Assembly (NCBI RefSeq): GCF_014200015.1
Contig: NZ_JACHOT010000005.1
Coordinates: 186,001 to 250,000, forward strand
Reading direction: 5' to 3'
Origin: Aminobacter niigataensis
GTDB taxonomy: Bacteria > Pseudomonadota > Alphaproteobacteria > Rhizobiales > Rhizobiaceae
DNA length: 64,000 nt
Of the stretch, positions 1 through 64,000 are shown in pieces (position 1 is the stretch's first letter; the number at the start of each line of letters is the position of its first letter). The notes under the pieces were generated by a model. The model was not told the origin of the DNA. It saw nothing but the letters and a program-made list of their open reading frames with translations, and did not search any database. The translations under genes were made by a program, and so were the position numbers.

Positions 1-1398
1 GAGCGTCAGCGCGAATTCGCGGAACAGCGAACCGGTGAGACCGCCCGTGAAGGCGAGCGGGGCAAAGACGGCGGCGAGCGTGATGGTCATGGCGACCACC
101 GGCGCGAAGATCTCGCGCATGCCCTTGAACGCCGCCTGCATCGGCGTCATGCCCTCTTCCATGTGGCGATGGATATTCTCGACCACCACGATGGCATCGT
201 CGACGACCAGTCCGATCGCCAGCACCATGGCCAGGAGCGACAGAAGGTTGATCGAATAGCCCATCATCAGAAGGATGAAGCAGACCCCGATCAGCGACAG
301 CGGGATGGTCACCACCGGCATCAGCACCGAACGGAACGAGCCGAGGAACAGCAGGATGACGACGATGACGATGGCGACGGCTTCGGCAATGGTCTTGAAG
401 ACCTCTTCGATCGAGGCGCTGATGGTCTCGGTCGAATCATAGACCATGGTGATGGTCATGCCTTCGGGCAGGCTGGCGCTGATGGCCGGCAGTTCGTCGA
501 TGACGGCTGCTGCGGTGTTCAGCGGGTTGGCCGAAGGCGTCGGGAAGATACCGATGAAGGTGCCCGGCTCGCCGTTGAAATTGACGACCGTGTCGGTGCT
601 TTCGGCAGCGAGCTCGACATGCGCGACATCGCGCAGCCGGACGACATTGCCGTTCGCCGACTTGAGCGGCAGTTCTGCAAACGACTCGGGTGTCTGCAGC
701 GTCGACTTCATGGTGATCGAGTAGGCGACGTATTCGTTCTTGGTCTTGCCCGGCGCCGACAGGAAGTTGGAGGCGTTGATGGCTTGCAACACTTCGGCGG
801 CGGTCAGCCCGCGCGCGGCGAGCTTCACCGGATCTACCCAGACGCGCATCGAATAGTTTGCAGCGCCCAGGACTTGGACTTCGGCGACGCCCTCGATGGT
901 CGACATGCGCGGACGGATGACGCGCTCGATGTATTCGGTCAGCTCTTCCGAGCTCATGTTCGGGTTCTGCATCGCCAGATACATGATGGCGAACTGCATG
1001 CCCGTGCCCTTGACGATGGTCGGATCCTTGGCGTCGCTCGGCAACTGGCCGCGCACCTGCTGGACCTTGGACATGACCTCCGTCAGCGCCGTATCCGGAT
1101 TGGAGCCAAGCTCCATCTGCACCGTCACGATGCTGGTCGACGGACGGCTCTGCGACGTCACGTAGTCGATGTTTTCGGTGGTCGCCACAGCAGCCGAGAT
1201 CGGCGCGGTGATGAAGCCCTGGATGAGGTCGGCACTGGCGCCGGGATAGACGGTGGTGATGGTGATCACCGTCTCCTCGACCTCCGGATATTGCCGGACC
1301 GAAAGGTTGAAAAGCCCCTGGAAACCCAGGAGCAGGATCATGAGGGCAACCACCGTCGACAGGACGGGGCGGCGAATGAAGATGTCGGAAAAACTCAT
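1..1398 (-). CDS. RND multidrug efflux permease, N-terminal part
   Basis: This is the inner-membrane proton-driven pump subunit of a tripartite efflux system (AcrB/MexB/MexF, HAE1 family). The window edge cuts it after 466 codons, out of about 1,040 usual for the family. It opens with the typical MSFSDIFIRRPVLSTVV cytoplasmic start and first membrane helix, followed by the periplasmic porter region. Asp400-Asp401 in a GLVVDDAIVVVENI segment match the proton-relay Asp pair of AcrB helix TM4. Its ATG overlaps the stop of the upstream membrane-fusion gene (ATGA), so the two are translationally coupled. The substrate cannot be read from the sequence. Confidence 0.95.
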   Translation of the reverse strand, partial: MSFSDIFIRRPVLSTVVALMILLLGFQGLFNLSVRQYPEVEETVITITTVYPGASADLIQGFITAPISAAVATTENIDYVTSQSRPSTSIVTVQMELGSNPDTALTEVMSKVQQVRGQLPSDAKDPTIVKGTGMQFAIMYLAMQNPNMSSEELTEYIERVIRPRMSTIEGVAEVQVLGAANYSMRVWVDPVKLAARGLTAAEVLQAINASNFLSAPGKTKNEYVAYSITMKSTLQTPESFAELPLKSANGNVVRLRDVAHVELAAESTDTVVNFNGEPGTFIGIFPTPSANPLNTAAAVIDELPAISASLPEGMTITMVYDSTETISASIEEVFKTIAEAVAIVIVVILLFLGSFRSVLMPVVTIPLSLIGVCFILLMMGYSINLLSLLAMVLAIGLVVDDAIVVVENIHRHMEEGMTPMQAAFKGMREIFAPVVAMTITLAAVFAPLAFTGGLTGSLFREFALTL

Positions 1399-2579
1399 TT
1401 CGCGGTTGCCTGCGCGTTGGCCGAAGTGGTGGGCGAAACGGTGTTGTCGATCTTTACCGGCGTGCCATTGGTCAGCCTGTTCTGCCCGGCAATGACCAGT
1501 TCGTCGCCCGCCGAAACGCCTTCGATGATCTCGACGCGGCCTTCGGAGCGACGACCAACCTTGACGAACACCTGCTTGACGGCAAGAGCCGGCTCAGCCG
1601 CCGCTGGCTGGGCGGGTGCGGCAGCTGCAGCGGCGGGAGCCGCAGCGCCTGCGGCCGCAGCCTTGGCCTCAGCCGGGCGAACGACATAGACATAGTCGCC
1701 ATAGAGGCTGGTGGTCAGCGCCGTCTGCGGCACCGCCAGCACGCCGTCCTCCTCGGGCAGCTCGACGCGAACGCGCACGAACTGGCCGGGGCTCAGATTG
1801 CCTTCCGGATTGGTGATCTTGGCGCGGACAGAGACCAGGCGGCTCTGAGGATCGACCTTGGGATCGATGCCAACCACCGTGCCCTTGAACGGCATGTCGT
1901 CGGCGGCGATGCCGAAGCCAACCGGCTGGCCGATCTTCAACAGGCCAAGCTGCTGCTCGGGAACGGAGAAATCGGCGCGCATCGTTTCGAGATCCTGGAG
2001 CGTGGCGACGATCGTGCCGGGCGCCAGATACTGGCCGTCATCCACCTTCGGAATGCCGATGGTGCCGGAAAACGGCGCGCGCAGCTGCTTCTGGTCGACC
2101 ACTGCCTGCAGCTTCTGCACCTGCGATGCCGATGTCGAGGCCGCTGCCCTCGCAGCATCGAGGGCGACTTCGGAGCCGACGCCGCGACGCTGCAGCTGGA
2201 TGGCGCGGTCGAGCGACTGCTGGTCGAGCGCCGCCTGGGTCTTGGCTGCCGCCAGGTCCGCCTGCTGCACAGTGTCGTCGAGCTGGATCAGCACGTCGCC
2301 CTGATTGACGTGCTGGTTGGCCGAGAACTTGATATCCTTGATGATGCCGGCCTGTTCGACGGTCAGATCGACGCCCTGGGAGGCGTTGACCGTTCCGATG
2401 GTTTCAATGCCCGGCGTCCATGGAGCGGGCTCGACCTTGGCAGTGGCCACGGTCACCGACGCAACCGGCATGTTGGCGAAGAATTGCTGGATCGCGTTAT
2501 CGCGGAAGACGTTGAATCCAACGATGCCGCCGCAGACGAGAACGAGCAGAACGAGAGCGATGATGAGACGCTTGATCAA
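1395..2579 (-). CDS. RND efflux periplasmic adaptor (membrane fusion protein)
   Basis: This protein bridges the RND permease and an outer-membrane channel. It has one N-terminal membrane anchor, a biotinyl-lipoyl half motif (near GIIKDIKFSANQHVNQGDVL), an alpha-hairpin rich in Ala, Gln and Asp, the matching lipoyl half (LRAPFSGTIGIPKVDDGQYL), and a beta-barrel/membrane-proximal domain. Near the C-terminus is an unusual Ala/Pro-rich insert (about 20 residues of Ala with a few Pro and Gln). The start chosen is TTG at 2579, 6 nt after a GGGGA Shine-Dalgarno-like stretch, giving 394 aa. The open frame extends to a TTG at 2657, but that lies very close to the promoter and gives an implausible leader. 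No outer-membrane channel gene is visible in the window. Confidence 0.9.
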   Translation of the reverse strand: MIKRLIIALVLLVLVCGGIVGFNVFRDNAIQQFFANMPVASVTVATAKVEPAPWTPGIETIGTVNASQGVDLTVEQAGIIKDIKFSANQHVNQGDVLIQLDDTVQQADLAAAKTQAALDQQSLDRAIQLQRRGVGSEVALDAARAAASTSASQVQKLQAVVDQKQLRAPFSGTIGIPKVDDGQYLAPGTIVATLQDLETMRADFSVPEQQLGLLKIGQPVGFGIAADDMPFKGTVVGIDPKVDPQSRLVSVRAKITNPEGNLSPGQFVRVRVELPEEDGVLAVPQTALTTSLYGDYVYVVRPAEAKAAAAGAAAPAAAAAAPAQPAAAEPALAVKQVFVKVGRRSEGRVEIIEGVSAGDELVIAGQNRLTNGTPVKIDNTVSPTTSANAQATAK

Positions 2580-2668
2580 AGGAGATCCCCAATCGGTAAG
2601 GAATCGGCATCCGGGCGGGCCGCGATGCACATTGAACCTGTTTATACAAAAACCCAAGTGTGGAGCGC

Positions 2669-2697
2669 TTACTGTACCGTCTGGACGGTATTGTCAA
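2669..2697 (-). promoter_or_regulatory. Leftward promoter of the RND operon with embedded operator
   Basis: Read leftward there is a perfect -35 box TTGACA (2697-2692), a 17-bp spacer and a weak -10 CAGTAA (2674-2669). The 16-bp inverted repeat TACCGTC-TG-GACGGTA (2675-2690) fills the spacer almost exactly. A bound TetR dimer here would exclude RNA polymerase. The box assignment is an inference from spacing; the palindrome is seen directly. Confidence 0.7.
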
Positions 2698-2733
2698 TCG
2701 GCGATAATGTGAAGTTTCACGGAGACATCACCC

Positions 2734-3270
2734 ATGTCGGGCCACAGACCTAGCTCTCGCGACAAAATTCTCGCAGCAGCCGCCGAACTCGCGGACATTG
2801 TCGGGCCGGGCAACCTGTCGCTCGATGCCGTGGCCCAGCGCGCCGGGGTGTCGAAAGGCGGGCTCCTATACAACTTCCCGACCAAGGCCAAGCTGATGCA
2901 GGCGCTGGTCCAGGATTATCTCAAGACCTTCGAAGACGCCCTCTCCGCCAAATCGACCGGCGACGAGGCCAATAGCCTCGCAGCCTACATCGAGCTGTCC
3001 GCCCAGGAGTGCAGCCAAAAGCAGCCATCTGCAGCCGGTGTCCTCGCCGCGCTTGCCGAAGACCCCGATTTCCTCAATCCGGTCAGGGACTTCAAACGCC
3101 ATCTGCTCGACCGGCTCAAGGCCGAAAATCCCGACACGGCCAAGCTGATCGTGGCCTTCCTCGTCATCGAAGGGCTGCGCAGCATGAAGCTCTTCGACAT
3201 GGACATACTCCACGAGGATGAACGCAACGTGGCGATTGCGTATTTGCTCGATCAGGCCGCGGCGCAATAG
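2734..3270 (+). CDS. TetR/AcrR-family repressor of the RND pump
   Basis: 178 aa with the N-terminal TetR helix-turn-helix: recognition region LSLDAVAQRAGVSKGGLLYN at about residues 30-50, followed by FPTKAKLMQAL. The C-terminal ligand-binding half is helical, with no recognisable ligand. An upstream GGAG sits 9 nt before the ATG. The gene diverges from the RND operon across 154 bp that contain one strong palindrome, so local repression of the pump, and probably of itself, is the natural reading. It converges on smc downstream. Confidence 0.92.
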   Translation: MSGHRPSSRDKILAAAAELADIVGPGNLSLDAVAQRAGVSKGGLLYNFPTKAKLMQALVQDYLKTFEDALSAKSTGDEANSLAAYIELSAQECSQKQPSAAGVLAALAEDPDFLNPVRDFKRHLLDRLKAENPDTAKLIVAFLVIEGLRSMKLFDMDILHEDERNVAIAYLLDQAAAQ

Positions 3271-3346
3271 ACGCGCGCCACCGATGCCGAAGCAATCCTC
3301 ACTTGCTGGGGTGGGACCTTGCGTGCGGAAGGCCGCGAACCGCTGA

Positions 3347-6300
3347 TCAGCTCGCTTCGCGCAAGGACTCGGCAGCTTGCAGGTCGACCGAGACCAGCTG
3401 GCTGATGCCCTGCTCGGCCATGGTGACGCCAAACAGCCGGTTCATCCGCGCCATGGTGATCGGGTTGTGGGTGATGACCACGAAACGTGTCTCGGTCGAC
3501 GCCGCCATCTCGTCCATCAGGTTGCAGAAACGCTCGACATTGTGGTCGTCGAGCGGCGCGTCGACCTCGTCGAGGACGCAGATCGGCGCCGGATTGGTCA
3601 GGAACACAGCGAAGATCAGGGCCATCGCGGTCAGCGCCTGCTCGCCGCCGGACAACAGCGTCATCGTCTGCGGCTTCTTGCCGGGCGGGCGGGCAAGGAT
3701 CTCCAGGCCGGCTTCGAGTGGATCCTCGGACTCGATGAGCTGAAGCTCCGCCGTGCCGCCGCCGAACAGGTGGGTGAACAGGCGCTTGAAGTGGCCGTTG
3801 ACGAGGTCGAAAGCGGCCAGCAAGCGCTCGCGCCCTTCCCGGTTCAGCCCCTGGATACCCTGGCGCAGCTTGCGGATGGCCTCGATGATGTCCTCGCGCT
3901 CGGAGACGATCGCCTCGAGCCGTTCGGACAGCTCCTTTTGCTCTTCCTCGGCGCGCAGGTTGACCGCACCGAGCCGCTCACGCTCGATCTTGAGGCGCTC
4001 CAGCGTGCGCTCGACTTCAACCGGATCCGGCATCGGGCTGTCGACTTCGAGACCCGTATGGCGAAGAACCAGGTGGGGCGATGTCGCAAGCACTTCCTGG
4101 ATGCGCGCCTCGACCTCGCGGCGGCGTTCGTCGGCTGCGGTCAGGCGCTCCTCGGCGCGCGCGCGGGCCTCCCGGGCCTCGGCAAGGCCCTGGATCGCGG
4201 CGGTCGCCGCCTTGTCGAGAACAGCCTGCCTGGTCTCGGCCTCCTGGAGGCGATCCGAGACTTCCTTGCGCAAGACCTCGGCACGGCTGAGTTCCGACAT
4301 CAGCGCCCTACGGCGCGCGTCGAGTTCGTCTGGCGCTTCTGCCAGCGTTTCGCGCTCCGCAGCCGCTTCCTCGCGCCGCTCGGCGAGCGCCTCGATCTGC
4401 TCGGCAGCGCTTTCGGCACGCAGCACCCAGCTCTGGCGCTCGGCGGCGATCGCCGCAAGCCGGCGCGCCCTGGCCTCGGCCTCGCGGCTGAGACCGTCAT
4501 GCACGGCGCGTGCGTCGGCCACCGCAGAGCGATCGCGCGCAACCGCGCCTGAAAGCTGTTCGAGGCGCATCTGCAGGTCGGCGAGGTCAGGTGCCGAGCC
4601 GAGCAGGTCCTCCGCCTCGATATAGGTCTCCTGCGCCTCTTCATGCGCATCGGCGACCCGCGCCCGCGCCTCGTCGAGCGCAGCACGACGGCTGGTCAAT
4701 TCGCCCGCAGCCTTTTCGGCCTGGGCCAGCGCATCGCGGGCCGCCCCCACCTGGTGCTGGGCTTCGCGCCAGGCCTGCCGGGCCTGACGCTCGGCTTCGG
4801 TGCTTTCACGTACCGCGTTTTCGGCACGTGCCAGCGCTTCTTCGGCCTTGCGCACGGCAAGCGTTGCCTCGACGGCCTCGGCATCGAGTTCGGCAAGCCG
4901 GTTCTTCTGGGCAAGCCGTTGTGCTGCCGCAGTCGGGGCATCCGCGCTGGCGGTCAGTCCATCCCAACGCCACAGCGCGCCTTCGCGGCTCACCAGGCGC
5001 TGGCCGGGCATCAGCAGCCGCTGCAGCTTTGCGCCCTCGGCGGCATCGACCACGCCGACCTGTGCGAGGCGTCGCGCCAGTTGGCGCGGCGCGCGGACAA
5101 CTTCGGCAAGGCTGCGCACGCCATCGGGCAGCTTCGGATCGCCCGGCGCCGGTTCGGCATCGCCCCAATGCACGGGTGCAGCACGGTCGAGCGCTGCTTC
5201 GAGATCGTCGCCAAGGGCGGCGCCCAGCGCCGTCTCGAACCCGCGTTCGACGCCGATCTGCTCCAGCACCGCCGGGAAAAGATCGCCCGAGGCAGCGTTG
5301 ATGATCTTGGCCAGCGTGCGTGCCTCAGTCTCGATGCGCGCCAGTTCGGCCTTCACCTCCTGCAGCGGCGAACGCGACGAAGCTTCCGCCTGCCGCGCCT
5401 CGGTGACGGCACGTTCGGCCTCGGTGGCGGCGTATTCTGCCTCCTCGAGAGCTTCCTGTGCTGCTTCCGCAAGCATCTGCTTTTCCGCCGGATCGGCGAG
5501 CGCCGAGATGCGGGCGGCAATCTCGCTCGCCTCGCGGTCGAGTTCGGCAAGCTGGCGGGCGAAACGGTCGCGGCGTTCGGCAGCATCGCGCATGGCGCGC
5601 TCGGCCTGGGTGCGCCCGGCAGCGGCATCGGCGCGCTCGGCAGTCACCCGGCCCAGTTCGGCCTCGGTCAGCGCCAGCGTCGCCCTCGCCTCTTCGAAGG
5701 CCGCGCGGGTGCTGGTTTCCCGATCGGTCGCACCGGCATTCTCGTCGTTGAGCGACTTCTCCTCGGCGTCGAGGCGCGACAGGATCGCCGCATTGTCGCC
5801 GATCATCCGCTGTTCGCGGGCAATGTCGGCGTCGAGCTGCTGCAGCCGCCGGTCGAGTTCGCTCTGGCGCGAATTGATGCGCCCGGCCTCTTCCTCGAGC
5901 TGCGAACGGGCAATGGAGAGCCGTTGGAAGGTCGCGGCCGCCGCCGCAGCGGCATCGCGCATCTCAGGCAATTTGTGCGCGCCGACCGCCTGGTCCCTCG
6001 CCGCCGCCATCTGGGCAGCCGCCCGGTCGCCGACCAGTGCCGTCGCCGTCGCCAATGCCGACTGCGCTTCGCCTTCCTGCGTCTTGGCCAGCGTCCAGCG
6101 CAGATGCAGCAACGTGGCTTCCGCCTTGCGGATGTCAGCGGACAGGTTCTTGAAGCGCGAAGCCTGGCGCGCCTGGCGCTTCAGGCTCTCGATCTGGCTC
6201 TCAAGTTCGCCGACGACATCGTCGAGGCGTTCGAGGTTCTGCTCGGCGGCGCGCAGGCGCAGTTCAGCCTCGTGCCGGCGCGTATGCAAGCCGGAAATGC

Positions 6301-6805
6301 CCGCCGCTTCTTCCAGCAATGCGCGGCGCGCCTGCGGCTTTGCCTGGATCAGTTCGCCGATGCGCCCCTGCCCCACCATCGACGGCGAACGGGCACCGGT
6401 CGACTGGTCGGCGAACAGAAGCTGCACGTCCTTGGCGCGCGCTTCCTTGCCGTTGATGCGATAGACGGAACCTGCCTCGCGCTCGATACGGCGCGACACC
6501 TGCAACTCGTCGGCGTCATTGAAGGAAGGCGGTGCGGTACGATCGCTGTTGTCGAGGAACAGCGTCACTTCTGCGGTGTTGCGTGCCGGCCTGGTGCCGG
6601 AGCCAGAGAAGATGACGTCGTCCATGCCGGAAGCGCGCATATTCTTGTACGAGCTTTCGCCCATCACCCAGCGCAACGCTTCGACCAGATTGGATTTGCC
6701 GCAGCCATTCGGCCCGACGATACCGGTGAGGCCGCGTTCGATGACGAACTCGCCCGGCTCGACGAAGGACTTGAAACCGAGAAGGCGGAGGCGCGAAAAC
6801 TTCAT
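3347..6805 (-). CDS. smc: Chromosome segregation ATPase SMC
   Basis: Condensin-type ATPase that organises and separates chromosomes with ScpA/ScpB. 1,152 aa, normal for the family. Walker A GPNGCGKSN is at residues 31-39. A long Ala/Glu/Arg coiled coil is interrupted by the hinge at about 500-650. The ABC signature LLSGGEQ and Walker B ICVLDEVDAPLDD lie near the C-terminus. The start is ATG at 6805 (MKFSRLRLLGFKSF); a TTG nine bases upstream is less likely. The downstream convergent gap to tetR is short with no clear terminator. The very high GC creates long antisense open frames across this gene that are not genes. Confidence 0.97.
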   Translation of the reverse strand: MKFSRLRLLGFKSFVEPGEFVIERGLTGIVGPNGCGKSNLVEALRWVMGESSYKNMRASGMDDVIFSGSGTRPARNTAEVTLFLDNSDRTAPPSFNDADELQVSRRIEREAGSVYRINGKEARAKDVQLLFADQSTGARSPSMVGQGRIGELIQAKPQARRALLEEAAGISGLHTRRHEAELRLRAAEQNLERLDDVVGELESQIESLKRQARQASRFKNLSADIRKAEATLLHLRWTLAKTQEGEAQSALATATALVGDRAAAQMAAARDQAVGAHKLPEMRDAAAAAAATFQRLSIARSQLEEEAGRINSRQSELDRRLQQLDADIAREQRMIGDNAAILSRLDAEEKSLNDENAGATDRETSTRAAFEEARATLALTEAELGRVTAERADAAAGRTQAERAMRDAAERRDRFARQLAELDREASEIAARISALADPAEKQMLAEAAQEALEEAEYAATEAERAVTEARQAEASSRSPLQEVKAELARIETEARTLAKIINAASGDLFPAVLEQIGVERGFETALGAALGDDLEAALDRAAPVHWGDAEPAPGDPKLPDGVRSLAEVVRAPRQLARRLAQVGVVDAAEGAKLQRLLMPGQRLVSREGALWRWDGLTASADAPTAAAQRLAQKNRLAELDAEAVEATLAVRKAEEALARAENAVRESTEAERQARQAWREAQHQVGAARDALAQAEKAAGELTSRRAALDEARARVADAHEEAQETYIEAEDLLGSAPDLADLQMRLEQLSGAVARDRSAVADARAVHDGLSREAEARARRLAAIAAERQSWVLRAESAAEQIEALAERREEAAAERETLAEAPDELDARRRALMSELSRAEVLRKEVSDRLQEAETRQAVLDKAATAAIQGLAEAREARARAEERLTAADERRREVEARIQEVLATSPHLVLRHTGLEVDSPMPDPVEVERTLERLKIERERLGAVNLRAEEEQKELSERLEAIVSEREDIIEAIRKLRQGIQGLNREGRERLLAAFDLVNGHFKRLFTHLFGGGTAELQLIESEDPLEAGLEILARPPGKKPQTMTLLSGGEQALTAMALIFAVFLTNPAPICVLDEVDAPLDDHNVERFCNLMDEMAASTETRFVVITHNPITMARMNRLFGVTMAEQGISQLVSVDLQAAESLREAS

Positions 6806-6865
6806 TCGCGCCAATCCGCACGCAAGGGTGCGCCGAAGCTGCGTGGCTTCGGCGCTACGAACCTG

Positions 6866-7606
6866 TCAGAGCATGCCGTCGATAACCGCCGACATTTCCT
6901 CAATGGACATCGCCCCTTTGTAGACATTCCCGTTGATGAAGAAGGTCGGCGTGGAGTCGACCTTGAAATCCTTCTCACCACGGGCGCGCACCGCCCTGAT
7001 ATCGTCCAGAAGCTTCTGGTCAGTCAAGCAGGCCTCGAACGACTCCTGTGAAAAGCCGGCGAGCTTGGAAATCTGCAGCAGCGCGTCCTTCGGGGTCCGC
7101 GATGCCGCCCAGTTCGACTGCTGCTTGAACAGCACGTCGACCATCGGGAAGTAGTTATCCTTCGAGCAGCGCGCAAGCATGAAGCCTGCCTCGGCCAGCG
7201 GGTCGAAGGGGAACTCGCGGTAGATCAGGCGCACCTTGCCCGTGTCGATGTACTTGGTCTTGATCGTCGGCAGCGTGTCTTCGTGGAAGCGCGCGCAATG
7301 CGGGCAGGTCATGGAGGCGTATTCAACGATGGTAACCGGGGCGTCCGCTTTGCCCAGAACCATGTCGGGCAGGCTGCCGGCCTCGAGCAGCTTGGCCATG
7401 TCGACCGTGCCCTGCGCTTCGGGCGCCTTCACCGCCTGGACCGGGGTGGCCGGAGCAGCCGGGGTCGCCGGCGTTGCCGGTTCGGCAGGCTTGGGCGTTG
7501 CCGCGTTGGCCTGCTCGCCGGAATCGCTACAAGCTGAAAGCAGCGCCGCTGCCGAAACGGCTGCGAGCCCGGTAAGTGCGGTCCTGCGAGAAATCGAACG
7601 AAGCAT
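6866..7606 (-). CDS. DsbA-family thiol-disulfide oxidoreductase, lipoprotein
   Basis: Exported thioredoxin-fold protein of 246 aa. A twin-Arg-like RR and hydrophobic stretch lead to a lipobox LLSAC (Cys26), so the mature protein is probably a lipid-anchored periplasmic enzyme. A Pro/Ala/Thr-rich linker covers residues 35-66. The thioredoxin domain has the CPHC active site at 101-104 and a cis-Pro region near STPTFFING. The start is ATG at 7606 with AGGTGA 7 nt upstream. The CPHC motif and length fit the DsbA/BdbD-like thioredoxin_4 group rather than DsbC. Its position behind dciA/mutY and before smc matches, as recalled, Mesorhizobium order. Confidence 0.9.
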   Translation of the reverse strand: MLRSISRRTALTGLAAVSAAALLSACSDSGEQANAATPKPAEPATPATPAAPATPVQAVKAPEAQGTVDMAKLLEAGSLPDMVLGKADAPVTIVEYASMTCPHCARFHEDTLPTIKTKYIDTGKVRLIYREFPFDPLAEAGFMLARCSKDNYFPMVDVLFKQQSNWAASRTPKDALLQISKLAGFSQESFEACLTDQKLLDDIRAVRARGEKDFKVDSTPTFFINGNVYKGAMSIEEMSAVIDGML

Positions 7607-7749
7607 ACGAATCACCTGACGATGGTTGGATTTTGCAATGTGCGGTTACGTGAAAGCGAGAGTTGGCGCGAATTAAGGCATGGCTGTCCCCAAACCAATC
7701 GCGATTTGCCGCACTTCCGATCACGAATGCGCGAGAAAGTCGGCCAATT

Positions 7750-8247
7750 CTACTTGCGACTGCCCAATATGTTGGTGCCAAGCTTCTCCAGCGCTGCCTT
7801 CAGGCCCTCGTCCTCGATGAAGCGCACCGCGCCCGCCACCTTGCCCTGTTCAGCGTCGGTGAGCTTGCGCAGGCGCGGCCGCGGCCTGGTTGCCGCCCCC
7901 GACACCGGTTTCTGGACGATGCGGATGCGGCCGATGGCGTTGAAGCCGAGATAGGAATTGACCCGGCCGATAATCTCGCCGGTCTCATGCTGGAGATGGA
8001 GCGCTGCCGGCCCCGAGCAGGCAACGATCAGCACCGCCGGCTCGAACGGATCGTCCTCGTGCATGCGCCGGGGCCACTGGATCTTTTCGGGCCGGGTGTT
8101 ATGGGCAAGGCGCGGCCCAACGATCTCTTCCCATGACTGGACAAGCCCGACCGAGATGCCGGTGCGCTTGCGCAGGACGGGATCGAGGATGGCGCTTGCC
8201 AGATCGCTGACCGGGACGGGATTGCCCGTCCACCTTTTCCCTGCCAT
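7750..8247 (-). CDS. DciA-like protein (DUF721)
   Basis: 165-aa DUF721 protein. DciA proteins interact with the replicative helicase DnaB and are thought to serve in helicase loading in bacteria lacking DnaC; in alphaproteobacteria the family is annotated only by homology. The N-terminal SDLASAILDPVLRKRTG and the central SWEEIVGPRLA followed by an LIVACSGPAALHLQ strand pattern are typical. The start is ATG at 8247, 6 nt after GGAG; the open frame reaches further up to a non-ATG codon at 8280. It diverges from mutY. Confidence 0.8.
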   Translation of the reverse strand: MAGKRWTGNPVPVSDLASAILDPVLRKRTGISVGLVQSWEEIVGPRLAHNTRPEKIQWPRRMHEDDPFEPAVLIVACSGPAALHLQHETGEIIGRVNSYLGFNAIGRIRIVQKPVSGAATRPRPRLRKLTDAEQGKVAGAVRFIEDEGLKAALEKLGTNILGSRK

Positions 8248-8304
8248 GTCGTTCTCCAGAATACCCCTGTCGACACGCAACGCCGAAGGCAGTCCAGACC
8301 ATCA

Positions 8305-9417
8305 ATGGCATTCCGCACCGATAGCCGCAAGCACATGACCGAAGTGGACGGCAGGATCGCTGACCTGCTGCTCGAATGGTACGACGTCCACCATCGCGAG
8401 TTGCCCTGGCGCACGCCCCCCGCCGACCTGAAGCGAGGCATCCGCCCGGATCCGTACCGCGTCTGGCTGTCGGAGATCATGCTGCAGCAGACCACCGTCG
8501 AGGCGGTGAAGCCCTATTTCCGCGCCTTCCTCGAGAAGTGGCCCACCGTCCAGTCTCTCGCGAGCGCCGAGGCCGAGGACGTGATGAAGGCCTGGGCCGG
8601 GCTCGGCTACTACTCTCGCGCCAGGAACCTCAAGGCCTGCGCAGAAACGGTGGCGTGCCTGCCGGGCGGGCTGTTTCCGGACAGCGAAGACGGCCTGCGC
8701 GACTTGCCCGGCATCGGCCCCTATACGGCGGCAGCGATCGCTTCTATCGCTTTCAACCAGCCAGCCGCCGTCGTCGACGGCAATGTCGAGCGCGTCGTCA
8801 CGCGGCTGTTTTCCATCGCAACGCCCCTGCCCCAGGCCAAGGTCGAAATCCGCGCGCATGTCGAGCGCATGCTTGCCGCGGCCAGACCCGGTGATTTCGC
8901 CCAGGCGATGATGGATCTCGGCGCCACGATCTGCACGCCGCGGCGCCCGCGCTGCATGCTGTGCCCGCTACGCGGCGATTGCAGCGCGGTCGTCTCAGGC
9001 GATCCCGAATTCTATCCCGTCAAGCCGGCCAAGGCGGAACGACCGCAACGGCGCGGCGCAGCGTTCGTGGCGGTCAGGGGCGATGGCGCGGTGCTGTTGC
9101 GCAAGCGGCCCGGCAAGGGCCTGCTCGGCGGCATGACGGAAGTGCCGACGACCGACTGGACCTCCCGCGTCGATGGCGCGACCGGACCCGACAGCGCGCC
9201 CTTTGCCGCGAATTGGGCGCGCGCGGGTACGATCACCCACGTTTTCACCCATTTCGCGCTCGATCTGGACGTGTTTCGCGCCGACGTCACGATAGACAAG
9301 GCGCCTGACGGCCACTTCTGGTCGCTCCCCGCTGACCTCGCCGGCGAAGCCTTGCCAAGCGTCATGAAAAAAGTCATCGAAGCTGCCATACCGGGCGCAA
9401 CGAAACGAGGACGTTAG
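8305..9417 (+). CDS. mutY: A/G-specific adenine DNA glycosylase MutY
   Basis: Removes adenine mispaired with 8-oxoguanine. 370 aa. Catalytic Glu57 lies in SEIMLQQT, the helix-hairpin-helix is LPGIGPYTAAAI (134-145), and catalytic Asp158 is in VVDGNVERV. The 4Fe-4S cluster cysteines are Cys210, 217, 220 and 226 (C-x6-C-x2-C-x5-C). A C-terminal NUDIX-like 8-oxoG recognition domain follows from about 245. The next gene begins 7 bp after the stop, so the HAD hydrolase is probably co-transcribed. Confidence 0.97.
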   Translation: MAFRTDSRKHMTEVDGRIADLLLEWYDVHHRELPWRTPPADLKRGIRPDPYRVWLSEIMLQQTTVEAVKPYFRAFLEKWPTVQSLASAEAEDVMKAWAGLGYYSRARNLKACAETVACLPGGLFPDSEDGLRDLPGIGPYTAAAIASIAFNQPAAVVDGNVERVVTRLFSIATPLPQAKVEIRAHVERMLAAARPGDFAQAMMDLGATICTPRRPRCMLCPLRGDCSAVVSGDPEFYPVKPAKAERPQRRGAAFVAVRGDGAVLLRKRPGKGLLGGMTEVPTTDWTSRVDGATGPDSAPFAANWARAGTITHVFTHFALDLDVFRADVTIDKAPDGHFWSLPADLAGEALPSVMKKVIEAAIPGATKRGR

Positions 9418-9424
9418 CGAAATC

Positions 9425-10036
9425 ATGAGCGAAATCCGCCACATCGTCTACGACATCGGCAAGGTGCTGATCCATTACGACCCGGATATCCCGTTCAGCC
9501 GCATCATTCCCGATCCGGTCGAACGGCGCTGGTTTTTCGACACCGTCTGCACCAGCGAATGGAACATCGAGCAGGATCGCGGCCGCACCTGGCAGGAAGC
9601 CGAGGCGCTGCTGGTCGCCGAATTCCCCGAGCACGAAAGCAAAATCCGCGCCTTCCGCCAGCATTGGCACGAAATGGTGCCGCATGCCTATGACGACTCC
9701 GTCGCCCTGATGGAGGGGCTGGTCGATGCCGGCCATGACGTCACCATGCTGACCAACTGGGCGTCCGACACGTTCCGCGAGGCGCGCGGACGCTTCCCGT
9801 TCCTCGAACGGCCGCGCGGCGTCACCGTTTCCGGCGATGTCGGACTGATCAAGCCTGACCGCCGCATCTACGACCTCCACGTCGCCTCCTTCGGTCTCGA
9901 CCCGAAGGCTGCGCTGTTCATCGACGACAGCCAGAAGAACGTGAACGCCGCCATCGAGGCCGGCTGGCAGGCGGTGCTGTTCACAAATGCGAAAACGCTC
10001 GAGGCGGACCTCGAGCGTCTCGGGATCGGACGGTGA
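9425..10036 (+). CDS. HAD-superfamily hydrolase, YihX-like
   Basis: 203-aa haloacid-dehalogenase-type hydrolase (subfamily IA). Motif I reads YDIGKVLIHYD: the nucleophile Asp is present but the usual second Asp (DxD) is replaced by Gly, as in the YihX glucose-1-phosphatase group (DLGNV). Motif II is LTNWAS, motif III Lys is in GLIKPDRRIY, and the Mg-binding motif IV is FIDDSQKNV. A small phosphorylated metabolite is the likely substrate, not determinable from sequence. It directly follows mutY. Confidence 0.85.
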   Translation: MSEIRHIVYDIGKVLIHYDPDIPFSRIIPDPVERRWFFDTVCTSEWNIEQDRGRTWQEAEALLVAEFPEHESKIRAFRQHWHEMVPHAYDDSVALMEGLVDAGHDVTMLTNWASDTFREARGRFPFLERPRGVTVSGDVGLIKPDRRIYDLHVASFGLDPKAALFIDDSQKNVNAAIEAGWQAVLFTNAKTLEADLERLGIGR

Positions 10037-10160
10037 CTGGAAACCGGCCGATCGACGAATCCGGACTGGCTAGATTGGCTGCCGGAATTCGATCTCTATC
10101 GCAGGCTCGAAACGGGCTCTGAAGGTCCAGAACGGGTTATCGATGAAGCCTGTGCCGTCG

Positions 10161-10177
10161 CGCCGGACAGTCCGGCG
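10161..10177. terminator. Palindrome between convergent genes, possible terminator
   Basis: CGCCGGAC-A-GTCCGGCG is a perfect 8-bp inverted repeat in the 155-bp gap between the HAD gene and ccrM, which converge here. No U-run follows on either strand, so termination is only a guess. Nothing else is recognisable in the gap. Confidence 0.35.
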
Positions 10178-10191
10178 GGACGGCTGATCCT

Positions 10192-11346
<1,155 letters not shown>

Positions 11347-11350
11347 TTAC

Positions 11351-11388
11351 TGTTTACTCACCGTTATGGTTACCGATCAGCGTAAACA
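11351..11388. promoter_or_regulatory. Inverted repeats in the ccrM/HAD intergenic region
   Basis: TGTTTAC (11351-11357) and GTAAACA (11382-11388) are exact inverted halves 24 bp apart, with the palindrome GGTTACC (11368-11374) between them. They lie 26-63 bp upstream of the ccrM ATG, where a regulator would act. No GANTC site was seen in the 172-bp intergenic region. The regulator is unknown; a perfect CtrA TTAA-N7-TTAA box is not present. Confidence 0.45.
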
Positions 11389-11497
11389 ATTGGTGAAGCG
11401 GCCCTCGCAATTTGCGGATCGGGGCGGAATGGTGTAATCGCCGCGCCTTGAGCTTTTCGGCCTGCGCCCCGGCGCCGCCCCAGTTTCCCGGACCGTC

Positions 11498-12187
11498 ATG
11501 ACCCAGCCAGAACTAGTGATATTCGATTGCGACGGCGTACTCGTCGATTCCGAAATCATCGCCGCCCGCATCGAGGCCGAACTGCTGACCGCAGCCGGCT
11601 TCGAAATCAGCGCCGAGGAGATCGCCGAGGCCTATGCCGGGTTGACCTTCAAGGACATCATGCTGAAGATCGAGGAGAAGGCGGCCATCCCCTTCCAGGC
11701 CTCGCTCATCACCCAGGCCGAGGAACTGGTCGACCGCAAGCTGAAGACAGATGTGCGCGCCATCGACGGCGTGCACGAGGCGGTCGCTGCGGTGATCGCA
11801 CCGCGCTGCATCTGCTCCAACTCGACAACCGAGCGCATCGAAATGATGCTCGAGCGCACGCGCATCCTGCCGCTGTTCAAGGGCCGCATCTTCTCGGCGC
11901 TGGAAACGCCGAGCAAGAAGCCCAAACCTTCGCCGGACGTCTTCCTGCACGCCGCAAGCACTTATGGCGCCGATCCGGCCAAGACCTTCGTGATCGAGGA
12001 TTCGGTGCACGGCATTTCAGGCGCAGTTTCGGCCGGCATGCGCGTCATCGGCTTCACCGGCGGGGCGCACAGCTATCCCGGCCATGCCGACATGCTGACC
12101 GAGGCAGGCGCCGAGACGGTGATTCGCCGCTGGGCCGACCTCGGCGGCGTGCTCCAGGCACTTAGCATGTGGTCCGAACACGCCTGA
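11498..12187 (+). CDS. HAD-IA phosphatase (phosphoglycolate phosphatase / phosphoglucomutase-like)
   Basis: 229 aa with all HAD motifs intact: DCDGVLVDSE (residues 10-19), motif II CSNSTTER, motif III Lys in KKPKPSPDVF, motif IV VIEDSVHGI. The four-helix cap between motifs I and II gives the beta-phosphoglucomutase/Gph-like subfamily. The substrate is not predictable. Divergent from ccrM; it ends at a strong hairpin shared with the convergent lipoprotein gene. Confidence 0.88.
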   Translation: MTQPELVIFDCDGVLVDSEIIAARIEAELLTAAGFEISAEEIAEAYAGLTFKDIMLKIEEKAAIPFQASLITQAEELVDRKLKTDVRAIDGVHEAVAAVIAPRCICSNSTTERIEMMLERTRILPLFKGRIFSALETPSKKPKPSPDVFLHAASTYGADPAKTFVIEDSVHGISGAVSAGMRVIGFTGGAHSYPGHADMLTEAGAETVIRRWADLGGVLQALSMWSEHA

Positions 12188-12190
12188 ACG

Positions 12191-12218
12191 CAAAAGCGCC
12201 GGCGAGACGCCGGCGCTT
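12191..12218 (-). terminator. Rho-independent terminator between convergent genes
   Basis: An 11-bp perfect stem (AAGCGCCGGCG / CGCCGGCGCTT) with loop AGA. Read leftward it is followed by TTTTG, so it best serves the leftward lipoprotein gene; it may also slow transcripts from the HAD gene on the other strand. Confidence 0.8.
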
Positions 12219-12241
12219 GAATGCATGCAGGAAGAACCTGC

Positions 12242-12835
12242 CTACTGGGCCTTCTTCTTGGCCGGGCCCTCGTCGAAACCGGCATAGATCTGGATGTCGC
12301 GCGCGGTCGGAACCGGGATCACGACATTGGCGTCGGTGAAGACGAACTGCGTCGCCGTCGACGGGTCGGAAACCTGCACCGCGTTCTTGTGCAGCTGCGA
12401 ATAGAGCACGTCTTCGCCGCGGATCACCGCGATGCGGATCGGCATGTTGACCGTGCCGGCACCGCCGGCCGGACCGACCACGACCTTGCCGGCAACGCCG
12501 ACCTTGATCATCATCTGGCCGTCGGCGCGCGTGCAACTGCGGGTGACGTCGGTGATCGCCGACTGGTGGACCAGCTTGGCCGGATCGTCCTGGCCGCCCT
12601 TGGCATAGCTGTTGAAGAAGGCCGTGCCGTCGCGCAGCGTGACATTCGGGCAGTAGGCAAGCAACTCGCTGGCCAGGATCTTGCCCTCTTCGGCCGCAAT
12701 CACCTTGGGGTCTTTCGGCGCGGGAGGGCTAAAAAAGCCGCCGCTGCCGCCTGATTGGCAGCCCGTGACGGCGAGCATAAAGCCTGCGGTCGCCAAAGCC
12801 GTCAGAAAACGGCCGTCGATCAAACGAAACACCAT
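12242..12835 (-). CDS. Conserved lipoprotein of unknown function
   Basis: 197 aa from the ATG at 12835 (GAGGGAAG upstream). A signal peptide FLTALATAGFMLAVTGC ends in a lipobox, followed by a Gly/Ser-rich tether. The mature part has two cysteines (in AYCPNVTLRD and TRSCTRADGQ) and predicted beta strands, resembling unnamed outer-membrane or periplasmic lipoproteins of rhizobia. No function is recognised. It diverges from thrC. Confidence 0.75.
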   Translation of the reverse strand: MVFRLIDGRFLTALATAGFMLAVTGCQSGGSGGFFSPPAPKDPKVIAAEEGKILASELLAYCPNVTLRDGTAFFNSYAKGGQDDPAKLVHQSAITDVTRSCTRADGQMMIKVGVAGKVVVGPAGGAGTVNMPIRIAVIRGEDVLYSQLHKNAVQVSDPSTATQFVFTDANVVIPVPTARDIQIYAGFDEGPAKKKAQ

Positions 12836-12963
12836 GAACTGCACTTCCCTCTCGCAAAGCAGTCGTTCTATATCAACCGCGCGGCAAAAATGCGACTGAT
12901 GGAGCGCAGTTTTCCCCGCCCCGCCGATCACCGGCAGGTCGCTGCGCGTTGGAACGGATAGAT

Positions 12964-14361
12964 ATGCACTATGTGAGTACCCGTGGGGAAGCGCCCACGC
13001 TCGGATTTTCCGATGCAGTTCTGGCCGGACTGGCCCGCGACGGCGGCCTCTATCTCCCGGCGCAATGGCCGACCTTCAGCGCCGCCGAAATCCGCGCCAT
13101 GCGCGGCCTCGGCTACGCCGACTTGGCGATCCGTATCCTGACGCCATTTCTTGGCGGCGAGATCAAGCAGGACGTCTTCGAGCGTCTGGTACGCGAGGCC
13201 TATGCCACCTTCCGGCACGACGCCGTGTGCCCGCTTGTCCAGACCGGCGCCAACAGCTTCGTGCTCGAGCTGTTCCACGGCCCGACGCTCGCCTTCAAGG
13301 ACGTCGCCATGCAGTTGCTGGCGCGGCTGATGGACCACGTGCTTGCCGAACGCGGCCAGCGCGCGACCATCGTCGGCGCAACCTCGGGCGATACCGGCGG
13401 TGCTGCAATCGACGCCTTTGCCGGACGCGAGCGTACGGACATCTTCATCCTGTTCCCGCACGACCGCGTCTCGCCGGTGCAGCAGCGCCAGATGACAACG
13501 TCTGATGCAGCCAATGTGCATGCCCTGTCGATCGAAGGAAACTTCGACGACTGCCAGGGCCTGGTGAAGGACATGTTCAACGACCACGGCTTCCGCGACC
13601 GGGTGCAGCTGTCGGGCGTGAACTCGATCAACTGGGCGCGGATCATGGCCCAGATCGTCTACTATTTCTCATCCGCCATCTCGCTCGGCGCGCCTGACCG
13701 GCCGGTGTCCTTCACCGTGCCGACCGGCAATTTCGGCGATATCTTCGCCGGTTACGCAGCCAAGCGCATGGGCCTGCCGATCGACCAGCTGGTCATCGCG
13801 ACCAACGACAACGACATCCTGGCCCGCACGCTGAAGAGCGGCGAATACCGCCAGACCGGCGTGGTTGCCACGACCTCGCCGTCGATGGACATCCAGGTCT
13901 CGTCGAACTTCGAACGGCTGCTGTTCGAGGCCTCAGACCGCGACCCGGCCGTGGTCCGGCGCTATATGGCCAGCCTCAAGCAGTCCGGCGCCTTCACCAT
14001 CGAGGCAAAGGCCCTGGCCGGCATCCGCAGCGAATTCGGCGCAGGTCGGGCCAGCATGGACGAGACGGCTGCGACCATCCGCTCGACGCTCGAAGGTAGC
14101 GGCTACCTGCTCGATCCGCACACTGCGACCGCTGTCCACGTGGCCGCAGGGCTCCCCGAGAGCGACGTGCCGATGGTGGTGCTTGCCACCGCTCACCCGG
14201 CAAAATTCCCGGCTGCGGTGAATGCTGCATGCGGCATCGAGCCCGCCCTGCCAAAATGGCTGTCGGGGCTGATGGAACGTAAGGAAAAGTTCACGGTACT
14301 TCCATCAGAGATAAAAATGGTGGAAGATTACATTAGCCGCCGCACACGAGCGGCGGGTTAG
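12964..14361 (+). CDS. thrC: Threonine synthase
   Basis: PLP enzyme converting O-phosphohomoserine to threonine. 465 aa. The PLP lysine is Lys112 in GPTLAFKDVAMQ; SGDTGGAA and PTGNFGD are the phosphate and substrate loops. The length and the N-terminal YVSTRGEAP fit the class-2 long threonine synthases. The start is ATG at 12964 with GGA about 9 nt upstream. Homoserine kinase, the preceding step, is encoded at 21.8 kb in the opposite orientation. The M16 peptidase follows after 14 bp. Confidence 0.97.
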   Translation: MHYVSTRGEAPTLGFSDAVLAGLARDGGLYLPAQWPTFSAAEIRAMRGLGYADLAIRILTPFLGGEIKQDVFERLVREAYATFRHDAVCPLVQTGANSFVLELFHGPTLAFKDVAMQLLARLMDHVLAERGQRATIVGATSGDTGGAAIDAFAGRERTDIFILFPHDRVSPVQQRQMTTSDAANVHALSIEGNFDDCQGLVKDMFNDHGFRDRVQLSGVNSINWARIMAQIVYYFSSAISLGAPDRPVSFTVPTGNFGDIFAGYAAKRMGLPIDQLVIATNDNDILARTLKSGEYRQTGVVATTSPSMDIQVSSNFERLLFEASDRDPAVVRRYMASLKQSGAFTIEAKALAGIRSEFGAGRASMDETAATIRSTLEGSGYLLDPHTATAVHVAAGLPESDVPMVVLATAHPAKFPAAVNAACGIEPALPKWLSGLMERKEKFTVLPSEIKMVEDYISRRTRAAG

Positions 14362-14375
14362 GGAGTACGCTTAAT

Positions 14376-15668
14376 ATGGGTGTTGAGGTAAGCCGTCTGT
14401 CGAACGGCCTGACAGTGGCCACTGAAACACTTCCAAGCGTAGAGACCGTAGCTCTCGGCACATGGGTCAAGTCGGGTGCGCGCAACGAGCGCGACGACGA
14501 GCACGGCATGGCTCACCTGCTCGAACACATGGCGTTCAAGGGCACCAAAAACCGCACCGCCTTCGAGATCGCCTCGCAGATCGAAAATGTCGGCGGCGAA
14601 ATCAACGCCGCCACATCGGTCGAGACGACGTCCTTCTACGCCCGCGTCCTGGCCGACGACGTGCCGCTGGCGGTCGACATCCTGTCCGACATCCTCCAAG
14701 ATTCCGAATTCGATCCCAACGAGCTCGAGCGCGAGCAGCACGTCATCCTGCAGGAAATCGGCGCTGCGCACGACACGCCCGACGACATCGTCTTCGACCG
14801 CTTCACCGAAACCGCGTTTCGCCACCAGACGATCGGCCGTTCGATCCTCGGCACGCCCGAGACGGTACAGTCCTTCACCTCGGCTCAGCTTCACGATTTC
14901 ATGAATCGCCAGTACGGCGCCGAGCGCATGGTCGTGGTGGCTGCCGGCGACGTCAAGCATGACGATTTCGTCCGCCATGTCGAAAAGCGGCTCGGCAATT
15001 TCCGCTCCAAGGCCGAAAGCGCCATTCCGCAGTATGCGCAATATGTCGGCGGCGATTTCCGCGAAGATCGCGACCTGATGGACGCGCAGATCGTGCTCGG
15101 TTTCGAAGGCCGCGCCTATCACGTCCGCGACTTCTACGCCTCGCAGGTCCTGTCGATGATCCTCGGCGGCGGCATGTCGTCGCGCCTGTTCCAGGAAGTG
15201 CGCGAAAAGCGCGGTCTTTGCTACTCGGTCTATGCCTTCCACTGGGGCTTTTCCGACACCGGCATCTTCGGCGTCCACGCCGCGACGGGGCAGAGCGACA
15301 TCGCCGAACTGCTGCCCGTCATCATCGGCGAATTGCAGAAGGCCGGCGACAGCATCCTGCTGGAAGAACTCGATCGCGCCCGCGCCCAGTATCGCGCCGG
15401 CCTGATCATGTCGGCCGAGAGCTGCTCCAGCCGTGCTTCGCAGATTGCCCGCCAGCTCCTGCTGTTCGGCCGCCCGATCGCCAAGGAAGAGCTGATGGAG
15501 CGGCTGTCGGCCCTGACTGTCGAGCGCCTGACCGATTTGTCGGCACGCCTGTTCTCTACCCGACCGACGATCACGGCGGTTGGCCCGGTCGGCACCCTGG
15601 CGCCTTACGAATCGATCCTCGACGCGCTGCCGGGCGCACAGTCGACCGCGCGCAAGCTCGCCGTCTGA
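14376..15668 (+). CDS. M16-family zinc peptidase (processing-peptidase-like)
   Basis: 430 aa, resembling the beta subunit of mitochondrial processing peptidase and bacterial PqqL/YmxG-type enzymes. The inverted zinc motif HLLEH (His47, Glu50, His51) is intact, with a downstream Glu-rich ELEREQHVILQEI helix supplying the third ligand. The glycine-rich loop GGGMSSRLFQE lies near 270. No signal peptide. The thrC-M16-GNAT order is, as recalled, kept in many Hyphomicrobiales. Natural substrate unknown. Confidence 0.93.
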   Translation: MGVEVSRLSNGLTVATETLPSVETVALGTWVKSGARNERDDEHGMAHLLEHMAFKGTKNRTAFEIASQIENVGGEINAATSVETTSFYARVLADDVPLAVDILSDILQDSEFDPNELEREQHVILQEIGAAHDTPDDIVFDRFTETAFRHQTIGRSILGTPETVQSFTSAQLHDFMNRQYGAERMVVVAAGDVKHDDFVRHVEKRLGNFRSKAESAIPQYAQYVGGDFREDRDLMDAQIVLGFEGRAYHVRDFYASQVLSMILGGGMSSRLFQEVREKRGLCYSVYAFHWGFSDTGIFGVHAATGQSDIAELLPVIIGELQKAGDSILLEELDRARAQYRAGLIMSAESCSSRASQIARQLLLFGRPIAKEELMERLSALTVERLTDLSARLFSTRPTITAVGPVGTLAPYESILDALPGAQSTARKLAV

Positions 15669-15683
15669 CCAGACTACACACGC

Positions 15684-16280
15684 ATGTTTTCGTTCTCGCT
15701 CTTTCGCCGCGACACCCCGGCACTGAAGGGCGAACGCGTCAGCCTGCGGCTGCCGAACTGGCGCGACTACCACGAGTGGGTGGCACTCCGGGCTGAAAGC
15801 CGTTCGTTCCTGGAGCCCTGGGAGCCGCGCTGGGCACCCGACGAGCTGGATCGCTCTGCCTGGCGCATCCGCCTCTCGCGCTACAAGGACGAGTTCATCC
15901 AGGGTACGGCGGTCGCCTTCTTCATCTACGAGAATTCGAGCGGCAAGCTTGTCGGCGGCATCACGCTCGGCAACATTCGCTACGGCGTCGCCCAGACCGG
16001 ACATATCGGCTACTGGATCGGCGAACGTTACGCCGGCCAGGGCTTCATGGTCGATGCCGTCAGGCTGGTGGTGCGCCATGCTTTCGATACGCTTCGGTTG
16101 CACCGGATCGAGGCTGCCTGTATCCCCGACAATGCGCGCTCTGTCCGCGTGCTTGAAAAAGCCGGATTCCGGCGCGAAGGACTTTTGCGATCCTACCTCA
16201 GGATCAACGGCGAATGGCACGACCACTATCTTTACGCACTGATCGCGGACGACCCGCAAGCTGTCACCATGAAGGCCTGA
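15684..16280 (+). CDS. GNAT acetyltransferase, RimJ/RimL-like
   Basis: 198-aa N-acetyltransferase. RLPNWRDYHEWVALR opens the fold and the acetyl-CoA-binding region is GYWIGERYAGQGFMVDAVR (about 110-128), followed by the conserved RIEAACIPDNARSVRVLEKAGF. This pattern is typical of ribosomal-protein Ser/Ala N-acetyltransferases and related enzymes. The start lies 15 bp after the M16 gene; its stop is 2 bp before the TTG start of the EAL gene. Confidence 0.9.
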   Translation: MFSFSLFRRDTPALKGERVSLRLPNWRDYHEWVALRAESRSFLEPWEPRWAPDELDRSAWRIRLSRYKDEFIQGTAVAFFIYENSSGKLVGGITLGNIRYGVAQTGHIGYWIGERYAGQGFMVDAVRLVVRHAFDTLRLHRIEAACIPDNARSVRVLEKAGFRREGLLRSYLRINGEWHDHYLYALIADDPQAVTMKA

Positions 16281-16282
16281 AC

Positions 16283-19171
16283 TTGTCGAAGCATTTCCTG
16301 CTGGCGCCCCTGTTTGCGCTCATCGTTTCCATGATCGCCAGTGTCTGCGCGGTGTCGCCGGCACTCGCCGTGGAACCGATCAAGATCTCCCGTGACGACG
16401 TCGCGCTCAACCTCTCGGGCGCCGTCGAAATCTACCGGAATCAGGGCGAGAACTTCCAGGTTTCGACAGCGCCGGGCCTCGACGGCATCGTTCGCCGCAT
16501 CGAGGTCGAGGCCAACGACAAGCGCTCGTCCGGCGACTGGGCGGTGTTCGCGCTCGCCAACACCACCGACCAGGTGATTGACCGCCTGATCGTTGCGCCG
16601 CATTTCCGGCTGGTCGGCTCAGGCCTGTTCTGGCCCGACCTCGGCTCAAGCCGCATCGCCGCCATCACGCCGAGCGAGGGTTTCGCCCTCGATCGCCAGG
16701 CCAGCCCCGACGCCGACGTGTTCCTGGTAACCCTCAACCCGAACTCGGTGGTGACCTTCATCGCCGAACTGGCCTCCCCCAAGCTGCCGCAGGTCTATCT
16801 GTGGGAGCCGGAAGCCTACAAGGACACGGTCAATTCCTACACGCTGTTCCGCGGCATCGTCATTGGCATCGCCGGCCTTTTGGCGCTCTTCCTGACCATC
16901 CTGTTCGTGGTCAAGGGAACCTCGATGTTCCCAGCGACAGCAGCGCTGGCATGGGCGGTGCTCGCCTATATCTGCGTCGACTTCGGCTTCCTCAACAAGG
17001 TCATCGAGGTCTCGCCCGGCAACGAGCAGATATGGCGGGCCGGGACTGAGGTGGCGCTGGCAGGAACGTTCGTCGTCTTCCTGTTTGCCTATCTCAACCT
17101 CAACCGATGGCACGGCCATTTCAGCTATGGCGCCTTCGTCTGGATCATCGGCCTGCTGCTGATCGCCGGCGTCGCCATCATCGATCCGGCCGTTGCCGCC
17201 GGCATTGCGCGTATTTCGTTTGCCGCGACCGCCCTCACCGGCCTTGGGCTTATCGTCTATCTCAGCATACGCGGCTATGACCGCGCGATCATGCTGGTTC
17301 CCAGTTGGGCGATGGTGCTGATCTGGCTGAGCGGTTCGTGGATGGCGATCACCGGCGTGCTCGACAACGACATCGTCCAGCCTGCCCTCGGCGGCGGGCT
17401 GATCCTCATCATCCTGCTCATCGGCTTCACCGTCATGCAGCATGCCTTCGCAGGCGGCGGGGCCCATCAGGGCCTGTTCAGCGACATGGAGCGGCAGGCA
17501 CTGGCGATTTCCGGCTCCGGCGACATCGTCTGGGACTGGGATGTACTGCGCGACCGCGTCGTCACCCGTCCCGACGTTTCGATCCAGCTGGGTCTTGCGC
17601 CCAATAGCCTTGGCGGAGCCGCACGCAACTGGCTGCCCGTGCTGCATTCCGACGACCGCGACACGTTCCGCACGACGCTCGACGTCGTGCTGGAGCATCG
17701 CCGTGGCCGGGTGTCGCAGAGTTTCCGCCTGCGCGGAGCCGATGGCCACTATCACTGGTTCTCGCTCAGGGCGCGGCCGGTGATCGGCTCCGACGGCGAA
17801 GTGATCCGCTGCGTCGGCACGATGGTCGACGTCACCGAGCAGAAGAAGTCGGAAGAACGCCTCTTGCACGACGCCGTGCACGACAATCTGACCGGCCTGC
17901 CCAATCGCGAACTGTACATGAATCGGCTGGAGGCGATCATCTCGATTGCCCGCACGGAGGAGAAAGTGCGGCCGTCGGTGTTCGTCATCGACATCGACCG
18001 CTTCAAGCTGGTCAACGACGGACTCGGCATTTCCGCCGGCGACACGATTCTGTTGACCATCGCGCGGCGCCTGCACCGCCTGCTCAAGCCGAAAGACTCG
18101 CTGTCGCGCTTTGCCGGCGACCAGTTCGCCCTGATGCTTCTGTCGGAGCAGGATCCCACCCGCATCGCGGCAGTGGCCGACGCCATCAAGCAGGCGATCA
18201 AGGCACCGATCACCTTCGCCAAGCGCGAGATCGTGCTCACCGCATCTGTCGGCCTGATCACCTGGACCACAGCCCAGGCCTCGGCCGAAGACATGGTCAA
18301 GGACGCCGAGCTTGCCATGCACCAGGCCAAGCGTTTCGGCGGCGACCGCATCGAACCGTTCCGCCCGGCCTTCCGCACCGTGGGCACCGACCGCCTGCAG
18401 CTTGAGTCGGATCTCAGACGCGCCATCGAGCGCAAGGAGTTCACGCTTGCCTACCAGCCGATCGTGCGGCTTGAGGATGGCACTGTCGCCGGCTTCGAAG
18501 CGTTGCTCAGATGGGATCACCCGCGCCGCGGCATGATCCCGCCGGGCGACTTCATTCCCGTTGCCGAAAGCTGCGGCCTGATCGTTCAGCTTGGCCTGTT
18601 TGCCATGCAACGCGCGGCCGACGACCTGGCCGAATGGCAAAAGCAGATCAACGACGCCCCACTGTCAGTGTCGGTCAACCTGTCGAGCCGCCAGCTGATC
18701 CGCCGAGACCTCGTCAGCGACGTCCGTTCGGTCATCGCCCGGGCCAATCTCAAGCCGCGTTGCTTCCGCCTAGAGCTCACCGAATCGCTGGTCATGGACA
18801 ATCCCGAGCAGACCAACCATGTGCTGACCAAGCTGAAGCAGCTTGGCATCGGCCTGTCGCTCGACGATTTCGGCACCGGCTATTCGTCGCTGTCCTACCT
18901 GACCCGCTTCCCCTTCGACACCATCAAGATCGACAAGAGCTTCGTCGACGACACCTCGCCCAAGCGCGCGGTGCTGATCAAGTCGATGGTCAACATGGCT
19001 CACGAACTGGGGCTGTCGGTGGTCGCCGAAGGCATCTCGGACGAGAGCGACGCCCTCGAACTGCGCCAGATGGGCTGTGAGTACGTGCAGAGCTTCATGT
19101 TCGGCGCGCCGATCCCCGGCGACCAGGCTCTCAAGATGCTGAAGGAACAGTACCCGCTCGCTCAGGCGTGA
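16283..19171 (+). CDS. Membrane PAS-GGDEF-EAL cyclic-di-GMP protein
   Basis: 962 aa from a TTG start placed 7 nt after GAAGG. Order: signal peptide (about 1-29), a periplasmic beta-rich 7TMR-DISM-like sensor (30-190), about seven membrane helices (190-390), PAS (about 415-535), GGDEF (540-700) and EAL (710-955). The GGDEF site is degenerate (FAGDQF, 610-615), so cyclase activity is doubtful. The EAL site is intact (Glu739-Ala-Leu, and the DDF loop at 861-863), so cyclic-di-GMP hydrolysis is the likely output, with the GGDEF domain possibly a GTP-sensing module. Its end overlaps the convergent yqgE-like gene by 10 bp. Confidence 0.93.
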
Positions 19172-19770
19172 CCGGCGGCTGTGCTCAATCGCGCAAGGTC
19201 GATGCCCAGCGTAGCGAGGATGCGGTCGTATTTGCGGTCAATGTCGGCGTCGAACAACAATTCCGACGTCGCCGGGCAGGTCAGCCAGCCGTTCTCGGCG
19301 ATCTCGCTTTCGAGCTGGCCGGCACCCCAGCCTGAATAGCCCAGCGCCATCAGGGCATGGCGCGGCCCACGACCGGCCGAAATCGCGCGCAGGATGTCGA
19401 CGGTTGCGGTCAGGCAAATCTCGTCCGAGACCGGCAGCGAAGATTCGACCTTGTAGTCGTCTGTGTGCAGCACGAAGCCGCGGCTGCGGTCGACCGGCCC
19501 GCCATTGCGTACGATGAAGTCCTTGGCCTTCATCGGCAGCCGAATCGCTTCCTGCTCGTCGAGGATGCCGAGTTGCACCAGCAGATCGGGAAAGAGCAGC
19601 GGCTGGACCTGGTTGATGATCAGGCCCATGGCACCTTCGTCGCTATGGGCGCAAATGTAGATGACGGCGCGCGAAAACCTGTCGTCCTTCATCCCCGGCA
19701 TGGCGATGAGGAACTGGTCGTCGAGAAAACCGCGCTGCGAGGCGCCCTTTTTCTGGCGTAAGAGGTCCAT
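19162..19770 (-). CDS. YqgE/AlgH family protein (UPF0301)
   Basis: 202 aa from ATG at 19770 (MDLLRQKKG); a GTG at 19830 could add 20 residues and has its own AGG-like upstream sequence. Conserved features are [29 protein letters not shown] and [14 protein letters not shown]. This family is widespread but has no settled biochemical role. The gene converges on and overlaps the EAL gene at its 3' end. Confidence 0.9.
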
Positions 19771-19917
19771 AGCCAAAGGTAACGCGTTTCCCGCCGTCTT
19801 GAAAGATAGCTCAAGGGGACTGCGGTTCACCTTTGGCCCATGGCGTCACGCAAAAATGATGGCGACGTGACGTAAAGGCATGTTGCGCTCTCAGCCGGAG
19901 ACTATCAAATCACCGCC

Positions 19918-20724
19918 ATGAAATTCACGCTCCCAATCGCCCTCTGCCTCGGCACCGCCATTTTGGCCGCTGGATCCGCGCACGCGTCATCGTCTGCCTG
20001 GTTCGAAACCGACGGCGGCCGCTTCCGCCTGGTGACCACCGGCCAGCCCGATGCCTCTGGCAAGCTCCAGGGCGTGCTCGACATCGAGCTCAAGCCCGGC
20101 TGGAAAACCTATTGGCGCGATCCCGGCAATTCCGGCGTGCCGCCGCAGATCGACCTTTCGGCCAGCCGCAATGTCTCGGCGGCCGAAATCTCGTATCCCG
20201 CCCCCCAGCGCCACGACGACGGCTACGCCAAGTGGGCAGGATACGACTTCCCCGTCCGTCTGCCCGTCGGCTTCGCGGTTCCTGCCCCGGGCGAGCCTGC
20301 GGCAATCGTGGCCGACGTGTTCCTCGGCATCTGCGAAACCATCTGCGTGCCGGTGCAGGCGCGGCTGGAAGTCGACCCCGCCGCCGATCCCGGCAATGCG
20401 AATGATGCGGCGCTGGTAGCGGCAGCGCTCGGCGCCCTTCCCTCAGCCGCCGAGCCGGACTTCGGCGCCACGCTGGCGCCAGCAGAGGGCGAGACGATGT
20501 CGATTACGGCAGCCGCACCCGGAGATCCCGAAGGTATCGATATTTTCGTCGCCGGCGTGGATGGCTATCAGTTCGGTACGCCTCAGCGCCACGAGGCGGC
20601 CGGCAAGATCAGCTTCTTGCTCAAAGTGCTCGAACGGCCCACGGCAAAGCCTGCCGGCAAGGGCATTCCCTACACCCTGATCAGTTCGGCCGGCGCAGTC
20701 GAAGGCTTTCTGCCCTACCCCTGA
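19918..20724 (+). CDS. Exported protein with DsbD-alpha-like domain
   Basis: 268 aa with a cleavable signal peptide ending near GSAHA. The domain resembles the N-terminal periplasmic domain of DsbD (GWKTYWRDPGNSGVPPQIDL) and carries a redox-type Cys pair in GICETICVPV (about residues 138-144). The transmembrane and thioredoxin parts of DsbD are absent, so it cannot work as a complete DsbD. Role in periplasmic thiol chemistry is inferred. It stands alone, 97 bp before the peroxiredoxin. Confidence 0.82.
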   Translation: MKFTLPIALCLGTAILAAGSAHASSSAWFETDGGRFRLVTTGQPDASGKLQGVLDIELKPGWKTYWRDPGNSGVPPQIDLSASRNVSAAEISYPAPQRHDDGYAKWAGYDFPVRLPVGFAVPAPGEPAAIVADVFLGICETICVPVQARLEVDPAADPGNANDAALVAAALGALPSAAEPDFGATLAPAEGETMSITAAAPGDPEGIDIFVAGVDGYQFGTPQRHEAAGKISFLLKVLERPTAKPAGKGIPYTLISSAGAVEGFLPYP

Positions 20725-20821
20725 TCCCTCCGCCAAACCGCCAGCCATTGGATTACCGATGCATCTGCGCTAGTGGATCGCTGCGGCCACCCGATTTCAA
20801 TCCACTGCCACGAGGACCAAC

Positions 20822-21307
20822 ATGACCATTTCGATTGGCGACAAGCTGCCCAGCGCAACCTTCAAGACGATGACCGCCGACGGCGCCAAGAACCTTACCA
20901 CTGAAGAAATCTTCGCGGGCAAGAAGGTCGTGCTGTTTGCAGTACCGGGCGCCTTCACGCCCACCTGCAGCAACAACCACCTGCCCGGCTATGTCGAGAA
21001 CCATGACGCCATCGTCGCGCGCGGAGTCGACACCATCGCGGTGGTCTCGGTCAACGACGTGCACGTCATGGGCGCCTGGGCGCGATTCAGCGGCGGTGAA
21101 GGCAAGGTCCTGTTCCTCGCCGACGGCAGCGGCGATTTCGCCCGCGCGACCGGCCTCGACCTCGACCTGTCGGCCGCCGGCATGGGCCTGCGCTCGAAGC
21201 GATTCTCGATGGTTGTCGAGGACGGCAAGGTCGCCCAGCTCAACGTCGAAGGCACGGCCGGTCAGGCGATCGATTCCGGCGCGGCCCGCATTCTCGAACA
21301 GCTCTGA
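20822..21307 (+). CDS. Peroxiredoxin, Prx5 type
   Basis: 161-aa thiol peroxidase of the Prx5/hybrid-peroxiredoxin class. The peroxidatic Cys49 is in PGAFTPTCSNNHLPGY. No second resolving cysteine is visible, which points to the 1-Cys or glutathione/glutaredoxin-dependent mode. Reduces H2O2 and alkyl hydroperoxides in the cytoplasm. Ends just before a hairpin shared with the convergent rnhA. Confidence 0.95.
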   Translation: MTISIGDKLPSATFKTMTADGAKNLTTEEIFAGKKVVLFAVPGAFTPTCSNNHLPGYVENHDAIVARGVDTIAVVSVNDVHVMGAWARFSGGEGKVLFLADGSGDFARATGLDLDLSAAGMGLRSKRFSMVVEDGKVAQLNVEGTAGQAIDSGAARILEQL

Positions 21308-21316
21308 AATGAAAAT

Positions 21317-21342
21317 GGCGCGCTGCCTTCAGGCGGCGCGCC
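21317..21342 (-). terminator. Terminator of the ispH-thrB-rnhA operon
   Basis: Stem GGCGCGCTGCC / GGCGGCGCGCC (11 bp with one G-T type pair), loop TTCA. Read leftward it is followed by ATTTTCATTT, so it fits as an intrinsic terminator for rnhA; it may also act on the peroxiredoxin transcript. Confidence 0.75.
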
Positions 21343-21369
21343 CCACTCAGGCCTGGCAGCAGCCCAGGC

Positions 21370-21819
21370 CTATGCCTTGCGGCCGTTCTTGAACGGCGCC
21401 ATGCCCTCGCGCGCCAGTTCGTCGGCGCGTTCGTTCTCGGGATGGCCGGCATGGCCCTTGACCCAGTGCCAGGTCACCTTGTGGCGCCTGTTGGCCTCGT
21501 CCAGCGCCTGCCACAGCTCGCCGTTCTTCACCGGCTTCTTGTCGGCGGTCTTCCAGCCGTTCTTCTTCCAGCCGTGGATCCACTTCGAGATCCCGTCCAT
21601 GACGTATTTGCTGTCCGTGTGCAGGTCGATCTCGCACGGCTCCTTGAGAGAGTTCAAGGCGGAGATGGCAGCCAGCAGTTCCATGCGGTTGTTGGTGGTC
21701 TCGGCCTCGCCGCCCGACAGCTCCTTGACCTTGGCCTTGTAGCGCATGATCGCGCCCCAACCGCCCGGACCCGGATTGCCCGAGCAGGCGCCATCGGTGA
21801 AAATTTCAACTTGCTTCAT
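21370..21819 (-). CDS. rnhA: Ribonuclease HI
   Basis: Cleaves RNA in RNA-DNA hybrids. 149 aa, standard length. The four catalytic acids are visible in [37 protein letters not shown] and [11 protein letters not shown]. The ATG at 21819 overlaps the thrB stop (ATGA), so the longer open frame upstream is not used. Last gene of the leftward ispH-thrB-rnhA operon. Confidence 0.97.
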
Positions 21820-22778
21820 TTCAGTCCGTATTCCTGCGCAGACTTGATCGTCCTGTGGAAACGCATGCGGCGTATGTATTCCGAAGGGTCGCGCTTCATG
21901 ACCAACCCGCCATCCGGCACCGTCAGCCAGTCGTACAGCCTCGTCAGCATGAAGCGCAGGGCCGAGCCACGCGCCAGGATGGGCAGTGCCGCCTTCTCGG
22001 CTTCGCTCAACGGCCGGACGCTCTGGTAACCGTCGAGAAGTGCCGTGCCCTTGGTCAGGTTGAAGGAAAAGTCCTTCTCGAAGCACCAGGCATTGAGGCA
22101 GGTGGCGAGGTCGTAGGCGTAGAGGTCGTTGCAGGCAAAATAGAAATCGATCAGGCCCGACAGCCTGTCGCCAAGGAAGAAGACGTTGTCGGGGAACAAA
22201 TCGGCGTGGATGACGCCGGAGGGCAGATCTTTCGGCCAGTTCTTCTCGAGCTCGGCAAAGTCCGCATCGACCTCCCTGGCAAGGCCGGGCTCAACCTCGT
22301 CGGCGCGCGGATGTGCTGCGTCCCAGAGCTTGCGCCAGCCGTCGATGGCGAGCGCGTTCGGCCGCGTCATGGCAAAGTCCTGGCCGGCGATGTGCAGTTC
22401 GGCCAACGCCCTGCCGACCTCGCGGCAATGCACGACCTGAGGTCGGCGCAGCCACATGCCTTCGAGGAAAGTGATGATGACGGCCGGCCGGCCGGCGAGC
22501 GTGCCGATGACATTGCCGTCCTTGCCATCAACGGGCAGCGGGCAGGACAGGCCCTTGTGGGCGAGATGCTGCATCAGGCCGAGGAAAAACGGCAGGTCGG
22601 ACTTCTCGACCCGCTTTTCATAGAGCGTCAGGATGTACGAACCTGTCGTCGTATGCAGCAGGAAGTTGGTGTTTTCGGTACCCTCGGCGATGCCCTTGTA
22701 GGACAGCAGTTCGCCAACCGGATAGTTGCGTAGGAACGCCTCGAGCTCACCCTCGCCGACATCGGTATAGACAGCCAT
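21816..22778 (-). CDS. thrB: Homoserine kinase (ThrB, APH-like type)
   Basis: 320 aa of the alphaproteobacterial ThrB family, built on the choline/aminoglycoside kinase fold rather than the GHMP fold. Catalytic [11 protein letters not shown] and Mg-binding [11 protein letters not shown] are present. Phosphorylates homoserine for threonine synthesis. The start ATG shares one base with the ispH stop (TGATG), and its stop overlaps rnhA. Confidence 0.95.
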
Positions 22779-23788
22779 CAGGCGTTTCCGTTGACGAAGG
22801 CCATGTCGGCCGGCGTCAGCTCGACGTCGCGCAATACCCGCATCACAGGAAAGTCCTCCGTCTCGGTCGCCGTGACGGCGAGTTCCACGTTCACCTCGAA
22901 GCGTTCGCGGAACGCATTGATGATTTCGTCGACGATGATCTCCGGCGCCGAAGCGCCCGCCGAGAGGCCCAGCGTAGCGATGCCGCCGATGTCGTTCCAC
23001 GGGATCTCCGACGCGCGCTGAACCAGCAGCGACATCCTGGCCCCTGCCCGCTCGGCAACTTCGACGAGGCGGCGCGAATTGGACGAGTTCGGCGCACCGA
23101 CGACGAGATAGAGGTCGGCGCCGGGAGCCGTTTCCTTCACCGCTTCCTGGCGGTTTGTGGTGGCATAGCAGATCGATTCGGCGGCAGGCGCCTGCATCTC
23201 CGGAAACTTCTCCTGCAGTGCCTTGAGGATACCTGCGGTGTCTTCCACCGAGAGCGTCGTCTGGGTGACAAAGCCGAGTGCCGCTGGATCAGCTGGCGTG
23301 AAGTTCCGGACGTCTGCCTCGGTCTCGATCAGTGTCACGGCGTCTTCGTGCAGTTGCCCCATGGTACCGATCACCTCCGGGTGCCCGGCATGACCGATCA
23401 GCAGCACGTGACGTCCCTTGCGCTGGTGGCGCATGGCCTGCTTGTGCACCTTGGAGACCAGCGGGCAGGTCGCATCGAGATAGAACAGGTTGCGCGCCAC
23501 CGCGTCCGCCGGCACCGACTTCGGCACGCCATGGGCTGAGAACACGACAGGCGCATCGTGGTGGTCGTCGGGGATTTCGCTCAGTTCTTCGATGAAGACG
23601 GCACCCAGGTTCTGCAACCCTTCGACGACGTAGCGATTGTGCACGATCTCGTGGCGCACATAGACAGGCGCCCCGTATTTCTTGAGCGCCAGCACGACGA
23701 TCTGGATGGCGCGGTCGACGCCTGCGCAAAAGCCGCGCGGCTGGCAAAGCCTGATGGTCAGGGGCGGTTTTGCGGAAGTCTGGGGCAT
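22778..23788 (-). CDS. ispH: 4-hydroxy-3-methylbut-2-enyl diphosphate reductase
   Basis: Last step of the MEP isoprenoid pathway, making IPP and DMAPP. 336 aa. The three Fe-S cysteines lie in GFCAGVDRA (Cys21), [11 protein letters not shown] and ICYATTNRQ. First gene of its operon; the upstream gap holds a mosaic repeat. dxs, the first MEP enzyme, is encoded at 37.5 kb. Confidence 0.97.
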
Positions 23789-23849
23789 GTGATCCGGTTC
23801 TTTGTTCAGTGCCGAAATGATGTCTGCGCCCCTATGCTGTCAAGGGCGA

Positions 23850-23953
23850 CTACAGCGCCGCGCGCCGCCTTGGACGCGCAAGAGACGCTGTAGCACTATG
23901 AAGTTGTGCATGATCCTTTCCGAAAATCGATTTCGATTTTCGGGGTCATGCAC
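23850..23953. repeat. Palindromic mosaic repeat, copy 1 (two hairpins)
   Basis: Module A pairs CTACAGCG (23850-23857) with CGCTGTAG (23886-23893) around a GC-rich centre ending TTGGACGCGCAA. Module B (23906-23953) pairs GTGCATGA...CCGAAAATCGA with TCGATTTTCGG...TCATGCAC, with an extra CTTT bulge on the left arm that gives it polarity. The same two-module layout recurs at 37320-37428, and module B alone, inverted, at 48859-48906. It looks like a rhizobial RIME-like intergenic mosaic element. Lies between ispH and the SURF1 gene. Confidence 0.8.
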
Positions 23954-23959
23954 TGGTGG

Positions 23960-24715
23960 TCATTTGCCTTCCGGCCGCCGCAGCAACCAGAAGCCCATGA
24001 CGCCCAGCAGTGCCGCCGCCAGCCCGTACCAGGTGACCGCATATTGCAGATGATTGTTCGGCATCTCGACCATGGTAACGCCGCCCACCGGCAAGCCACC
24101 CGGGTTGGCCGTCTTGTCGGCATCGACGAAGAAGGGCAGCACCACCGCGTCCGCTGGCAGCCCCGCCGTTTTCGCCATGACACCGAGGTCCTTCCAGTAG
24201 AAGACGTTCTTCTTGAGGTCGTTGTCGGGCACCAGCGAACCCGGCTTGCCCTCGAGCGGATTGCGCGCAAGGCCGGCAATGCTGACGGGGCCAGTAACCT
24301 GACCCACCGGCCGCTTGGCCGCATCCTTGAAGTCGTACGGAACGAAGCCACGGTTCACCAGGACGTAGCGTCCATCGTCCAGCTTGAGCGGGGCATAGAC
24401 ATGAAAGCCCGACTGGCCTTGCCAGGTAGCAAGGAAATGCCGCTCGCCGGAATGCTCGAACGTTCCCGAAAGCGTCACCGGCCAGTAGTCGACATCGCCT
24501 GTAGCGCGGTACTTAACTTCCATCTCCGCCAGTGGCAGCGGCGGCGATTGCGTCCGTTCGGTTATCTGGGCGAGCAGTTCCTCTTTCCAGTACAGCCGCT
24601 GCACCTGCCAGCTGCCAAGCGCGATCAGCAACGCGAACGACATGGTGCCAAGTACCAGCATCAACACATACCCGGAGCGGCGCGCCGGGGCAGGCAAGGT
24701 ATTCTGTTCGGTCAT
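23960..24715 (-). CDS. SURF1-family cytochrome oxidase assembly protein
   Basis: 251 aa; helps insert heme a into subunit I of aa3 oxidase. Two membrane helices at the ends (about 13-33 and 225-243) flank a periplasmic domain with the conserved GSWQVQRLYWKEEL, VNRGFVPY and NNHLQYAVTWYGLAAAL signatures. The ATG overlaps the DUF983 stop (ATGA). Last gene of the cox cluster. Confidence 0.93.
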   Translation of the reverse strand: MTEQNTLPAPARRSGYVLMLVLGTMSFALLIALGSWQVQRLYWKEELLAQITERTQSPPLPLAEMEVKYRATGDVDYWPVTLSGTFEHSGERHFLATWQGQSGFHVYAPLKLDDGRYVLVNRGFVPYDFKDAAKRPVGQVTGPVSIAGLARNPLEGKPGSLVPDNDLKKNVFYWKDLGVMAKTAGLPADAVVLPFFVDADKTANPGGLPVGGVTMVEMPNNHLQYAVTWYGLAAALLGVMGFWLLRRPEGK

Positions 24716-25098
24716 TGGTCTTTGTCCAGGCGCCCTTCAGCGGCCTTGTTGCTGTACTGCAAGGTGATCAGCACACCCTTGATCAAGCGGAGCGAGCCGA
24801 GGCTGAGTATGAGGGTCAGCGGTATCCAGAGCAGCAGGTGGAGCCACAGCGGCGGCGCCAGCGAAACCTCCATCCACAACGCCAGGCCGACAACGACGAA
24901 GCCAATGATCAGAATGACGAAGACTGCGGGCCCGTCGCCCGCATCGGCAAAGGAATAGTCTAGCCGGCACACGCCGCATTGCTTGCCGACCGTCAGGAAG
25001 CTGGAAAACAGCTTGCCTTCGCCGCAGCGCGGACAACGCCCCTTGAGCCCGGCAGCTATCGGCTCGACCGGCGGCCAGATCGCCTTGTCTTCGCTCAT
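24712..25098 (-). CDS. DUF983 membrane protein
   Basis: 128 aa starting at ATG 25098, which overlaps the upstream L,D-transpeptidase stop (4 bp). A zinc-ribbon-like N-terminus CPRCGEGKLF...CGVC is followed by two membrane helices (about 52-75 and 80-105). In alphaproteobacteria DUF983 genes sit in cox loci, as here, suggesting a role in oxidase biogenesis that is not defined. Confidence 0.88.
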   Translation of the reverse strand: MSEDKAIWPPVEPIAAGLKGRCPRCGEGKLFSSFLTVGKQCGVCRLDYSFADAGDGPAVFVILIIGFVVVGLALWMEVSLAPPLWLHLLLWIPLTLILSLGSLRLIKGVLITLQYSNKAAEGRLDKDQ

Positions 25099-25586
25099 GG
25101 ATTTATCTCGATGGGAGTGCCGTTTTCGACCATCTGCCAAATCTCCGCCATGTCCTCGTCGGTAACGGCGATACAGCCATTCGTCCAGTCGAACATCTGC
25201 ATCAGCCAGGACCACCAGCCGAAACCCTTGGACTGGCCGTGGATCATAATCATTCCGCCGGGATCGACACCTGCCCTCATTGCCGCAGCCTTGTCGTTGG
25301 CGTTGGGATAGGAAATGTGGATCGACTTGGTGAAGGCGCTTTCGGGATTGCGCCAGTCAAGAACGTAGCGCCCTTCAGGCGTGCGTTCGTCGCCCTCCTG
25401 GCGCTTGTGGCCAACCGGATTGGCACCGAGCGCCACCGCATAGCTGCGCACGATCTTCTCGCCGGACATCAGTTCCATCAAGCGGTCCGACTTGTCGACC
25501 CGGACCAGATCTACGGCATCGGCGCGGGCCGAGGTCACCGAGGCGATCAAGACGATCCAAGGAAAAGCGAAGCGGCTGATCAACAT
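25095..25586 (-). CDS. L,D-transpeptidase family protein (YkuD)
   Basis: 163 aa from ATG 25586, with an N-terminal signal sequence ending near TSARA. The YkuD catalytic signature is present: IHG (His116) and TNGCIAV with nucleophile Cys138. Such enzymes make 3-3 peptidoglycan cross-links or attach proteins to the wall; the short single-domain form resembles YafK/ErfK-like members. It sits between coxC and DUF983, downstream of a hairpin terminator, so may be partly separate from the cox transcript. Confidence 0.9.
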   Translation of the reverse strand: MLISRFAFPWIVLIASVTSARADAVDLVRVDKSDRLMELMSGEKIVRSYAVALGANPVGHKRQEGDERTPEGRYVLDWRNPESAFTKSIHISYPNANDKAAAMRAGVDPGGMIMIHGQSKGFGWWSWLMQMFDWTNGCIAVTDEDMAEIWQMVENGTPIEINP

Positions 25587-25622
25587 GCCGGATGCTTGGC
25601 GCAAGAAAGCGCCCAAAAAGAG

Positions 25623-25650
25623 AAGGCGGCCGCGTTGCCGCGACCGCCTT
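25623..25650 (-). terminator. Terminator downstream of coxC
   Basis: Stem AAGGCGG-C-CGCG / CGCG-A-CCGCCTT with a short TTGC loop. Leftward it is followed by CTCTTTTTGGG, a good intrinsic terminator for the cox operon after subunit III. Confidence 0.75.
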
Positions 25651-25668
25651 GTTCGAAAAATCAGGATA

Positions 25669-26553
25669 TCAGTGAGCGATGGTGCCGCCTACCGAACCCC
25701 AGATGTAGATCGAGGCGAACAGGAACAGCCATACCACGTCGACGAAGTGCCAGTACCAGGCAGCAGCCTCGAAGCCGAAATGCTGCTTCGGCGTGAAGGC
25801 ACCGCCCATCGCACGGAACAGGCACACCAGCAGGAAGATCGTGCCGATGATGACGTGGAAGCCGTGGAAGCCCGTCGCCATGAAGAAGGTCGCGCCGTAG
25901 ATCGAGTCCTTGAACGCGAACGGAGCGTGAATGTACTCGTAGGCTTGGACGAACGAGAACAGGATGCCGAGCGCAACCGTGATGGCAAGGCCGTTGACCA
26001 GGCCCTTGCGGTCACCGTGCAGCAGGGCGTGGTGTGCCCAGGTCACAGCCGTACCCGACAGGAGCAGGATGATGGTGTTGTAGAGCGGCAGGTGGAACGG
26101 ATCGAGGATCTCGATCCCCTTGGGCGGCCACACGCCACCGGTAAACTCTGCGCGCATGACCTGCTGAGTGGCCTCGCCCGGGAACAGGCTGGCGTCGAAG
26201 AAGGCCCAGAACCAGGCGACGAAGAACATCACCTCGGAGGCGATGAACATGATCATGCCGTAGCGCAGGTGCAGCGACACGACGCGCGTGTGATGGCCTT
26301 CGTTGCCTTCCTTGATCGTGTCCGACCACCAGCCGTACATCGTGTAGAGCACGACCAGCAGGCCGATCGCGAAGATCCAGTAATTGGCGTTCGCGACGTT
26401 GAAGCCGAAGATCGGGAACTCGGCGCCCTTCATGTGCTGCATCCAGGCGACACCGCCGAACGCCATGATGAGCGCGCCCAGCGAGCCGAGGAACGGCCAC
26501 GGACTTGGATCAATGATGTGGTAATCGTGATGTTTGGCGTGCGCGTCTGCCAT
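25669..26553 (-). CDS. coxC: Cytochrome c oxidase subunit III
   Basis: 294-aa, seven-helix subunit III of the aa3 oxidase. Typical N-terminus [17 protein letters not shown], a central [15 protein letters not shown] and a C-terminal [15 protein letters not shown] with [11 protein letters not shown]. Binds no redox centre but stabilises subunit I. Separated from ctaG by a single base. Confidence 0.97.
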
Positions 26554-26554
26554 A

Positions 26555-27199
26555 TCAGCCCCCGGCTTTTCCGTCGGAATTAATAATTTTCGTTTCGCCG
26601 TCGACCTTGGGCGCGGCAGCTACGGGCTTTTCCCCCTCAATCGGGAAAAAGGTATAGGACAAGGTGATCGTCTTGATGTCCTTGAGTTCAGGCACATTGA
26701 CGATTTCCGGATCGACAAAGAAGACGACCGGCATGTCGAGCGTCTCGCCCGGCTTCAGCGTGGTATCGGTGAAGCAGAAGCACTCGACCTTGTTGAAGTA
26801 TGCGCCGGCGAGATCGGGCGTGACATTGAACGTCGCGCGGCCCTGGGTCGGCACATCGAAGGTGTTCTTTGCCTCGTAGTGGATCTGCGTCGTCTCGCCG
26901 ATCTTGATCTGGACGTCGCGCGCCACCGGCTTGAAATCCCAAGGCAACCCGCCTGAAGTGTTGGCGTCGAAACGGACGGTGATCGTCCGGTCCAGGATCT
27001 TGTCGGAATACTGCTCGACGCGCTGCGTCGTGCCGCCGTAACCGGTGATCTGGCAGAACATGGCGTAGAGCGGCACCGCCGCATAGGCCATGCCGACCAT
27101 GCCGCCGACAAAGGCGATGCACATGCCCGCAACCATCCGGTTGGAGCGCTGCTTCTTCGGGTCTACGGGCTGCGTTTCGGTGGGCATGCTTTCGCTCAT
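26555..27199 (-). CDS. ctaG: Cytochrome c oxidase assembly protein CtaG/Cox11
   Basis: 214 aa; copper chaperone that delivers CuB to subunit I. One N-terminal membrane helix (about 22-44), then a periplasmic immunoglobulin-like domain with the copper-binding CFCFTD motif and the preceding YFNKVE. Its start overlaps the coxF stop (ATGA). Confidence 0.96.
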
Positions 27200-27357
27200 A
27201 GCGGCCGATCCAGGATTGCCGGGCCGAACTTCGCGATCGTCGCGAGATAGAAGATGATAACGAGTGCCGCCAGTGCCAGGCCGATGGCGATGTTGCGGCT
27301 GCGGCGCGCCTTCTTCTGCTTGTCCGTGAGCGTTACCAGATTGTCATCCGACATCAT
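27196..27357 (-). CDS. Small cox-operon membrane protein (CoxF-like)
   Basis: 53 aa (52 if the second ATG at 27354 is used). A basic N-terminus [12 protein letters not shown] is followed by one helix ([19 protein letters not shown]) and a short tail. Small proteins of this kind, often called CoxF, occur between ctaB and ctaG in alphaproteobacteria; function undefined. ATGATG start overlaps the ctaB stop, so translation is coupled. Confidence 0.8.
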
Positions 27358-28295
27358 GCACCTCCAAGCGCAAACACACGCTCGATGACGCTGTCGGCCA
27401 GATAAGCCGCAAAGATCACGAACAGGTAAAGTAGCGAATAGCCGAACAGCGCCTTGGCCGGCTTCATCACCCGGTCGCTGTCGGACATGCGCAGCACCTT
27501 CCAGGCGTACCAGACAAAGCCGATGCCGAGCGCCAGCGAAACGACGCCGTAGCCGATTGTGGTGTAGCCGAGCAGCCATGGCGCCACGCCGACTGGCGCG
27601 AGCAGCAAAGAGTAGGCAAAGATCTGGCGGCGGGTCGAGGCCTCGCCGGCGACGTTCGGCATCATCGGGATGCCGGCGCGCTCATAGTCCTGCGACTTGA
27701 ACAGGGCCAGCGCCCAGAAGTGAGGCGGCGTCCACAGGAAGGTGATGAGGAAGAGCACGACGCTCTCGAAGCTTATGGCGCCGGTCACGGCAGCCCAGCC
27801 GATCATCGGTGGCAGCGCGCCGGCCGCGCCACCGATAACGATGTTCTGCGGCGTCCAGCGCTTGAGCCACATCGTGTAGACGACGGCGTAGAAGAAGATG
27901 GTGAAGGCGAGCAGCGCCGCCGACAGCCAGTTGACGAGGACGCCCAGCGTCATCACCGACAGGACCGACAGCACCAGGCCGAAGGTCAGCGCCTCGTGCG
28001 GCGTCACCTTGCCGGAAGGAACCGGCCGGTTGACGGTGCGTGTCATGACAGCGTCGATATCGGCGTCGTACCACATGTTGAGCGCGCCCGAGGCGCCGGC
28101 GCCGATGGCGATCGCAAGGATCGCCACGACGGCGAGGAACGGGTTGATGGTGACGGGCGCGGCAACCATGCCGACAAAGGCCGTGAAGACGACCAGCGAC
28201 ATGACGCGGGGCTTCAGCAGGGCGAAGAAATCGCCCGCAGTTGCCTCCGACATGCGGAAGGTCTGGTCTTCAAACCGGTTGTGGACAAGGGCCAT
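27354..28295 (-). CDS. ctaB: Protoheme IX farnesyltransferase (heme O synthase)
   Basis: 313-aa polytopic UbiA-superfamily enzyme that converts heme B to heme O for the oxidase. Prenyl-diphosphate-binding [15 protein letters not shown] and the second [11 protein letters not shown] loop are conserved. Lies between coxA and coxF, 75 bp behind coxA with a hairpin in that gap. Confidence 0.96.
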
Positions 28296-28327
28296 GCGTA
28301 CTTACGTCCAGTCGTTCCGTTTGGCCG

Positions 28328-28352
28328 AAACCGCCGGTCGGGCCGGCGGCTT
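28328..28352 (-). promoter_or_regulatory. Stem-loop between coxA and ctaB
   Basis: GAA-A-CCGCCGG / CCGGCGG-C-TTC with loop TCGGG forms a 10-bp stem with one mismatch in the 75-bp gap after coxA. There is no U-run, so it looks like an mRNA-stability or partial-attenuation element separating the structural gene from assembly genes rather than a terminator. Confidence 0.5.
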
Positions 28353-28370
28353 CGTGGTTCAGTCAGTGCC

Positions 28371-30930
<2,560 letters not shown>

Positions 30931-31311
30931 CACCCTCAGTATCTCCCATTTCCATGCGGTCTTGGCCGCAAGGACATCGTGCCGCTCCGGGACGGGAATC
31001 CCAGAGACGTTCGGAGGTTCAAACCATACTCTCTTTGTAACCGCAAGGAAGCAGAGGCGGAACTCATGCGGCATTTTTGCGCGCAGGCGGCAAGGCTGGC
31101 GCTTGGGCCCGTTTGGCGCTAGTTGATGAATGCATCGAGGCGGGGCAGTCGTCCGCAGGGTGCTGGCATGCGCTCAAAAGTCGTCGCAATTCGAGCAAAA
31201 TTGAACTCGAATGTCTGGAAAACCTAAGATTGCGGGATGGCGAAGGCGCCCTCTTGTTATTTACTTGCTGCCGGCACGACCTAAATTGTCGTGATTCGCA
31301 ATGGAGCCGTC
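30931..31311. promoter_or_regulatory. 381-bp coxB/ialB divergent region
   Basis: No credible gene is present. Two inverted repeats stand out: ATTCGAG-N10-CTCGAAT (31189-31212) and CACGAC-N7-GTCGTG (31275-31293), the second ending 18 bp before the ialB ATG. The region must hold the promoters of both genes, but no convincing -35/-10 pair was found by eye. Confidence 0.5.
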
Positions 31312-31824
31312 ATGAAGTCTGGGCTTTTGAAAACCTTGGCCAAGGTGTTGGTCGCCGCTGTCTGCCTGGCTCCCATGCAGGCCGGCGCGCAGCAGAGCGG
31401 CACGGTCAAGTCCACCCATGGCGCGTGGTCGATCATCTGCGACACGCCTGCGGGCGCCACCAACGAACAATGCGTGATGATGCAGAACGTCATCGCCGAA
31501 GACCGCCCCGAGATGGGGCTCTCGGTGGTCATCCTGCGCACCGCCGACAACAAGGCCGAAATCCTGCGCGTGCTCGCGCCGCTCGGCGTGCTCCTGCCCA
31601 ACGGCCTTGGCCTCAACGTCGACCAGAAGGATATCGGCCGCGCCTATTTCGTGCGCTGCTTCCAGGACGGCTGCTATGCCGAAGTGATCCTCGACAAGCC
31701 GCTGCTCGACACGCTGAAGACCGGCAAGGCGGCCACCTTCATCGTCTTCCAGACGCCCGAGGAAGGCATCGGCATTCCGGTCGATCTCAACGGTTTCGGT
31801 GAAGGTTTCGCCGCGCTGCCGTAA
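31312..31824 (+). CDS. Invasion-associated locus B (IalB) family protein
   Basis: 170 aa exported protein. Start ATG 31312 with GGAG 5 nt upstream; signal peptide ends near MQAGA. The IalB pattern is clear: GAWSIICDTPAG, QCVMMQ, LRVLAPLGVLLPNGL, YFVRCFQDGCYAEVILD. Named from Bartonella, but the family is common in non-pathogenic rhizobia and its molecular role is unknown. Confidence 0.9.
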   Translation: MKSGLLKTLAKVLVAAVCLAPMQAGAQQSGTVKSTHGAWSIICDTPAGATNEQCVMMQNVIAEDRPEMGLSVVILRTADNKAEILRVLAPLGVLLPNGLGLNVDQKDIGRAYFVRCFQDGCYAEVILDKPLLDTLKTGKAATFIVFQTPEEGIGIPVDLNGFGEGFAALP

Positions 31825-31857
31825 TCTCGCGCGTTACGACGCTCTAGATCCAGCGCC

Positions 31858-32100
31858 TCAACGCGCCTTGAACGGCGAGATCGGCTCTATGAGCTGGGCT
31901 TCGGACATCGGTTCGACTTCGAAGCCGTGCCGGCCTGCATAGCTGCGCAGTGCCTCGGCTGCGGAAGGTTCCGAGACCTCCACATCGATCATCGACCGCG
32001 ACCGGGACGTCACCGAGATGCCGGGCAGGCTGTCGATCTCGCTCGCCACCTGCGCCGCATCCCTCGCAACCTTGCCAATGATCAAAACCAGCTTTTCCAC
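31858..32100 (-). CDS. 80-aa protein, possible stand-alone I9-like protease inhibitor
   Basis: GTG start with GGAG 9 nt upstream. No signal peptide, no cysteine. The predicted order is beta (KLVLIIGKVA), alpha (RDAAQVASEIDSLPG), beta (ISVTSRSR), beta (SMIDVEVSE), alpha (PSAAEALRSYAGRHG), beta (FEVEPMSEAQLIEP). That ferredoxin-like order is the fold of subtilisin propeptides and of free I9 inhibitors (yeast Pbi2, Pleurotus POIA1). It lies 91 bp downstream of the S8 protease gene on the same strand. The inhibitor/chaperone role is an inference from fold pattern and position; no homology search was possible. Confidence 0.55.
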   Translation of the reverse strand: MEKLVLIIGKVARDAAQVASEIDSLPGISVTSRSRSMIDVEVSEPSAAEALRSYAGRHGFEVEPMSEAQLIEPISPFKAR

Positions 32101-32191
32101 GCGTCAGCACTCCAGCGCCACGATCAATCTCGCGTCGTTGCCTGAGGATATAGGGCGCCGCTCCGGCAGCGCAACCCGCGGACGCCGGCCG

Positions 32192-33697
32192 TCAGATGAT
32201 CATGCCGCCACCCTCGCGGATTGCACCGAAGCCATGCTTGCGCAGGCTTGCGAAGGCCAGTTGCCTCATGGCCTGATAACGCGCCCTGGTGGGCGGCATC
32301 GTCAGGACGGCAGGATTGGCTGACAATATCCGTGCAATCGCACCCGTCATTGCCGGACATGCCATCGATGTACCGCTCATCGGCGCATATTGGTCGCCCG
32401 GCACGGTGGATACTACGCCTGCCCCCGGACCGATGAGATCTATTCTGGTGGGCGCATGCCCCTCATTGGAAAAGGTGGCGAAGAAGACGTCACGATCGGG
32501 GTCGCCGCGGTCGCTTGATACCGTCCAGCGGTCGTATGCGTTGGCAGGCAGGCCAGGTTCCCAGCCAAGTGCCGAAACCGCAATGGCATCCCGATGCCGG
32601 GCCGGAAACGCCACAAAGCGCCGAAAGTCGTTTCCAGCCGCGGCGACGACGAGAACGCCCTGCTCGGCGGCATCCTCTATTGCCTGCGACAGCACCCTGT
32701 CATCGTGGCTCGGACTGGCTTCCCGTTCGGCCTTCAGGCTGAGGTTGATGATATGGCATCCGTCGTCGACCGCCTGCTCGATCGCCCGGTGAATCTCGAA
32801 GTTCCTCGCGATACCCGTGGCTGGATCGTCGAACACCCTGTAGCTGCGAATACTTGCGCCCGGCGCCACGCCTGCGTACCCGTTTCCGCCATTGCCGGCG
32901 ATGATGCCCGCGACATGAGTGCCGTGGCCGATCGACGAATCGTCATCCCCTTCCACGTTGGTGAGATGGTTGTGCGGCCCGACGCCGCTGTCCACGACCC
33001 CAACAACCACTCCTCTGCCGCTGCCCGCAGGTCCCGGTGGAAGAAGATGCCTCAGACTGTCGGCCGAGCCAGCCAGATCGATCGGATCGAGCATAATCAC
33101 ACTGCCTGAGACGAGGTCTGCCTTCCGCTGGAGATATCCCCAATGGCCAGCAAAGCCAGGCTCGATGGCAAGCATCGCGTCCATCACCGCTTTTGCCCGC
33201 AGTCCGAACCGCACAATCCCGGCGCTGTCCGATACTGCCGTGAGTTGCTGGCTGCCGTTCTTCAGTCCCAATGTCGCAATCGCATTGCCGATGGGTTTGT
33301 TGGTACCGGCTGACTGCAGGGCGATGCTAAAGAATTCGGCGCCGGACGGACCGAGGCTTCCGGTCAGGCGAAGTCGACCGACACGAACATCAGCCACGGC
33401 CATCGTGTAGTTCACGACGGGATGGAATGTTCCACCCACTGCCGCTGGGGCTGGCCCCGCAATCGAGGTCCTGACCAGCGCGACCCCGCTTTGCGGAACG
33501 ACCTCCAGAATCTCCAGGCCGCGGGTCATTGCTTCTTCAGCCATGGGCCTGACCGCCACGGGCAGGGCGCCCCACGCCCCTCCGGCCGGCGCAGCCAGAA
33601 AATCCAACTCCGTATCGATGGCCACTACCGCCTGAAGCGTAGCCACCAACTGTTCGCCACTGGACCGATGATCCGGAATAAAAACATACTCTTCCAT
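32192..33697 (-). CDS. Subtilisin-like S8 serine protease without signal peptide
   Basis: 501 aa. The catalytic triad is complete: Asp236 (GVVDSGVG), His258 (IGHGTHVAGI), Ser444 (SGTSMACP), with oxyanion Asn356 (AAAGND). Residues about 1-95 are unrecognised. About 100-205 resemble a transthyretin/carboxypeptidase-regulatory-like beta sandwich (GNAIATLGLKNGSQQLTAVS, GFAGHWGYLQRK). The protease domain is about 225-460. No signal peptide and no classical I9 prodomain are seen, so it may act in the cytoplasm. Start ATG 33697 follows GGGGGAG. A small gene downstream may encode the missing I9-type partner. The pair sits between ialB and tldD and is flanked upstream by AT-rich DNA, suggesting later acquisition. 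Confidence 0.88.
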   Translation of the reverse strand: MEEYVFIPDHRSSGEQLVATLQAVVAIDTELDFLAAPAGGAWGALPVAVRPMAEEAMTRGLEILEVVPQSGVALVRTSIAGPAPAAVGGTFHPVVNYTMAVADVRVGRLRLTGSLGPSGAEFFSIALQSAGTNKPIGNAIATLGLKNGSQQLTAVSDSAGIVRFGLRAKAVMDAMLAIEPGFAGHWGYLQRKADLVSGSVIMLDPIDLAGSADSLRHLLPPGPAGSGRGVVVGVVDSGVGPHNHLTNVEGDDDSSIGHGTHVAGIIAGNGGNGYAGVAPGASIRSYRVFDDPATGIARNFEIHRAIEQAVDDGCHIINLSLKAEREASPSHDDRVLSQAIEDAAEQGVLVVAAAGNDFRRFVAFPARHRDAIAVSALGWEPGLPANAYDRWTVSSDRGDPDRDVFFATFSNEGHAPTRIDLIGPGAGVVSTVPGDQYAPMSGTSMACPAMTGAIARILSANPAVLTMPPTRARYQAMRQLAFASLRKHGFGAIREGGGMII

Positions 33698-33739
33698 CTG
33701 CTCCCCCAATTCTGCCCGATCTGATTGAGTGCAGCGACC

Positions 33740-33768
33740 ACAATACTCCTTTTGGTTGCTCTCATCAA
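33740..33768 (-). promoter_or_regulatory. Candidate promoter of the S8 protease operon
   Basis: Read leftward: TTGATG (33768-33763), 17-bp spacer, TATTGT (33745-33740), which would place the transcript start about 36 nt before the ATG at 33697. The surrounding 33720-33810 is visibly AT-richer than the rest of the window. Each box matches the sigma-70 consensus at four of six positions. Confidence 0.5.
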
Positions 33769-33897
33769 TTTATACACCTCTGGATTGTATTTCAAAAGCA
33801 GCGAATACGGCATCCCTCGCCTCTCCGACCAGGCTAACGATTGCGATGACGTCCAAGCCGCCCTACATCAGGTTCAAACCTCTCCGGGATCCCTGCC

Positions 33898-35307
33898 ATG
33901 AACCTCGTCAGCCAGTTCGACATCACTGAAGACCGCGTGCGCAAGATCGTCGCCGAGACGATCGAAGGCGCCGACGACGGCGAATTGTTCCTCGAATATC
34001 GCGAAGGTGAGGCGCTGATGTTCGACAATGGCCGGCTGAAGACGGCCAGCTTCAACACCGACCAGGGTTTCGGCCTGCGCGCGGTCGCCGGCGAAGCCAG
34101 CGGCTATGCCCATTCCAGCGAGTTGTCCGAAGCCGCCCTGCTGCGCGCCTCCGACGCGGTCTCGGCCGTCAAGGGCGGCTATTCCGGTACATTGGCTGCA
34201 GCGCCGGCCCGCACCAACCGTCATCTTTACGGCGAAGAGAACCCGATCTCGTCGCCCTCTTTCGAGGCCAAGGCCAAGCTGCTGCAGCAAATCGACGCCT
34301 GGCTGCGCGACAAGGACCCGCGCGTCCGCCAGGTGACGGCATCGCTCGCCTCGTCGTGGCAGCATGTCGAGATACTGCGCGGCGACGGCCAGGTCGTGCG
34401 CGACATCCGCCCGCTGGTGCGCATGAACGTCGCCGTGGTGGTCGGCGATGGCGACCGCCAGGAGAGCGGCTCCTATGGCATGGGCGGGCGCAAGAGCTTC
34501 GACGAGTTCCTGACCGACGAGAGCTGGAAGAATGCGGCGACCGAGGCATTGCGCCAGGCGCTGGTCAATCTCGAGGCGATCCCCGCCCCTGCCGGCACCT
34601 TCGACATCGTGCTGTCCTCCGGCTGGCCGGGCGTCATGCTGCATGAAGCCGTCGGCCACGGCCTCGAAGGCGACTTCAACCGCAAGAAGACCTCTGCCTT
34701 CGCCGGCCTGTTGGGCCAGCAGGTCGCGGCCAAGGGCGTCACCGTCGTCGACGACGGCACCATTTCCGAACGCCGCGGTTCGATCACCGTCGACGACGAA
34801 GGCACACCGAGCGGCCGCAACGTGCTGATCGAAGACGGCAAGCTCGTCGGCTACATGCAGGACCGCCAGAACGCGCGGCTGATGGGCATGAACGCCACCG
34901 GCAACGGCCGCCGCGAATCCTATGCGCACCAGCCGATGCCGCGCATGACCAACACCTACATGACGTCTGGCGACAAGACGCCGGAAGAGATCATCGCCTC
35001 GGTCAAGAACGGCATCTACGCCGTTTCCTTCGGCGGCGGCCAGGTCGACATCACCTCAGGCAAGTTCGTGTTCGGCTGCACCGAGGCTTACATGATCGAG
35101 GACGGCAAGGTGACCCAGCCGATCAAGGGCGCCATGCTGATCGGCAACGGCCCCGATGCGATGCATCGGGTGACGATGGTCGGCAACGACATGAAGCTCG
35201 ACACCGGCATCGGCATGTGCGGCAAGGCCGGACAGGGCGTGCCGGTCGGCGTCGGCCAGCCGCATCTCAGGATGAACCAGATGACCGTCGGCGGCACGCG
35301 CGTCTGA
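33898..35307 (+). CDS. tldD: Metalloprotease TldD
   Basis: 469-aa subunit of the TldD/TldE (PmbA) peptidase that trims modified peptides and antitoxins. The zinc motif HEAVGH is at 249-254 followed by GLEGDF. The rest (GTPSGRNVLIEDG, QPMPRMTNTYM, GGGQVDITSGKFVF) is typical. Its partner tldE is not in the window. It diverges from the S8 protease operon. Confidence 0.96.
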   Translation: MNLVSQFDITEDRVRKIVAETIEGADDGELFLEYREGEALMFDNGRLKTASFNTDQGFGLRAVAGEASGYAHSSELSEAALLRASDAVSAVKGGYSGTLAAAPARTNRHLYGEENPISSPSFEAKAKLLQQIDAWLRDKDPRVRQVTASLASSWQHVEILRGDGQVVRDIRPLVRMNVAVVVGDGDRQESGSYGMGGRKSFDEFLTDESWKNAATEALRQALVNLEAIPAPAGTFDIVLSSGWPGVMLHEAVGHGLEGDFNRKKTSAFAGLLGQQVAAKGVTVVDDGTISERRGSITVDDEGTPSGRNVLIEDGKLVGYMQDRQNARLMGMNATGNGRRESYAHQPMPRMTNTYMTSGDKTPEEIIASVKNGIYAVSFGGGQVDITSGKFVFGCTEAYMIEDGKVTQPIKGAMLIGNGPDAMHRVTMVGNDMKLDTGIGMCGKAGQGVPVGVGQPHLRMNQMTVGGTRV

Positions 35308-35337
35308 CTATGGCGAGGCGCTCGGCCACGAGCGCCT

Positions 35338-36579
35338 TCACCGCCGCTTCTTGGGCTTCTCCAGCAGCGCCACCGCCTCGACGTGGTGGGACCAGAGGAA
35401 CTGGTCGATCGGCGTCACGCTCTTCAGCGCGTACCCGCCGTCGATGAGGATGCGTAGATCCCGCGCCAGTGTCGCCGGATTGCACGACACCGCAGCCACA
35501 TAGGGCACGTCCGAACGGGCGATCTGCTTGCACTGATCCTCGGCGCCGGCGCGCGGCGGATCGAAGGCGATGCCGTCGAAGGCATTCAGTTCCTTGAAGG
35601 TCAGCGGGCGCCGATCGAGGTCACGCCGCTCTACCGTGACGCGCTTCAGGCCGGAGGCAAAACGGAAGCCCCTGTCGAGCGCGGCCAGCGCCGACGCATC
35701 GCCCTCGACCGCGTGCACTTCCGAATTTGTCGCCAGCTGCAGAGAAAACGTGCCGCTGCCGGAGAACAGATCGGCGACCCTCTTGGCCTTGCGCAGATGG
35801 CCGATCACGAGCGACGCCATCGCCTGTTCGGCATCGGCTACCGCCTGGACGAAACCGCCGGTCGGCGGCGTCACCGTCGCGGTGCCGAACGTCAGCATCG
35901 GCTTGACCGGCTCAACGATGATCTCGCCGTCGATGGAAAGCCTTGCGATCTTCGACTTGATGACGAAATCGGTGGCCGCACGGCGGATCGCCTCGGTCGG
36001 CTTGCCGCAATCGCTGGCCGCCACGTCGAAACCGGTCTCCGTCGAGGTGACCAGGAACCTGAAAGGCTTCGACGTGTTGGCGATGATCCCGGCGAGATGA
36101 CGCAGGATACCGGCCGCCTCGACGATACCAGGCAGGAGCACCGGACATTCCTCGATATCGACGAGGGTGTGGGAAAAAGCCTTGTTGTAGCCGAGATGAA
36201 TGCCGGTCTCGGTGTTGCGGGCGGTAAAAGCGGCACGGCGGCGGCTGTGCGGCGGGCAGGCGACAAGATCGCCGACCGAAGCTTCGATGCCCCTCGCCTT
36301 CAACGCGTGCACCACCAGGCTACGTTTCCAGTCGCGATAGGCGCCATCTTCAAGATGCTGGATGGCGCAGCCGCCGCATTCGGTGAAATGGCGGCAGGCA
36401 GGTTCGACCCGTTGCGGCGAAGCCTCGATCACGGCTAGCAACTGTGCGCGATCCTTCTCGCGCGCGGCGGTCACCGTCTCGCCGGGCAGAGCGAAGGGGA
36501 TGAAGATATGCCCGCCATTGGCATCGACGACGCCGTCGCCATGCGCGCCCAGCCGCGCAATCTCGAACCGTGCAGTCAT
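35338..36579 (-). CDS. Class I rRNA/tRNA uracil-C5 methyltransferase (RumA/TrmA family)
   Basis: 413 aa. N-terminal Fe-S cysteines Cys62, 68 and 71 (CRHFTECGGC), with a fourth in ECPVLLPG, place it with RlmD (RumA)-type enzymes. SAM site DLFSGSGTFSLQL, catalytic base region AFDPPRAGAE and nucleophile Cys in SCNPATLARDL are all present. The target (m5U in 23S rRNA or tRNA) cannot be decided here. Its ATG overlaps the tlyA stop. Confidence 0.92.
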   Translation of the reverse strand: MTARFEIARLGAHGDGVVDANGGHIFIPFALPGETVTAAREKDRAQLLAVIEASPQRVEPACRHFTECGGCAIQHLEDGAYRDWKRSLVVHALKARGIEASVGDLVACPPHSRRRAAFTARNTETGIHLGYNKAFSHTLVDIEECPVLLPGIVEAAGILRHLAGIIANTSKPFRFLVTSTETGFDVAASDCGKPTEAIRRAATDFVIKSKIARLSIDGEIIVEPVKPMLTFGTATVTPPTGGFVQAVADAEQAMASLVIGHLRKAKRVADLFSGSGTFSLQLATNSEVHAVEGDASALAALDRGFRFASGLKRVTVERRDLDRRPLTFKELNAFDGIAFDPPRAGAEDQCKQIARSDVPYVAAVSCNPATLARDLRILIDGGYALKSVTPIDQFLWSHHVEAVALLEKPKKRR

Positions 36580-37439
36580 CGATCTTTCACTCCAGCGAGC
36601 AAGTATTCGCGGTTGCCGTCACCGCCTTCGAGCGGCGACGGGCAGATGCCGAGCGCCCGCCAGCCCGGAATGGTATCGAGCCAAAGGCGCAGTTCCTCGG
36701 CAATCTTCGGCCCGTCGTCAGCATTCCTGAGCAGGCCGCCCTTACCGATCGCCTCGCGCCCGGCCTCGAACTGCGGCTTGACCAGGAAAACGCCGTTGGC
36801 GCCTGGCACTGCAAGTGCAAGCGCGTTGGGCAGCGCCAGCCGCAGCGAGATGAAACTCACGTCCGAGACCAGAAAGTCCGGCAGACTTCCGCCGAGATCA
36901 TCGCGCGCCAGGTTGCGGGCGTTGAGCCCTTCCAGGCAGGTCACACGCGGATCGCCCTTCAGCTTCCCATCCATCTGGCCGTGGCCGACGTCGATCGCCA
37001 CGACATGGGTCGCACCGCGTTCCAAAAGCACCTGCGTGAAGCCGCCGGTCGAGGCACCGATGTCGAGCGCCTGCCGCTCTGCCGGGTCGAAGCCGAAATG
37101 ATCGAGCCCGGCGATCAGCTTCAGTGCTGCGCGCGAGACATAGGTCTGCGCCGGGTCGTCGACCTTAATGGCAACGTCGCCCGCAACAGACTGGCCGGGC
37201 TTCTTCGCCGGCTGGCCATCGACGGTCACAGCCCCGCGCGCCACCGCGTCGCGGGCACGCGATCGGCTGGCAAAGAAACCGCGACTGACGAGCAATTCGT
37301 CGAGCCGCAGGCTGGCTCCGGAGCGCCCCGCGTCCGATTGGACGCGCAAAGGCGCTCCAGCTTGAATCTGCGCATCGTGCTTTCCGAAAATCGATTTCGA
37401 TTTCCGGGCCGATGCGCGAGCTTGCCTTGAGATTTCCAT
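36576..37439 (-). CDS. tlyA: TlyA-family 16S/23S rRNA 2'-O-methyltransferase (S4 domain)
   Basis: S4 RNA-binding domain (RLDELLVSRGFFASRSRARDAVARG) followed by a FtsJ-like methyltransferase (DIGASTGGFTQVLLERG, VVAIDVGHGQMD, DVSFISLR). The core starts only at RLDELL; the 48 residues before it are encoded almost wholly by a palindromic mosaic repeat. Two starts are possible: ATG 37439 (287 aa, no clear Shine-Dalgarno) or TTG 37349 (257 aa, GGAG 5 nt upstream, both inside the repeat). I give the longer frame; the shorter fits the family length better. In operon with the RumA-like gene (ATGA overlap). Confidence 0.9.
   Translation of the reverse strand: MEISRQARASARKSKSIFGKHDAQIQAGAPLRVQSDAGRSGASLRLDELLVSRGFFASRSRARDAVARGAVTVDGQPAKKPGQSVAGDVAIKVDDPAQTYVSRAALKLIAGLDHFGFDPAERQALDIGASTGGFTQVLLERGATHVVAIDVGHGQMDGKLKGDPRVTCLEGLNARNLARDDLGGSLPDFLVSDVSFISLRLALPNALALAVPGANGVFLVKPQFEAGREAIGKGGLLRNADDGPKIAEELRLWLDTIPGWRALGICPSPLEGGDGNREYLLAGVKDR
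37320..37428. repeat. Palindromic mosaic repeat, copy 2, inside the tlyA 5' end
   Basis: Module A pairs GGAGCGCC (37320-37327) with GGCGCTCC (37351-37358), with an inner stem GCGTCC / GGACGC (37330-37345). Module B (about 37370-37428) contains TTTCCGAAAATCGATTTCG and pairs GCGCATCG with CGATGCGC. Same order and orientation as copy 1 at 23.9 kb, but the outer arms of module A differ in both halves in a compensating way, so base pairing is kept. Confidence 0.8.
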
Positions 37440-37484
37440 GGCTTTCAATGGCGAATGCGCGCCCGGAAGGCAAGCGCGCCCCGA

Positions 37485-39398
37485 TCAGGCGCGCGCTGCT
37501 TGGGCAGACTTGCCGAGCGCTGCAAAGACGGCGCGCACGATGCCAGCCGAATCGAGACCAGCGTCGACATACATCTTGTCGGGGTTAGCGTGGTCGACGA
37601 AGCTGTCCGGCAACGTCAGCGGACGCACCTTGAGACCGTTGTCGAGCAGGCCGTTGCGGGCGAGGAAATCGAGCACCTGGCTGGAGAAGCCACCGACCGA
37701 GCCCTCCTCGACCATAACCAGCACCTCGTGCGAACGCGCCAGCCGGCGGATCAGATCCTCGTCGAGCGGCTTGGCAAAGCGCGCATCGGCAACCGTGGTG
37801 GACAGGCCGGCAGCGCCCAGTTCCTCGGCGGCGAGCAGGCAATCCTTGAGACGCGTGCCGAACGACAGCAGCGCCACCTTGGTGCCTTCCCTGACGATCC
37901 GGCCCTTGCCGATCTCCAGCACCTGCCCGCGCTCGGGCATGTCGACGCCGACACCGTTGCCGCGGGGATAGCGGAACGAGATCGGGCCCTCGTCAAACTC
38001 GGCTGCAGTGCGCACCATGTGGCGCAGCTCGGCCTCGTCGGCCGCCGCCATGACGACGAAATCGGGCAGCGACGCAAGATAGGCGGTGTCGAAGGCGCCG
38101 CAATGGGTCGGGCCGTCGGCGCCAACGAAACCGGCGCGATCGATCGGAAAGCGCACCGGCAGCTTCTGGATGGCAACGTCGTGCACGACCTGGTCGTAGG
38201 CGCGTTGCAGGAAGGTCGAGTAGATCGCCACGAAGGGCCGCATGCCTTCTGTCGCAAGACCGGCGGCAAAGGTCACCGCATGCTGCTCGGCGATGCCGAC
38301 GTCGAAGGTGCGCGAGGGGAATGCCTCGCCGAACAGGTCGAGGCCGGTGCCCGACGGCATGGCCGCGGTGACGGCGACGATCCTGTCGTCCTCGCGTGCC
38401 TCCTGGACCAGGCTCTCGGCGAACACCTTGGTGTAGCTTGGCGCATTGGCCGGCGCCTTGGCCTGGGCGCCGGTGATGACGTCGAATTTGTTGACGCCGT
38501 GATACTTGTCCGCGGCAGCTTCCGCCGGGGCGTAGCCCTTGCCCTTCTGGGTCACGACGTGGATCAGCACGGGGCCGGTTCCGTTGTCGCGGACATTCTT
38601 CAGCACCGGGATCAGGTGCTCGAGATTGTGGCCGTCGATCGGGCCGATATGGAAGAAGCCCATCTCCTCGAACAGCGTTCCGCCGGTGACGAAGCCGCGT
38701 GCATGCTCGACGGCGCGGGTAATCGCGCGGTCGACGCGGCGGCCGAGATAAGAGGTCAGCTTCTTGCCGAGTTCGCGCACGCCGGCATAGGTGCGACCGG
38801 AGGCGAGACGCGCCAGATAGGCGCTCATCGCGCCCGCCGGCGGTGCGATCGACATGTCGTTATCGTTGAGGATGACGATCAGCCGGGCGTCCAGCGCACC
38901 GGCGTTGTTCATCGCCTCATACGCCATGCCAGCCGACATGGCGCCATCGCCGATGACGGCGATGACGTTGTTTCGGCCGCCATTGAGATCGCGCGCCACG
39001 GCCATGCCGAGTCCGGCCGAAATCGAGGTCGACGAGTGGGCCGCGCCAAAAGGATCGTATTCGCTCTCGGCACGCTTGGTGAAACCGGAAAGCCCGTTCT
39101 CCTGCCGCAACGTGCGGATGCGGTCGCGGCGGCCGGTCAGGATCTTGTGCGGATAAGCCTGGTGGCCGACGTCCCAGATGATGCGGTCGTCGGGCGTATC
39201 AAAGACGTAATGCAGCGCCACCGTGAGCTCGACGACGCCAAGACCGGCGCCGAGATGTCCGCCCGTCTGCGAGACAGCGTCGATCAGCTCGGCCCGCAGC
39301 TCACTGGCCAGCTGCGGCAACTGTGCCTCGTCGAGCGCGCGCAGCTCGGACGGGAGCCGAACCTTGTCGAGAAGGGGAGTTTCAGGTTTTGCGTTCAT
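37485..39398 (-). CDS. dxs: 1-deoxy-D-xylulose-5-phosphate synthase
   Basis: First enzyme of the MEP pathway; condenses pyruvate and glyceraldehyde-3-phosphate using thiamine diphosphate. 637 aa. TPP/Mg motif [18 protein letters not shown], the substrate loop [10 protein letters not shown] and the transketolase-like [13 protein letters not shown]...[15 protein letters not shown] are present. Start ATG 39398. No strong Shine-Dalgarno is visible. Confidence 0.98.
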
Positions 39399-39502
39399 CA
39401 AACAGCACTAACATCTATTGACCCTCGGCAGATACGTCCGCAGGCCCGGAAAGTAAATGCGTAGCGGTGACGCGGTCGGGTTTAGGCCGTAGGCGCCCGG
39501 CT

Positions 39503-40423
39503 CTAGCTCTCGGGCAGCGGGATGAATTCTTCCTCATCACCCGGAACGATATCGAAGCGGCCGGTCTTCCATTCATTCTTGGCCTGCTCGATGCGCTCCT
39601 TCGACGACGAGACGAAGTTCCACCAGATGTAGCGCTTGGAACCGAGCGAGGCGCCGCCGAAGAGCATGAAATGCGCGCCGGTCTCGGACGAAACGACGAT
39701 CTCGTCGCCCGGCTTGAACACCAGGAGCCGCTCGATCGGGAAGCGGTCGCCGAGGATGTCGATCTCGCCGCCAAGCGTGTAGATGGCGCGTTCCTCGGCA
39801 TCGGCAGGAATCTTGATCCTGGCGCCGGGAGCAAGCGAGATATCGGCATAAAGCGTGTCGGAGGCCGCCCGCACCGGCGAGCGCAGTCCCTTGAAGTCGC
39901 CGATGATGAGCCTCCCGCGGACGCCGTCGGCGGCAAACTCCGGCAGATCGACACTGGCAGTGTTTTCGAACAGCGGCGCCACCTCCTCCTTGCCGTCAGG
40001 CAGCGCCAGCCAGGTCTGCAGGCCCGACACCGACATTGGCGCGCCGCGCAGTTCCTCGGGCGTGCGCTCGGAATGGACGATGCCGCGACCTGCGGTCATC
40101 AGGTTCACGTCGCCGGGCGCGATCACCATTTCGGTGCCGAGCGAGTCCCGGTGCCTGATCTTGCCGTCAAAAAGGTAAGTCACGGTCGCAAGCCCGATAT
40201 GCGGATGCGGGCGCACGTCCAGCGCATGACCGGCCCGCAGGATGGCAGGGCCCATGCGATCGAAGAAGATGAACGGCCCGACCAGCCGGCGCTTTGCCGT
40301 CGGCAGGGCCCGGCGGACCTCGAAGCCATCGATATCCTTGGCATTTGGCACGACCATCAGTTCAATCTGGTCGCAGGAGAAGGCGTCACCCGGGGTCGGG
40401 TCACTGGCTGGGAAGAAACTCAT
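39503..40423 (-). CDS. Pirin-family protein
   Basis: 306-aa bicupin. The N-terminal metal-binding His pattern HPHIGLATVTYLFDG with His and Glu in GRGIVHSERTPEE is intact; a second cupin follows at about 190-260. Some pirins are quercetinases, others metal-dependent regulators; the activity here is unknown. AGGA lies 9 nt before the ATG. It lies between dxs and DUF2277. Confidence 0.93.
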   Translation of the reverse strand: MSFFPASDPTPGDAFSCDQIELMVVPNAKDIDGFEVRRALPTAKRRLVGPFIFFDRMGPAILRAGHALDVRPHPHIGLATVTYLFDGKIRHRDSLGTEMVIAPGDVNLMTAGRGIVHSERTPEELRGAPMSVSGLQTWLALPDGKEEVAPLFENTASVDLPEFAADGVRGRLIIGDFKGLRSPVRAASDTLYADISLAPGARIKIPADAEERAIYTLGGEIDILGDRFPIERLLVFKPGDEIVVSSETGAHFMLFGGASLGSKRYIWWNFVSSSKERIEQAKNEWKTGRFDIVPGDEEEFIPLPES

Positions 40424-40469
40424 GACTGCATCCTAAGGGGTTAACGGAACGCTGCTGTCACCACGTGTG

Positions 40470-40736
40470 TCAGGCAAATCTCAACGCCGAACGTGCCTTT
40501 GCCTTGGCGGCTTCTTCCTCGCGATTGCGCGGGTGCTGGTGCGTTTCCATCGCATGCAGCATTTCATGTGCGGCTTCCGCGATCGTGTCGACCGCGCGGT
40601 TGAAAGCCGCTTCGTTCTTCTTCGATGGATTGGTCGCACCGCTCAGCTTGCGGACGAACTGCAGCGCGGCGTCGCGGATCTCGTCATGCGTCGCCGGCGG
40701 GTCGAAATTGAACAATGTCTTGATGTTGCGGCACAT
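40470..40736 (-). CDS. DUF2277 family protein
   Basis: 88 aa starting MCRNIKTLFNFDPPATHDEI, the diagnostic N-terminus of DUF2277. All-helical, with a basic C-terminal segment (EEEAAKAKARSALRF). Function unknown. 46 bp upstream of the pirin gene start. Confidence 0.88.
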   Translation of the reverse strand: MCRNIKTLFNFDPPATHDEIRDAALQFVRKLSGATNPSKKNEAAFNRAVDTIAEAAHEMLHAMETHQHPRNREEEAAKAKARSALRFA

Positions 40737-40821
40737 CGCCTGCTCCCGGGTTTTCGTCAACCGTGTGGGTTCCCCATAACTGGGCGCAACGTGCCGCGAG
40801 GTCAAGTTATTCGGGAGCCGG

Positions 40822-41073
40822 TCACTCCGCGTCGAGCGGTTCCACGCCGACTGGCTTGCCGTCGCGCGAAAGCCTGATCTTCTCGACCTTATCCTCTGCC
40901 GCCTTGAGCAGGCGGTCGCAATGCGCCTTCAGCGCTTCGCCGCGCTCGTAGATCTTGATCGACTGGTCGAGCGGCACATCCCCGCGCTCGAGATCGTCGA
41001 CGATCTTCTCCAGGGCGGCCAGCGCCTGCTCGAAGCTCATCGCCTTGATTTCGTCATTGAGCTCAGCGGCCAT
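40822..41073 (-). CDS. xseB: Exodeoxyribonuclease VII small subunit
   Basis: 83 aa, standard size. [27 protein letters not shown]...[25 protein letters not shown] is the conserved family core. Works with XseA (not in window) to digest single-stranded DNA. Three bases separate it from the upstream HDAC-like gene, so the two are probably one transcript. Confidence 0.95.
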
Positions 41074-41076
41074 GGT

Positions 41077-42003
41077 TCATCCTTTCATGAGGCGGTTGAC
41101 ATGGGCGGCCACTGAAAAGGCCAGCCCGTGAAGGTCGTAGCCGCCTTCGAGCAGGCTGACGAGGCGATCGGACGAATGGCGCGCGGCGCGGTCCATCAGT
41201 TGCCCCGTCGCCCAGTCGAAATCGGCTTCGGTCAGGTTGATCTCGGCCAGCGGGTCGCGGTGATGCGCGTCGAAGCCGGCCGAGATGATGATCAGGTCGG
41301 GCGCAAAACTGTCGAGTGCCGGCAGCACGCGCGAGCGGAACGCCTCGCGGAAATGGTCGCTGCCGGTGTCCGGCGACAGCGGCGCGTTGACGATATTGCC
41401 AGTGCCGGTCTCGCTCTTGGCCCCAGTGCCGGGAAAAAGCGGCATCTGGTGGGTCGAGCAGTAGAGAACGCTCGGATCGTCCCAAAAGATGTCCTGGGTG
41501 CCATTGCCATGGTGCACGTCCCAGTCGACGATCGCCACGCGCTCGGCGCCATGCTTTTTCTGGGCGTGGCGCGCGGCGATGGCCGCGTTGTTGAACAGGC
41601 AAAAGCCCATCGCCGTGGTTTTCTCGGCATGATGGCCGGGCGGACGCGAAGCGACGAAGACATTGTCGATCTTCTTGGAGAAGACGTCGTCGACCGCGGC
41701 GTTGGCCGCACCAATGGCCGTCAGCGCCGCCTGCCAACTCTTCGGGCTCAGCACGGTGTCGCCGTCGATCCGCGCCAGCCCCTCCTCCGGCACCTGACGT
41801 CGGACGCTGTCGACGAAGGATTCCGGATGCGCATAGAGAATCGTCTGCTCGTCGCCCTCCGGCGCTTCCGCGCGGTCGAGGGTCTCGAATGTCTCGTCTT
41901 CGAGTGCGCGCTCGATGGCGCGCAGCCTGTCGGGCCGTTCGGGGTGTCCGGCCGGGGTGAGGTGTTCGAGATAGATCGGGTGGGAATAGAGCCGAGTGGT
42001 CAT
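41077..42003 (-). CDS. Histone-deacetylase-family hydrolase (AcuC/HDAH-like)
   Basis: 308-aa zinc amidohydrolase. Metal and active-site elements: SRPPGHHAEKTTAMGFCLFN (His-His dyad), IVDWDVHHGNGTQ (zinc ligands) and ISAGFDAHHRDPL. Class-II-like; likely substrates are acetylated small amines (acetylpolyamines) or proteins. No signal peptide. First gene before xseB. Confidence 0.94.
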   Translation of the reverse strand: MTTRLYSHPIYLEHLTPAGHPERPDRLRAIERALEDETFETLDRAEAPEGDEQTILYAHPESFVDSVRRQVPEEGLARIDGDTVLSPKSWQAALTAIGAANAAVDDVFSKKIDNVFVASRPPGHHAEKTTAMGFCLFNNAAIAARHAQKKHGAERVAIVDWDVHHGNGTQDIFWDDPSVLYCSTHQMPLFPGTGAKSETGTGNIVNAPLSPDTGSDHFREAFRSRVLPALDSFAPDLIIISAGFDAHHRDPLAEINLTEADFDWATGQLMDRAARHSSDRLVSLLEGGYDLHGLAFSVAAHVNRLMKG

Positions 42004-42118
42004 CGCCTCACCTTATCAGCTATGGCTGGCCAGACCACGCGATAGCTGCCGAAGCCTGGGGAAAAATCGCGGCGTGATGCCGGTGTCGGCCAAGGGGCAT
42101 ATCCGGCCGGGTTGAAGA

Positions 42119-42730
42119 TCAGGCAGCGGACTTGTTGTCCACCAGCAGCCCCTCCATGAGCGTGCGGAACGCCTTCACCGCTTTTGTCGACGTCGCGCCG
42201 GGGTCCTCGGAAATGGCGATCCACTGGGCAGCATAGAGCGAAGCGCCGCTGATCAGCCGCGCCATCGCCTCCGGGTCGATGTCGCGTATGACGCCCTCCT
42301 CTTTCAGCGCAACGAGGTTGCTCGTTATCGAAAGGATACAGGCGTTGGCGTTGGGCCATTGCGCCGGATCGCCAAGGACTGCCGGACCGTCGCGCAGGAC
42401 GATACGCTGGATTTCCGGCTCCAGCGCCATTTCGACATAGGCGATGTTTTCGTCCACGAACCCCTGCCAACGCGTCCTGGCCTTGGCCGAGATGGCGTTG
42501 AGCCGCAACGACATCTCACGGTCGATTTGGGCCACGACGGCTTCGAACAAGCCCTTCTTGTCGCCAAAGTGATGGTAGAGCGCGCCGCGCGTGAGACCGG
42601 CTTCGGCGGTGAAGTCGTCCATCGACGCGTTGGCATAGCCCACCGTTGCGAAGGCCCGGCGCGCGGCCGCAATCAGCTTGCCGCGCGTTTCGGCAATCAT
42701 CTCGCTGCGGGACTTATGCGCAATCTTCAT
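42119..42730 (-). CDS. TetR/AcrR-family regulator of the MFS pair
   Basis: 203 aa. Helix-turn-helix ASMDDFTAEAGLTRGALYHHFGDKKGLFEAVVAQID at about 36-70; helical ligand domain follows, with a C-terminal segment similar to TetR_C of AcrR-like multidrug repressors. Diverges from two MFS genes over 153 bp containing four copies of a CATACG-N3-CGTATG palindrome, two of which overlap -35 boxes. Auto- and cross-regulation is the clear inference. Confidence 0.93.
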   Translation of the reverse strand: MKIAHKSRSEMIAETRGKLIAAARRAFATVGYANASMDDFTAEAGLTRGALYHHFGDKKGLFEAVVAQIDREMSLRLNAISAKARTRWQGFVDENIAYVEMALEPEIQRIVLRDGPAVLGDPAQWPNANACILSITSNLVALKEEGVIRDIDPEAMARLISGASLYAAQWIAISEDPGATSTKAVKAFRTLMEGLLVDNKSAA

Positions 42731-42755
42731 CGCTTCTTCCTGCCGGCCTCATTCA

Positions 42756-42847
42756 CATACGTCACGTATATTTTTTTGACATACGACGCGTATGGTAATT
42801 GACATACGAAGCGTATGCAATTAGCTCTTTCACATACGCCACGTATG
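42756..42847. promoter_or_regulatory. Four-copy TetR operator array and divergent promoters
   Basis: Four 15-bp palindromes CATACG-N3-CGTATG: 42756-42770 (last base A instead of G), 42780-42794, 42803-42817 and 42833-42847. Centre spacings are about 24, 23 and 30 bp. A rightward -35 TTGACA lies at 42799-42804 and a second TTGACA at 42776-42781. A leftward TTGCAT-N17-TACCAT (42820-42792) would serve tetR. The operators overlap all of these. Confidence 0.85.
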
Positions 42848-42883
42848 TAAGTGGCACGTCCTCGAATTTCCAGGAGTGCTCCG

Positions 42884-44104
42884 ATGCACAATCCGTATGG
42901 TGAAATCTTCAGGGTCCCAGGGGCCAAGGGCTTCGCAGCGGCTGCCTTCATCGCCCGCCTGCCGATCGCCATGGCCCCTATCGGCATCGTCGCGATGCTG
43001 TCGCAGACGCGCGGCGAATACTGGCTGGCCGGTGCGGTCGCGGCCACCTTCGCCCTGACCAATGCTTTCGCCGCCCCGCAGATCTCGCGCCGAATCGACC
43101 GGCTCGGCCAGACTGCGGTGGCTCTCCCCACCACTGTCATCTCCGTCATCGCCTTTGCCGCATTGCTCGTTGCAACCCGCTATGACTGGCCAGCCTGGAC
43201 GCTGTTCGTCTCGGCTTTCATCGCTGCGGCCATGCCAAGCGTGCCGGCCATGGTGCGCGCCCGCTGGACCGAGATCTTCCGCGACCGCCCCGAACTCAAC
43301 ACCGCCTTCGCCTTTGAATCGGTCGCCGACGAAATGGTCTACATTGCCGGTGCCTCGCTTTCCGTCGGCCTGAGCGTTGCCCTGTTCCCGGAAGCCGGCG
43401 TGCTGGCCAGCACGCTCTTCCTGGCGCTGGGCATGGCAGCCTTCATCCTGCAACGGTCGAGCGAGCCCAAGGTCAGGAAGCGGGAACTCGCGAACGGCGG
43501 CTCGGCGATCATGCTGCGCCCGGTACAGATCATCACGCTGGCGCTCATTTTCGTTGGCTCGATCTTCGCCACCGCCGAGGTCAGCGCCGTGGCGATCACA
43601 AAGGAACTCGGCCAGCCCACTGCCGCCAGCCTCGTCATCGGCGTCTACGCGGCCGGTTCGCTCGTTGTCGGACTGATCGTCGGCGCGCTGAACCTCGAGG
43701 TACCGAAACAACGCCTGCTCGCCATCGCGATCGCCGTCGTCGCAGTGACCACGTTGCCTTTGCTGGTCGCCGACACGGTGCCGTTGCTCGCGCTTGCCAT
43801 TTTCGTCAGCGGCGTGGCGATCTCGCCCACCTTCATCATGGCCTTCGGCCTGATCGAGCGGCGGGTGCCCGAGGCCATGCTGACCGAAGGCATCACCTGG
43901 GTGATGGCCGGCATCGGCATCGGCATGGCGCTGGGCGCCTTCGTGGCTGGCTGGGTCGTCGACAATTTCGGCGCGCAGAACGGCTTCTGGGTTTCCGTGG
44001 CCGCAGGCACGATCTCATTCGTAGTCGTCCTTCTCGGTCAGAAAGCACTCGCAGGCGAACACGAAGTAGAATTGCCGCGAGCTGCTCCACAAGCAGCGGA
44101 ATGA
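42884..44104 (+). CDS. MFS transporter 1
   Basis: 406 aa, 12 predicted helices of the major facilitator superfamily. N-terminus MHNPYGEIFRVPGAKGFAAA, loop 2-3 SRRIDRLGQ, and central loop between helices 6 and 7 rich in charged residues (SSEPKVRKRE). Start ATG 42884 with CAGGAG 7 nt upstream. Controlled by the upstream TetR array. About half of its residues match the next gene by eye. Substrate unknown; drug or metabolite export is likely for a TetR-linked MFS. Confidence 0.9.
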   Translation: MHNPYGEIFRVPGAKGFAAAAFIARLPIAMAPIGIVAMLSQTRGEYWLAGAVAATFALTNAFAAPQISRRIDRLGQTAVALPTTVISVIAFAALLVATRYDWPAWTLFVSAFIAAAMPSVPAMVRARWTEIFRDRPELNTAFAFESVADEMVYIAGASLSVGLSVALFPEAGVLASTLFLALGMAAFILQRSSEPKVRKRELANGGSAIMLRPVQIITLALIFVGSIFATAEVSAVAITKELGQPTAASLVIGVYAAGSLVVGLIVGALNLEVPKQRLLAIAIAVVAVTTLPLLVADTVPLLALAIFVSGVAISPTFIMAFGLIERRVPEAMLTEGITWVMAGIGIGMALGAFVAGWVVDNFGAQNGFWVSVAAGTISFVVVLLGQKALAGEHEVELPRAAPQAAE

Positions 44105-44209
44105 GCCGACATTTTCTCAGGCAAGGCCTTTCGACTGCACCAACGAGTCGCCATATCAGGCGGCTCGACTGGCTTTGAAATCTCAGTTATCTCCGCCCCG
44201 GTGACATCC

Positions 44210-45424
44210 ATGCGCAATCCATACTCAGAAATCTTCAAGGCGCCGGGCGCCAAGGCGTTCTCGGCCGCCGGCTTCGTCGCGCGCCTGCCGATGTCCATGG
44301 TCACGCTCGGCATCGTGACCATGCTGTCCGAAACCCATGGCGAATATTGGCTGGCAGGGGCCGTTGCCGCCGCCTTTGCCCTGTCGAGCGCCGTCGTCGC
44401 GCCGCAGGTCGCCAGGCTGATCGACCGCTACGGCCAAGTTCGCATGCTGCTGCCGAGCGCTGCCCTGGCGGTTGCTGCACTGTCCGGACTGATGCTCGCC
44501 ACGCGCTATGGCGCGCCCAACTGGGTGCTCTTTGTCTTCGCGATTCTCGCAGGCGTCACGCCGATCATGGGCGCGATGGTGCGCGCGCGCTGGACCGAGA
44601 TCTACCGCGACACGCCTCAACTCCACACGGCCTTCGCCTTCGAATCGATCGTGGACGAAGTCATCTTCATGGCCGGTCCCATCATCGCCATTGGCCTCAG
44701 CGTCGGCTTCTTCCCGGAGGCCGGTCCGCTCGTCGCGACCGTGTTGCTGGCTGTGGGCAGCCTGCTGTTCGCCGCCCAACGCTCGACCGAACCGCCTGTG
44801 CATGCGCAGGACCGCAGCGACGGCAAGTCAGTGATCCGGCTCGGCCCCGTCCAGATCCTTGTGCTGACCCTGATCGCCATCGGCGCCATCTTCGGCACCG
44901 CCGAAGTCACCGCAGTGGCCTTCGCCGAGGCCCAGGGCAACAAGGCGTCCGCCGGCTTTGCGTTGTCCGCCTATGCTGCCGGCTCGCTCATCGCCGGCCT
45001 CGTCTTCGGCACCCTGAAGCTCAAGATGCCGCTTGCCCGGCAGCTTTTGATCGCGATCGCACTCGCCGCCCTGACGACGCTGCCGCTTCTGGCCGTCAAC
45101 AACGTCACGATGCTTTCGGTCGTTCTGTTCCTGGCAGGCGTTGCAGTGTCGCCGACCATCATCCTGTCGATGGCGCTGGTCGAGAAGATCGTGCCGTCAG
45201 CCAAACTCACCGAGGGCATGACCTGGGCCGTTACCGGCATCAGCATCGGCATGGCCGCAGGCTCGTCGGCCTCCGGCTGGCTCATCGACAACCTCGACCC
45301 CAGAAGCGGCTTCATGGTGTCGCTGATTGCAGGCTTTATCGCGCTCGTGATCACCTTCCTCGGTCAGCGGTCGCTGCGGCAATCGGTGCGCATCGCGCCG
45401 GCGCTGGCTCAGCCGGCGGAATAA
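44210..45424 (+). CDS. MFS transporter 2, paralogue of the preceding gene
   Basis: 404 aa, 12 helices. MRNPYSEIFKAPGAKAFSAAG and GEYWLAGAVAA, VRARWTEI, AFAFES, GTAEV and LTEG blocks are nearly the same as in transporter 1, indicating tandem duplication. Start ATG 44210; a GTG at 44201 is also possible. The 105-bp gap to transporter 1 carries no clear terminator, so co-transcription is likely. Confidence 0.9.
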   Translation: MRNPYSEIFKAPGAKAFSAAGFVARLPMSMVTLGIVTMLSETHGEYWLAGAVAAAFALSSAVVAPQVARLIDRYGQVRMLLPSAALAVAALSGLMLATRYGAPNWVLFVFAILAGVTPIMGAMVRARWTEIYRDTPQLHTAFAFESIVDEVIFMAGPIIAIGLSVGFFPEAGPLVATVLLAVGSLLFAAQRSTEPPVHAQDRSDGKSVIRLGPVQILVLTLIAIGAIFGTAEVTAVAFAEAQGNKASAGFALSAYAAGSLIAGLVFGTLKLKMPLARQLLIAIALAALTTLPLLAVNNVTMLSVVLFLAGVAVSPTIILSMALVEKIVPSAKLTEGMTWAVTGISIGMAAGSSASGWLIDNLDPRSGFMVSLIAGFIALVITFLGQRSLRQSVRIAPALAQPAE

Positions 45425-45428
45425 AAAC

Positions 45429-45443
45429 GGCACGGTCCGTGCG
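45429..45443 (-). terminator. Hairpin with U-run between convergent genes
   Basis: GCACG-N3-CGTGC followed on the leftward strand by CGTTTTTATT. Short stem but a good U-run; fits as terminator of the leftward membrane-protein gene, and lies right after the MFS 2 stop. Confidence 0.5.
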
Positions 45444-45471
45444 GGCACTGGCCTGCGCGGGCCGGCCCCTT

Positions 45472-46455
45472 TCAAGTACTCCGCGGCGTGCCGTCCCAGC
45501 GCGACGCCTCGCCCGAACCGAATGCCTTTTCCTTCAGTTCGCGGAACTTCGACGACGTCTCCTCCAGCTTGCGGTCCCATTCAGGATTGGGCACCTGGCC
45601 CTCGATCACCCTGAAATAGACCTGCATCAGCGAGGCCACGGCGAATGGCTCGATCAGCGCGGACTTGAACGCCCAGGCAAAGACGATCGCCAGCACGAAG
45701 GCCCAGCCGCCAAGCTGGCCCGGCATGAAGTAGAGGATGGCACCCGCCGGCGCGAGCATGAACAGGAAGATCAGCAGCGACACGCCCCAGACGACGAGCG
45801 ACAGCCAGACGGCGTTCTTGACCATGGTCTTGCCGTTCTGCGCATAGAGCACCACGCCTTGGCGCGCGCTCTGCCACGGCGAGGTGCTGCCGATGCGGAT
45901 GTTGTAGCCGAGGATGATCTCGTCGACATAGGTCAGCGACATGCGGATGACGGTATTGATGAACCTGACCACCCCGTCGAGACCCGGGATCGGCAAGAAG
46001 GCGGCGATGCCGCCGATCAGGCCGGTGATCGTGCGGATCACGCCCTTCACAAGCTGGTCGAGCACAAACAGGATGCTCGCCTCGCTGAAGCGCTCGTTGA
46101 CGACCTCGCGGGCGTAGGCGATCTGGCCCTGGCCGCCGGGTATGTCGCGCCCGTCGATGAGATGGACCATCACGGCGATGTGGCCCGCCTTGACGATGTA
46201 GAGGATGTATTCGCGGATCCAGTAGACCGCGACCGACACGACACCGAAGCCGGCGATGCCGCCCCAAAGAGCGAACGAAACCGGGCCGTCAGGGTCGGTC
46301 GCGATATGGCCGACCCCGTAGCCGACACCGGCGCCCGCCCCCATCGCCACGATGTAGGCGAGCGTGATTCCGAAATAGACGACCATGCGCAGCACGATGA
46401 ACGGCCAGGTGCGTGCCATGATCGCCAGGCTCTGGCCTATGCTGAAATCCCACAT
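45472..46455 (-). CDS. Polytopic membrane protein of unknown function
   Basis: 327 aa from ATG 46455 (GGGGAGA 7 nt upstream). About five to six membrane helices: MVVYFGITLAYIVAMGAGAG, FALWGGIAGFGVVSVAVYW, ITGLIGGIAAFLPIPG, LSLVVWGVSLLIFLFMLAP and AFVLAIVFAWAFKSALIEP. The charged C-terminus (EWDRKLEETSSKFRELKEKAFG) is a likely cytoplasmic helix. Belongs to an unnamed conserved family in rhizobia; no catalytic motif. Confidence 0.75.
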   Translation of the reverse strand: MWDFSIGQSLAIMARTWPFIVLRMVVYFGITLAYIVAMGAGAGVGYGVGHIATDPDGPVSFALWGGIAGFGVVSVAVYWIREYILYIVKAGHIAVMVHLIDGRDIPGGQGQIAYAREVVNERFSEASILFVLDQLVKGVIRTITGLIGGIAAFLPIPGLDGVVRFINTVIRMSLTYVDEIILGYNIRIGSTSPWQSARQGVVLYAQNGKTMVKNAVWLSLVVWGVSLLIFLFMLAPAGAILYFMPGQLGGWAFVLAIVFAWAFKSALIEPFAVASLMQVYFRVIEGQVPNPEWDRKLEETSSKFRELKEKAFGSGEASRWDGTPRST

Positions 46456-46512
46456 ACCCGACTCTCCCCAAAGAGATGGACAGGAGGATGCGCCGCAGCC
46501 GGCGGATGTCAA

Positions 46513-46531
46513 TCACCCCTCAAAGGGGTGA
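46513..46531 (-). terminator. Palindrome downstream of ribB
   Basis: TCACCCCT-CAA-AGGGGTGA lies immediately after the leftward ribB stop and reads CTGATTTTCACCCC from that stop. It resembles the hairpin at 53068-53091, which follows another leftward stop with the same TGATTTTCACCC lead-in. Confidence 0.55.
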
Positions 46532-46534
46532 AAA

Positions 46535-47632
46535 TCAGCGGATTTCGGTCTTGGCGATGCGGATGCCAAAACCTTCGAGGCCGACATAGTGGCGTTCGCG
46601 CGAGGCAACCAGGTTGATCGAGGAGATGCCGAGATCCTTCAGGATCTGGGCCCCGAGGCCGATCTGGCGCCATTCGTCTTCACGATGGCGGGCCTCTTCA
46701 TGATCCTCGCGTTCGGCCGAAGGCCGGTTGCGACCGAGATTGGAAACGCCGACCGACCCTTCGCGCAGATAGACGATGACGCCGCGCTTGCACTCGCCGA
46801 AGGTCTTCATGATGTCGCCGAGGCGGTTGCTGGTGCCGAACACGTCGGTCACCACGTCCTCGGTGTGCAGGCGCACCGGCACTTCCTCGCCGTCGCGGAT
46901 GTCACCGAAGACGATCGCGAGGTGGTGCATGACGTCCCACGGCAGCGTGTAGGTGATGGCCTTGGCCGTGCCGGCTGGGGTCTCGATGTCGAAAGTATCG
47001 ACGCGCTCGATCAGCGTCTCCTGGCGCTGGCGGTAGGCGATGAGATCGGCGACCGAAACCTGCTTGAGGCCATTCTTCTCGGCAAAGGAGGCAACCTGCG
47101 GGCCGCGCATGACGGTACCGTCGTCGTTCACCAGTTCAGATATGACACCTACCGGCGGCAGGCCGGCGAGCTTGCACAGGTCGACGGCAGCCTCGGTATG
47201 GCCCGAGCGCATCAGGACGCCGCCTTCACGTGCGATCAGGGGGAAGATATGGCCGGGGCGGACGAAGTCCGAGCCGCCGACGTTGCCGTTGGCCAGATTG
47301 CGCACGGTCAGCGTCCGGTCCTCGGCCGAGATGCCGGTCGTGGTGCCGTGCTTGAAGTCGACGCTGACGGTGAAGGCCGTGGTGTGCGCGGAATCGTTGT
47401 CGGCGACCATCGGCGTCAGGTTGAGCCGCCTCGCATCTTCCTTCAGCATCGGCGTGCAGACGATGCCGGAGGTATGGCGCACGATGAAGGCCATCTTCTC
47501 GGCCGTGCAATGGACAGCGGCAACGATCAGGTCGCCCTCGTTCTCGCGCCCGTCATCGTCCATGACGACCACGATCTCACCGCGCTCGAAGGCTCTCAGC
47601 GCTTCGACAACTTTCTTCTGATCGTATGGCAT
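46535..47632 (-). CDS. ribB: 3,4-dihydroxy-2-butanone-4-phosphate synthase with degenerate GTP cyclohydrolase domain (RibBX type)
   Basis: 365 aa. The N-terminal DHBP synthase is intact: DDDGRENEGD, DNDSAHTTAFTVSVD, GHTEAAVDLCKLAG. The C-terminal GTP cyclohydrolase II-like half (from about 210) has lost the zinc-binding cysteines: the region that should read like HSECLTGD...CDC reads HTEDVVTDVFGTSNRLGD. Riboflavin pathway enzyme; the C-half presumably lacks cyclohydrolase activity, as recalled for the RibBX variant common in proteobacteria. A separate ribA would be needed elsewhere. Confidence 0.92.
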   Translation of the reverse strand: MPYDQKKVVEALRAFERGEIVVVMDDDGRENEGDLIVAAVHCTAEKMAFIVRHTSGIVCTPMLKEDARRLNLTPMVADNDSAHTTAFTVSVDFKHGTTTGISAEDRTLTVRNLANGNVGGSDFVRPGHIFPLIAREGGVLMRSGHTEAAVDLCKLAGLPPVGVISELVNDDGTVMRGPQVASFAEKNGLKQVSVADLIAYRQRQETLIERVDTFDIETPAGTAKAITYTLPWDVMHHLAIVFGDIRDGEEVPVRLHTEDVVTDVFGTSNRLGDIMKTFGECKRGVIVYLREGSVGVSNLGRNRPSAEREDHEEARHREDEWRQIGLGAQILKDLGISSINLVASRERHYVGLEGFGIRIAKTEIR

Positions 47633-47656
47633 GTGTGCTCGCTTCGCTCGTTCTGG

Positions 47657-47725
47657 CGAATAGGGAATAGTGAGTAGCGAATAGAGGGAAACCGTACCAT
47701 TCGCTACTCACTATTCGCTATTTGC
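47657..47725. repeat. Long palindromic repeat GAATAG/GAGTAG type
   Basis: GAATAGTGAGTAGCGAAT (47665-47682) is exactly inverted at 47699-47716, and extended arms of about 27 bp match at all but two positions, with a 16-bp loop. The arms are built from repeated GAATAG-like hexamers. It nearly fills the 93-bp ribB-aroC gap. AT-richer than its surroundings; looks like a mobile or spreading miniature palindrome. Confidence 0.75.
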
Positions 47726-48823
47726 TCATCTTCCCGTCTGTCCACGATGGCGCAGATAATGGTCTGCAATGGCGCAGGCGACCATCGCCTCGCCGATCGG
47801 TACGGCGCGGATGCCGACGCACGGATCGTGCCGGCCCTTGGTCATCACGTCGACGTCCTTGCCATCCTTGTCGATCGACTTGCGCGGCGTCAGGATCGAC
47901 GAGGTCGGCTTGACGGCGAAACGCGCAATCACCGCCTGCCCTGTCGAGATGCCGCCCAGTATACCGCCGGCGTGGTTCGACAGGAATATCGGCTGGCCGT
48001 CATTGCCCATGCGCATCTCGTCGGCGTTCTCTTCGCCGGTGATGCGCGCGGCTTCGAAGCCGTTGCCGATCTCGACGCCCTTGACGGCGTTGATCGACAT
48101 CAGGTTGGAGGCGATGTCCTGGTCGAGCTTGCCGTAGATCGGCGCACCGAGCCCCGCAGGCACGCCCTCGGCGACGATCTCGATCACCGCGCCGACGGAG
48201 GAACCCGATTTGCGGATGCCGTCGAGATAGTCGGCGAAGCCCTGGACCGAAGCCGCATCCGGCGTGAAGAACGGGTTCTCGGCGCTGCCGATGAAGTCCC
48301 AGTCCCAGTTGGCCCGGTCGATCGACTTCGTGCCCATCGACACCAGCGCGCCGCGCACGACCAGCCCTGGCACGACCTTGCGGGCGATGGCACCGGCAGC
48401 CACGCGTGCCGCCGTTTCGCGCGCCGACGAGCGTCCGCCGCCGCGATGGTCGCGCAGGCCGTATTTGACGTCGTAGGTGTAGTCGGCATGGCCCGGGCGA
48501 TACTGCCGGGCAATCTCGCCATAATCCTTGGAGCGCTGGTCGACATTCTCGATCAGCATCGAGATCGGCGTGCCGGTCGAAATCAGTGTCTCGCCGTCCT
48601 CGTCAGGGATCACGCCCGACAGCACCTTGACCTCGTCGGGCTCGCGGCGCTGGGTGACGAAGCGAGACTGGCCCGGCTTGCGCTTGTCGAGTTCGTCCTG
48701 GATGTCCTTCAGTGTGAATCGAATGCCGGGCGGGCAGCCGTCGACAACGCAGCCAAGCGCCAACCCATGGCTCTCGCCCCAGGTGGTGACGCGGAACAGA
48801 TGGCCGAAGGTGTTATGCGACAT
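47726..48823 (-). CDS. aroC: Chorismate synthase
   Basis: Final shikimate-pathway enzyme; FMN-dependent conversion of EPSP to chorismate. 365 aa from ATG 48823 (AAAGGG upstream); the longer open frame runs into a repeat and is not used. Signatures: [47 protein letters not shown] and the C-terminal [18 protein letters not shown]. Confidence 0.98.
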
Positions 48824-49104
48824 GCAAGAGCCCTTTCCGGGGGGTATGGGGCCTTCTAGCGCATGCCCCCGAAAAGTAAAATTCCTTTTCGGAAAGGACC
48901 ATGCGCCAACTCCCGGGAATGGCGCATCCTTGCGCCTCTGCAACGACACATGGGGTGCAATTGCCTTTTTAGCGGTGGTCAAACCGTGATCGGGGACGAT
49001 TTAGTTTTGACACATTCGGTTGGTTTCTGCTTCCCTCCGACCGCCCGTAAATCGTCGCCTTTCGGGGGAGAGGCGTGAAAGAACGTAAAAGAAAGAGGAC
49101 GATA
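48824..49104. other. 281-bp aroC/DUF1344 gap
   Basis: Holds mosaic-repeat copy 3 (48859-48906), a small hairpin GGCGCA-TCCT-TGCGCC (48921-48936) and a perfect TTGACA at 49007-49012 that may be the -35 of the DUF1344 gene, although no good -10 box follows. No gene seen. Confidence 0.5.
48859..48906. repeat. Palindromic mosaic repeat, copy 3 (module B only, inverted)
   Basis: Outer arms GCGCATG / CATGCGC and inner CCGAAAAG / CTTTTCGG. The asymmetric AAAGG on the right arm corresponds to the CCTTT bulge on the left arm of copy 1, so this copy is inverted relative to copies 1 and 2. Module A is not recognisable beside it. Confidence 0.7.
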
Positions 49105-49353
49105 ATGCGTACCCTTATTGGCGCTGTTGCCGCCGTTCTGATGATCACCGGTGCCGCGCTGGCCGCAGAGGCCGAAGGCCAGGTCAAGTCGGTCGACAAG
49201 GACAAGTCGGTCATCACGCTCGACAACGGCAAATCCTACAAGCTTCCGGGCGAGTTCGATGTCGACAACATCAAGCCCGGCATGGAAATCCTGCTGGCCT
49301 ATGATGTGGTCGAGGGCGAGAACCTGATCACCGACATGGAACTGCCGCAGTAG
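49105..49353 (+). CDS. DUF1344 exported protein
   Basis: 82 aa. Signal peptide MRTLIGAVAAVLMITGAALA, mature domain EGQVKSVDKDKSVITLDNGK with a small beta-barrel pattern. DUF1344 is a small periplasmic family typical of Rhizobiales; function unknown. Start ATG 49105; AAAGAGG upstream. Confidence 0.9.
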   Translation: MRTLIGAVAAVLMITGAALAAEAEGQVKSVDKDKSVITLDNGKSYKLPGEFDVDNIKPGMEILLAYDVVEGENLITDMELPQ

Positions 49354-49372
49354 GCACCAAAATGTCCGGCCG

Positions 49373-49960
49373 CTAGATCCAGTCCAGGCGGCCGCCTTCC
49401 AGTTTCAGCACGCGGTCCTGGGGAACCTCCAGGGCCGCGGCTCTGTTTTTGGGCAGGTCTTCGACAAGGCGGAAGATGGCGCGGATGACGCCACCGTGGG
49501 TGACGCATACAGTCGGCTGCACGACCTCCGCCAACCACGGGCGGATACGGGCGGTGAGCATCTCGTAGCTCTCCGCATCCTTGCCGGGCGGCACGAAATC
49601 CCACTTGTCGTGCAGGCGCGCCGTGCTGGCGCCGGGCTGGCGTTCCTCGAGCTCGGGGAAGGTGAAGCCCTGCCAGTCGCCGAAGTTTACCTCGACCAGG
49701 CGGCTGTCGGTGCGATAGGCCGAGGGATCGAGCCCCATCGCCTTGCGCGCGCGCTCCATGGTCTCGCGGGTTCGCCGCATCGGGCTGGCCACGAAATCGA
49801 AAGTCTCCGGATCGGCAATGAGCTCAGCGAGCCGGCGGCCATTGCGGTCGGCCTGTTCCCGTCCGAGCGCATTGATGTCGGTGTCGGCCTGGCCCTGCAG
49901 GCGCTGCTCGGCGTTCCAGGGCGTCTGGCCGTGGCGCACGAAATAGGTGAGCGGGGTCAT
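49373..49960 (-). CDS. Histidine phosphatase (phosphoglycerate mutase-like)
   Basis: 195 aa. Phospho-accepting RHG motif in YFVRHGQTPWN (residues 8-11), second Arg in SPMRRTRETMERA, C-terminal His in VCVTHGGVIRAIF. Histidine phosphatase superfamily branch 1; substrate not fixed (cobalamin, sugar phosphates or others). Start ATG 49960, 19 bp downstream of the fabI stop. Confidence 0.93.
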   Translation of the reverse strand: MTPLTYFVRHGQTPWNAEQRLQGQADTDINALGREQADRNGRRLAELIADPETFDFVASPMRRTRETMERARKAMGLDPSAYRTDSRLVEVNFGDWQGFTFPELEERQPGASTARLHDKWDFVPPGKDAESYEMLTARIRPWLAEVVQPTVCVTHGGVIRAIFRLVEDLPKNRAAALEVPQDRVLKLEGGRLDWI

Positions 49961-49979
49961 GTCAGGCTGATGCGGGATG

Positions 49980-50798
49980 TCAGTCCTTGACGGCTGCGAT
50001 ATCGGGCGCATCGACCGCCTTCATGCCGACGACATGATAACCGGAATCGACGTGATGCACCTCGCCGGTGACGCCGCGCGACAGGTCGGACAGGAAATAC
50101 AGGCCGGAATCGCCGACTTCCTCGATGGAGACGGTACGGCGCAGCGGGGCGTTGTACTCGTTCCACTTCAGGATGTAGCGGAAGTCGTCGATGCCCGAGG
50201 CAGCCAACGTCTTGATCGGGCCGGCGGAGATCGCGTTGACGCGGATCTTCTTCGGGCCGAGGTCGACGGCGAGATACTTCACGCTCGCCTCGAGCGCTGC
50301 CTTGGCGACGCCCATGACGTTGTAGTTCGGCATCACCTTCTCGGCGCCGTAATAGGTCATGGTCAAAAGCGAGCCGCCATCGGTCATCAGCTTCTCGGCG
50401 CGCTGGGCGACCGCCGTGAAGGAATAGACCGAGATATCCATGGTCTTCAGGAAGTTGCCATGGCTGGTGTCTACATAGCGGCCGGTGAGTTCGTCCTTGT
50501 CGGAGAAGCCGATGGCGTGGACGACGAAGTCGAGCTTGCCCCACTTCTTCTCCAGCGTCTCGAAGCAGGCGTCGATGGTCGCCATGTCGGTGACATCGCA
50601 ATGGCCGCAGACGAAGGCACCGATTTCGGCGGCCAGCGGCTCGACGCGCTTCTTCAGGGCGTCGCCCTGATAGGTGAAGGCGAGTTCGGCGCCCTGGTCG
50701 GCGCACGCCTTGGCAATGCCCCAGGCGATCGATCTGTTGTTGGCGACGCCGAGAATAAGGCCGCGCTTGCCGGCCATCAGGCCCTGTCCACCCGCCAT
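49980..50798 (-). CDS. fabI: Enoyl-[acyl-carrier-protein] reductase (NADH)
   Basis: 272-aa short-chain dehydrogenase for the last step of fatty-acid elongation. FabI signatures: GLILGVANNRSIAWGIAKA, catalytic Tyr-x6-Lys region (YGAEKVMPNYNVMGVAKAAL), GPIKTLAASGI. Start ATG 50798; an upstream palindrome lies at 50834-50848. Follows the DnaJ-family gene after 108 bp. Confidence 0.97.
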   Translation of the reverse strand: MAGGQGLMAGKRGLILGVANNRSIAWGIAKACADQGAELAFTYQGDALKKRVEPLAAEIGAFVCGHCDVTDMATIDACFETLEKKWGKLDFVVHAIGFSDKDELTGRYVDTSHGNFLKTMDISVYSFTAVAQRAEKLMTDGGSLLTMTYYGAEKVMPNYNVMGVAKAALEASVKYLAVDLGPKKIRVNAISAGPIKTLAASGIDDFRYILKWNEYNAPLRRTVSIEEVGDSGLYFLSDLSRGVTGEVHHVDSGYHVVGMKAVDAPDIAAVKD

Positions 50799-50833
50799 AT
50801 GAGCGCTCTCCGATGCAAGAATTGTTTGGGAGA

Positions 50834-50848
50834 GCCTATCGCATAGGC
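50834..50848. promoter_or_regulatory. Palindrome upstream of fabI
   Basis: GCCTAT-CGC-ATAGGC, a perfect 6-bp inverted repeat 36 bp upstream of the fabI ATG. Could be an operator or a leader hairpin; no known fatty-acid regulator box matches it in my knowledge. Confidence 0.35.
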
Positions 50849-50879
50849 AACTCATGCCTTCAAGCATTGATACGCCGAT

Positions 50880-50901
50880 GGCCGGCGACGTCGCGCCGGC
50901 C
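50880..50901 (-). terminator. Hairpin after the dnaJ-like gene
   Basis: GGCCGGC / GCCGGCC arms around a CG-rich self-complementary centre, just after the leftward stop. No U-run; a Rho-independent role is uncertain. Confidence 0.4.
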
Positions 50902-50906
50902 GGCTG

Positions 50907-51848
50907 TCAGCCGTTGGACTTGCGCATCAGCTCTTCGAGCGCGGCATCGCCGCCCTCGGGCAGCATAACGCGAACATGGACATAGAGGTCGCCATGGCCG
51001 CCGGCCTTTTCGGGCAGACCACGCCCTTTGATGCGCAGGACCTTGTCCGAGCTCGACCAGGCCGGCACGTTGACGGCAAGCCGCCCGGCCGGTGTTTCCA
51101 CCGCAAGCTTGGCGCCGAGCACGGCATCGCGCAGCGGCACCGGCAGGTCGGCATGAAGGTCCCTGCCCTCGACGCGATAGCGCGGATGGCGGCGGAACCT
51201 GATCTTGACGAGTGCATCGCCCGCGCCGCCAAGGCCCTGCTCGCCCTGGCCCTTGAGCCTGATGGTCTGGCCGTCCTCGACATACTCCGGCAGCTTGACG
51301 GCCATCTTGCGTCCGTCAGGAAACATCGCCGCGACCTTGGGCGCAGTCGCAGCTTCCTCGATGGTCACGTCGAGCGTGACATTGACGTCGGCACCGGGCT
51401 GAGCGCGCTGGCCGCCCCTCATGCCGGCGCCCGCACCTGCCCCCGGGCCGCGCTGGCTGAAGGAATCGCCGAAAATCTGGCTGAAGATGTCGCCGGCGTC
51501 GAAGGATGCGCCGCCGGGACCGCCGGAACGGAATTCGAAGCGCGAGCCGCCAGGCCCGGCCTGCTGACGGCGGAAGCCGCCGAACGGATCGCCGCCCGCA
51601 GCACCTTCGAAGCCATGGAAGCGCTGCTTGCCATCGGCATCGATCTCGCCGCGGTCGAACGCGCCCTTCTTCTTCTCGTCGCCGAGAATCTCGTAGGCCT
51701 GGTTGGCAGCGGCAAAGCGTTCCTTCGCCTTGGGATCATCGGGATTCTGGTCCGGATGATGCTTCTTGGCGAGCTTGCGGTAGGCCGCTTTTATGTCCTT
51801 GGCCGAGGCGTTCTTGGCAACGCCCAGCACCTCATAGGGGTCGCGCAT
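50907..51848 (-). CDS. DnaJ-family co-chaperone without zinc finger (CbpA-like)
   Basis: 313 aa. J domain at 1-68 with the HPD motif in [16 protein letters not shown], Gly/Phe-rich linker (75-150), and two C-terminal beta-barrel client-binding domains. The cysteine-rich zinc centre of true DnaJ is missing, making this a class II/CbpA-type protein working with DnaK. Start ATG 51848. The pdxH-dnaJ-fabI neighbourhood is, as recalled, kept in Hyphomicrobiales. Confidence 0.93.
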
Positions 51849-51938
51849 GCGCAGTTCCACAACAGAGAAAAAGGGTTGGTTCCCTCCTATATGCGCTTGG
51901 CTAGGAAGAAATTCCAGAGGCAGGGATGCCGCAAAGCG

Positions 51939-52403
51939 TCAGGCGGGCTCGAATGCCACCATCTGCCAGGCGCCGGCACCGGCGGCACACACCTCGCCCT
52001 TGAACAGGCTGACGCCGTCGAAGCTTTCGCGCGAGGCGGCAAATTGCCGGCACAACACGCCACGTCCGGTGCTTTCCACCAGCGCGCTGATCGAACCGCG
52101 AGATCCGGTCTCCGTATTGGCCCAAGGAATCGCCTGCCCTTGCAGGCCTTCGACATCGGCGGAAGAGACGGCGTTGCGGATCGTCGCCTCGTCGGACAGC
52201 CGATTCGCATCGCTGCTGCGGTTGGCGTCGTCCGGAACCTTGCTGGTCAGCAGCGTTCGGTCCACCTCGGCCTTCTCCAGGCTGAAGCCGCCAACGCCAC
52301 AGGCGCTGATCGTCGTCAGGCTAAGCAGCAGCACCACCTTGAAGGATCGGAACCCGAATTGTGGGAGGCAATGGCCCTCAAAGGCTTGCGCGAAGCGCGA
52401 CAA
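51939..52403 (-). CDS. RT0821/Lpp0805-type surface lipoprotein
   Basis: 154 aa from a TTG start with GGGAGA 8 nt upstream. A hydrophobic stretch FKVVLLLSLTTISACG ends in a lipobox. The mature part matches the rickettsial RT0821-like surface protein pattern: SDEATIRNAVSSAD, PWANTETGSRGSISAL, CRQFAASRESFDGVSLFKGEVC. Function unknown. Diverges from pdxH over 42 bp. Confidence 0.82.
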   Translation of the reverse strand: MSRFAQAFEGHCLPQFGFRSFKVVLLLSLTTISACGVGGFSLEKAEVDRTLLTSKVPDDANRSSDANRLSDEATIRNAVSSADVEGLQGQAIPWANTETGSRGSISALVESTGRGVLCRQFAASRESFDGVSLFKGEVCAAGAGAWQMVAFEPA

Positions 52404-52445
52404 TAGGCATTCTCCCGGTCGTAAATGGCAGGTCGAGTAAGAGCT

Positions 52446-53063
52446 ATGACGGACACTGAGTTAACAAGCGGTGACTTCACCGAGAGCGCCGAGCCTTATC
52501 GGCTGTTTGCAGCCTGGCTGAAGGACGCAACGGCCAGCGAACCGAACGATCCCAACGCGGTGGCACTGGCAACCGTCGACACCGACGGGCTGCCGGACGT
52601 GCGCATGGTGCTGCTCAAGGGCTTCGACGAACATGGCTTCGTCTTCTACACCAACTTCGAGAGCGCCAAGGGCCGCGAGATACTGGCGACGATGAAGGCA
52701 GCCATGTGCTTCCACTGGAAATCGCTGCGGCGCCAGGTCCGGGTGCGCGGCCCGGTGGAGATCGTCAGCGATGCCGAGGCCAACGAGTATTTCGCCACCC
52801 GTCCGCGTGGCAGCCGCATCGGCGCCTGGGCGTCGAAGCAGTCGCGCCCGCTTGAAAGCCGTTTCGCGCTGGAGAAGGCGGTCGCCGAGTACACCGCGCG
52901 CCACGCCATCGGCGAAATCCCGCGCCCGGCGCACTGGTCAGGCTTCCGCATCGTGCCGAGCCAGATCGAGTTCTGGCACGACCGTCCGTTCCGGCTGCAT
53001 GACCGCGTCGTCTTCACCCGCGCTGCCGACGGCGGCTGGGACAAGGACAGGCTGTATCCGTAA
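52446..53063 (+). CDS. pdxH: Pyridoxamine 5'-phosphate oxidase
   Basis: FMN enzyme producing pyridoxal 5'-phosphate. 205 aa. FMN/PLP contacts [37 protein letters not shown] and the C-terminal [17 protein letters not shown]. Start ATG 52446. Ends at a perfect palindrome shared with the convergent hydratase gene. Confidence 0.97.
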
Positions 53064-53067
53064 GCCC

Positions 53068-53091
53068 TTCACCCTCCCCGGGGAGGGTGAA
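53068..53091. terminator. 24-bp perfect palindrome between convergent genes
   Basis: TTCACCCTCCCC directly abuts GGGGAGGGTGAA (no loop in the perfect match; a 4-nt loop would form). Followed by AAAA on the right and placed just after pdxH and just after the leftward hydratase stop, so a bidirectional terminator is likely. See the related element at 46513-46531. Confidence 0.7.
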
Positions 53092-53093
53092 AA

Positions 53094-53846
53094 TCAGCCC
53101 TTCTTCCGCGTCATGAAGGCGACGAGCGCGGCGCGCGCCTCGTCGGATTTGAGCCGGGCACGGAAGTGCTCGCCTTCCACCTTGATGCGGGCGACGAGCT
53201 CCGAGCGGTCGCCGCGCATCAGGTCGCGGGCGATCTTCAGCGCTTCCGGCGGCTTGGTCGCGATTTCACGGGCAGCCGCAAGCGTTGCGGCCTCCAGCTC
53301 GTCTTCAGCCACGACTTTGTAGATCAGCCCCGCAGCGAGCGCCCGTTCCGCCGGGAACCCCTCGCCCAGGCCGAGCAGCGCAAAGGCACCCTGGCGCCCA
53401 AGCACCTGCGGCGCAAGCAGGCTGGACCCCGCCTCCGGCACCAGTCCCAGGTCGACGAAGGGCGTGCGGAACACGGTACGCGGCGTGGCGAAGGTCAGGT
53501 CGCAATGCAGGTTGATGGTCGTGCCGATGCCGACGGCGATGCCGTCGACGCCCGAAACCACCGGCTTTTCGGTCCTGGCCAGGGCAAGCAGGAAATCCCA
53601 AACCTCGCCGCCACCTTCGCCACCAGTGGCGATCGTCATGAAGTCGGCGAGGTCGTTGCCGGCCGAGAACGCGCCTGGCACGCCGAGGAAGACATGAACG
53701 CGCACTGCCGGATCGGCATCGCCGGCGGCAAGTGCCGACGCCATCTCGGCATACATGGCTCGGGTGATCGCGTTCTTCTTGTCCGGACGGTTCATCCGGA
53801 TGGTCTGCACGGCATCCTGCCGTTCGATGATAATGTGGTCGCTCAC
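53094..53846 (-). CDS. Enoyl-CoA hydratase/isomerase family protein
   Basis: 250 aa from a GTG start (GAGGAA about 9 nt upstream). Crotonase fold: oxyanion loops GAFSAGNDLADF and GIAVGIGTTINLHCD; one catalytic acid Glu138 in LGLVPEAGSSLL. The other hydratase Glu is absent, so isomerase-type chemistry is as plausible as hydration. Directly downstream (25 bp) of the acyl-CoA dehydrogenase: a beta-oxidation-type pair. Confidence 0.9.
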   Translation of the reverse strand: MSDHIIIERQDAVQTIRMNRPDKKNAITRAMYAEMASALAAGDADPAVRVHVFLGVPGAFSAGNDLADFMTIATGGEGGGEVWDFLLALARTEKPVVSGVDGIAVGIGTTINLHCDLTFATPRTVFRTPFVDLGLVPEAGSSLLAPQVLGRQGAFALLGLGEGFPAERALAAGLIYKVVAEDELEAATLAAAREIATKPPEALKIARDLMRGDRSELVARIKVEGEHFRARLKSDEARAALVAFMTRKKG

Positions 53847-53871
53847 GTCAGACTGTTCCTCGTCCCATAAT

Positions 53872-55650
53872 TCATGCCGAAAGCAGCGCCTTGGCGGCTT
53901 CGCGCAGGCTTGCCGCGCCGCCGGTGACGCGGTCCTTGAGAGCCGCCGTCTCGCCGAGCAGGTTCTCGGCAAAGAACCGGCACAATGCCACGCGCCCGGC
54001 ATCGCCATCGGCAAGGGCCGCGCGTGCCAGATAGGCGCCGCCGGCAGCCAGCGCGAACAGCCGGAGATAGGGCGTGGCACCGGCCAGGGCGTCGTCCGTC
54101 CTGCCGTCCTCGAGCAGCTTCTGCAGGAAGCGCGTGGTCTGCTGCAGGTCGTCCAGCGACTGCTCAAGGCAGATGGCGCTGCGGCCGTAGTCCTCGCTGT
54201 TCAGCGCCGCAACCGCATTGGCCACCGCGTCGAGTTCGCCGATATAGTCGAAGACGTGGTCGCCATTGCCCAGCGGCAGCTTGCGGATGACGAGGTCGAT
54301 CGCCTGGATGCCGTTGGTACCCTCATAGATCGGGGCGATGCGGGCATCGCGCAGCAGCCGGGCCGCACCCGTCTCCTCGATGAAGCCCATGCCGCCATGC
54401 ACCTGCACGCCAAGCGACGCGACATCGACGCCGACATCAGTGGGGAAGGCTTTCGCGACCGGGGTCAACAGATTGGCACGGTCCTGCCAGTGCGCCTTGG
54501 CCGAACCTTCCGAAACCAGCGCCATGTCTATGGCATAGGCACAGGAATAGGCGATGGCCCGCGCGCTTTGCGTCAGCGCCTTCATGGTCAACAGGTTGCG
54601 CTGCACGTCGGGGTGATGGACGATCGGCGCCATGCCCTCGCCGGTGTAGCCGGATGCCTTGCCCTGCCGGCGGTCGTTGGCATAGGCGAGCGCCTTCTGG
54701 AAGGCCGTCTCGGCCACCGCCACGCCCTGCATGCCGACGGCGAGGCGGGCGTTGTTCATCATGGTGAACATGCAGGCAAGGCCCCGGTTTTCCTCGCCGA
54801 TCAGCCAGCCGACCGCACCCGGCTCGCGGTCTTTAGCAAAACCGTCGCCATAGATCATCGTGCAGGTCGGCGAGGCGTGGATGCCGAGCTTCTCCTCGAG
54901 CCCAGAGCAGAACACGTCGTTGCGTGCACCCGGCGTGCCGTCGTCGTTGAGCAGGAACTTTGGCACGAGGAACAGTGAGATGCCGCGCGTGCCGGCCGGC
55001 GCATCGGGCAGGCGCGCCAGAACCAGGTGCACGATGTTGTCGGTCAGGTCGTGCTCGCCATAGGTGATGAAGATTTTCTGGCCGAAGATGCGGTAGGTGC
55101 CATCGCCGGCGCGCTCGGCACGGGTGCGCAGCGCTGCCAGATCCGACCCGGCCTGCGGCTCGGTCAGGTTCATGGTGCCCATCCACTCGCCCGAGACGAG
55201 CTTTGCCAGATAGGCCGCCTGCAGTTCCTCCGATGCGTGTTTCTCCAGCGCCTCGACCGCGCCCATCGACAGCGTCGGGCCGATGCCGAAGGCCATCGAG
55301 GCCGAATTCCACATTTCAAGCGCCGCGACCCCGATCATCGTCGGCAGGCCCTGGCCGCCGAACGCCTCGGGACCGTTGAGGCTGTTCCAGCCGCCCTCGG
55401 CCCAGTGTTTGTAGACGGCCTTCCAGCCGGGTGGCGTGGTCACGGCCGCGTCCTTGAGCTTTGCCCCCACCTTGTCGCCGATCTCGTAGAGCGGGGCCAC
55501 CTCTTCGCTGGCGAAGCGACCGGCCTCACCCAGGATGGCGTCGACCAGATCTTCGCCGAGGTCGCCAAAGGTTCCCGCATCGAGCGCCGCCTTCAGCCCC
55601 GCGACGTGCTTCAACGCAAAGGCAATCTCTTCCACCGGGGCGCGATACAT
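53872..55650 (-). CDS. Acyl-CoA dehydrogenase, long DmdC/FadE-like type
   Basis: 592 aa, longer than classical 380-aa enzymes because of an extra C-terminal helical domain, as in DmdC (methylmercaptopropionyl-CoA dehydrogenase) and relatives. Conserved FAD and substrate segments: MGTMNLTEPQAGSDLAALRT, FCSGLEEKLGIHASPTC, MFTMMNNARLAVGMQG and GGMGFIEETGAARLLRDARI. Substrate cannot be set. A palindromic operator lies 88 bp upstream. Confidence 0.93.
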   Translation of the reverse strand: MYRAPVEEIAFALKHVAGLKAALDAGTFGDLGEDLVDAILGEAGRFASEEVAPLYEIGDKVGAKLKDAAVTTPPGWKAVYKHWAEGGWNSLNGPEAFGGQGLPTMIGVAALEMWNSASMAFGIGPTLSMGAVEALEKHASEELQAAYLAKLVSGEWMGTMNLTEPQAGSDLAALRTRAERAGDGTYRIFGQKIFITYGEHDLTDNIVHLVLARLPDAPAGTRGISLFLVPKFLLNDDGTPGARNDVFCSGLEEKLGIHASPTCTMIYGDGFAKDREPGAVGWLIGEENRGLACMFTMMNNARLAVGMQGVAVAETAFQKALAYANDRRQGKASGYTGEGMAPIVHHPDVQRNLLTMKALTQSARAIAYSCAYAIDMALVSEGSAKAHWQDRANLLTPVAKAFPTDVGVDVASLGVQVHGGMGFIEETGAARLLRDARIAPIYEGTNGIQAIDLVIRKLPLGNGDHVFDYIGELDAVANAVAALNSEDYGRSAICLEQSLDDLQQTTRFLQKLLEDGRTDDALAGATPYLRLFALAAGGAYLARAALADGDAGRVALCRFFAENLLGETAALKDRVTGGAASLREAAKALLSA

Positions 55651-55737
55651 GACACTTCCTCCTGGTCATCCCACGCGGCCCGTCGGCCGCCTTGCGCGAC
55701 ACACTATCCGCCTTCCGCCGCCGAGGGGAAGTGACTT

Positions 55738-55753
55738 TTGACGTAAACGTCAA
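55738..55753. promoter_or_regulatory. LiuR-like operator upstream of acyl-CoA dehydrogenase
   Basis: TTGACGT-AA-ACGTCAA, a perfect 16-bp palindrome 88 bp before the dehydrogenase ATG and 65 bp before the small zinc protein. As recalled it resembles the ACGT-core palindromes of the MerR-family regulator LiuR, which governs branched-chain and fatty-acid catabolism in proteobacteria. Identity of the regulator is inferred. Confidence 0.6.
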
Positions 55754-55818
55754 TTTTTTGACAGGCTTCGAACTAAAGTCTGGCGCTGCTAAAAGGGGCG
55801 AAACAACGAGGTTCACAG

Positions 55819-56064
55819 ATGCTCGCCCGCCCCGATCCCTACAGCTGCATCGAATGCGGCCTGCCGTTCCGATCGGAGGGTTTCTGCTATCACGAGGGCA
55901 GGGTCGAGAATGGCGCCGCCTACTGGACCGACCGCGGCATCCTGTGCTCGCCCAAATGCTCTCGCGCGCACTACCGCAAGCGCGCTGCCGACGGCACGCT
56001 GCCGACGGAAGCCGCGCCCGATCCTTTCGACCTGCAGGCGATCTCATTCAACGACGGCAAATAG
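55819..56064 (+). CDS. Small zinc-binding protein, function unknown
   Basis: 81 aa with C10-x2-C13 in SCIECG and C43-x3-C47-x3-H51 in LCSPKCSRAHYRK, a treble-clef or zinc-ribbon-like arrangement, plus Cys23. C-terminal tail acidic. No membrane segment or signal peptide. Not recognised as a named family; conserved-looking in coding character. Start ATG 55819. Confidence 0.7.
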   Translation: MLARPDPYSCIECGLPFRSEGFCYHEGRVENGAAYWTDRGILCSPKCSRAHYRKRAADGTLPTEAAPDPFDLQAISFNDGK

Positions 56065-56115
56065 GGCGCCTTTGCAACCGCTGGGCGGTGGAGCTTCATC
56101 AGCATTTCCTTAACC

Positions 56116-57312
56116 ATGGCGGTTCACCATCGGTTCGTCACCGAGGATGGCCGCTTGAGGGGATTGACGTCCAAGCTTCACCGTTTCGCGCTCGCGGCGC
56201 TCACCGCCGCGTGGGCCATTCACCTGCCCGCGACGGCTGAAGCCTCCGATTTCTCCGAACCGTGGAAGAAGGTCGACCGGGCGCTCGTCATCGACGCCTA
56301 CGAATACAATTCGATCGACTGGCAGAAGCTCGCCGGCGACAAGCGCATCGTCGGCTTCATCAACAAGGCCTCCGACGGGCTGCCGCCAGCCTATTCCTGC
56401 TCCGGCGACGAAACCGCCTACAGGCTGTGCAAGGCGCTTTGGAAACGCCATGCGGTGGCGCGCGAACTGTTCCACACCCGCAGGACCGTCGCCAAGGCGC
56501 TCGGCCTCAAATGGGGCGCCTACCACCTCGCCCGCCCCGGCAACCCGATCGAGCAGGCGGAGAATTTCCTCGACTTCGCCGAGCCGGGCCCCGACGACCT
56601 GATGGCGCTCGACATCGAGGAGAACGACCCGACGAAATGGATGTCGCTGGAGGATGCGGAAATCTTCATCCGCCACATCTTCCTGCGCACCGGCCGCTAT
56701 CCGATCCTCTATACCAACGGCTCGACGTCCCGCTATATCGCCGACAACCGCTACCGTTACCGGCTCCTGTCACGCCTGCCGCTCTGGTACGCCCGCTACA
56801 AGCCCGAAATCGGTATCCATTTTCCGAAGGGCAACTGGCAGAGCTACACGCTGTGGCAGTTCTCGGCGCAAGCCAATTGCGGCATCCGCCGCTGTCCCTA
56901 CCGGGTCGCCGGCACGCCCAACGACATCGACGTCAACGTCGCGCCCATGGATGCCGAAAGCCTGCGAAAAGTCTGGCCGTTCGGCCAACTGATCGAATCG
57001 ACCGACGAATTCGTCGCATCGGTGCCGGTGCCTATCGCCCGCGAAAACGGACTCAGGGGCGAAAGCCGCATTACCTATGCCTCGGTCGCCTATCCGGTGC
57101 GCCTTGATCTTCTGGCGGAAGCGCTGCGCGCGAGCTGGAACAAGGCAGTCATCGGCGCCGTGCCGGCGATCCAGGCGCCTGCAAGCCGGTATTCCCATGG
57201 CATGGCGGAATACATCGCCGCCAGGCTCGACGCACGCCTCAATACCGGCCGCAAGGCCGAGTTCGACCCGGTTTCAACCGCCTCGACGGAGATGGACAGC
57301 GCCGCGCGCTAG
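56116..57312 (+). CDS. GH25 lysozyme-like protein with C-terminal extension
   Basis: 398 aa. Signal peptide region about 20-43 (LHRFALAALTAAWAIHLPATAEA). GH25 fold from about 55: VIDAYEYNSIDWQKL with Asp60, KWGAYHLARPGNP, catalytic acids LDIEEND (Asp166, Glu168), and WYARYKPEIGIHFPKGNWQS with an LWQFS strand. The last about 130 residues are outside GH25 and unassigned. Cleaves peptidoglycan in the periplasm, probably in wall remodelling. Start is uncertain; a shorter N-terminus would give a more usual signal peptide. Confidence 0.85.
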   Translation: MAVHHRFVTEDGRLRGLTSKLHRFALAALTAAWAIHLPATAEASDFSEPWKKVDRALVIDAYEYNSIDWQKLAGDKRIVGFINKASDGLPPAYSCSGDETAYRLCKALWKRHAVARELFHTRRTVAKALGLKWGAYHLARPGNPIEQAENFLDFAEPGPDDLMALDIEENDPTKWMSLEDAEIFIRHIFLRTGRYPILYTNGSTSRYIADNRYRYRLLSRLPLWYARYKPEIGIHFPKGNWQSYTLWQFSAQANCGIRRCPYRVAGTPNDIDVNVAPMDAESLRKVWPFGQLIESTDEFVASVPVPIARENGLRGESRITYASVAYPVRLDLLAEALRASWNKAVIGAVPAIQAPASRYSHGMAEYIAARLDARLNTGRKAEFDPVSTASTEMDSAAR

Positions 57313-57316
57313 CCGG

Positions 57317-57337
57317 AGGCGCCTAAATCCGGCGCCT
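57317..57337. terminator. Hairpin between GH25 and purD
   Basis: AGGCGCC-TAAATCC-GGCGCCT, 7-bp perfect stem, in the gap between the convergent GH25 and purD stops. No long U-run. Confidence 0.45.
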
Positions 57338-58613
57338 ACTTCCGCTGTTCGCGTTCCACCGCAAGCCAGCCGATGTCGCGGCGACAGAAGCCTTCCGGCC
57401 AGTCGACCAGATCGACCGCAGCATAGGCTTTCTGTTGCGCTTCGCTGACGTTCTTGCCGGTCGCCGTGACATTCAGCACGCGGCCGCCATTGGCAACGAT
57501 CTTGCCGCCCTGCACGGCGGTGCCGGCATGGAACACCCGGGCGCCGGAGGCTTCGGCCTGGTCGATGCCAGAGATGACCGAGCCCTTTTCCGGCGTGCCG
57601 GGATAGCCCTTCGCTGCCATCACGACGGTAAGTGCGGCCTCGTCGCGCCAGCGCGCCGAGACATGGGCGAGCTGGCCGTCCGTGGCAGCGTTGAGCAGCA
57701 CGAGCAGGTCTTCCTTCAGCCGCAGCATCAGCACCTGGCATTCGGGATCGCCGAAGCGGGTGTTGTATTCGATCAGCCTCGGCCCCTTGTCGGTCAGCAT
57801 CAGGCCGGCAAACAGCACCCCGGCAAAGGGCGAGCCCATCTCGGCCATGCCGCGCATCGTCGGCTCGATGATCTCGCGCATCGTCTGCTCGATCAGTTCG
57901 GGCGTCATGACGGGCGCCGGCGAATAGGCGCCCATGCCGCCGGTGTTAGGGCCAACGTCACCGTCGCCGACACGCTTGTGGTCCTGCGCCGTGCCGAAGG
58001 GCAGCGCGGTCTTGCCGTCGCAGAGACAGAAGAAGCTCGCTTCCTCGCCGGTCATGAATTCCTCGACGACCACCGATGCGCCGGCACCGCCAAAGGCACC
58101 GTCGAAGCAGCCGTCCACGGCGCCCAGTGCCTCGTCCAGCGTCATCGCCACGGTCACGCCCTTGCCGGCAGCCAGGCCGTCCGCCTTGATGACGATCGGC
58201 GCTCCCATCTTCTCGACATAGGCGCGGGCCTCGGCGGCATTGTCGAAACGACCATAGGCAGCGGTCGGGATACCGTAGCGGGCGCAGAGATCCTTGGTGA
58301 AGCCCTTGGAGCCCTCGAGCTGGGCGGCCGCCTTCGACGGGCCAAACACCCGGATGCCTGCTGCGCGCAGGTCATCGCCGATACCCGCCACCAGCGGGCC
58401 CTCAGGCCCCACGACGACAAGATCGATGGCCTTGTCCTTGCAGAAAGCAGCGACCGCGGCATGGTCGGCGATATCGAGCGCCACCAGTTCGGCTTCCTGG
58501 GCAATGCCGGGATTGCCGGGCGCGGCATAAAGCCTGGTCAGCATCGGCGATGCCGCAAGCTTCCAGGCCAGCGCGTGTTCGCGGCCGCCTGAGCCGATGA
58601 GCAGGATGTTCAT
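57336..58613 (-). CDS. purD: Phosphoribosylamine-glycine ligase
   Basis: ATP-grasp enzyme of de novo purine synthesis (GAR synthetase). 425 aa from ATG 58613. N-domain [21 protein letters not shown]-grasp [16 protein letters not shown] and [14 protein letters not shown], metal site [13 protein letters not shown]. Downstream of the toxin-antitoxin pair on the same strand. Confidence 0.98.
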
Positions 58614-58689
58614 GCGCTTGACCTCTTGCCGATGCGGAATTTGATGCACCCGCTAGTGGTCGAGAGGGACGAGGTCAAGCGCCCCGCGC

Positions 58690-58962
58690 CTATCGGTGAT
58701 AGTGAAAACGGCAAGCGACTATTTCAAGCGCCTGGTTTTCTCCGGTTCCGATCACCCGATAAACTAACCGGTGCTCGTGATTGACGCGCCTGGACCACCA
58801 TCCGGACATTTCGTTGCGCAAAGGTTCTGGCTTGCCGATGCCAGCGAACGGGCTACGTCGCGCATCCCGGATCAATTCGTTGATCCGCACCAAAATCTTG
58901 GCGTCCGTCTCCTGCCAGTAAAGATAGTCCTCCCAGCCTTTGGCAGTCCAGAGAACCTTCAC
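58690..58962 (-). CDS. yoeB: YoeB-family ribosome-dependent mRNA interferase toxin
   Basis: 90 aa, GTG start overlapping the antitoxin stop (GTGA). Catalytic residues align with E. coli YoeB: Glu46, Arg65, and the C-terminal FHYHR with His87/Tyr88 in the place of His83/Tyr84. Cleaves mRNA in the ribosomal A site when free of antitoxin. Confidence 0.94.
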   Translation of the reverse strand: MKVLWTAKGWEDYLYWQETDAKILVRINELIRDARRSPFAGIGKPEPLRNEMSGWWSRRVNHEHRLVYRVIGTGENQALEIVACRFHYHR

Positions 58963-59213
58963 GGCTCGATCAGTTCATGCTCTTCGAGCTTGCCGGCATT
59001 GGCGTCCTCGATGGACTTCAGCAATCTTTCAGCGTTTACCGGATTGCTGAGGAGATACAGCGTCTCCTTCATGCCCTCCCACTCGGAAAGAGGAAGAACC
59101 ACCACAGGTTCATGATTCTGTCGCGTGACAATCAGTTCGGTCCGGTCTTCCTCGACCTTGTCGAAATGCTTGGCCATGTTGGCGCGAAGTTCTGTAAGCG
59201 TGACATAGGCCAC
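58959..59213 (-). CDS. yefM: YefM-family antitoxin
   Basis: 84 aa, GTG start with a near-perfect AGGAGG 5 nt upstream. Phd/YefM fold: TLTELRANMAKHFDKVEED, LIVTRQNHEPVVVLPLSEWEGMKETLYLL, and an acidic C-terminal toxin-binding tail (NAGKLEEHELIEP). Binds YoeB and represses the operon. Confidence 0.95.
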   Translation of the reverse strand: MAYVTLTELRANMAKHFDKVEEDRTELIVTRQNHEPVVVLPLSEWEGMKETLYLLSNPVNAERLLKSIEDANAGKLEEHELIEP

Positions 59214-59234
59214 GGCAGCCTCCTAAGTTCTCAC

Positions 59235-59267
59235 TGTACATATATACGTACATCTCACCCGCTTCAA
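59235..59267 (-). promoter_or_regulatory. yefM-yoeB promoter and operator
   Basis: Leftward promoter TTGAAG (59267-59262), 17-bp spacer, TATATG (59244-59239). Two half-type sites TGTACA (59235-59240) and CGTACA on the plus strand (59247-59252) lie 12 bp apart centre to centre, the core motif and spacing known for E. coli YefM-YoeB. The -10 box overlaps and sits between these sites, so occupancy should block transcription. Confidence 0.75.
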
Positions 59268-59313
59268 GCCGGAGCCGCTTGACGCCCGCCCGCCTCGCTG
59301 GCACTCCCGTCAC

Positions 59314-60297
59314 ATGGAACAGATCCAATCGAAAGCCGGCCAGGGCCGGGTCGCCGACGCCCCCAGCGGACATTGGGTTTACCGCGCCTTGCCGCGCGGC
59401 CTGTGGCCCTACGCGCAGCTCGCGCGCTGGGACCGGCCGATCGGCTGGGTGCTGTTGCTCTGGCCGTGCTGGTGGTCGGCGGCGATGGCGGCAAGCGCCT
59501 TTGCCCGCCCCGGCGACAGCCTGATGTCGCTGCTGCCATCGCCCTGGTTCCTCTTTCTGTTTCTCGTCGGCGCCGTCGCCATGCGCGGCGCCGGCTGCAC
59601 CTACAACGACATCGTCGACGAAGGCATCGACGCGCAGGTCGAGCGCACCCGGTCGCGCCCCCTGCCCTCCGGCCAGGTCACGCGCAGGCAGGCCTGGACA
59701 TTCCTAGTGCTCCAGGCGCTGGTCGGGCTTGTCGTGCTGTTGCAGTTCAACAGCTTCGCCATCCTGCTCGGCATCTCGTCGCTGGCGATCGTGGCGATCT
59801 ACCCGTTCATGAAGCGCATCACCAACTGGCCGCAGTTCGTTCTGGGCCTCGCCTTCTCGTGGGGCGCGCTGATGGGCTGGGCGGCCGAGTTCGGCGACCT
59901 CGACGCCCCGGCCGTGCTGCTCTATTTCGGATCGGTCATGTGGGTGATCGGCTACGACACGATCTACGCCCACCAGGACAAGGAAGACGACGCGCTCGTC
60001 GGCGTGAAGTCGACGGCACGTTTCTTCGGCGAAAACACCAAATCGTGGCTGGTCGGCTTGTACGCCGGGGCGCTGATGCTGTTTGCGACGGCTTTTGCCA
60101 TCGCGCAGGTGCCGATGCCGGCGCTGGCAGGACTGGTTGCCGCCGGCATCCACATGGCGCGGCAGATCACGTCGCTCGATATCGACGATCCCGACCAGTG
60201 CCTCCGACTGTTCAGGTCGAACGGCCAGGTCGGATGGATCATCTTCATCGGCTTGCTTTGCGGCGGCGCCTGGGTGGCGCTGAAGCCGCTGATCTGA
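59314..60297 (+). CDS. ubiA: 4-hydroxybenzoate polyprenyltransferase
   Basis: 327-aa, about eight-helix prenyltransferase of ubiquinone synthesis. First Asp-rich motif NDIVDEGIDAQVERT, second DTIYAHQDKEDD. Consistent with UbiA rather than CtaB. Its stop abuts the convergent DUF6101 stop exactly. Confidence 0.96.
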   Translation: MEQIQSKAGQGRVADAPSGHWVYRALPRGLWPYAQLARWDRPIGWVLLLWPCWWSAAMAASAFARPGDSLMSLLPSPWFLFLFLVGAVAMRGAGCTYNDIVDEGIDAQVERTRSRPLPSGQVTRRQAWTFLVLQALVGLVVLLQFNSFAILLGISSLAIVAIYPFMKRITNWPQFVLGLAFSWGALMGWAAEFGDLDAPAVLLYFGSVMWVIGYDTIYAHQDKEDDALVGVKSTARFFGENTKSWLVGLYAGALMLFATAFAIAQVPMPALAGLVAAGIHMARQITSLDIDDPDQCLRLFRSNGQVGWIIFIGLLCGGAWVALKPLI

Positions 60298-60864
60298 TCA
60301 CGCCCGGGCGATGATCTCCTCGCCGTCGATGACGAGGCGCACGCCGAGATTGCCAGACTTGCGGCGGGCGAGGAAGCGCGGCCGGCGCATGCGCGACACG
60401 CGGCCCTTGCGACGATCCTGTGCCGGCATGGTCTTGATCGCCGCACCGAGCGACTCCTCGAGCGTGCGGGCAATGCCGTCCGCCTCGATCAGCAGCATCG
60501 GCAGGCTGTAGAAGTCGGCCCAGGCGCGCCAGTCGGCGGCAACGTCGTCGAGATCGTGGGCAACCAGCAGCGGCACCGACAGCATCGGATCGTTGTGCAG
60601 CAGTTCGAGCGTCACCGTGACGTTGAGGTTCTCGTCCTCCATGGCACGCGCAGCGACACCGCGAAAGGCGCGGGCCGGCAGTGCGATGATGGCGGGGAGC
60701 CCGCTCTGCGCCAATACCCGGCGGATGACGGCGCCGCGGTGGTCGATGGTGAAGGTGACGTCGCCAAGGTCGTCACGCGTGGCGTAGCTGACCATCTGCG
60801 GCAAGCGGAACGGGTCGAGGCGCATGTTGCGTCCCGCCCAGACTGGCTTCAGTCCGGTGTTCAT
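60298..60864 (-). CDS. DUF6101 family protein
   Basis: 188 aa. Conserved regions: MRLDPFRLPQMVSYATRDD, VTFTIDHRGAVIRRVL, AMEDENLNVTVTLELLHNDP and a basic C-terminal RRKGRVSRMRRPRFLARRKSG. This family occurs in Rhizobiales and has no known role. Start ATG 60864. A GC hairpin with no U-run lies upstream at 60949-60973. Confidence 0.85.
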   Translation of the reverse strand: MNTGLKPVWAGRNMRLDPFRLPQMVSYATRDDLGDVTFTIDHRGAVIRRVLAQSGLPAIIALPARAFRGVAARAMEDENLNVTVTLELLHNDPMLSVPLLVAHDLDDVAADWRAWADFYSLPMLLIEADGIARTLEESLGAAIKTMPAQDRRKGRVSRMRRPRFLARRKSGNLGVRLVIDGEEIIARA

Positions 60865-60948
60865 ATTGTGCCTTCCTGTTATCTCCTGAGAGCCGGTTTC
60901 CGGTCTCTCCGGACCAGTTTTCCCGGTCTCGTTGGGAAGGACACTAGC

Positions 60949-60973
60949 GGGGTCGCCTTACCGCCCCGCTTAA
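60949..60973 (-). terminator. Hairpin downstream of the FAD-linked oxidase
   Basis: AGCGGGG / CCCCGCT arms with an 11-nt loop, placed between the leftward oxidase stop and the DUF6101 start. No U-run on the leftward strand, so only tentative. The rest of the 168-bp gap is unremarkable. Confidence 0.4.
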
Positions 60974-61032
60974 GAAATTCGGTTAAATTTTGCTGATCGC
61001 GGCGATGGTTATCGGAATGCCACCAGAGACGT

Positions 61033-62463
61033 TCAAATCGTCTTGCCGGGGTTCATGATCCCGGCAGGATCGAACGCCGACTTGACCCTGCGCATCAGCT
61101 CGATGGCGTGCGGAGGTGCTGTGGCAATCAGCTCGTCGCGCTTAAGCTGGCCTATGCCGTGCTCGGCGGAGATCGAGCCATTCATGCTGCGGACCACGTC
61201 GTGAACGGCCTTGTTCATGTCGCGGTACAGGGCGAGGAACGCCGCAGCTTCCGTGCCCACCGGCTGCGAGATGTTGTAGTGCAGATTGCCGTCGCCCATA
61301 TGGCCGAAGCAGACCACCCGCGCCTCGGCACACACTCCGGCAACAGCCACTGCCGCCTGCTCGATGAAAGCCGGAATACTGGCGATGGGCACCGATATGT
61401 CGTGCTTGATCGAGGCGCCTTCCGGCTTCTGCGATTCAGGCAGCATCTCGCGCAGGCGCCAGAACTCGTTCGCCTGGCCCACGCTCGCTGCAATCACCGC
61501 ATCGTCGACCTGGTCGGCCTCGAAACCGGCAGACAGGATATCCTCGATCAGCGTGCGCGCATCCTCGGCCGAACGGCCCGACGAGATTTCCATCAGCACT
61601 TCCCAGGGCCAATCGTCCATGAGCGGCGGCCGGGCATCGGGGATGTGGCGCATGGCGAAGCTCATGGGCGTCCGGCCGATGAGCTCGAAAGCGGTAAGCG
61701 CCCCTCCGCCAAGGTCCTGCGCGATGTTGAACAGCGCCAAAGCCGCCTCGGCCGACGGCAGGCCGACCCAGGCGACTTCGCGGCCCTTCGGCTTCGGGAA
61801 GAGCTTCAGCACGGCGGCGGTGATGATGCCGAGCGTGCCTTCCGCGCCGACGAACAGGTTCTTCAGGTCGTAGCCGGTATTGTCCTTCTTGAGCTTGCGC
61901 AGATCGTCCAGCACCTCGCCGGTGGGCAGCACCACCTCGACGCCGAGGCAGAGTTCGCGGGCATTGCCATAGGCCACGACGCCTGTACCGCCGGCGTTGG
62001 ACGACAGGTTGCCGCCGATCTGGCAGGACCCTTGCGACGCCAGCGACAGCGGATAGAGCCGACCGACCTCGTCGGCCGCCTTGTGCAACGTGTCGAGCAC
62101 GACGCCGGCTTCGGCGATGACGGTGTTGGAAACGGGGTCGATCTCCCTGATCCGGTTGAGCCGCGACAGCGACAGCACGACCTGGCCACCTGAACGGTCG
62201 GGAACCTGACCGCCGACAAGCCCGGTGTTGCCGCCCTGCGGCACAATCGGCGTGCGCGTCTCCGAAGCGAGCTTCATGATCGCGCTCACCTCCTCGACGC
62301 TGCCCGGGCGCAGCACCAGCGTGGTTGCGCCGGTGAACAGCCCACGTGGCTCATGCACATAGGGCTCGATGTCGGCCTCGGCGCGAACGGCGTAGCGCTC
62401 ACCTACGATGGCAGCAAAGCGCTCGGCGAGCGCGGGATCGAGGCCGGGAAGGTTTTGCGTCAT
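61033..62463 (-). CDS. FAD-linked 2-hydroxyacid dehydrogenase (GlcD/D2HGDH-like)
   Basis: 476 aa. FAD-binding PCMH fold: PIVPQGGNTGLVGGQVPDRSGG, LSLASQGSCQIGGNLSSNAGGT, FVGAEGTLGIITAAVLKLFP; C-terminal substrate domain with CFGHMGDGNLHYNI and SAEHGIGQLKRDEL. D-lactate, D-2-hydroxyglutarate and glycolate enzymes share these motifs; D-2-hydroxyglutarate dehydrogenase-like is a fair guess. Starts 15 bp after the Sua5 stop and is probably co-transcribed. Confidence 0.92.
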   Translation of the reverse strand: MTQNLPGLDPALAERFAAIVGERYAVRAEADIEPYVHEPRGLFTGATTLVLRPGSVEEVSAIMKLASETRTPIVPQGGNTGLVGGQVPDRSGGQVVLSLSRLNRIREIDPVSNTVIAEAGVVLDTLHKAADEVGRLYPLSLASQGSCQIGGNLSSNAGGTGVVAYGNARELCLGVEVVLPTGEVLDDLRKLKKDNTGYDLKNLFVGAEGTLGIITAAVLKLFPKPKGREVAWVGLPSAEAALALFNIAQDLGGGALTAFELIGRTPMSFAMRHIPDARPPLMDDWPWEVLMEISSGRSAEDARTLIEDILSAGFEADQVDDAVIAASVGQANEFWRLREMLPESQKPEGASIKHDISVPIASIPAFIEQAAVAVAGVCAEARVVCFGHMGDGNLHYNISQPVGTEAAAFLALYRDMNKAVHDVVRSMNGSISAEHGIGQLKRDELIATAPPHAIELMRRVKSAFDPAGIMNPGKTI

Positions 62464-62478
62464 CTCGTGAAGCTAAAT

Positions 62479-63489
62479 TCAGACGTGGGGATTGTCACGG
62501 GGTGCTGCCGCACGCGCCAGCCGGTCGTTGATCGCTTCGCCGAGCTCTTCCGATGGCACCGGCTCGACGGCAATCATTCCGGCACCGCTGCGGTCGAGCG
62601 CCTGAAGGTGCGCGAAGAGGTTCGTCGCCGCTTCGCGCAGGTCGCCGCTCTCGGAGAGGTTCAAGAAGGCCCGCGCCTGCTGCCAGCCTTCGGCACGCCT
62701 CGGCCCGAAGCCGAGCAGCGCCTCGCCTGCCCCGACGATACCTGCGTTGAGCCGCATCACGGCACCCGGCGCATAGTGCGAGGCGAGCATGCCCGGCGCT
62801 TCGATGCCGGCGGTGGCACCGCGCAGCAAAGGCGCGCCGGCTACCGCTTCGATCTCGCTGGCGGCAACTCCGCCCGGGCGCAGCAGGCGCACCTTGCCGT
62901 CCTCGACCTTGACGATCGTCGACTCGAGCCCGACCGGCGTGGCGCCACCATCGACGACAAGCGGAATACGGCCACCAAGGTCGCTCGCCACCGCCTCGCC
63001 GCTGGTCGAACTGATCTTGCCCGACGTGTTGGCACTGGGTGCCGCCAGCGGCCTCCCGAGCCTTGCGATCAGCGTGCCGCCAAATCCCTTGGGCATGCGC
63101 AGTGCAATCGTGTCGAGACCGGCCGTGACCAATGGATGAATGCCTGATCCAGCACGCAGCGGCACGACCAGCGTCAGCGGGCCGGGCCAGAATTTTTCCG
63201 CCAGCCTCCGCGACAGCGGATCGAAGACGCCGATGCGCTCGGCCATGGCCATGTCGGCGACATGAGCGATCAGGGGATTGAAACGCGGGCGGCCCTTGGC
63301 CTCGAAGATGCGGGCGACCGCCTCGCCATTGGTGGCGTCGCCGGCAAGGCCATAGACGGTCTCGGTCGGGATGGCGACAACTTCGCCTGCGCGGAGCAGG
63401 GCCAGTGCCGCGTCCATCGCCTTGTCCGCTGCGATCAATTCCGCCACGTCATAGCATTCCAGTTGAATGCCCCGGTCCCTAGCCCGCAT
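62479..63489 (-). CDS. L-threonylcarbamoyladenylate synthase (Sua5 type)
   Basis: 336 aa from ATG 63489; a GTG at 63447 (322 aa) is also possible. Makes the threonylcarbamoyl-AMP used for t6A37 of tRNAs. N-terminal YrdC domain VVAIPTETVYGLAGDATN, KGRPRFNPLIAHV, PLAAPSANTSGKISST; C-terminal Sua5 domain (from about 230) containing APGMLASHYAPGAVMRLN. The long Sua5 architecture rather than short TsaC. Confidence 0.94.
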   Translation of the reverse strand: MRARDRGIQLECYDVAELIAADKAMDAALALLRAGEVVAIPTETVYGLAGDATNGEAVARIFEAKGRPRFNPLIAHVADMAMAERIGVFDPLSRRLAEKFWPGPLTLVVPLRAGSGIHPLVTAGLDTIALRMPKGFGGTLIARLGRPLAAPSANTSGKISSTSGEAVASDLGGRIPLVVDGGATPVGLESTIVKVEDGKVRLLRPGGVAASEIEAVAGAPLLRGATAGIEAPGMLASHYAPGAVMRLNAGIVGAGEALLGFGPRRAEGWQQARAFLNLSESGDLREAATNLFAHLQALDRSGAGMIAVEPVPSEELGEAINDRLARAAAPRDNPHV

Positions 63490-63618
63490 CCGGCTGGGCG
63501 ACAAGACCGAGACCCACAAATTTAGCCATTGCCTAAAATGCAGGGCATCTTCGCAAGCCGGCTGCAACCGCCGGCCAGCTACATTGCCCTCAAAGGTTGA
63601 TTCAAAACTGAGGGCTAA

Positions 63619-64000
63619 ATGCGCCTGTTTGCTGCGTTTCTTGTTGCCGGCATCGTCGCTTCCGGGTCGGCCCATGCGTCATCGATCGTCGTCGTCAAAG
63701 ACGACGCGGCCAGCCCGTCGTCGATCACCGTCGAAGTACCGAAGTCGACATCCGGCGCAATCGTCGCGATCGGCATGCCAGGCATCGATACCGGCAAGGT
63801 TGCCGCAGTCGACGCCAAGAGCTCCAGCCCCGAACTGGCCCCCGAAATGATGGTCATACGCGGCGGCGAGGTCGGCAGCGCATCGCCGGAACCGGCATCG
63901 GCTGCGCCGGCCTCGGCAGATGCCGCCGCGCCTGCCCAGCAGGCCGCCAGCGGCCAGCCTGCCCTGCCGGCGTCGTCTGACCACGCAGCAGTCGATCCAG
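63619..64000 (+). CDS. Exported Ala/Pro-rich protein, N-terminal part
   Basis: The open frame begins at ATG 63619 (GAGGG about 5 nt upstream) and runs off the window end. A signal peptide ends near SGSAHA, then a beta-rich stretch SSIVVVKDDAASPSSITVEV, IVAIGMPGIDTGKVAAVD and a low-complexity Ala/Pro/Ser segment (from about 90). Probably a periplasmic or surface protein; not recognised. It diverges from the Sua5 gene. Confidence 0.6.
   Translation, partial: MRLFAAFLVAGIVASGSAHASSIVVVKDDAASPSSITVEVPKSTSGAIVAIGMPGIDTGKVAAVDAKSSSPELAPEMMVIRGGEVGSASPEPASAAPASADAAAPAQQAASGQPALPASSDHAAVDP

What the first reader, a model, noticed from the sequence alone, without database searches (positions are those of the whole stretch)
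31858..33813. Signal-less S8 protease paired with a stand-alone I9-like 80-aa protein
Seen: an S8 protease with complete triad (Asp236, His258, Ser444, Asn356), no signal peptide and no ordinary I9 prodomain, followed 91 bp later by an 80-residue gene with a predicted beta-alpha-beta-beta-alpha-beta order. Known: in subtilisins an I9 domain chaperones folding and inhibits the enzyme; free I9 proteins such as yeast Pbi2 and Pleurotus POIA1 inhibit proteases in trans. Inference: the chaperone/inhibitor is supplied as a separate, co-transcribed gene, so this would be a two-gene cytoplasmic protease module. It sits beside an AT-rich leader, between housekeeping genes.
Basis: partly seen in the sequence, partly recalled or inferred. 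Interest (0 to 1): 0.72.

Follow-up and report, generated by a model that had tools for sequence, protein, structure and literature searches.

The report
Protease with separate pro-domain-like partner gene
A bacterial subtilisin-type protease without an export signal is followed by a gene for a small protein shaped like the pro-domain that folds and blocks such enzymes, and the two genes recur together in other bacteria, most likely as an enzyme and its own restraint.

Summary
On the minus strand lies an S8 protease (ATG 33697, stop 32192, 501 aa, triad D236/H258/S444 with N356, no signal peptide seen). After 91 bp comes an 80-aa ORF (32100-31858). [quoted passage not shown]

The pair is a conserved module. 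The nine best protease loci in 394 family genomes all have a small ORF directly behind; adding class and phylum searches, 12 of 17 do. In 72,556 plasmids one small protein and its protease hit the same eight records. Searches of 394 family and 398 phylum genomes gave no convincing orphan. At one ialB-tldD site the two genes are present or absent together in nine congeneric genomes.

Best reading: the small protein is the protease's trans-acting pro-domain-like inhibitor/chaperone. This is not shown: no Pfam I9 match, only weak mixed Foldseek hits (ASP chaperone ORF2 ranks 12th), no complex modelled, and the window's partner is not significantly similar in sequence to partners outside its group. 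Whether the protease keeps a degenerate cis pro-domain is open.

Precedents: Myxococcus PopC/PopD, Aeromonas ASP/ORF2, Plasmodium SUB1-ProM. I call it a new variant of a known kind.

The parts
32192..33697 (-). S8 (subtilisin-type) protease gene, 501 aa from ATG 33697; triad D236, H258, S444, oxyanion N356
   Evidence: Pfam S8 1.3e-39; triad and Asn present in 19 of 19 aligned paired proteases; Foldseek best match subtilisin 1st3 E 7.4e-20
33383..33697 (-). N-terminal region, residues 1-105, no known domain; possible degenerate cis pro-domain
   Evidence: no significant Pfam match; pLDDT blocks 26-47; mixed profile evidence
33077..33373 (-). predicted all-beta domain, residues about 109-207
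   Evidence: strands in the model, pLDDT 64-84 from residue 121 on; sub-threshold CarboxypepD_reg/Big_1 matches in three of four relatives scanned
32270..33019 (-). S8 catalytic domain, residues 227-476
   Evidence: Pfam range; pLDDT 70-97 except a loop at 381-400
32101..32191 (-). 91-bp spacer between the two genes, with GGAG at 32110-32113
   Evidence: no terminator-like site found in it
31858..32100 (-). [quoted passage not shown]
   Evidence: AF2; conservation
33701..33707 (-). ribosome-binding-like GGGGGAG before ATG 33697 (3-nt spacing)
   Evidence: sequence
33767..33795 (-). weak sigma-70-like promoter match in the AT-rich leader
   Evidence: 1 found, 0.6 expected by chance

Best explanation
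The two genes form an enzyme-restraint pair. The S8 protease is made without a signal peptide, and the small protein made from the next gene is its dedicated trans-acting pro-domain-like partner: it packs on the catalytic domain through the face of its beta sheet, puts its C-terminal tail in the active-site cleft, helps folding and keeps the enzyme silent until the partner is degraded or removed. Shown: genes, triad, fold prediction of the partner, purifying selection, recurrent adjacency, presence and absence as a unit at one site. Inferred: binding, inhibition or chaperoning, the role of the tail, the cell compartment, the trigger and the substrate.
For: Pairing: a small ORF behind 9 of 9 protease loci at E <= 1e-57 in 394 family genomes, and behind 12 of 17 at E <= 1e-45 over family, class and phylum searches. 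In 72,556 plasmids the L007 small protein (E <= 0.01) hits 8 records and its protease (E <= 1e-40) hits the same 8. The L100 small protein as query lands on one plasmid place, again directly behind an S8 gene. No convincing orphan in 394 family and 398 phylum genomes. Leave-one-group-out HMMs recover the partner of groups b, v, h, p, d and one of two in e at E 1e-15 to about 1e-3. Present or absent together at one site in nine congeneric genomes. [quoted passage not shown] Foldseek lists procarboxypeptidase entries and, at rank 12, the ASP chaperone ORF2. Distances of the two proteins co-vary (r 0.95 over 19 loci, 0.89 over 11 representatives). In the window's group the tail is more conserved than the body, 6 of 8 against 21 of 69 columns invariant, p = 0.02, with the tail chosen after seeing the alignment.
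Against: No sequence-level link to I9 (for profiles). All Foldseek hits have E >= 0.017, the fold is a common one, and no subtilisin pro-domain is among the 50 rows shown. For the window's own group the leave-out HMM is not significant (best E 0.5), so its link to the other partners rests on position, size and predicted fold. Five of 17 related protease loci have no partner (G235, G835, G964, G1000, G1026), and one of the 12 with a partner has a disrupted protease frame (L094). The strong orphan-test hits were all rows of the query alignment. No complex was modelled. The distance correlation is expected from shared descent alone.
Confidence: 0.68

Rival explanations
1. The small protein is only a folding helper (external chaperone like ASP ORF2), consumed once the protease is folded, and regulation happens elsewhere.
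For: [quoted passage not shown] ORF2 (3wqb_B) is in the Foldseek list.
Against: ORF2 also inhibits ASP (IC50 84.3 nM), so the roles may not separate; our protease has about 225 residues before the catalytic domain.
Confidence: 0.15
2. The pair is a proteic toxin-antidote or defence module: an indiscriminate cytoplasmic protease held by a labile inhibitor, carried on plasmids and at insertion sites.
For: Patchy presence as a unit at a site that holds another gene in one congener; seven intact pairs fetched lie on six plasmid records; a PADLOC 'subtilase' model matches at 2.5e-36.
Against: The PADLOC model may be a general subtilase match (its system was not looked up); neighbours differ between loci; the window copy lies beside ialB and genes that read as coxB and tldD.
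Confidence: 0.12
3. The small ferredoxin-like protein has a separate function and is merely co-transcribed.
For: Ferredoxin-like folds are very common and the Foldseek list is a mixture; no sequence link to inhibitors.
Against: No convincing free-standing homologue in 394 family and 398 phylum genomes and no plasmid hit away from an S8 gene; same-strand adjacency with gaps of -5 to 146 bp in 19 paired loci.
Confidence: 0.1

Closest known systems
PopC/PopD of Myxococcus xanthus (popCD operon)
   Same: S8 protease without signal peptide, N-terminal part with no recognisable domains, 50.8 kDa, complex-forming inhibitor encoded in the same operon (passages seen)
   Different: PopC is finally secreted and cleaves CsgA; sequence relation to our proteins could not be tested (no myxobacterial genome within reach); whether PopD has this fold was not looked up
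Aeromonas sobria ASP and its external chaperone ORF2
   Same: chaperone/inhibitor encoded directly downstream of a subtilase; ORF2 C-terminus at the catalytic site (passages seen); ORF2 is in our Foldseek list
   Different: ASP is an extracellular S8B (kexin-like) enzyme without pro-peptide; ours has no signal peptide and about 225 residues before the catalytic domain
Plasmodium SUB1-ProM, Toxoplasma MIC5, yeast peptidase B inhibitor, Pleurotus POIA1 (stand-alone I9-type inhibitors)
   Same: small free-standing pro-peptide-like proteins; SUB1-ProM lies beside subtilase genes (passages seen)
   Different: eukaryotic; our PDB-sequence searches matched no such protein
Bacillus intracellular subtilisins
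   Same: S8 enzymes without signal peptide (recalled; PDB match 7y6m)
   Different: short cis pro-peptide, no partner gene (recalled)

Membership tests
Peptidase family S8 | significant profile match | tested here: met
   Pfam PF00082 1.3e-39
Peptidase family S8 | Asp/His/Ser triad plus oxyanion Asn | tested here: met
   D236, H258, S444, N356; same in 19 of 19 aligned paired proteases
Peptidase family S8 | subtilisin fold | tested here: met
   predicted model, Foldseek 1st3 E 7.4e-20
Inhibitor family I9 (small protein) | Pfam PF05922 or PDB sequence match | tested here: not met
   Pfam I9 is insensitive: of six presumed S8 pro-domains scanned, one passed the I9 cut-off, and two had neither an I9 nor a related pro-domain match
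[quoted passage not shown]
   AF2 prediction only, pLDDT 80
Inhibitor family I9 (small protein) | closest solved folds are subtilisin pro-domains | tested here: inconclusive
   weak mixed list, ASP ORF2 at rank 12, no subtilisin pro-domain in the 50 rows shown; VIA library unavailable
Inhibitor family I9 (small protein) | inhibits a subtilase, tail in the active site | not testable with these tools
   no co-folding or assay available
PopC/PopD | signal-less S8 with undefined N-terminal part and partner gene behind it | tested here: met
   against the description; absence of a signal peptide judged by eye
PopC/PopD | sequence homology to PopC and PopD | not tested
   no Myxococcus genome reachable with the calls available
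ASP/ORF2 | chaperone-like gene directly downstream of the protease | tested here: met
   91-bp gap; chaperone function itself not tested
ASP/ORF2 | kexin-like S8B protease with P-domain, exported | tested here: not met
   no P-domain match, no signal peptide seen; that a P-domain defines ASP is recalled

The most novel reading that the evidence does not exclude
A widespread, undescribed class of mobile 'split zymogens': signal-less S8 proteases that may keep a degenerate pro-domain in cis and are held by a second pro-domain copy supplied in trans, acting as an enzyme-antidote system whose antidote is also the enzyme's folding catalyst. It may have arisen repeatedly, since other S8 groups (L103, L109-L111, L113) also carry a downstream protein, in the latter four with some profile similarity to I9-type pro-domains.
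Probability: 0.2. Interest if true: 0.75.

Novelty: new variant of a known kind. Interest (0 to 1): 0.5.

Why it matters
A 2022 survey states that in subtilases other than ASP an N-terminal pro-peptide in the same chain acts as the folding chaperone, so its chaperone and inhibitor roles are hard to separate. A conserved natural split would offer many pairs in which folding, inhibition and release can be tested one by one with a simple two-gene construct. It would also make the popCD arrangement a special case of a broader bacterial way of keeping a signal-less subtilase safe. Partner genes are so divergent and short that some are unannotated (Variovorax) or oddly named ('hemagglutinin' in Rhizobium), so the arrangement is easily overlooked.

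Tried and rejected
A tail motif [V/I/L]-Pro in the small proteins looked promising but is not above chance: 7 of 11 representatives against a shuffle mean of 4.57, reached by 571 of 5000 shuffles, and most of the window group lacks it. Searches of the small protein against Pfam (best a sub-threshold PALP match, 0.023), NCBIfam, PDB, plasmids, PADLOC and PHROGs gave nothing significant. Profiles of 19 small proteins, of 14 protease N-termini and of four downstream proteins of another S8 group matched no inhibitor in PDB sequences up to E 10. The window protease as plasmid query gave 145 records, none covering 80%. A cis I9 domain could not be settled: AF2 with 58 rows left residues 1-105 at pLDDT blocks of 26-47, because only L011 besides the window covers that region; and the N-termini align to ordinary pro-domains worse than reversed controls (8.8 against 14.9 and 12.7). 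The idea that the partner of the L109-type S8 group duplicates those proteases' own N-terminus was not supported (16.3 against 12.2 and 11.2 in reversed controls; L113's N-terminus was cut wrongly in that run). A first distance comparison used a wrong reading frame for L099 and was replaced. A first look at the own genome's other S8 genes printed nothing and was repeated with another filter.

Papers: PMC6434023, PMC5638518, PMC6993865, PMC4320627 and PMC9549277 were seen as passages only; all other papers only as search listings.

Full report
WHAT IS THERE. The window holds, on the minus strand, an S8 protease gene and an 80-codon gene 91 bp behind it. The longest reading of the protease starts at TTG 33709 (505 aa). 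Pfam recognises only the catalytic domain (PF00082, 1.3e-39). AF2 with 58 aligned rows gives a confident subtilisin domain, a moderately confident all-beta domain (residues about 109-207), and an unreliable first 105 residues. The 50 Foldseek rows shown are subtilases. The N-terminus shows no signal peptide by eye and hydropathy. Of the genome's three other S8 genes, two begin with typical export signals and one does not (judged by eye).

THE SMALL PROTEIN. Foldseek against PDB gave no match at E <= 0.001. The best is an 80-residue chain of a procarboxypeptidase entry (E 0.017; by its length the pro-segment), and the Aeromonas ASP chaperone ORF2 stands at rank 12 (E 0.047, TM 0.48 by query length) in a mixed, mostly ferredoxin-like list. 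No sequence library links it to I9. It is under purifying selection: dN/dS 0.18-0.58 over ten pairs of five genomes, against 0.13-0.37 for the protease. Within the window's group the last block LIEPISPF is more conserved than the rest (6 of 8 against 21 of 69 columns invariant, Fisher p = 0.02; block chosen after seeing the alignment).

IS THE PAIR CONSERVED? The protease profile A3 was run on 394 family, 289 class and 398 phylum genomes. At E <= 1e-45 there are 17 distinct places; 12 have a small same-strand ORF directly behind, 9 of 9 in the family set. One of the 12 (L094, second copy in G067) has a disrupted protease frame. The five without are G235 (behind a gene that reads as LanC-like), G835 (a convergent gene follows) and three with longer C-terminal parts (G964, G1000, G1026); the partner HMM finds nothing at E <= 1 that fits a partner in these five loci (full model). 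Weaker S8 matches belong to other groups. On plasmids six fetched loci carry the pair (L004-L009, for the unannotated Variovorax ORF), the Cupriavidus copy L010 is degenerate, and Hyphomonadaceae L011 has it too. In 72,556 plasmids the L007 small protein (E <= 0.01) finds 8 records, and its protease (E <= 1e-40) finds the same 8; four are Agrobacterium records with equal identity, and the Variovorax match is partial (59%, E 0.005). The small protein of L100 finds one plasmid place, 37 bp behind another S8 gene and annotated 'hemagglutinin'. The window's own small protein found no plasmid, and that of L101 none.

ORPHANS. A profile of 19 small proteins was run on 394 family genomes (16 with a match at E <= 0.01) and 398 phylum genomes (7). 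The ten strong genomes (E <= 1e-14) all have the S8 gene in front, but all ten were rows of the query alignment, so they are not independent. The other 7 family and 5 phylum genomes hold 13 partial matches at E 4.8e-4 or worse, 10 of them in frames of 173 aa or longer; none of the 13 has an S8 gene within about 1.5 kb. With E-values counted per genome, about 8 such genomes are expected by chance in 792 searches, so I take them as chance; they were not examined further. So no convincing orphan was seen, within the sensitivity of this profile.

ARE THE SMALL PROTEINS ONE FAMILY? Leave-one-group-out HMMs over 2,174 six-frame segments of 33 loci found the left-out partner in groups v (1.4e-15), h (4.2e-13), b (1.6e-10 to 1.1e-4, 4 of 4), d (2.7e-4 and 0.0015), p (0.0011) and e (0.0011 and 0.11), weakly in c (0.0097 and 0.64; L099 not reported at E <= 1) and m (0.11), and not significantly in the window's group (0.5 and 0.87 for 2 of 5, the other 3 not reported); unrelated segments reach E 0.14 in such runs. 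The link of the window's partner to the rest therefore rests on position, size and predicted fold more than on sequence. Pairwise distances of protease and partner correlate (r 0.949 over 19 loci, 0.888 over 11 representatives; 0 of 5000 permutations reach either), which shared descent alone would also produce.

THE MODULE IN THIS GENUS. The gene beside the protease reads as tldD, and that behind ialB as coxB (labels by eye; IalB by Pfam). tldD was found in 9 of 10 genus genomes. The module lies between ialB and tldD in three (G000, G004, G006). Five have ialB about 95 bp from tldD, and G005 has what reads as a GNAT acetyltransferase there instead (my reading of the frame, not a domain search). 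Two genomes of another genus have the module between the same two genes (L097, L098). At this site the two genes are present or absent together.

A SECOND PRO-DOMAIN IN CIS? The relatives' N-termini read like beta, variable part, beta-turn-beta, helix, beta (by eye). The profile of eight Rhizobium-type small proteins aligns over 53 columns with the proteases' N-termini (score 20.5 against 10.5 and 9.0 in reversed controls, probability only 7%), and group c does so over 17 columns (15.5 against 8.7 and 8.2). The window's group (11.6 against 9.7 and 9.4) and group d (7.7, below controls) do not, nor do the N-termini align to ordinary pro-domains (8.8 against 14.9 and 12.7). In the window's own protein the helix part is replaced by an Ala/Pro-rich stretch. 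This is a lead, not a result.

OTHER S8 GROUPS. Distant proteases L109, L110, L111 and L113 are followed by 113-117-aa proteins whose profile aligns to I9-type pro-domains better than controls (score 28.3 against 12.9 and 12.4, probability 41%). L103 is followed by a 165-aa ORF that overlaps its end by 4 bp and closes in a similar way. A split pro-domain may have arisen more than once.

HOW IT MOST LIKELY WORKS. The partner binds the nascent catalytic domain as a pro-domain would, puts its tail in the cleft, and keeps the enzyme off until the partner is removed. This is argued from ASP/ORF2, where the ORF2 C-terminus interacts with residues around the catalytic site and ORF2 inhibits at 84.3 nM, and from PopC/PopD, where PopD binds signal-less PopC and its degradation releases PopC for secretion. 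The trigger and the substrate here are unknown. Cytoplasmic location is inferred; PopC shows that a signal-less S8 enzyme can leave the cytoplasm.

NOVELTY. A 2022 survey of subtilases names ASP as the exception to the rule of an N-terminal pro-peptide and gives PopC its own subgroup. The listings showed no paper describing this alpha- and betaproteobacterial group; most subscription papers are not held, so this is weak evidence of absence. The principle is known; the distribution, the signal-less enzyme with a beta domain before the catalytic one, and the divergence of the partner make it a new variant.

Noticed in passing
window 31824-33898 (ialB-tldD spacer) and L142-L150: The ialB-tldD spacer varies: the S8 module in three congeners, an apparent GNAT acetyltransferase gene in G005, only about 95 bp in five.
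   Followed up: partly
L109:2412-2753, L110:780-1130, L111:1071-1409, L113:1053-1394: A different S8 group is also followed by a 113-117-aa protein ending like HPLVKAIRPNRKL, with profile similarity to I9-type pro-domains.
   Followed up: partly
L103:2496-2993: A second S8 gene of genome G496 is followed, with a 4-bp overlap, by a 165-aa ORF with an I9-like C-terminal end (judged by eye).
   Followed up: no
L007 and L151 (Rhizobium leguminosarum pRL9b4, NZ_CP050098.1): One plasmid carries two different S8-plus-partner pairs about 8 kb apart; one partner is annotated 'hemagglutinin'.
   Followed up: partly
L004:3956-4195 (Variovorax sp. WDL1 plasmid): The partner ORF behind the S8 gene is unannotated in the gene table used here, which is incomplete by its own description.
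   Followed up: yes
L005:4530-6662, L006:4539-6641: A DNA/RNA non-specific endonuclease gene follows the pair in both a Rhizobium and an Agrobacterium plasmid.
   Followed up: no
L093: A related S8 protease without a partner lies behind a gene that reads as a LanC-like cyclase, perhaps a lanthipeptide maturation protease (judged by eye).
   Followed up: no
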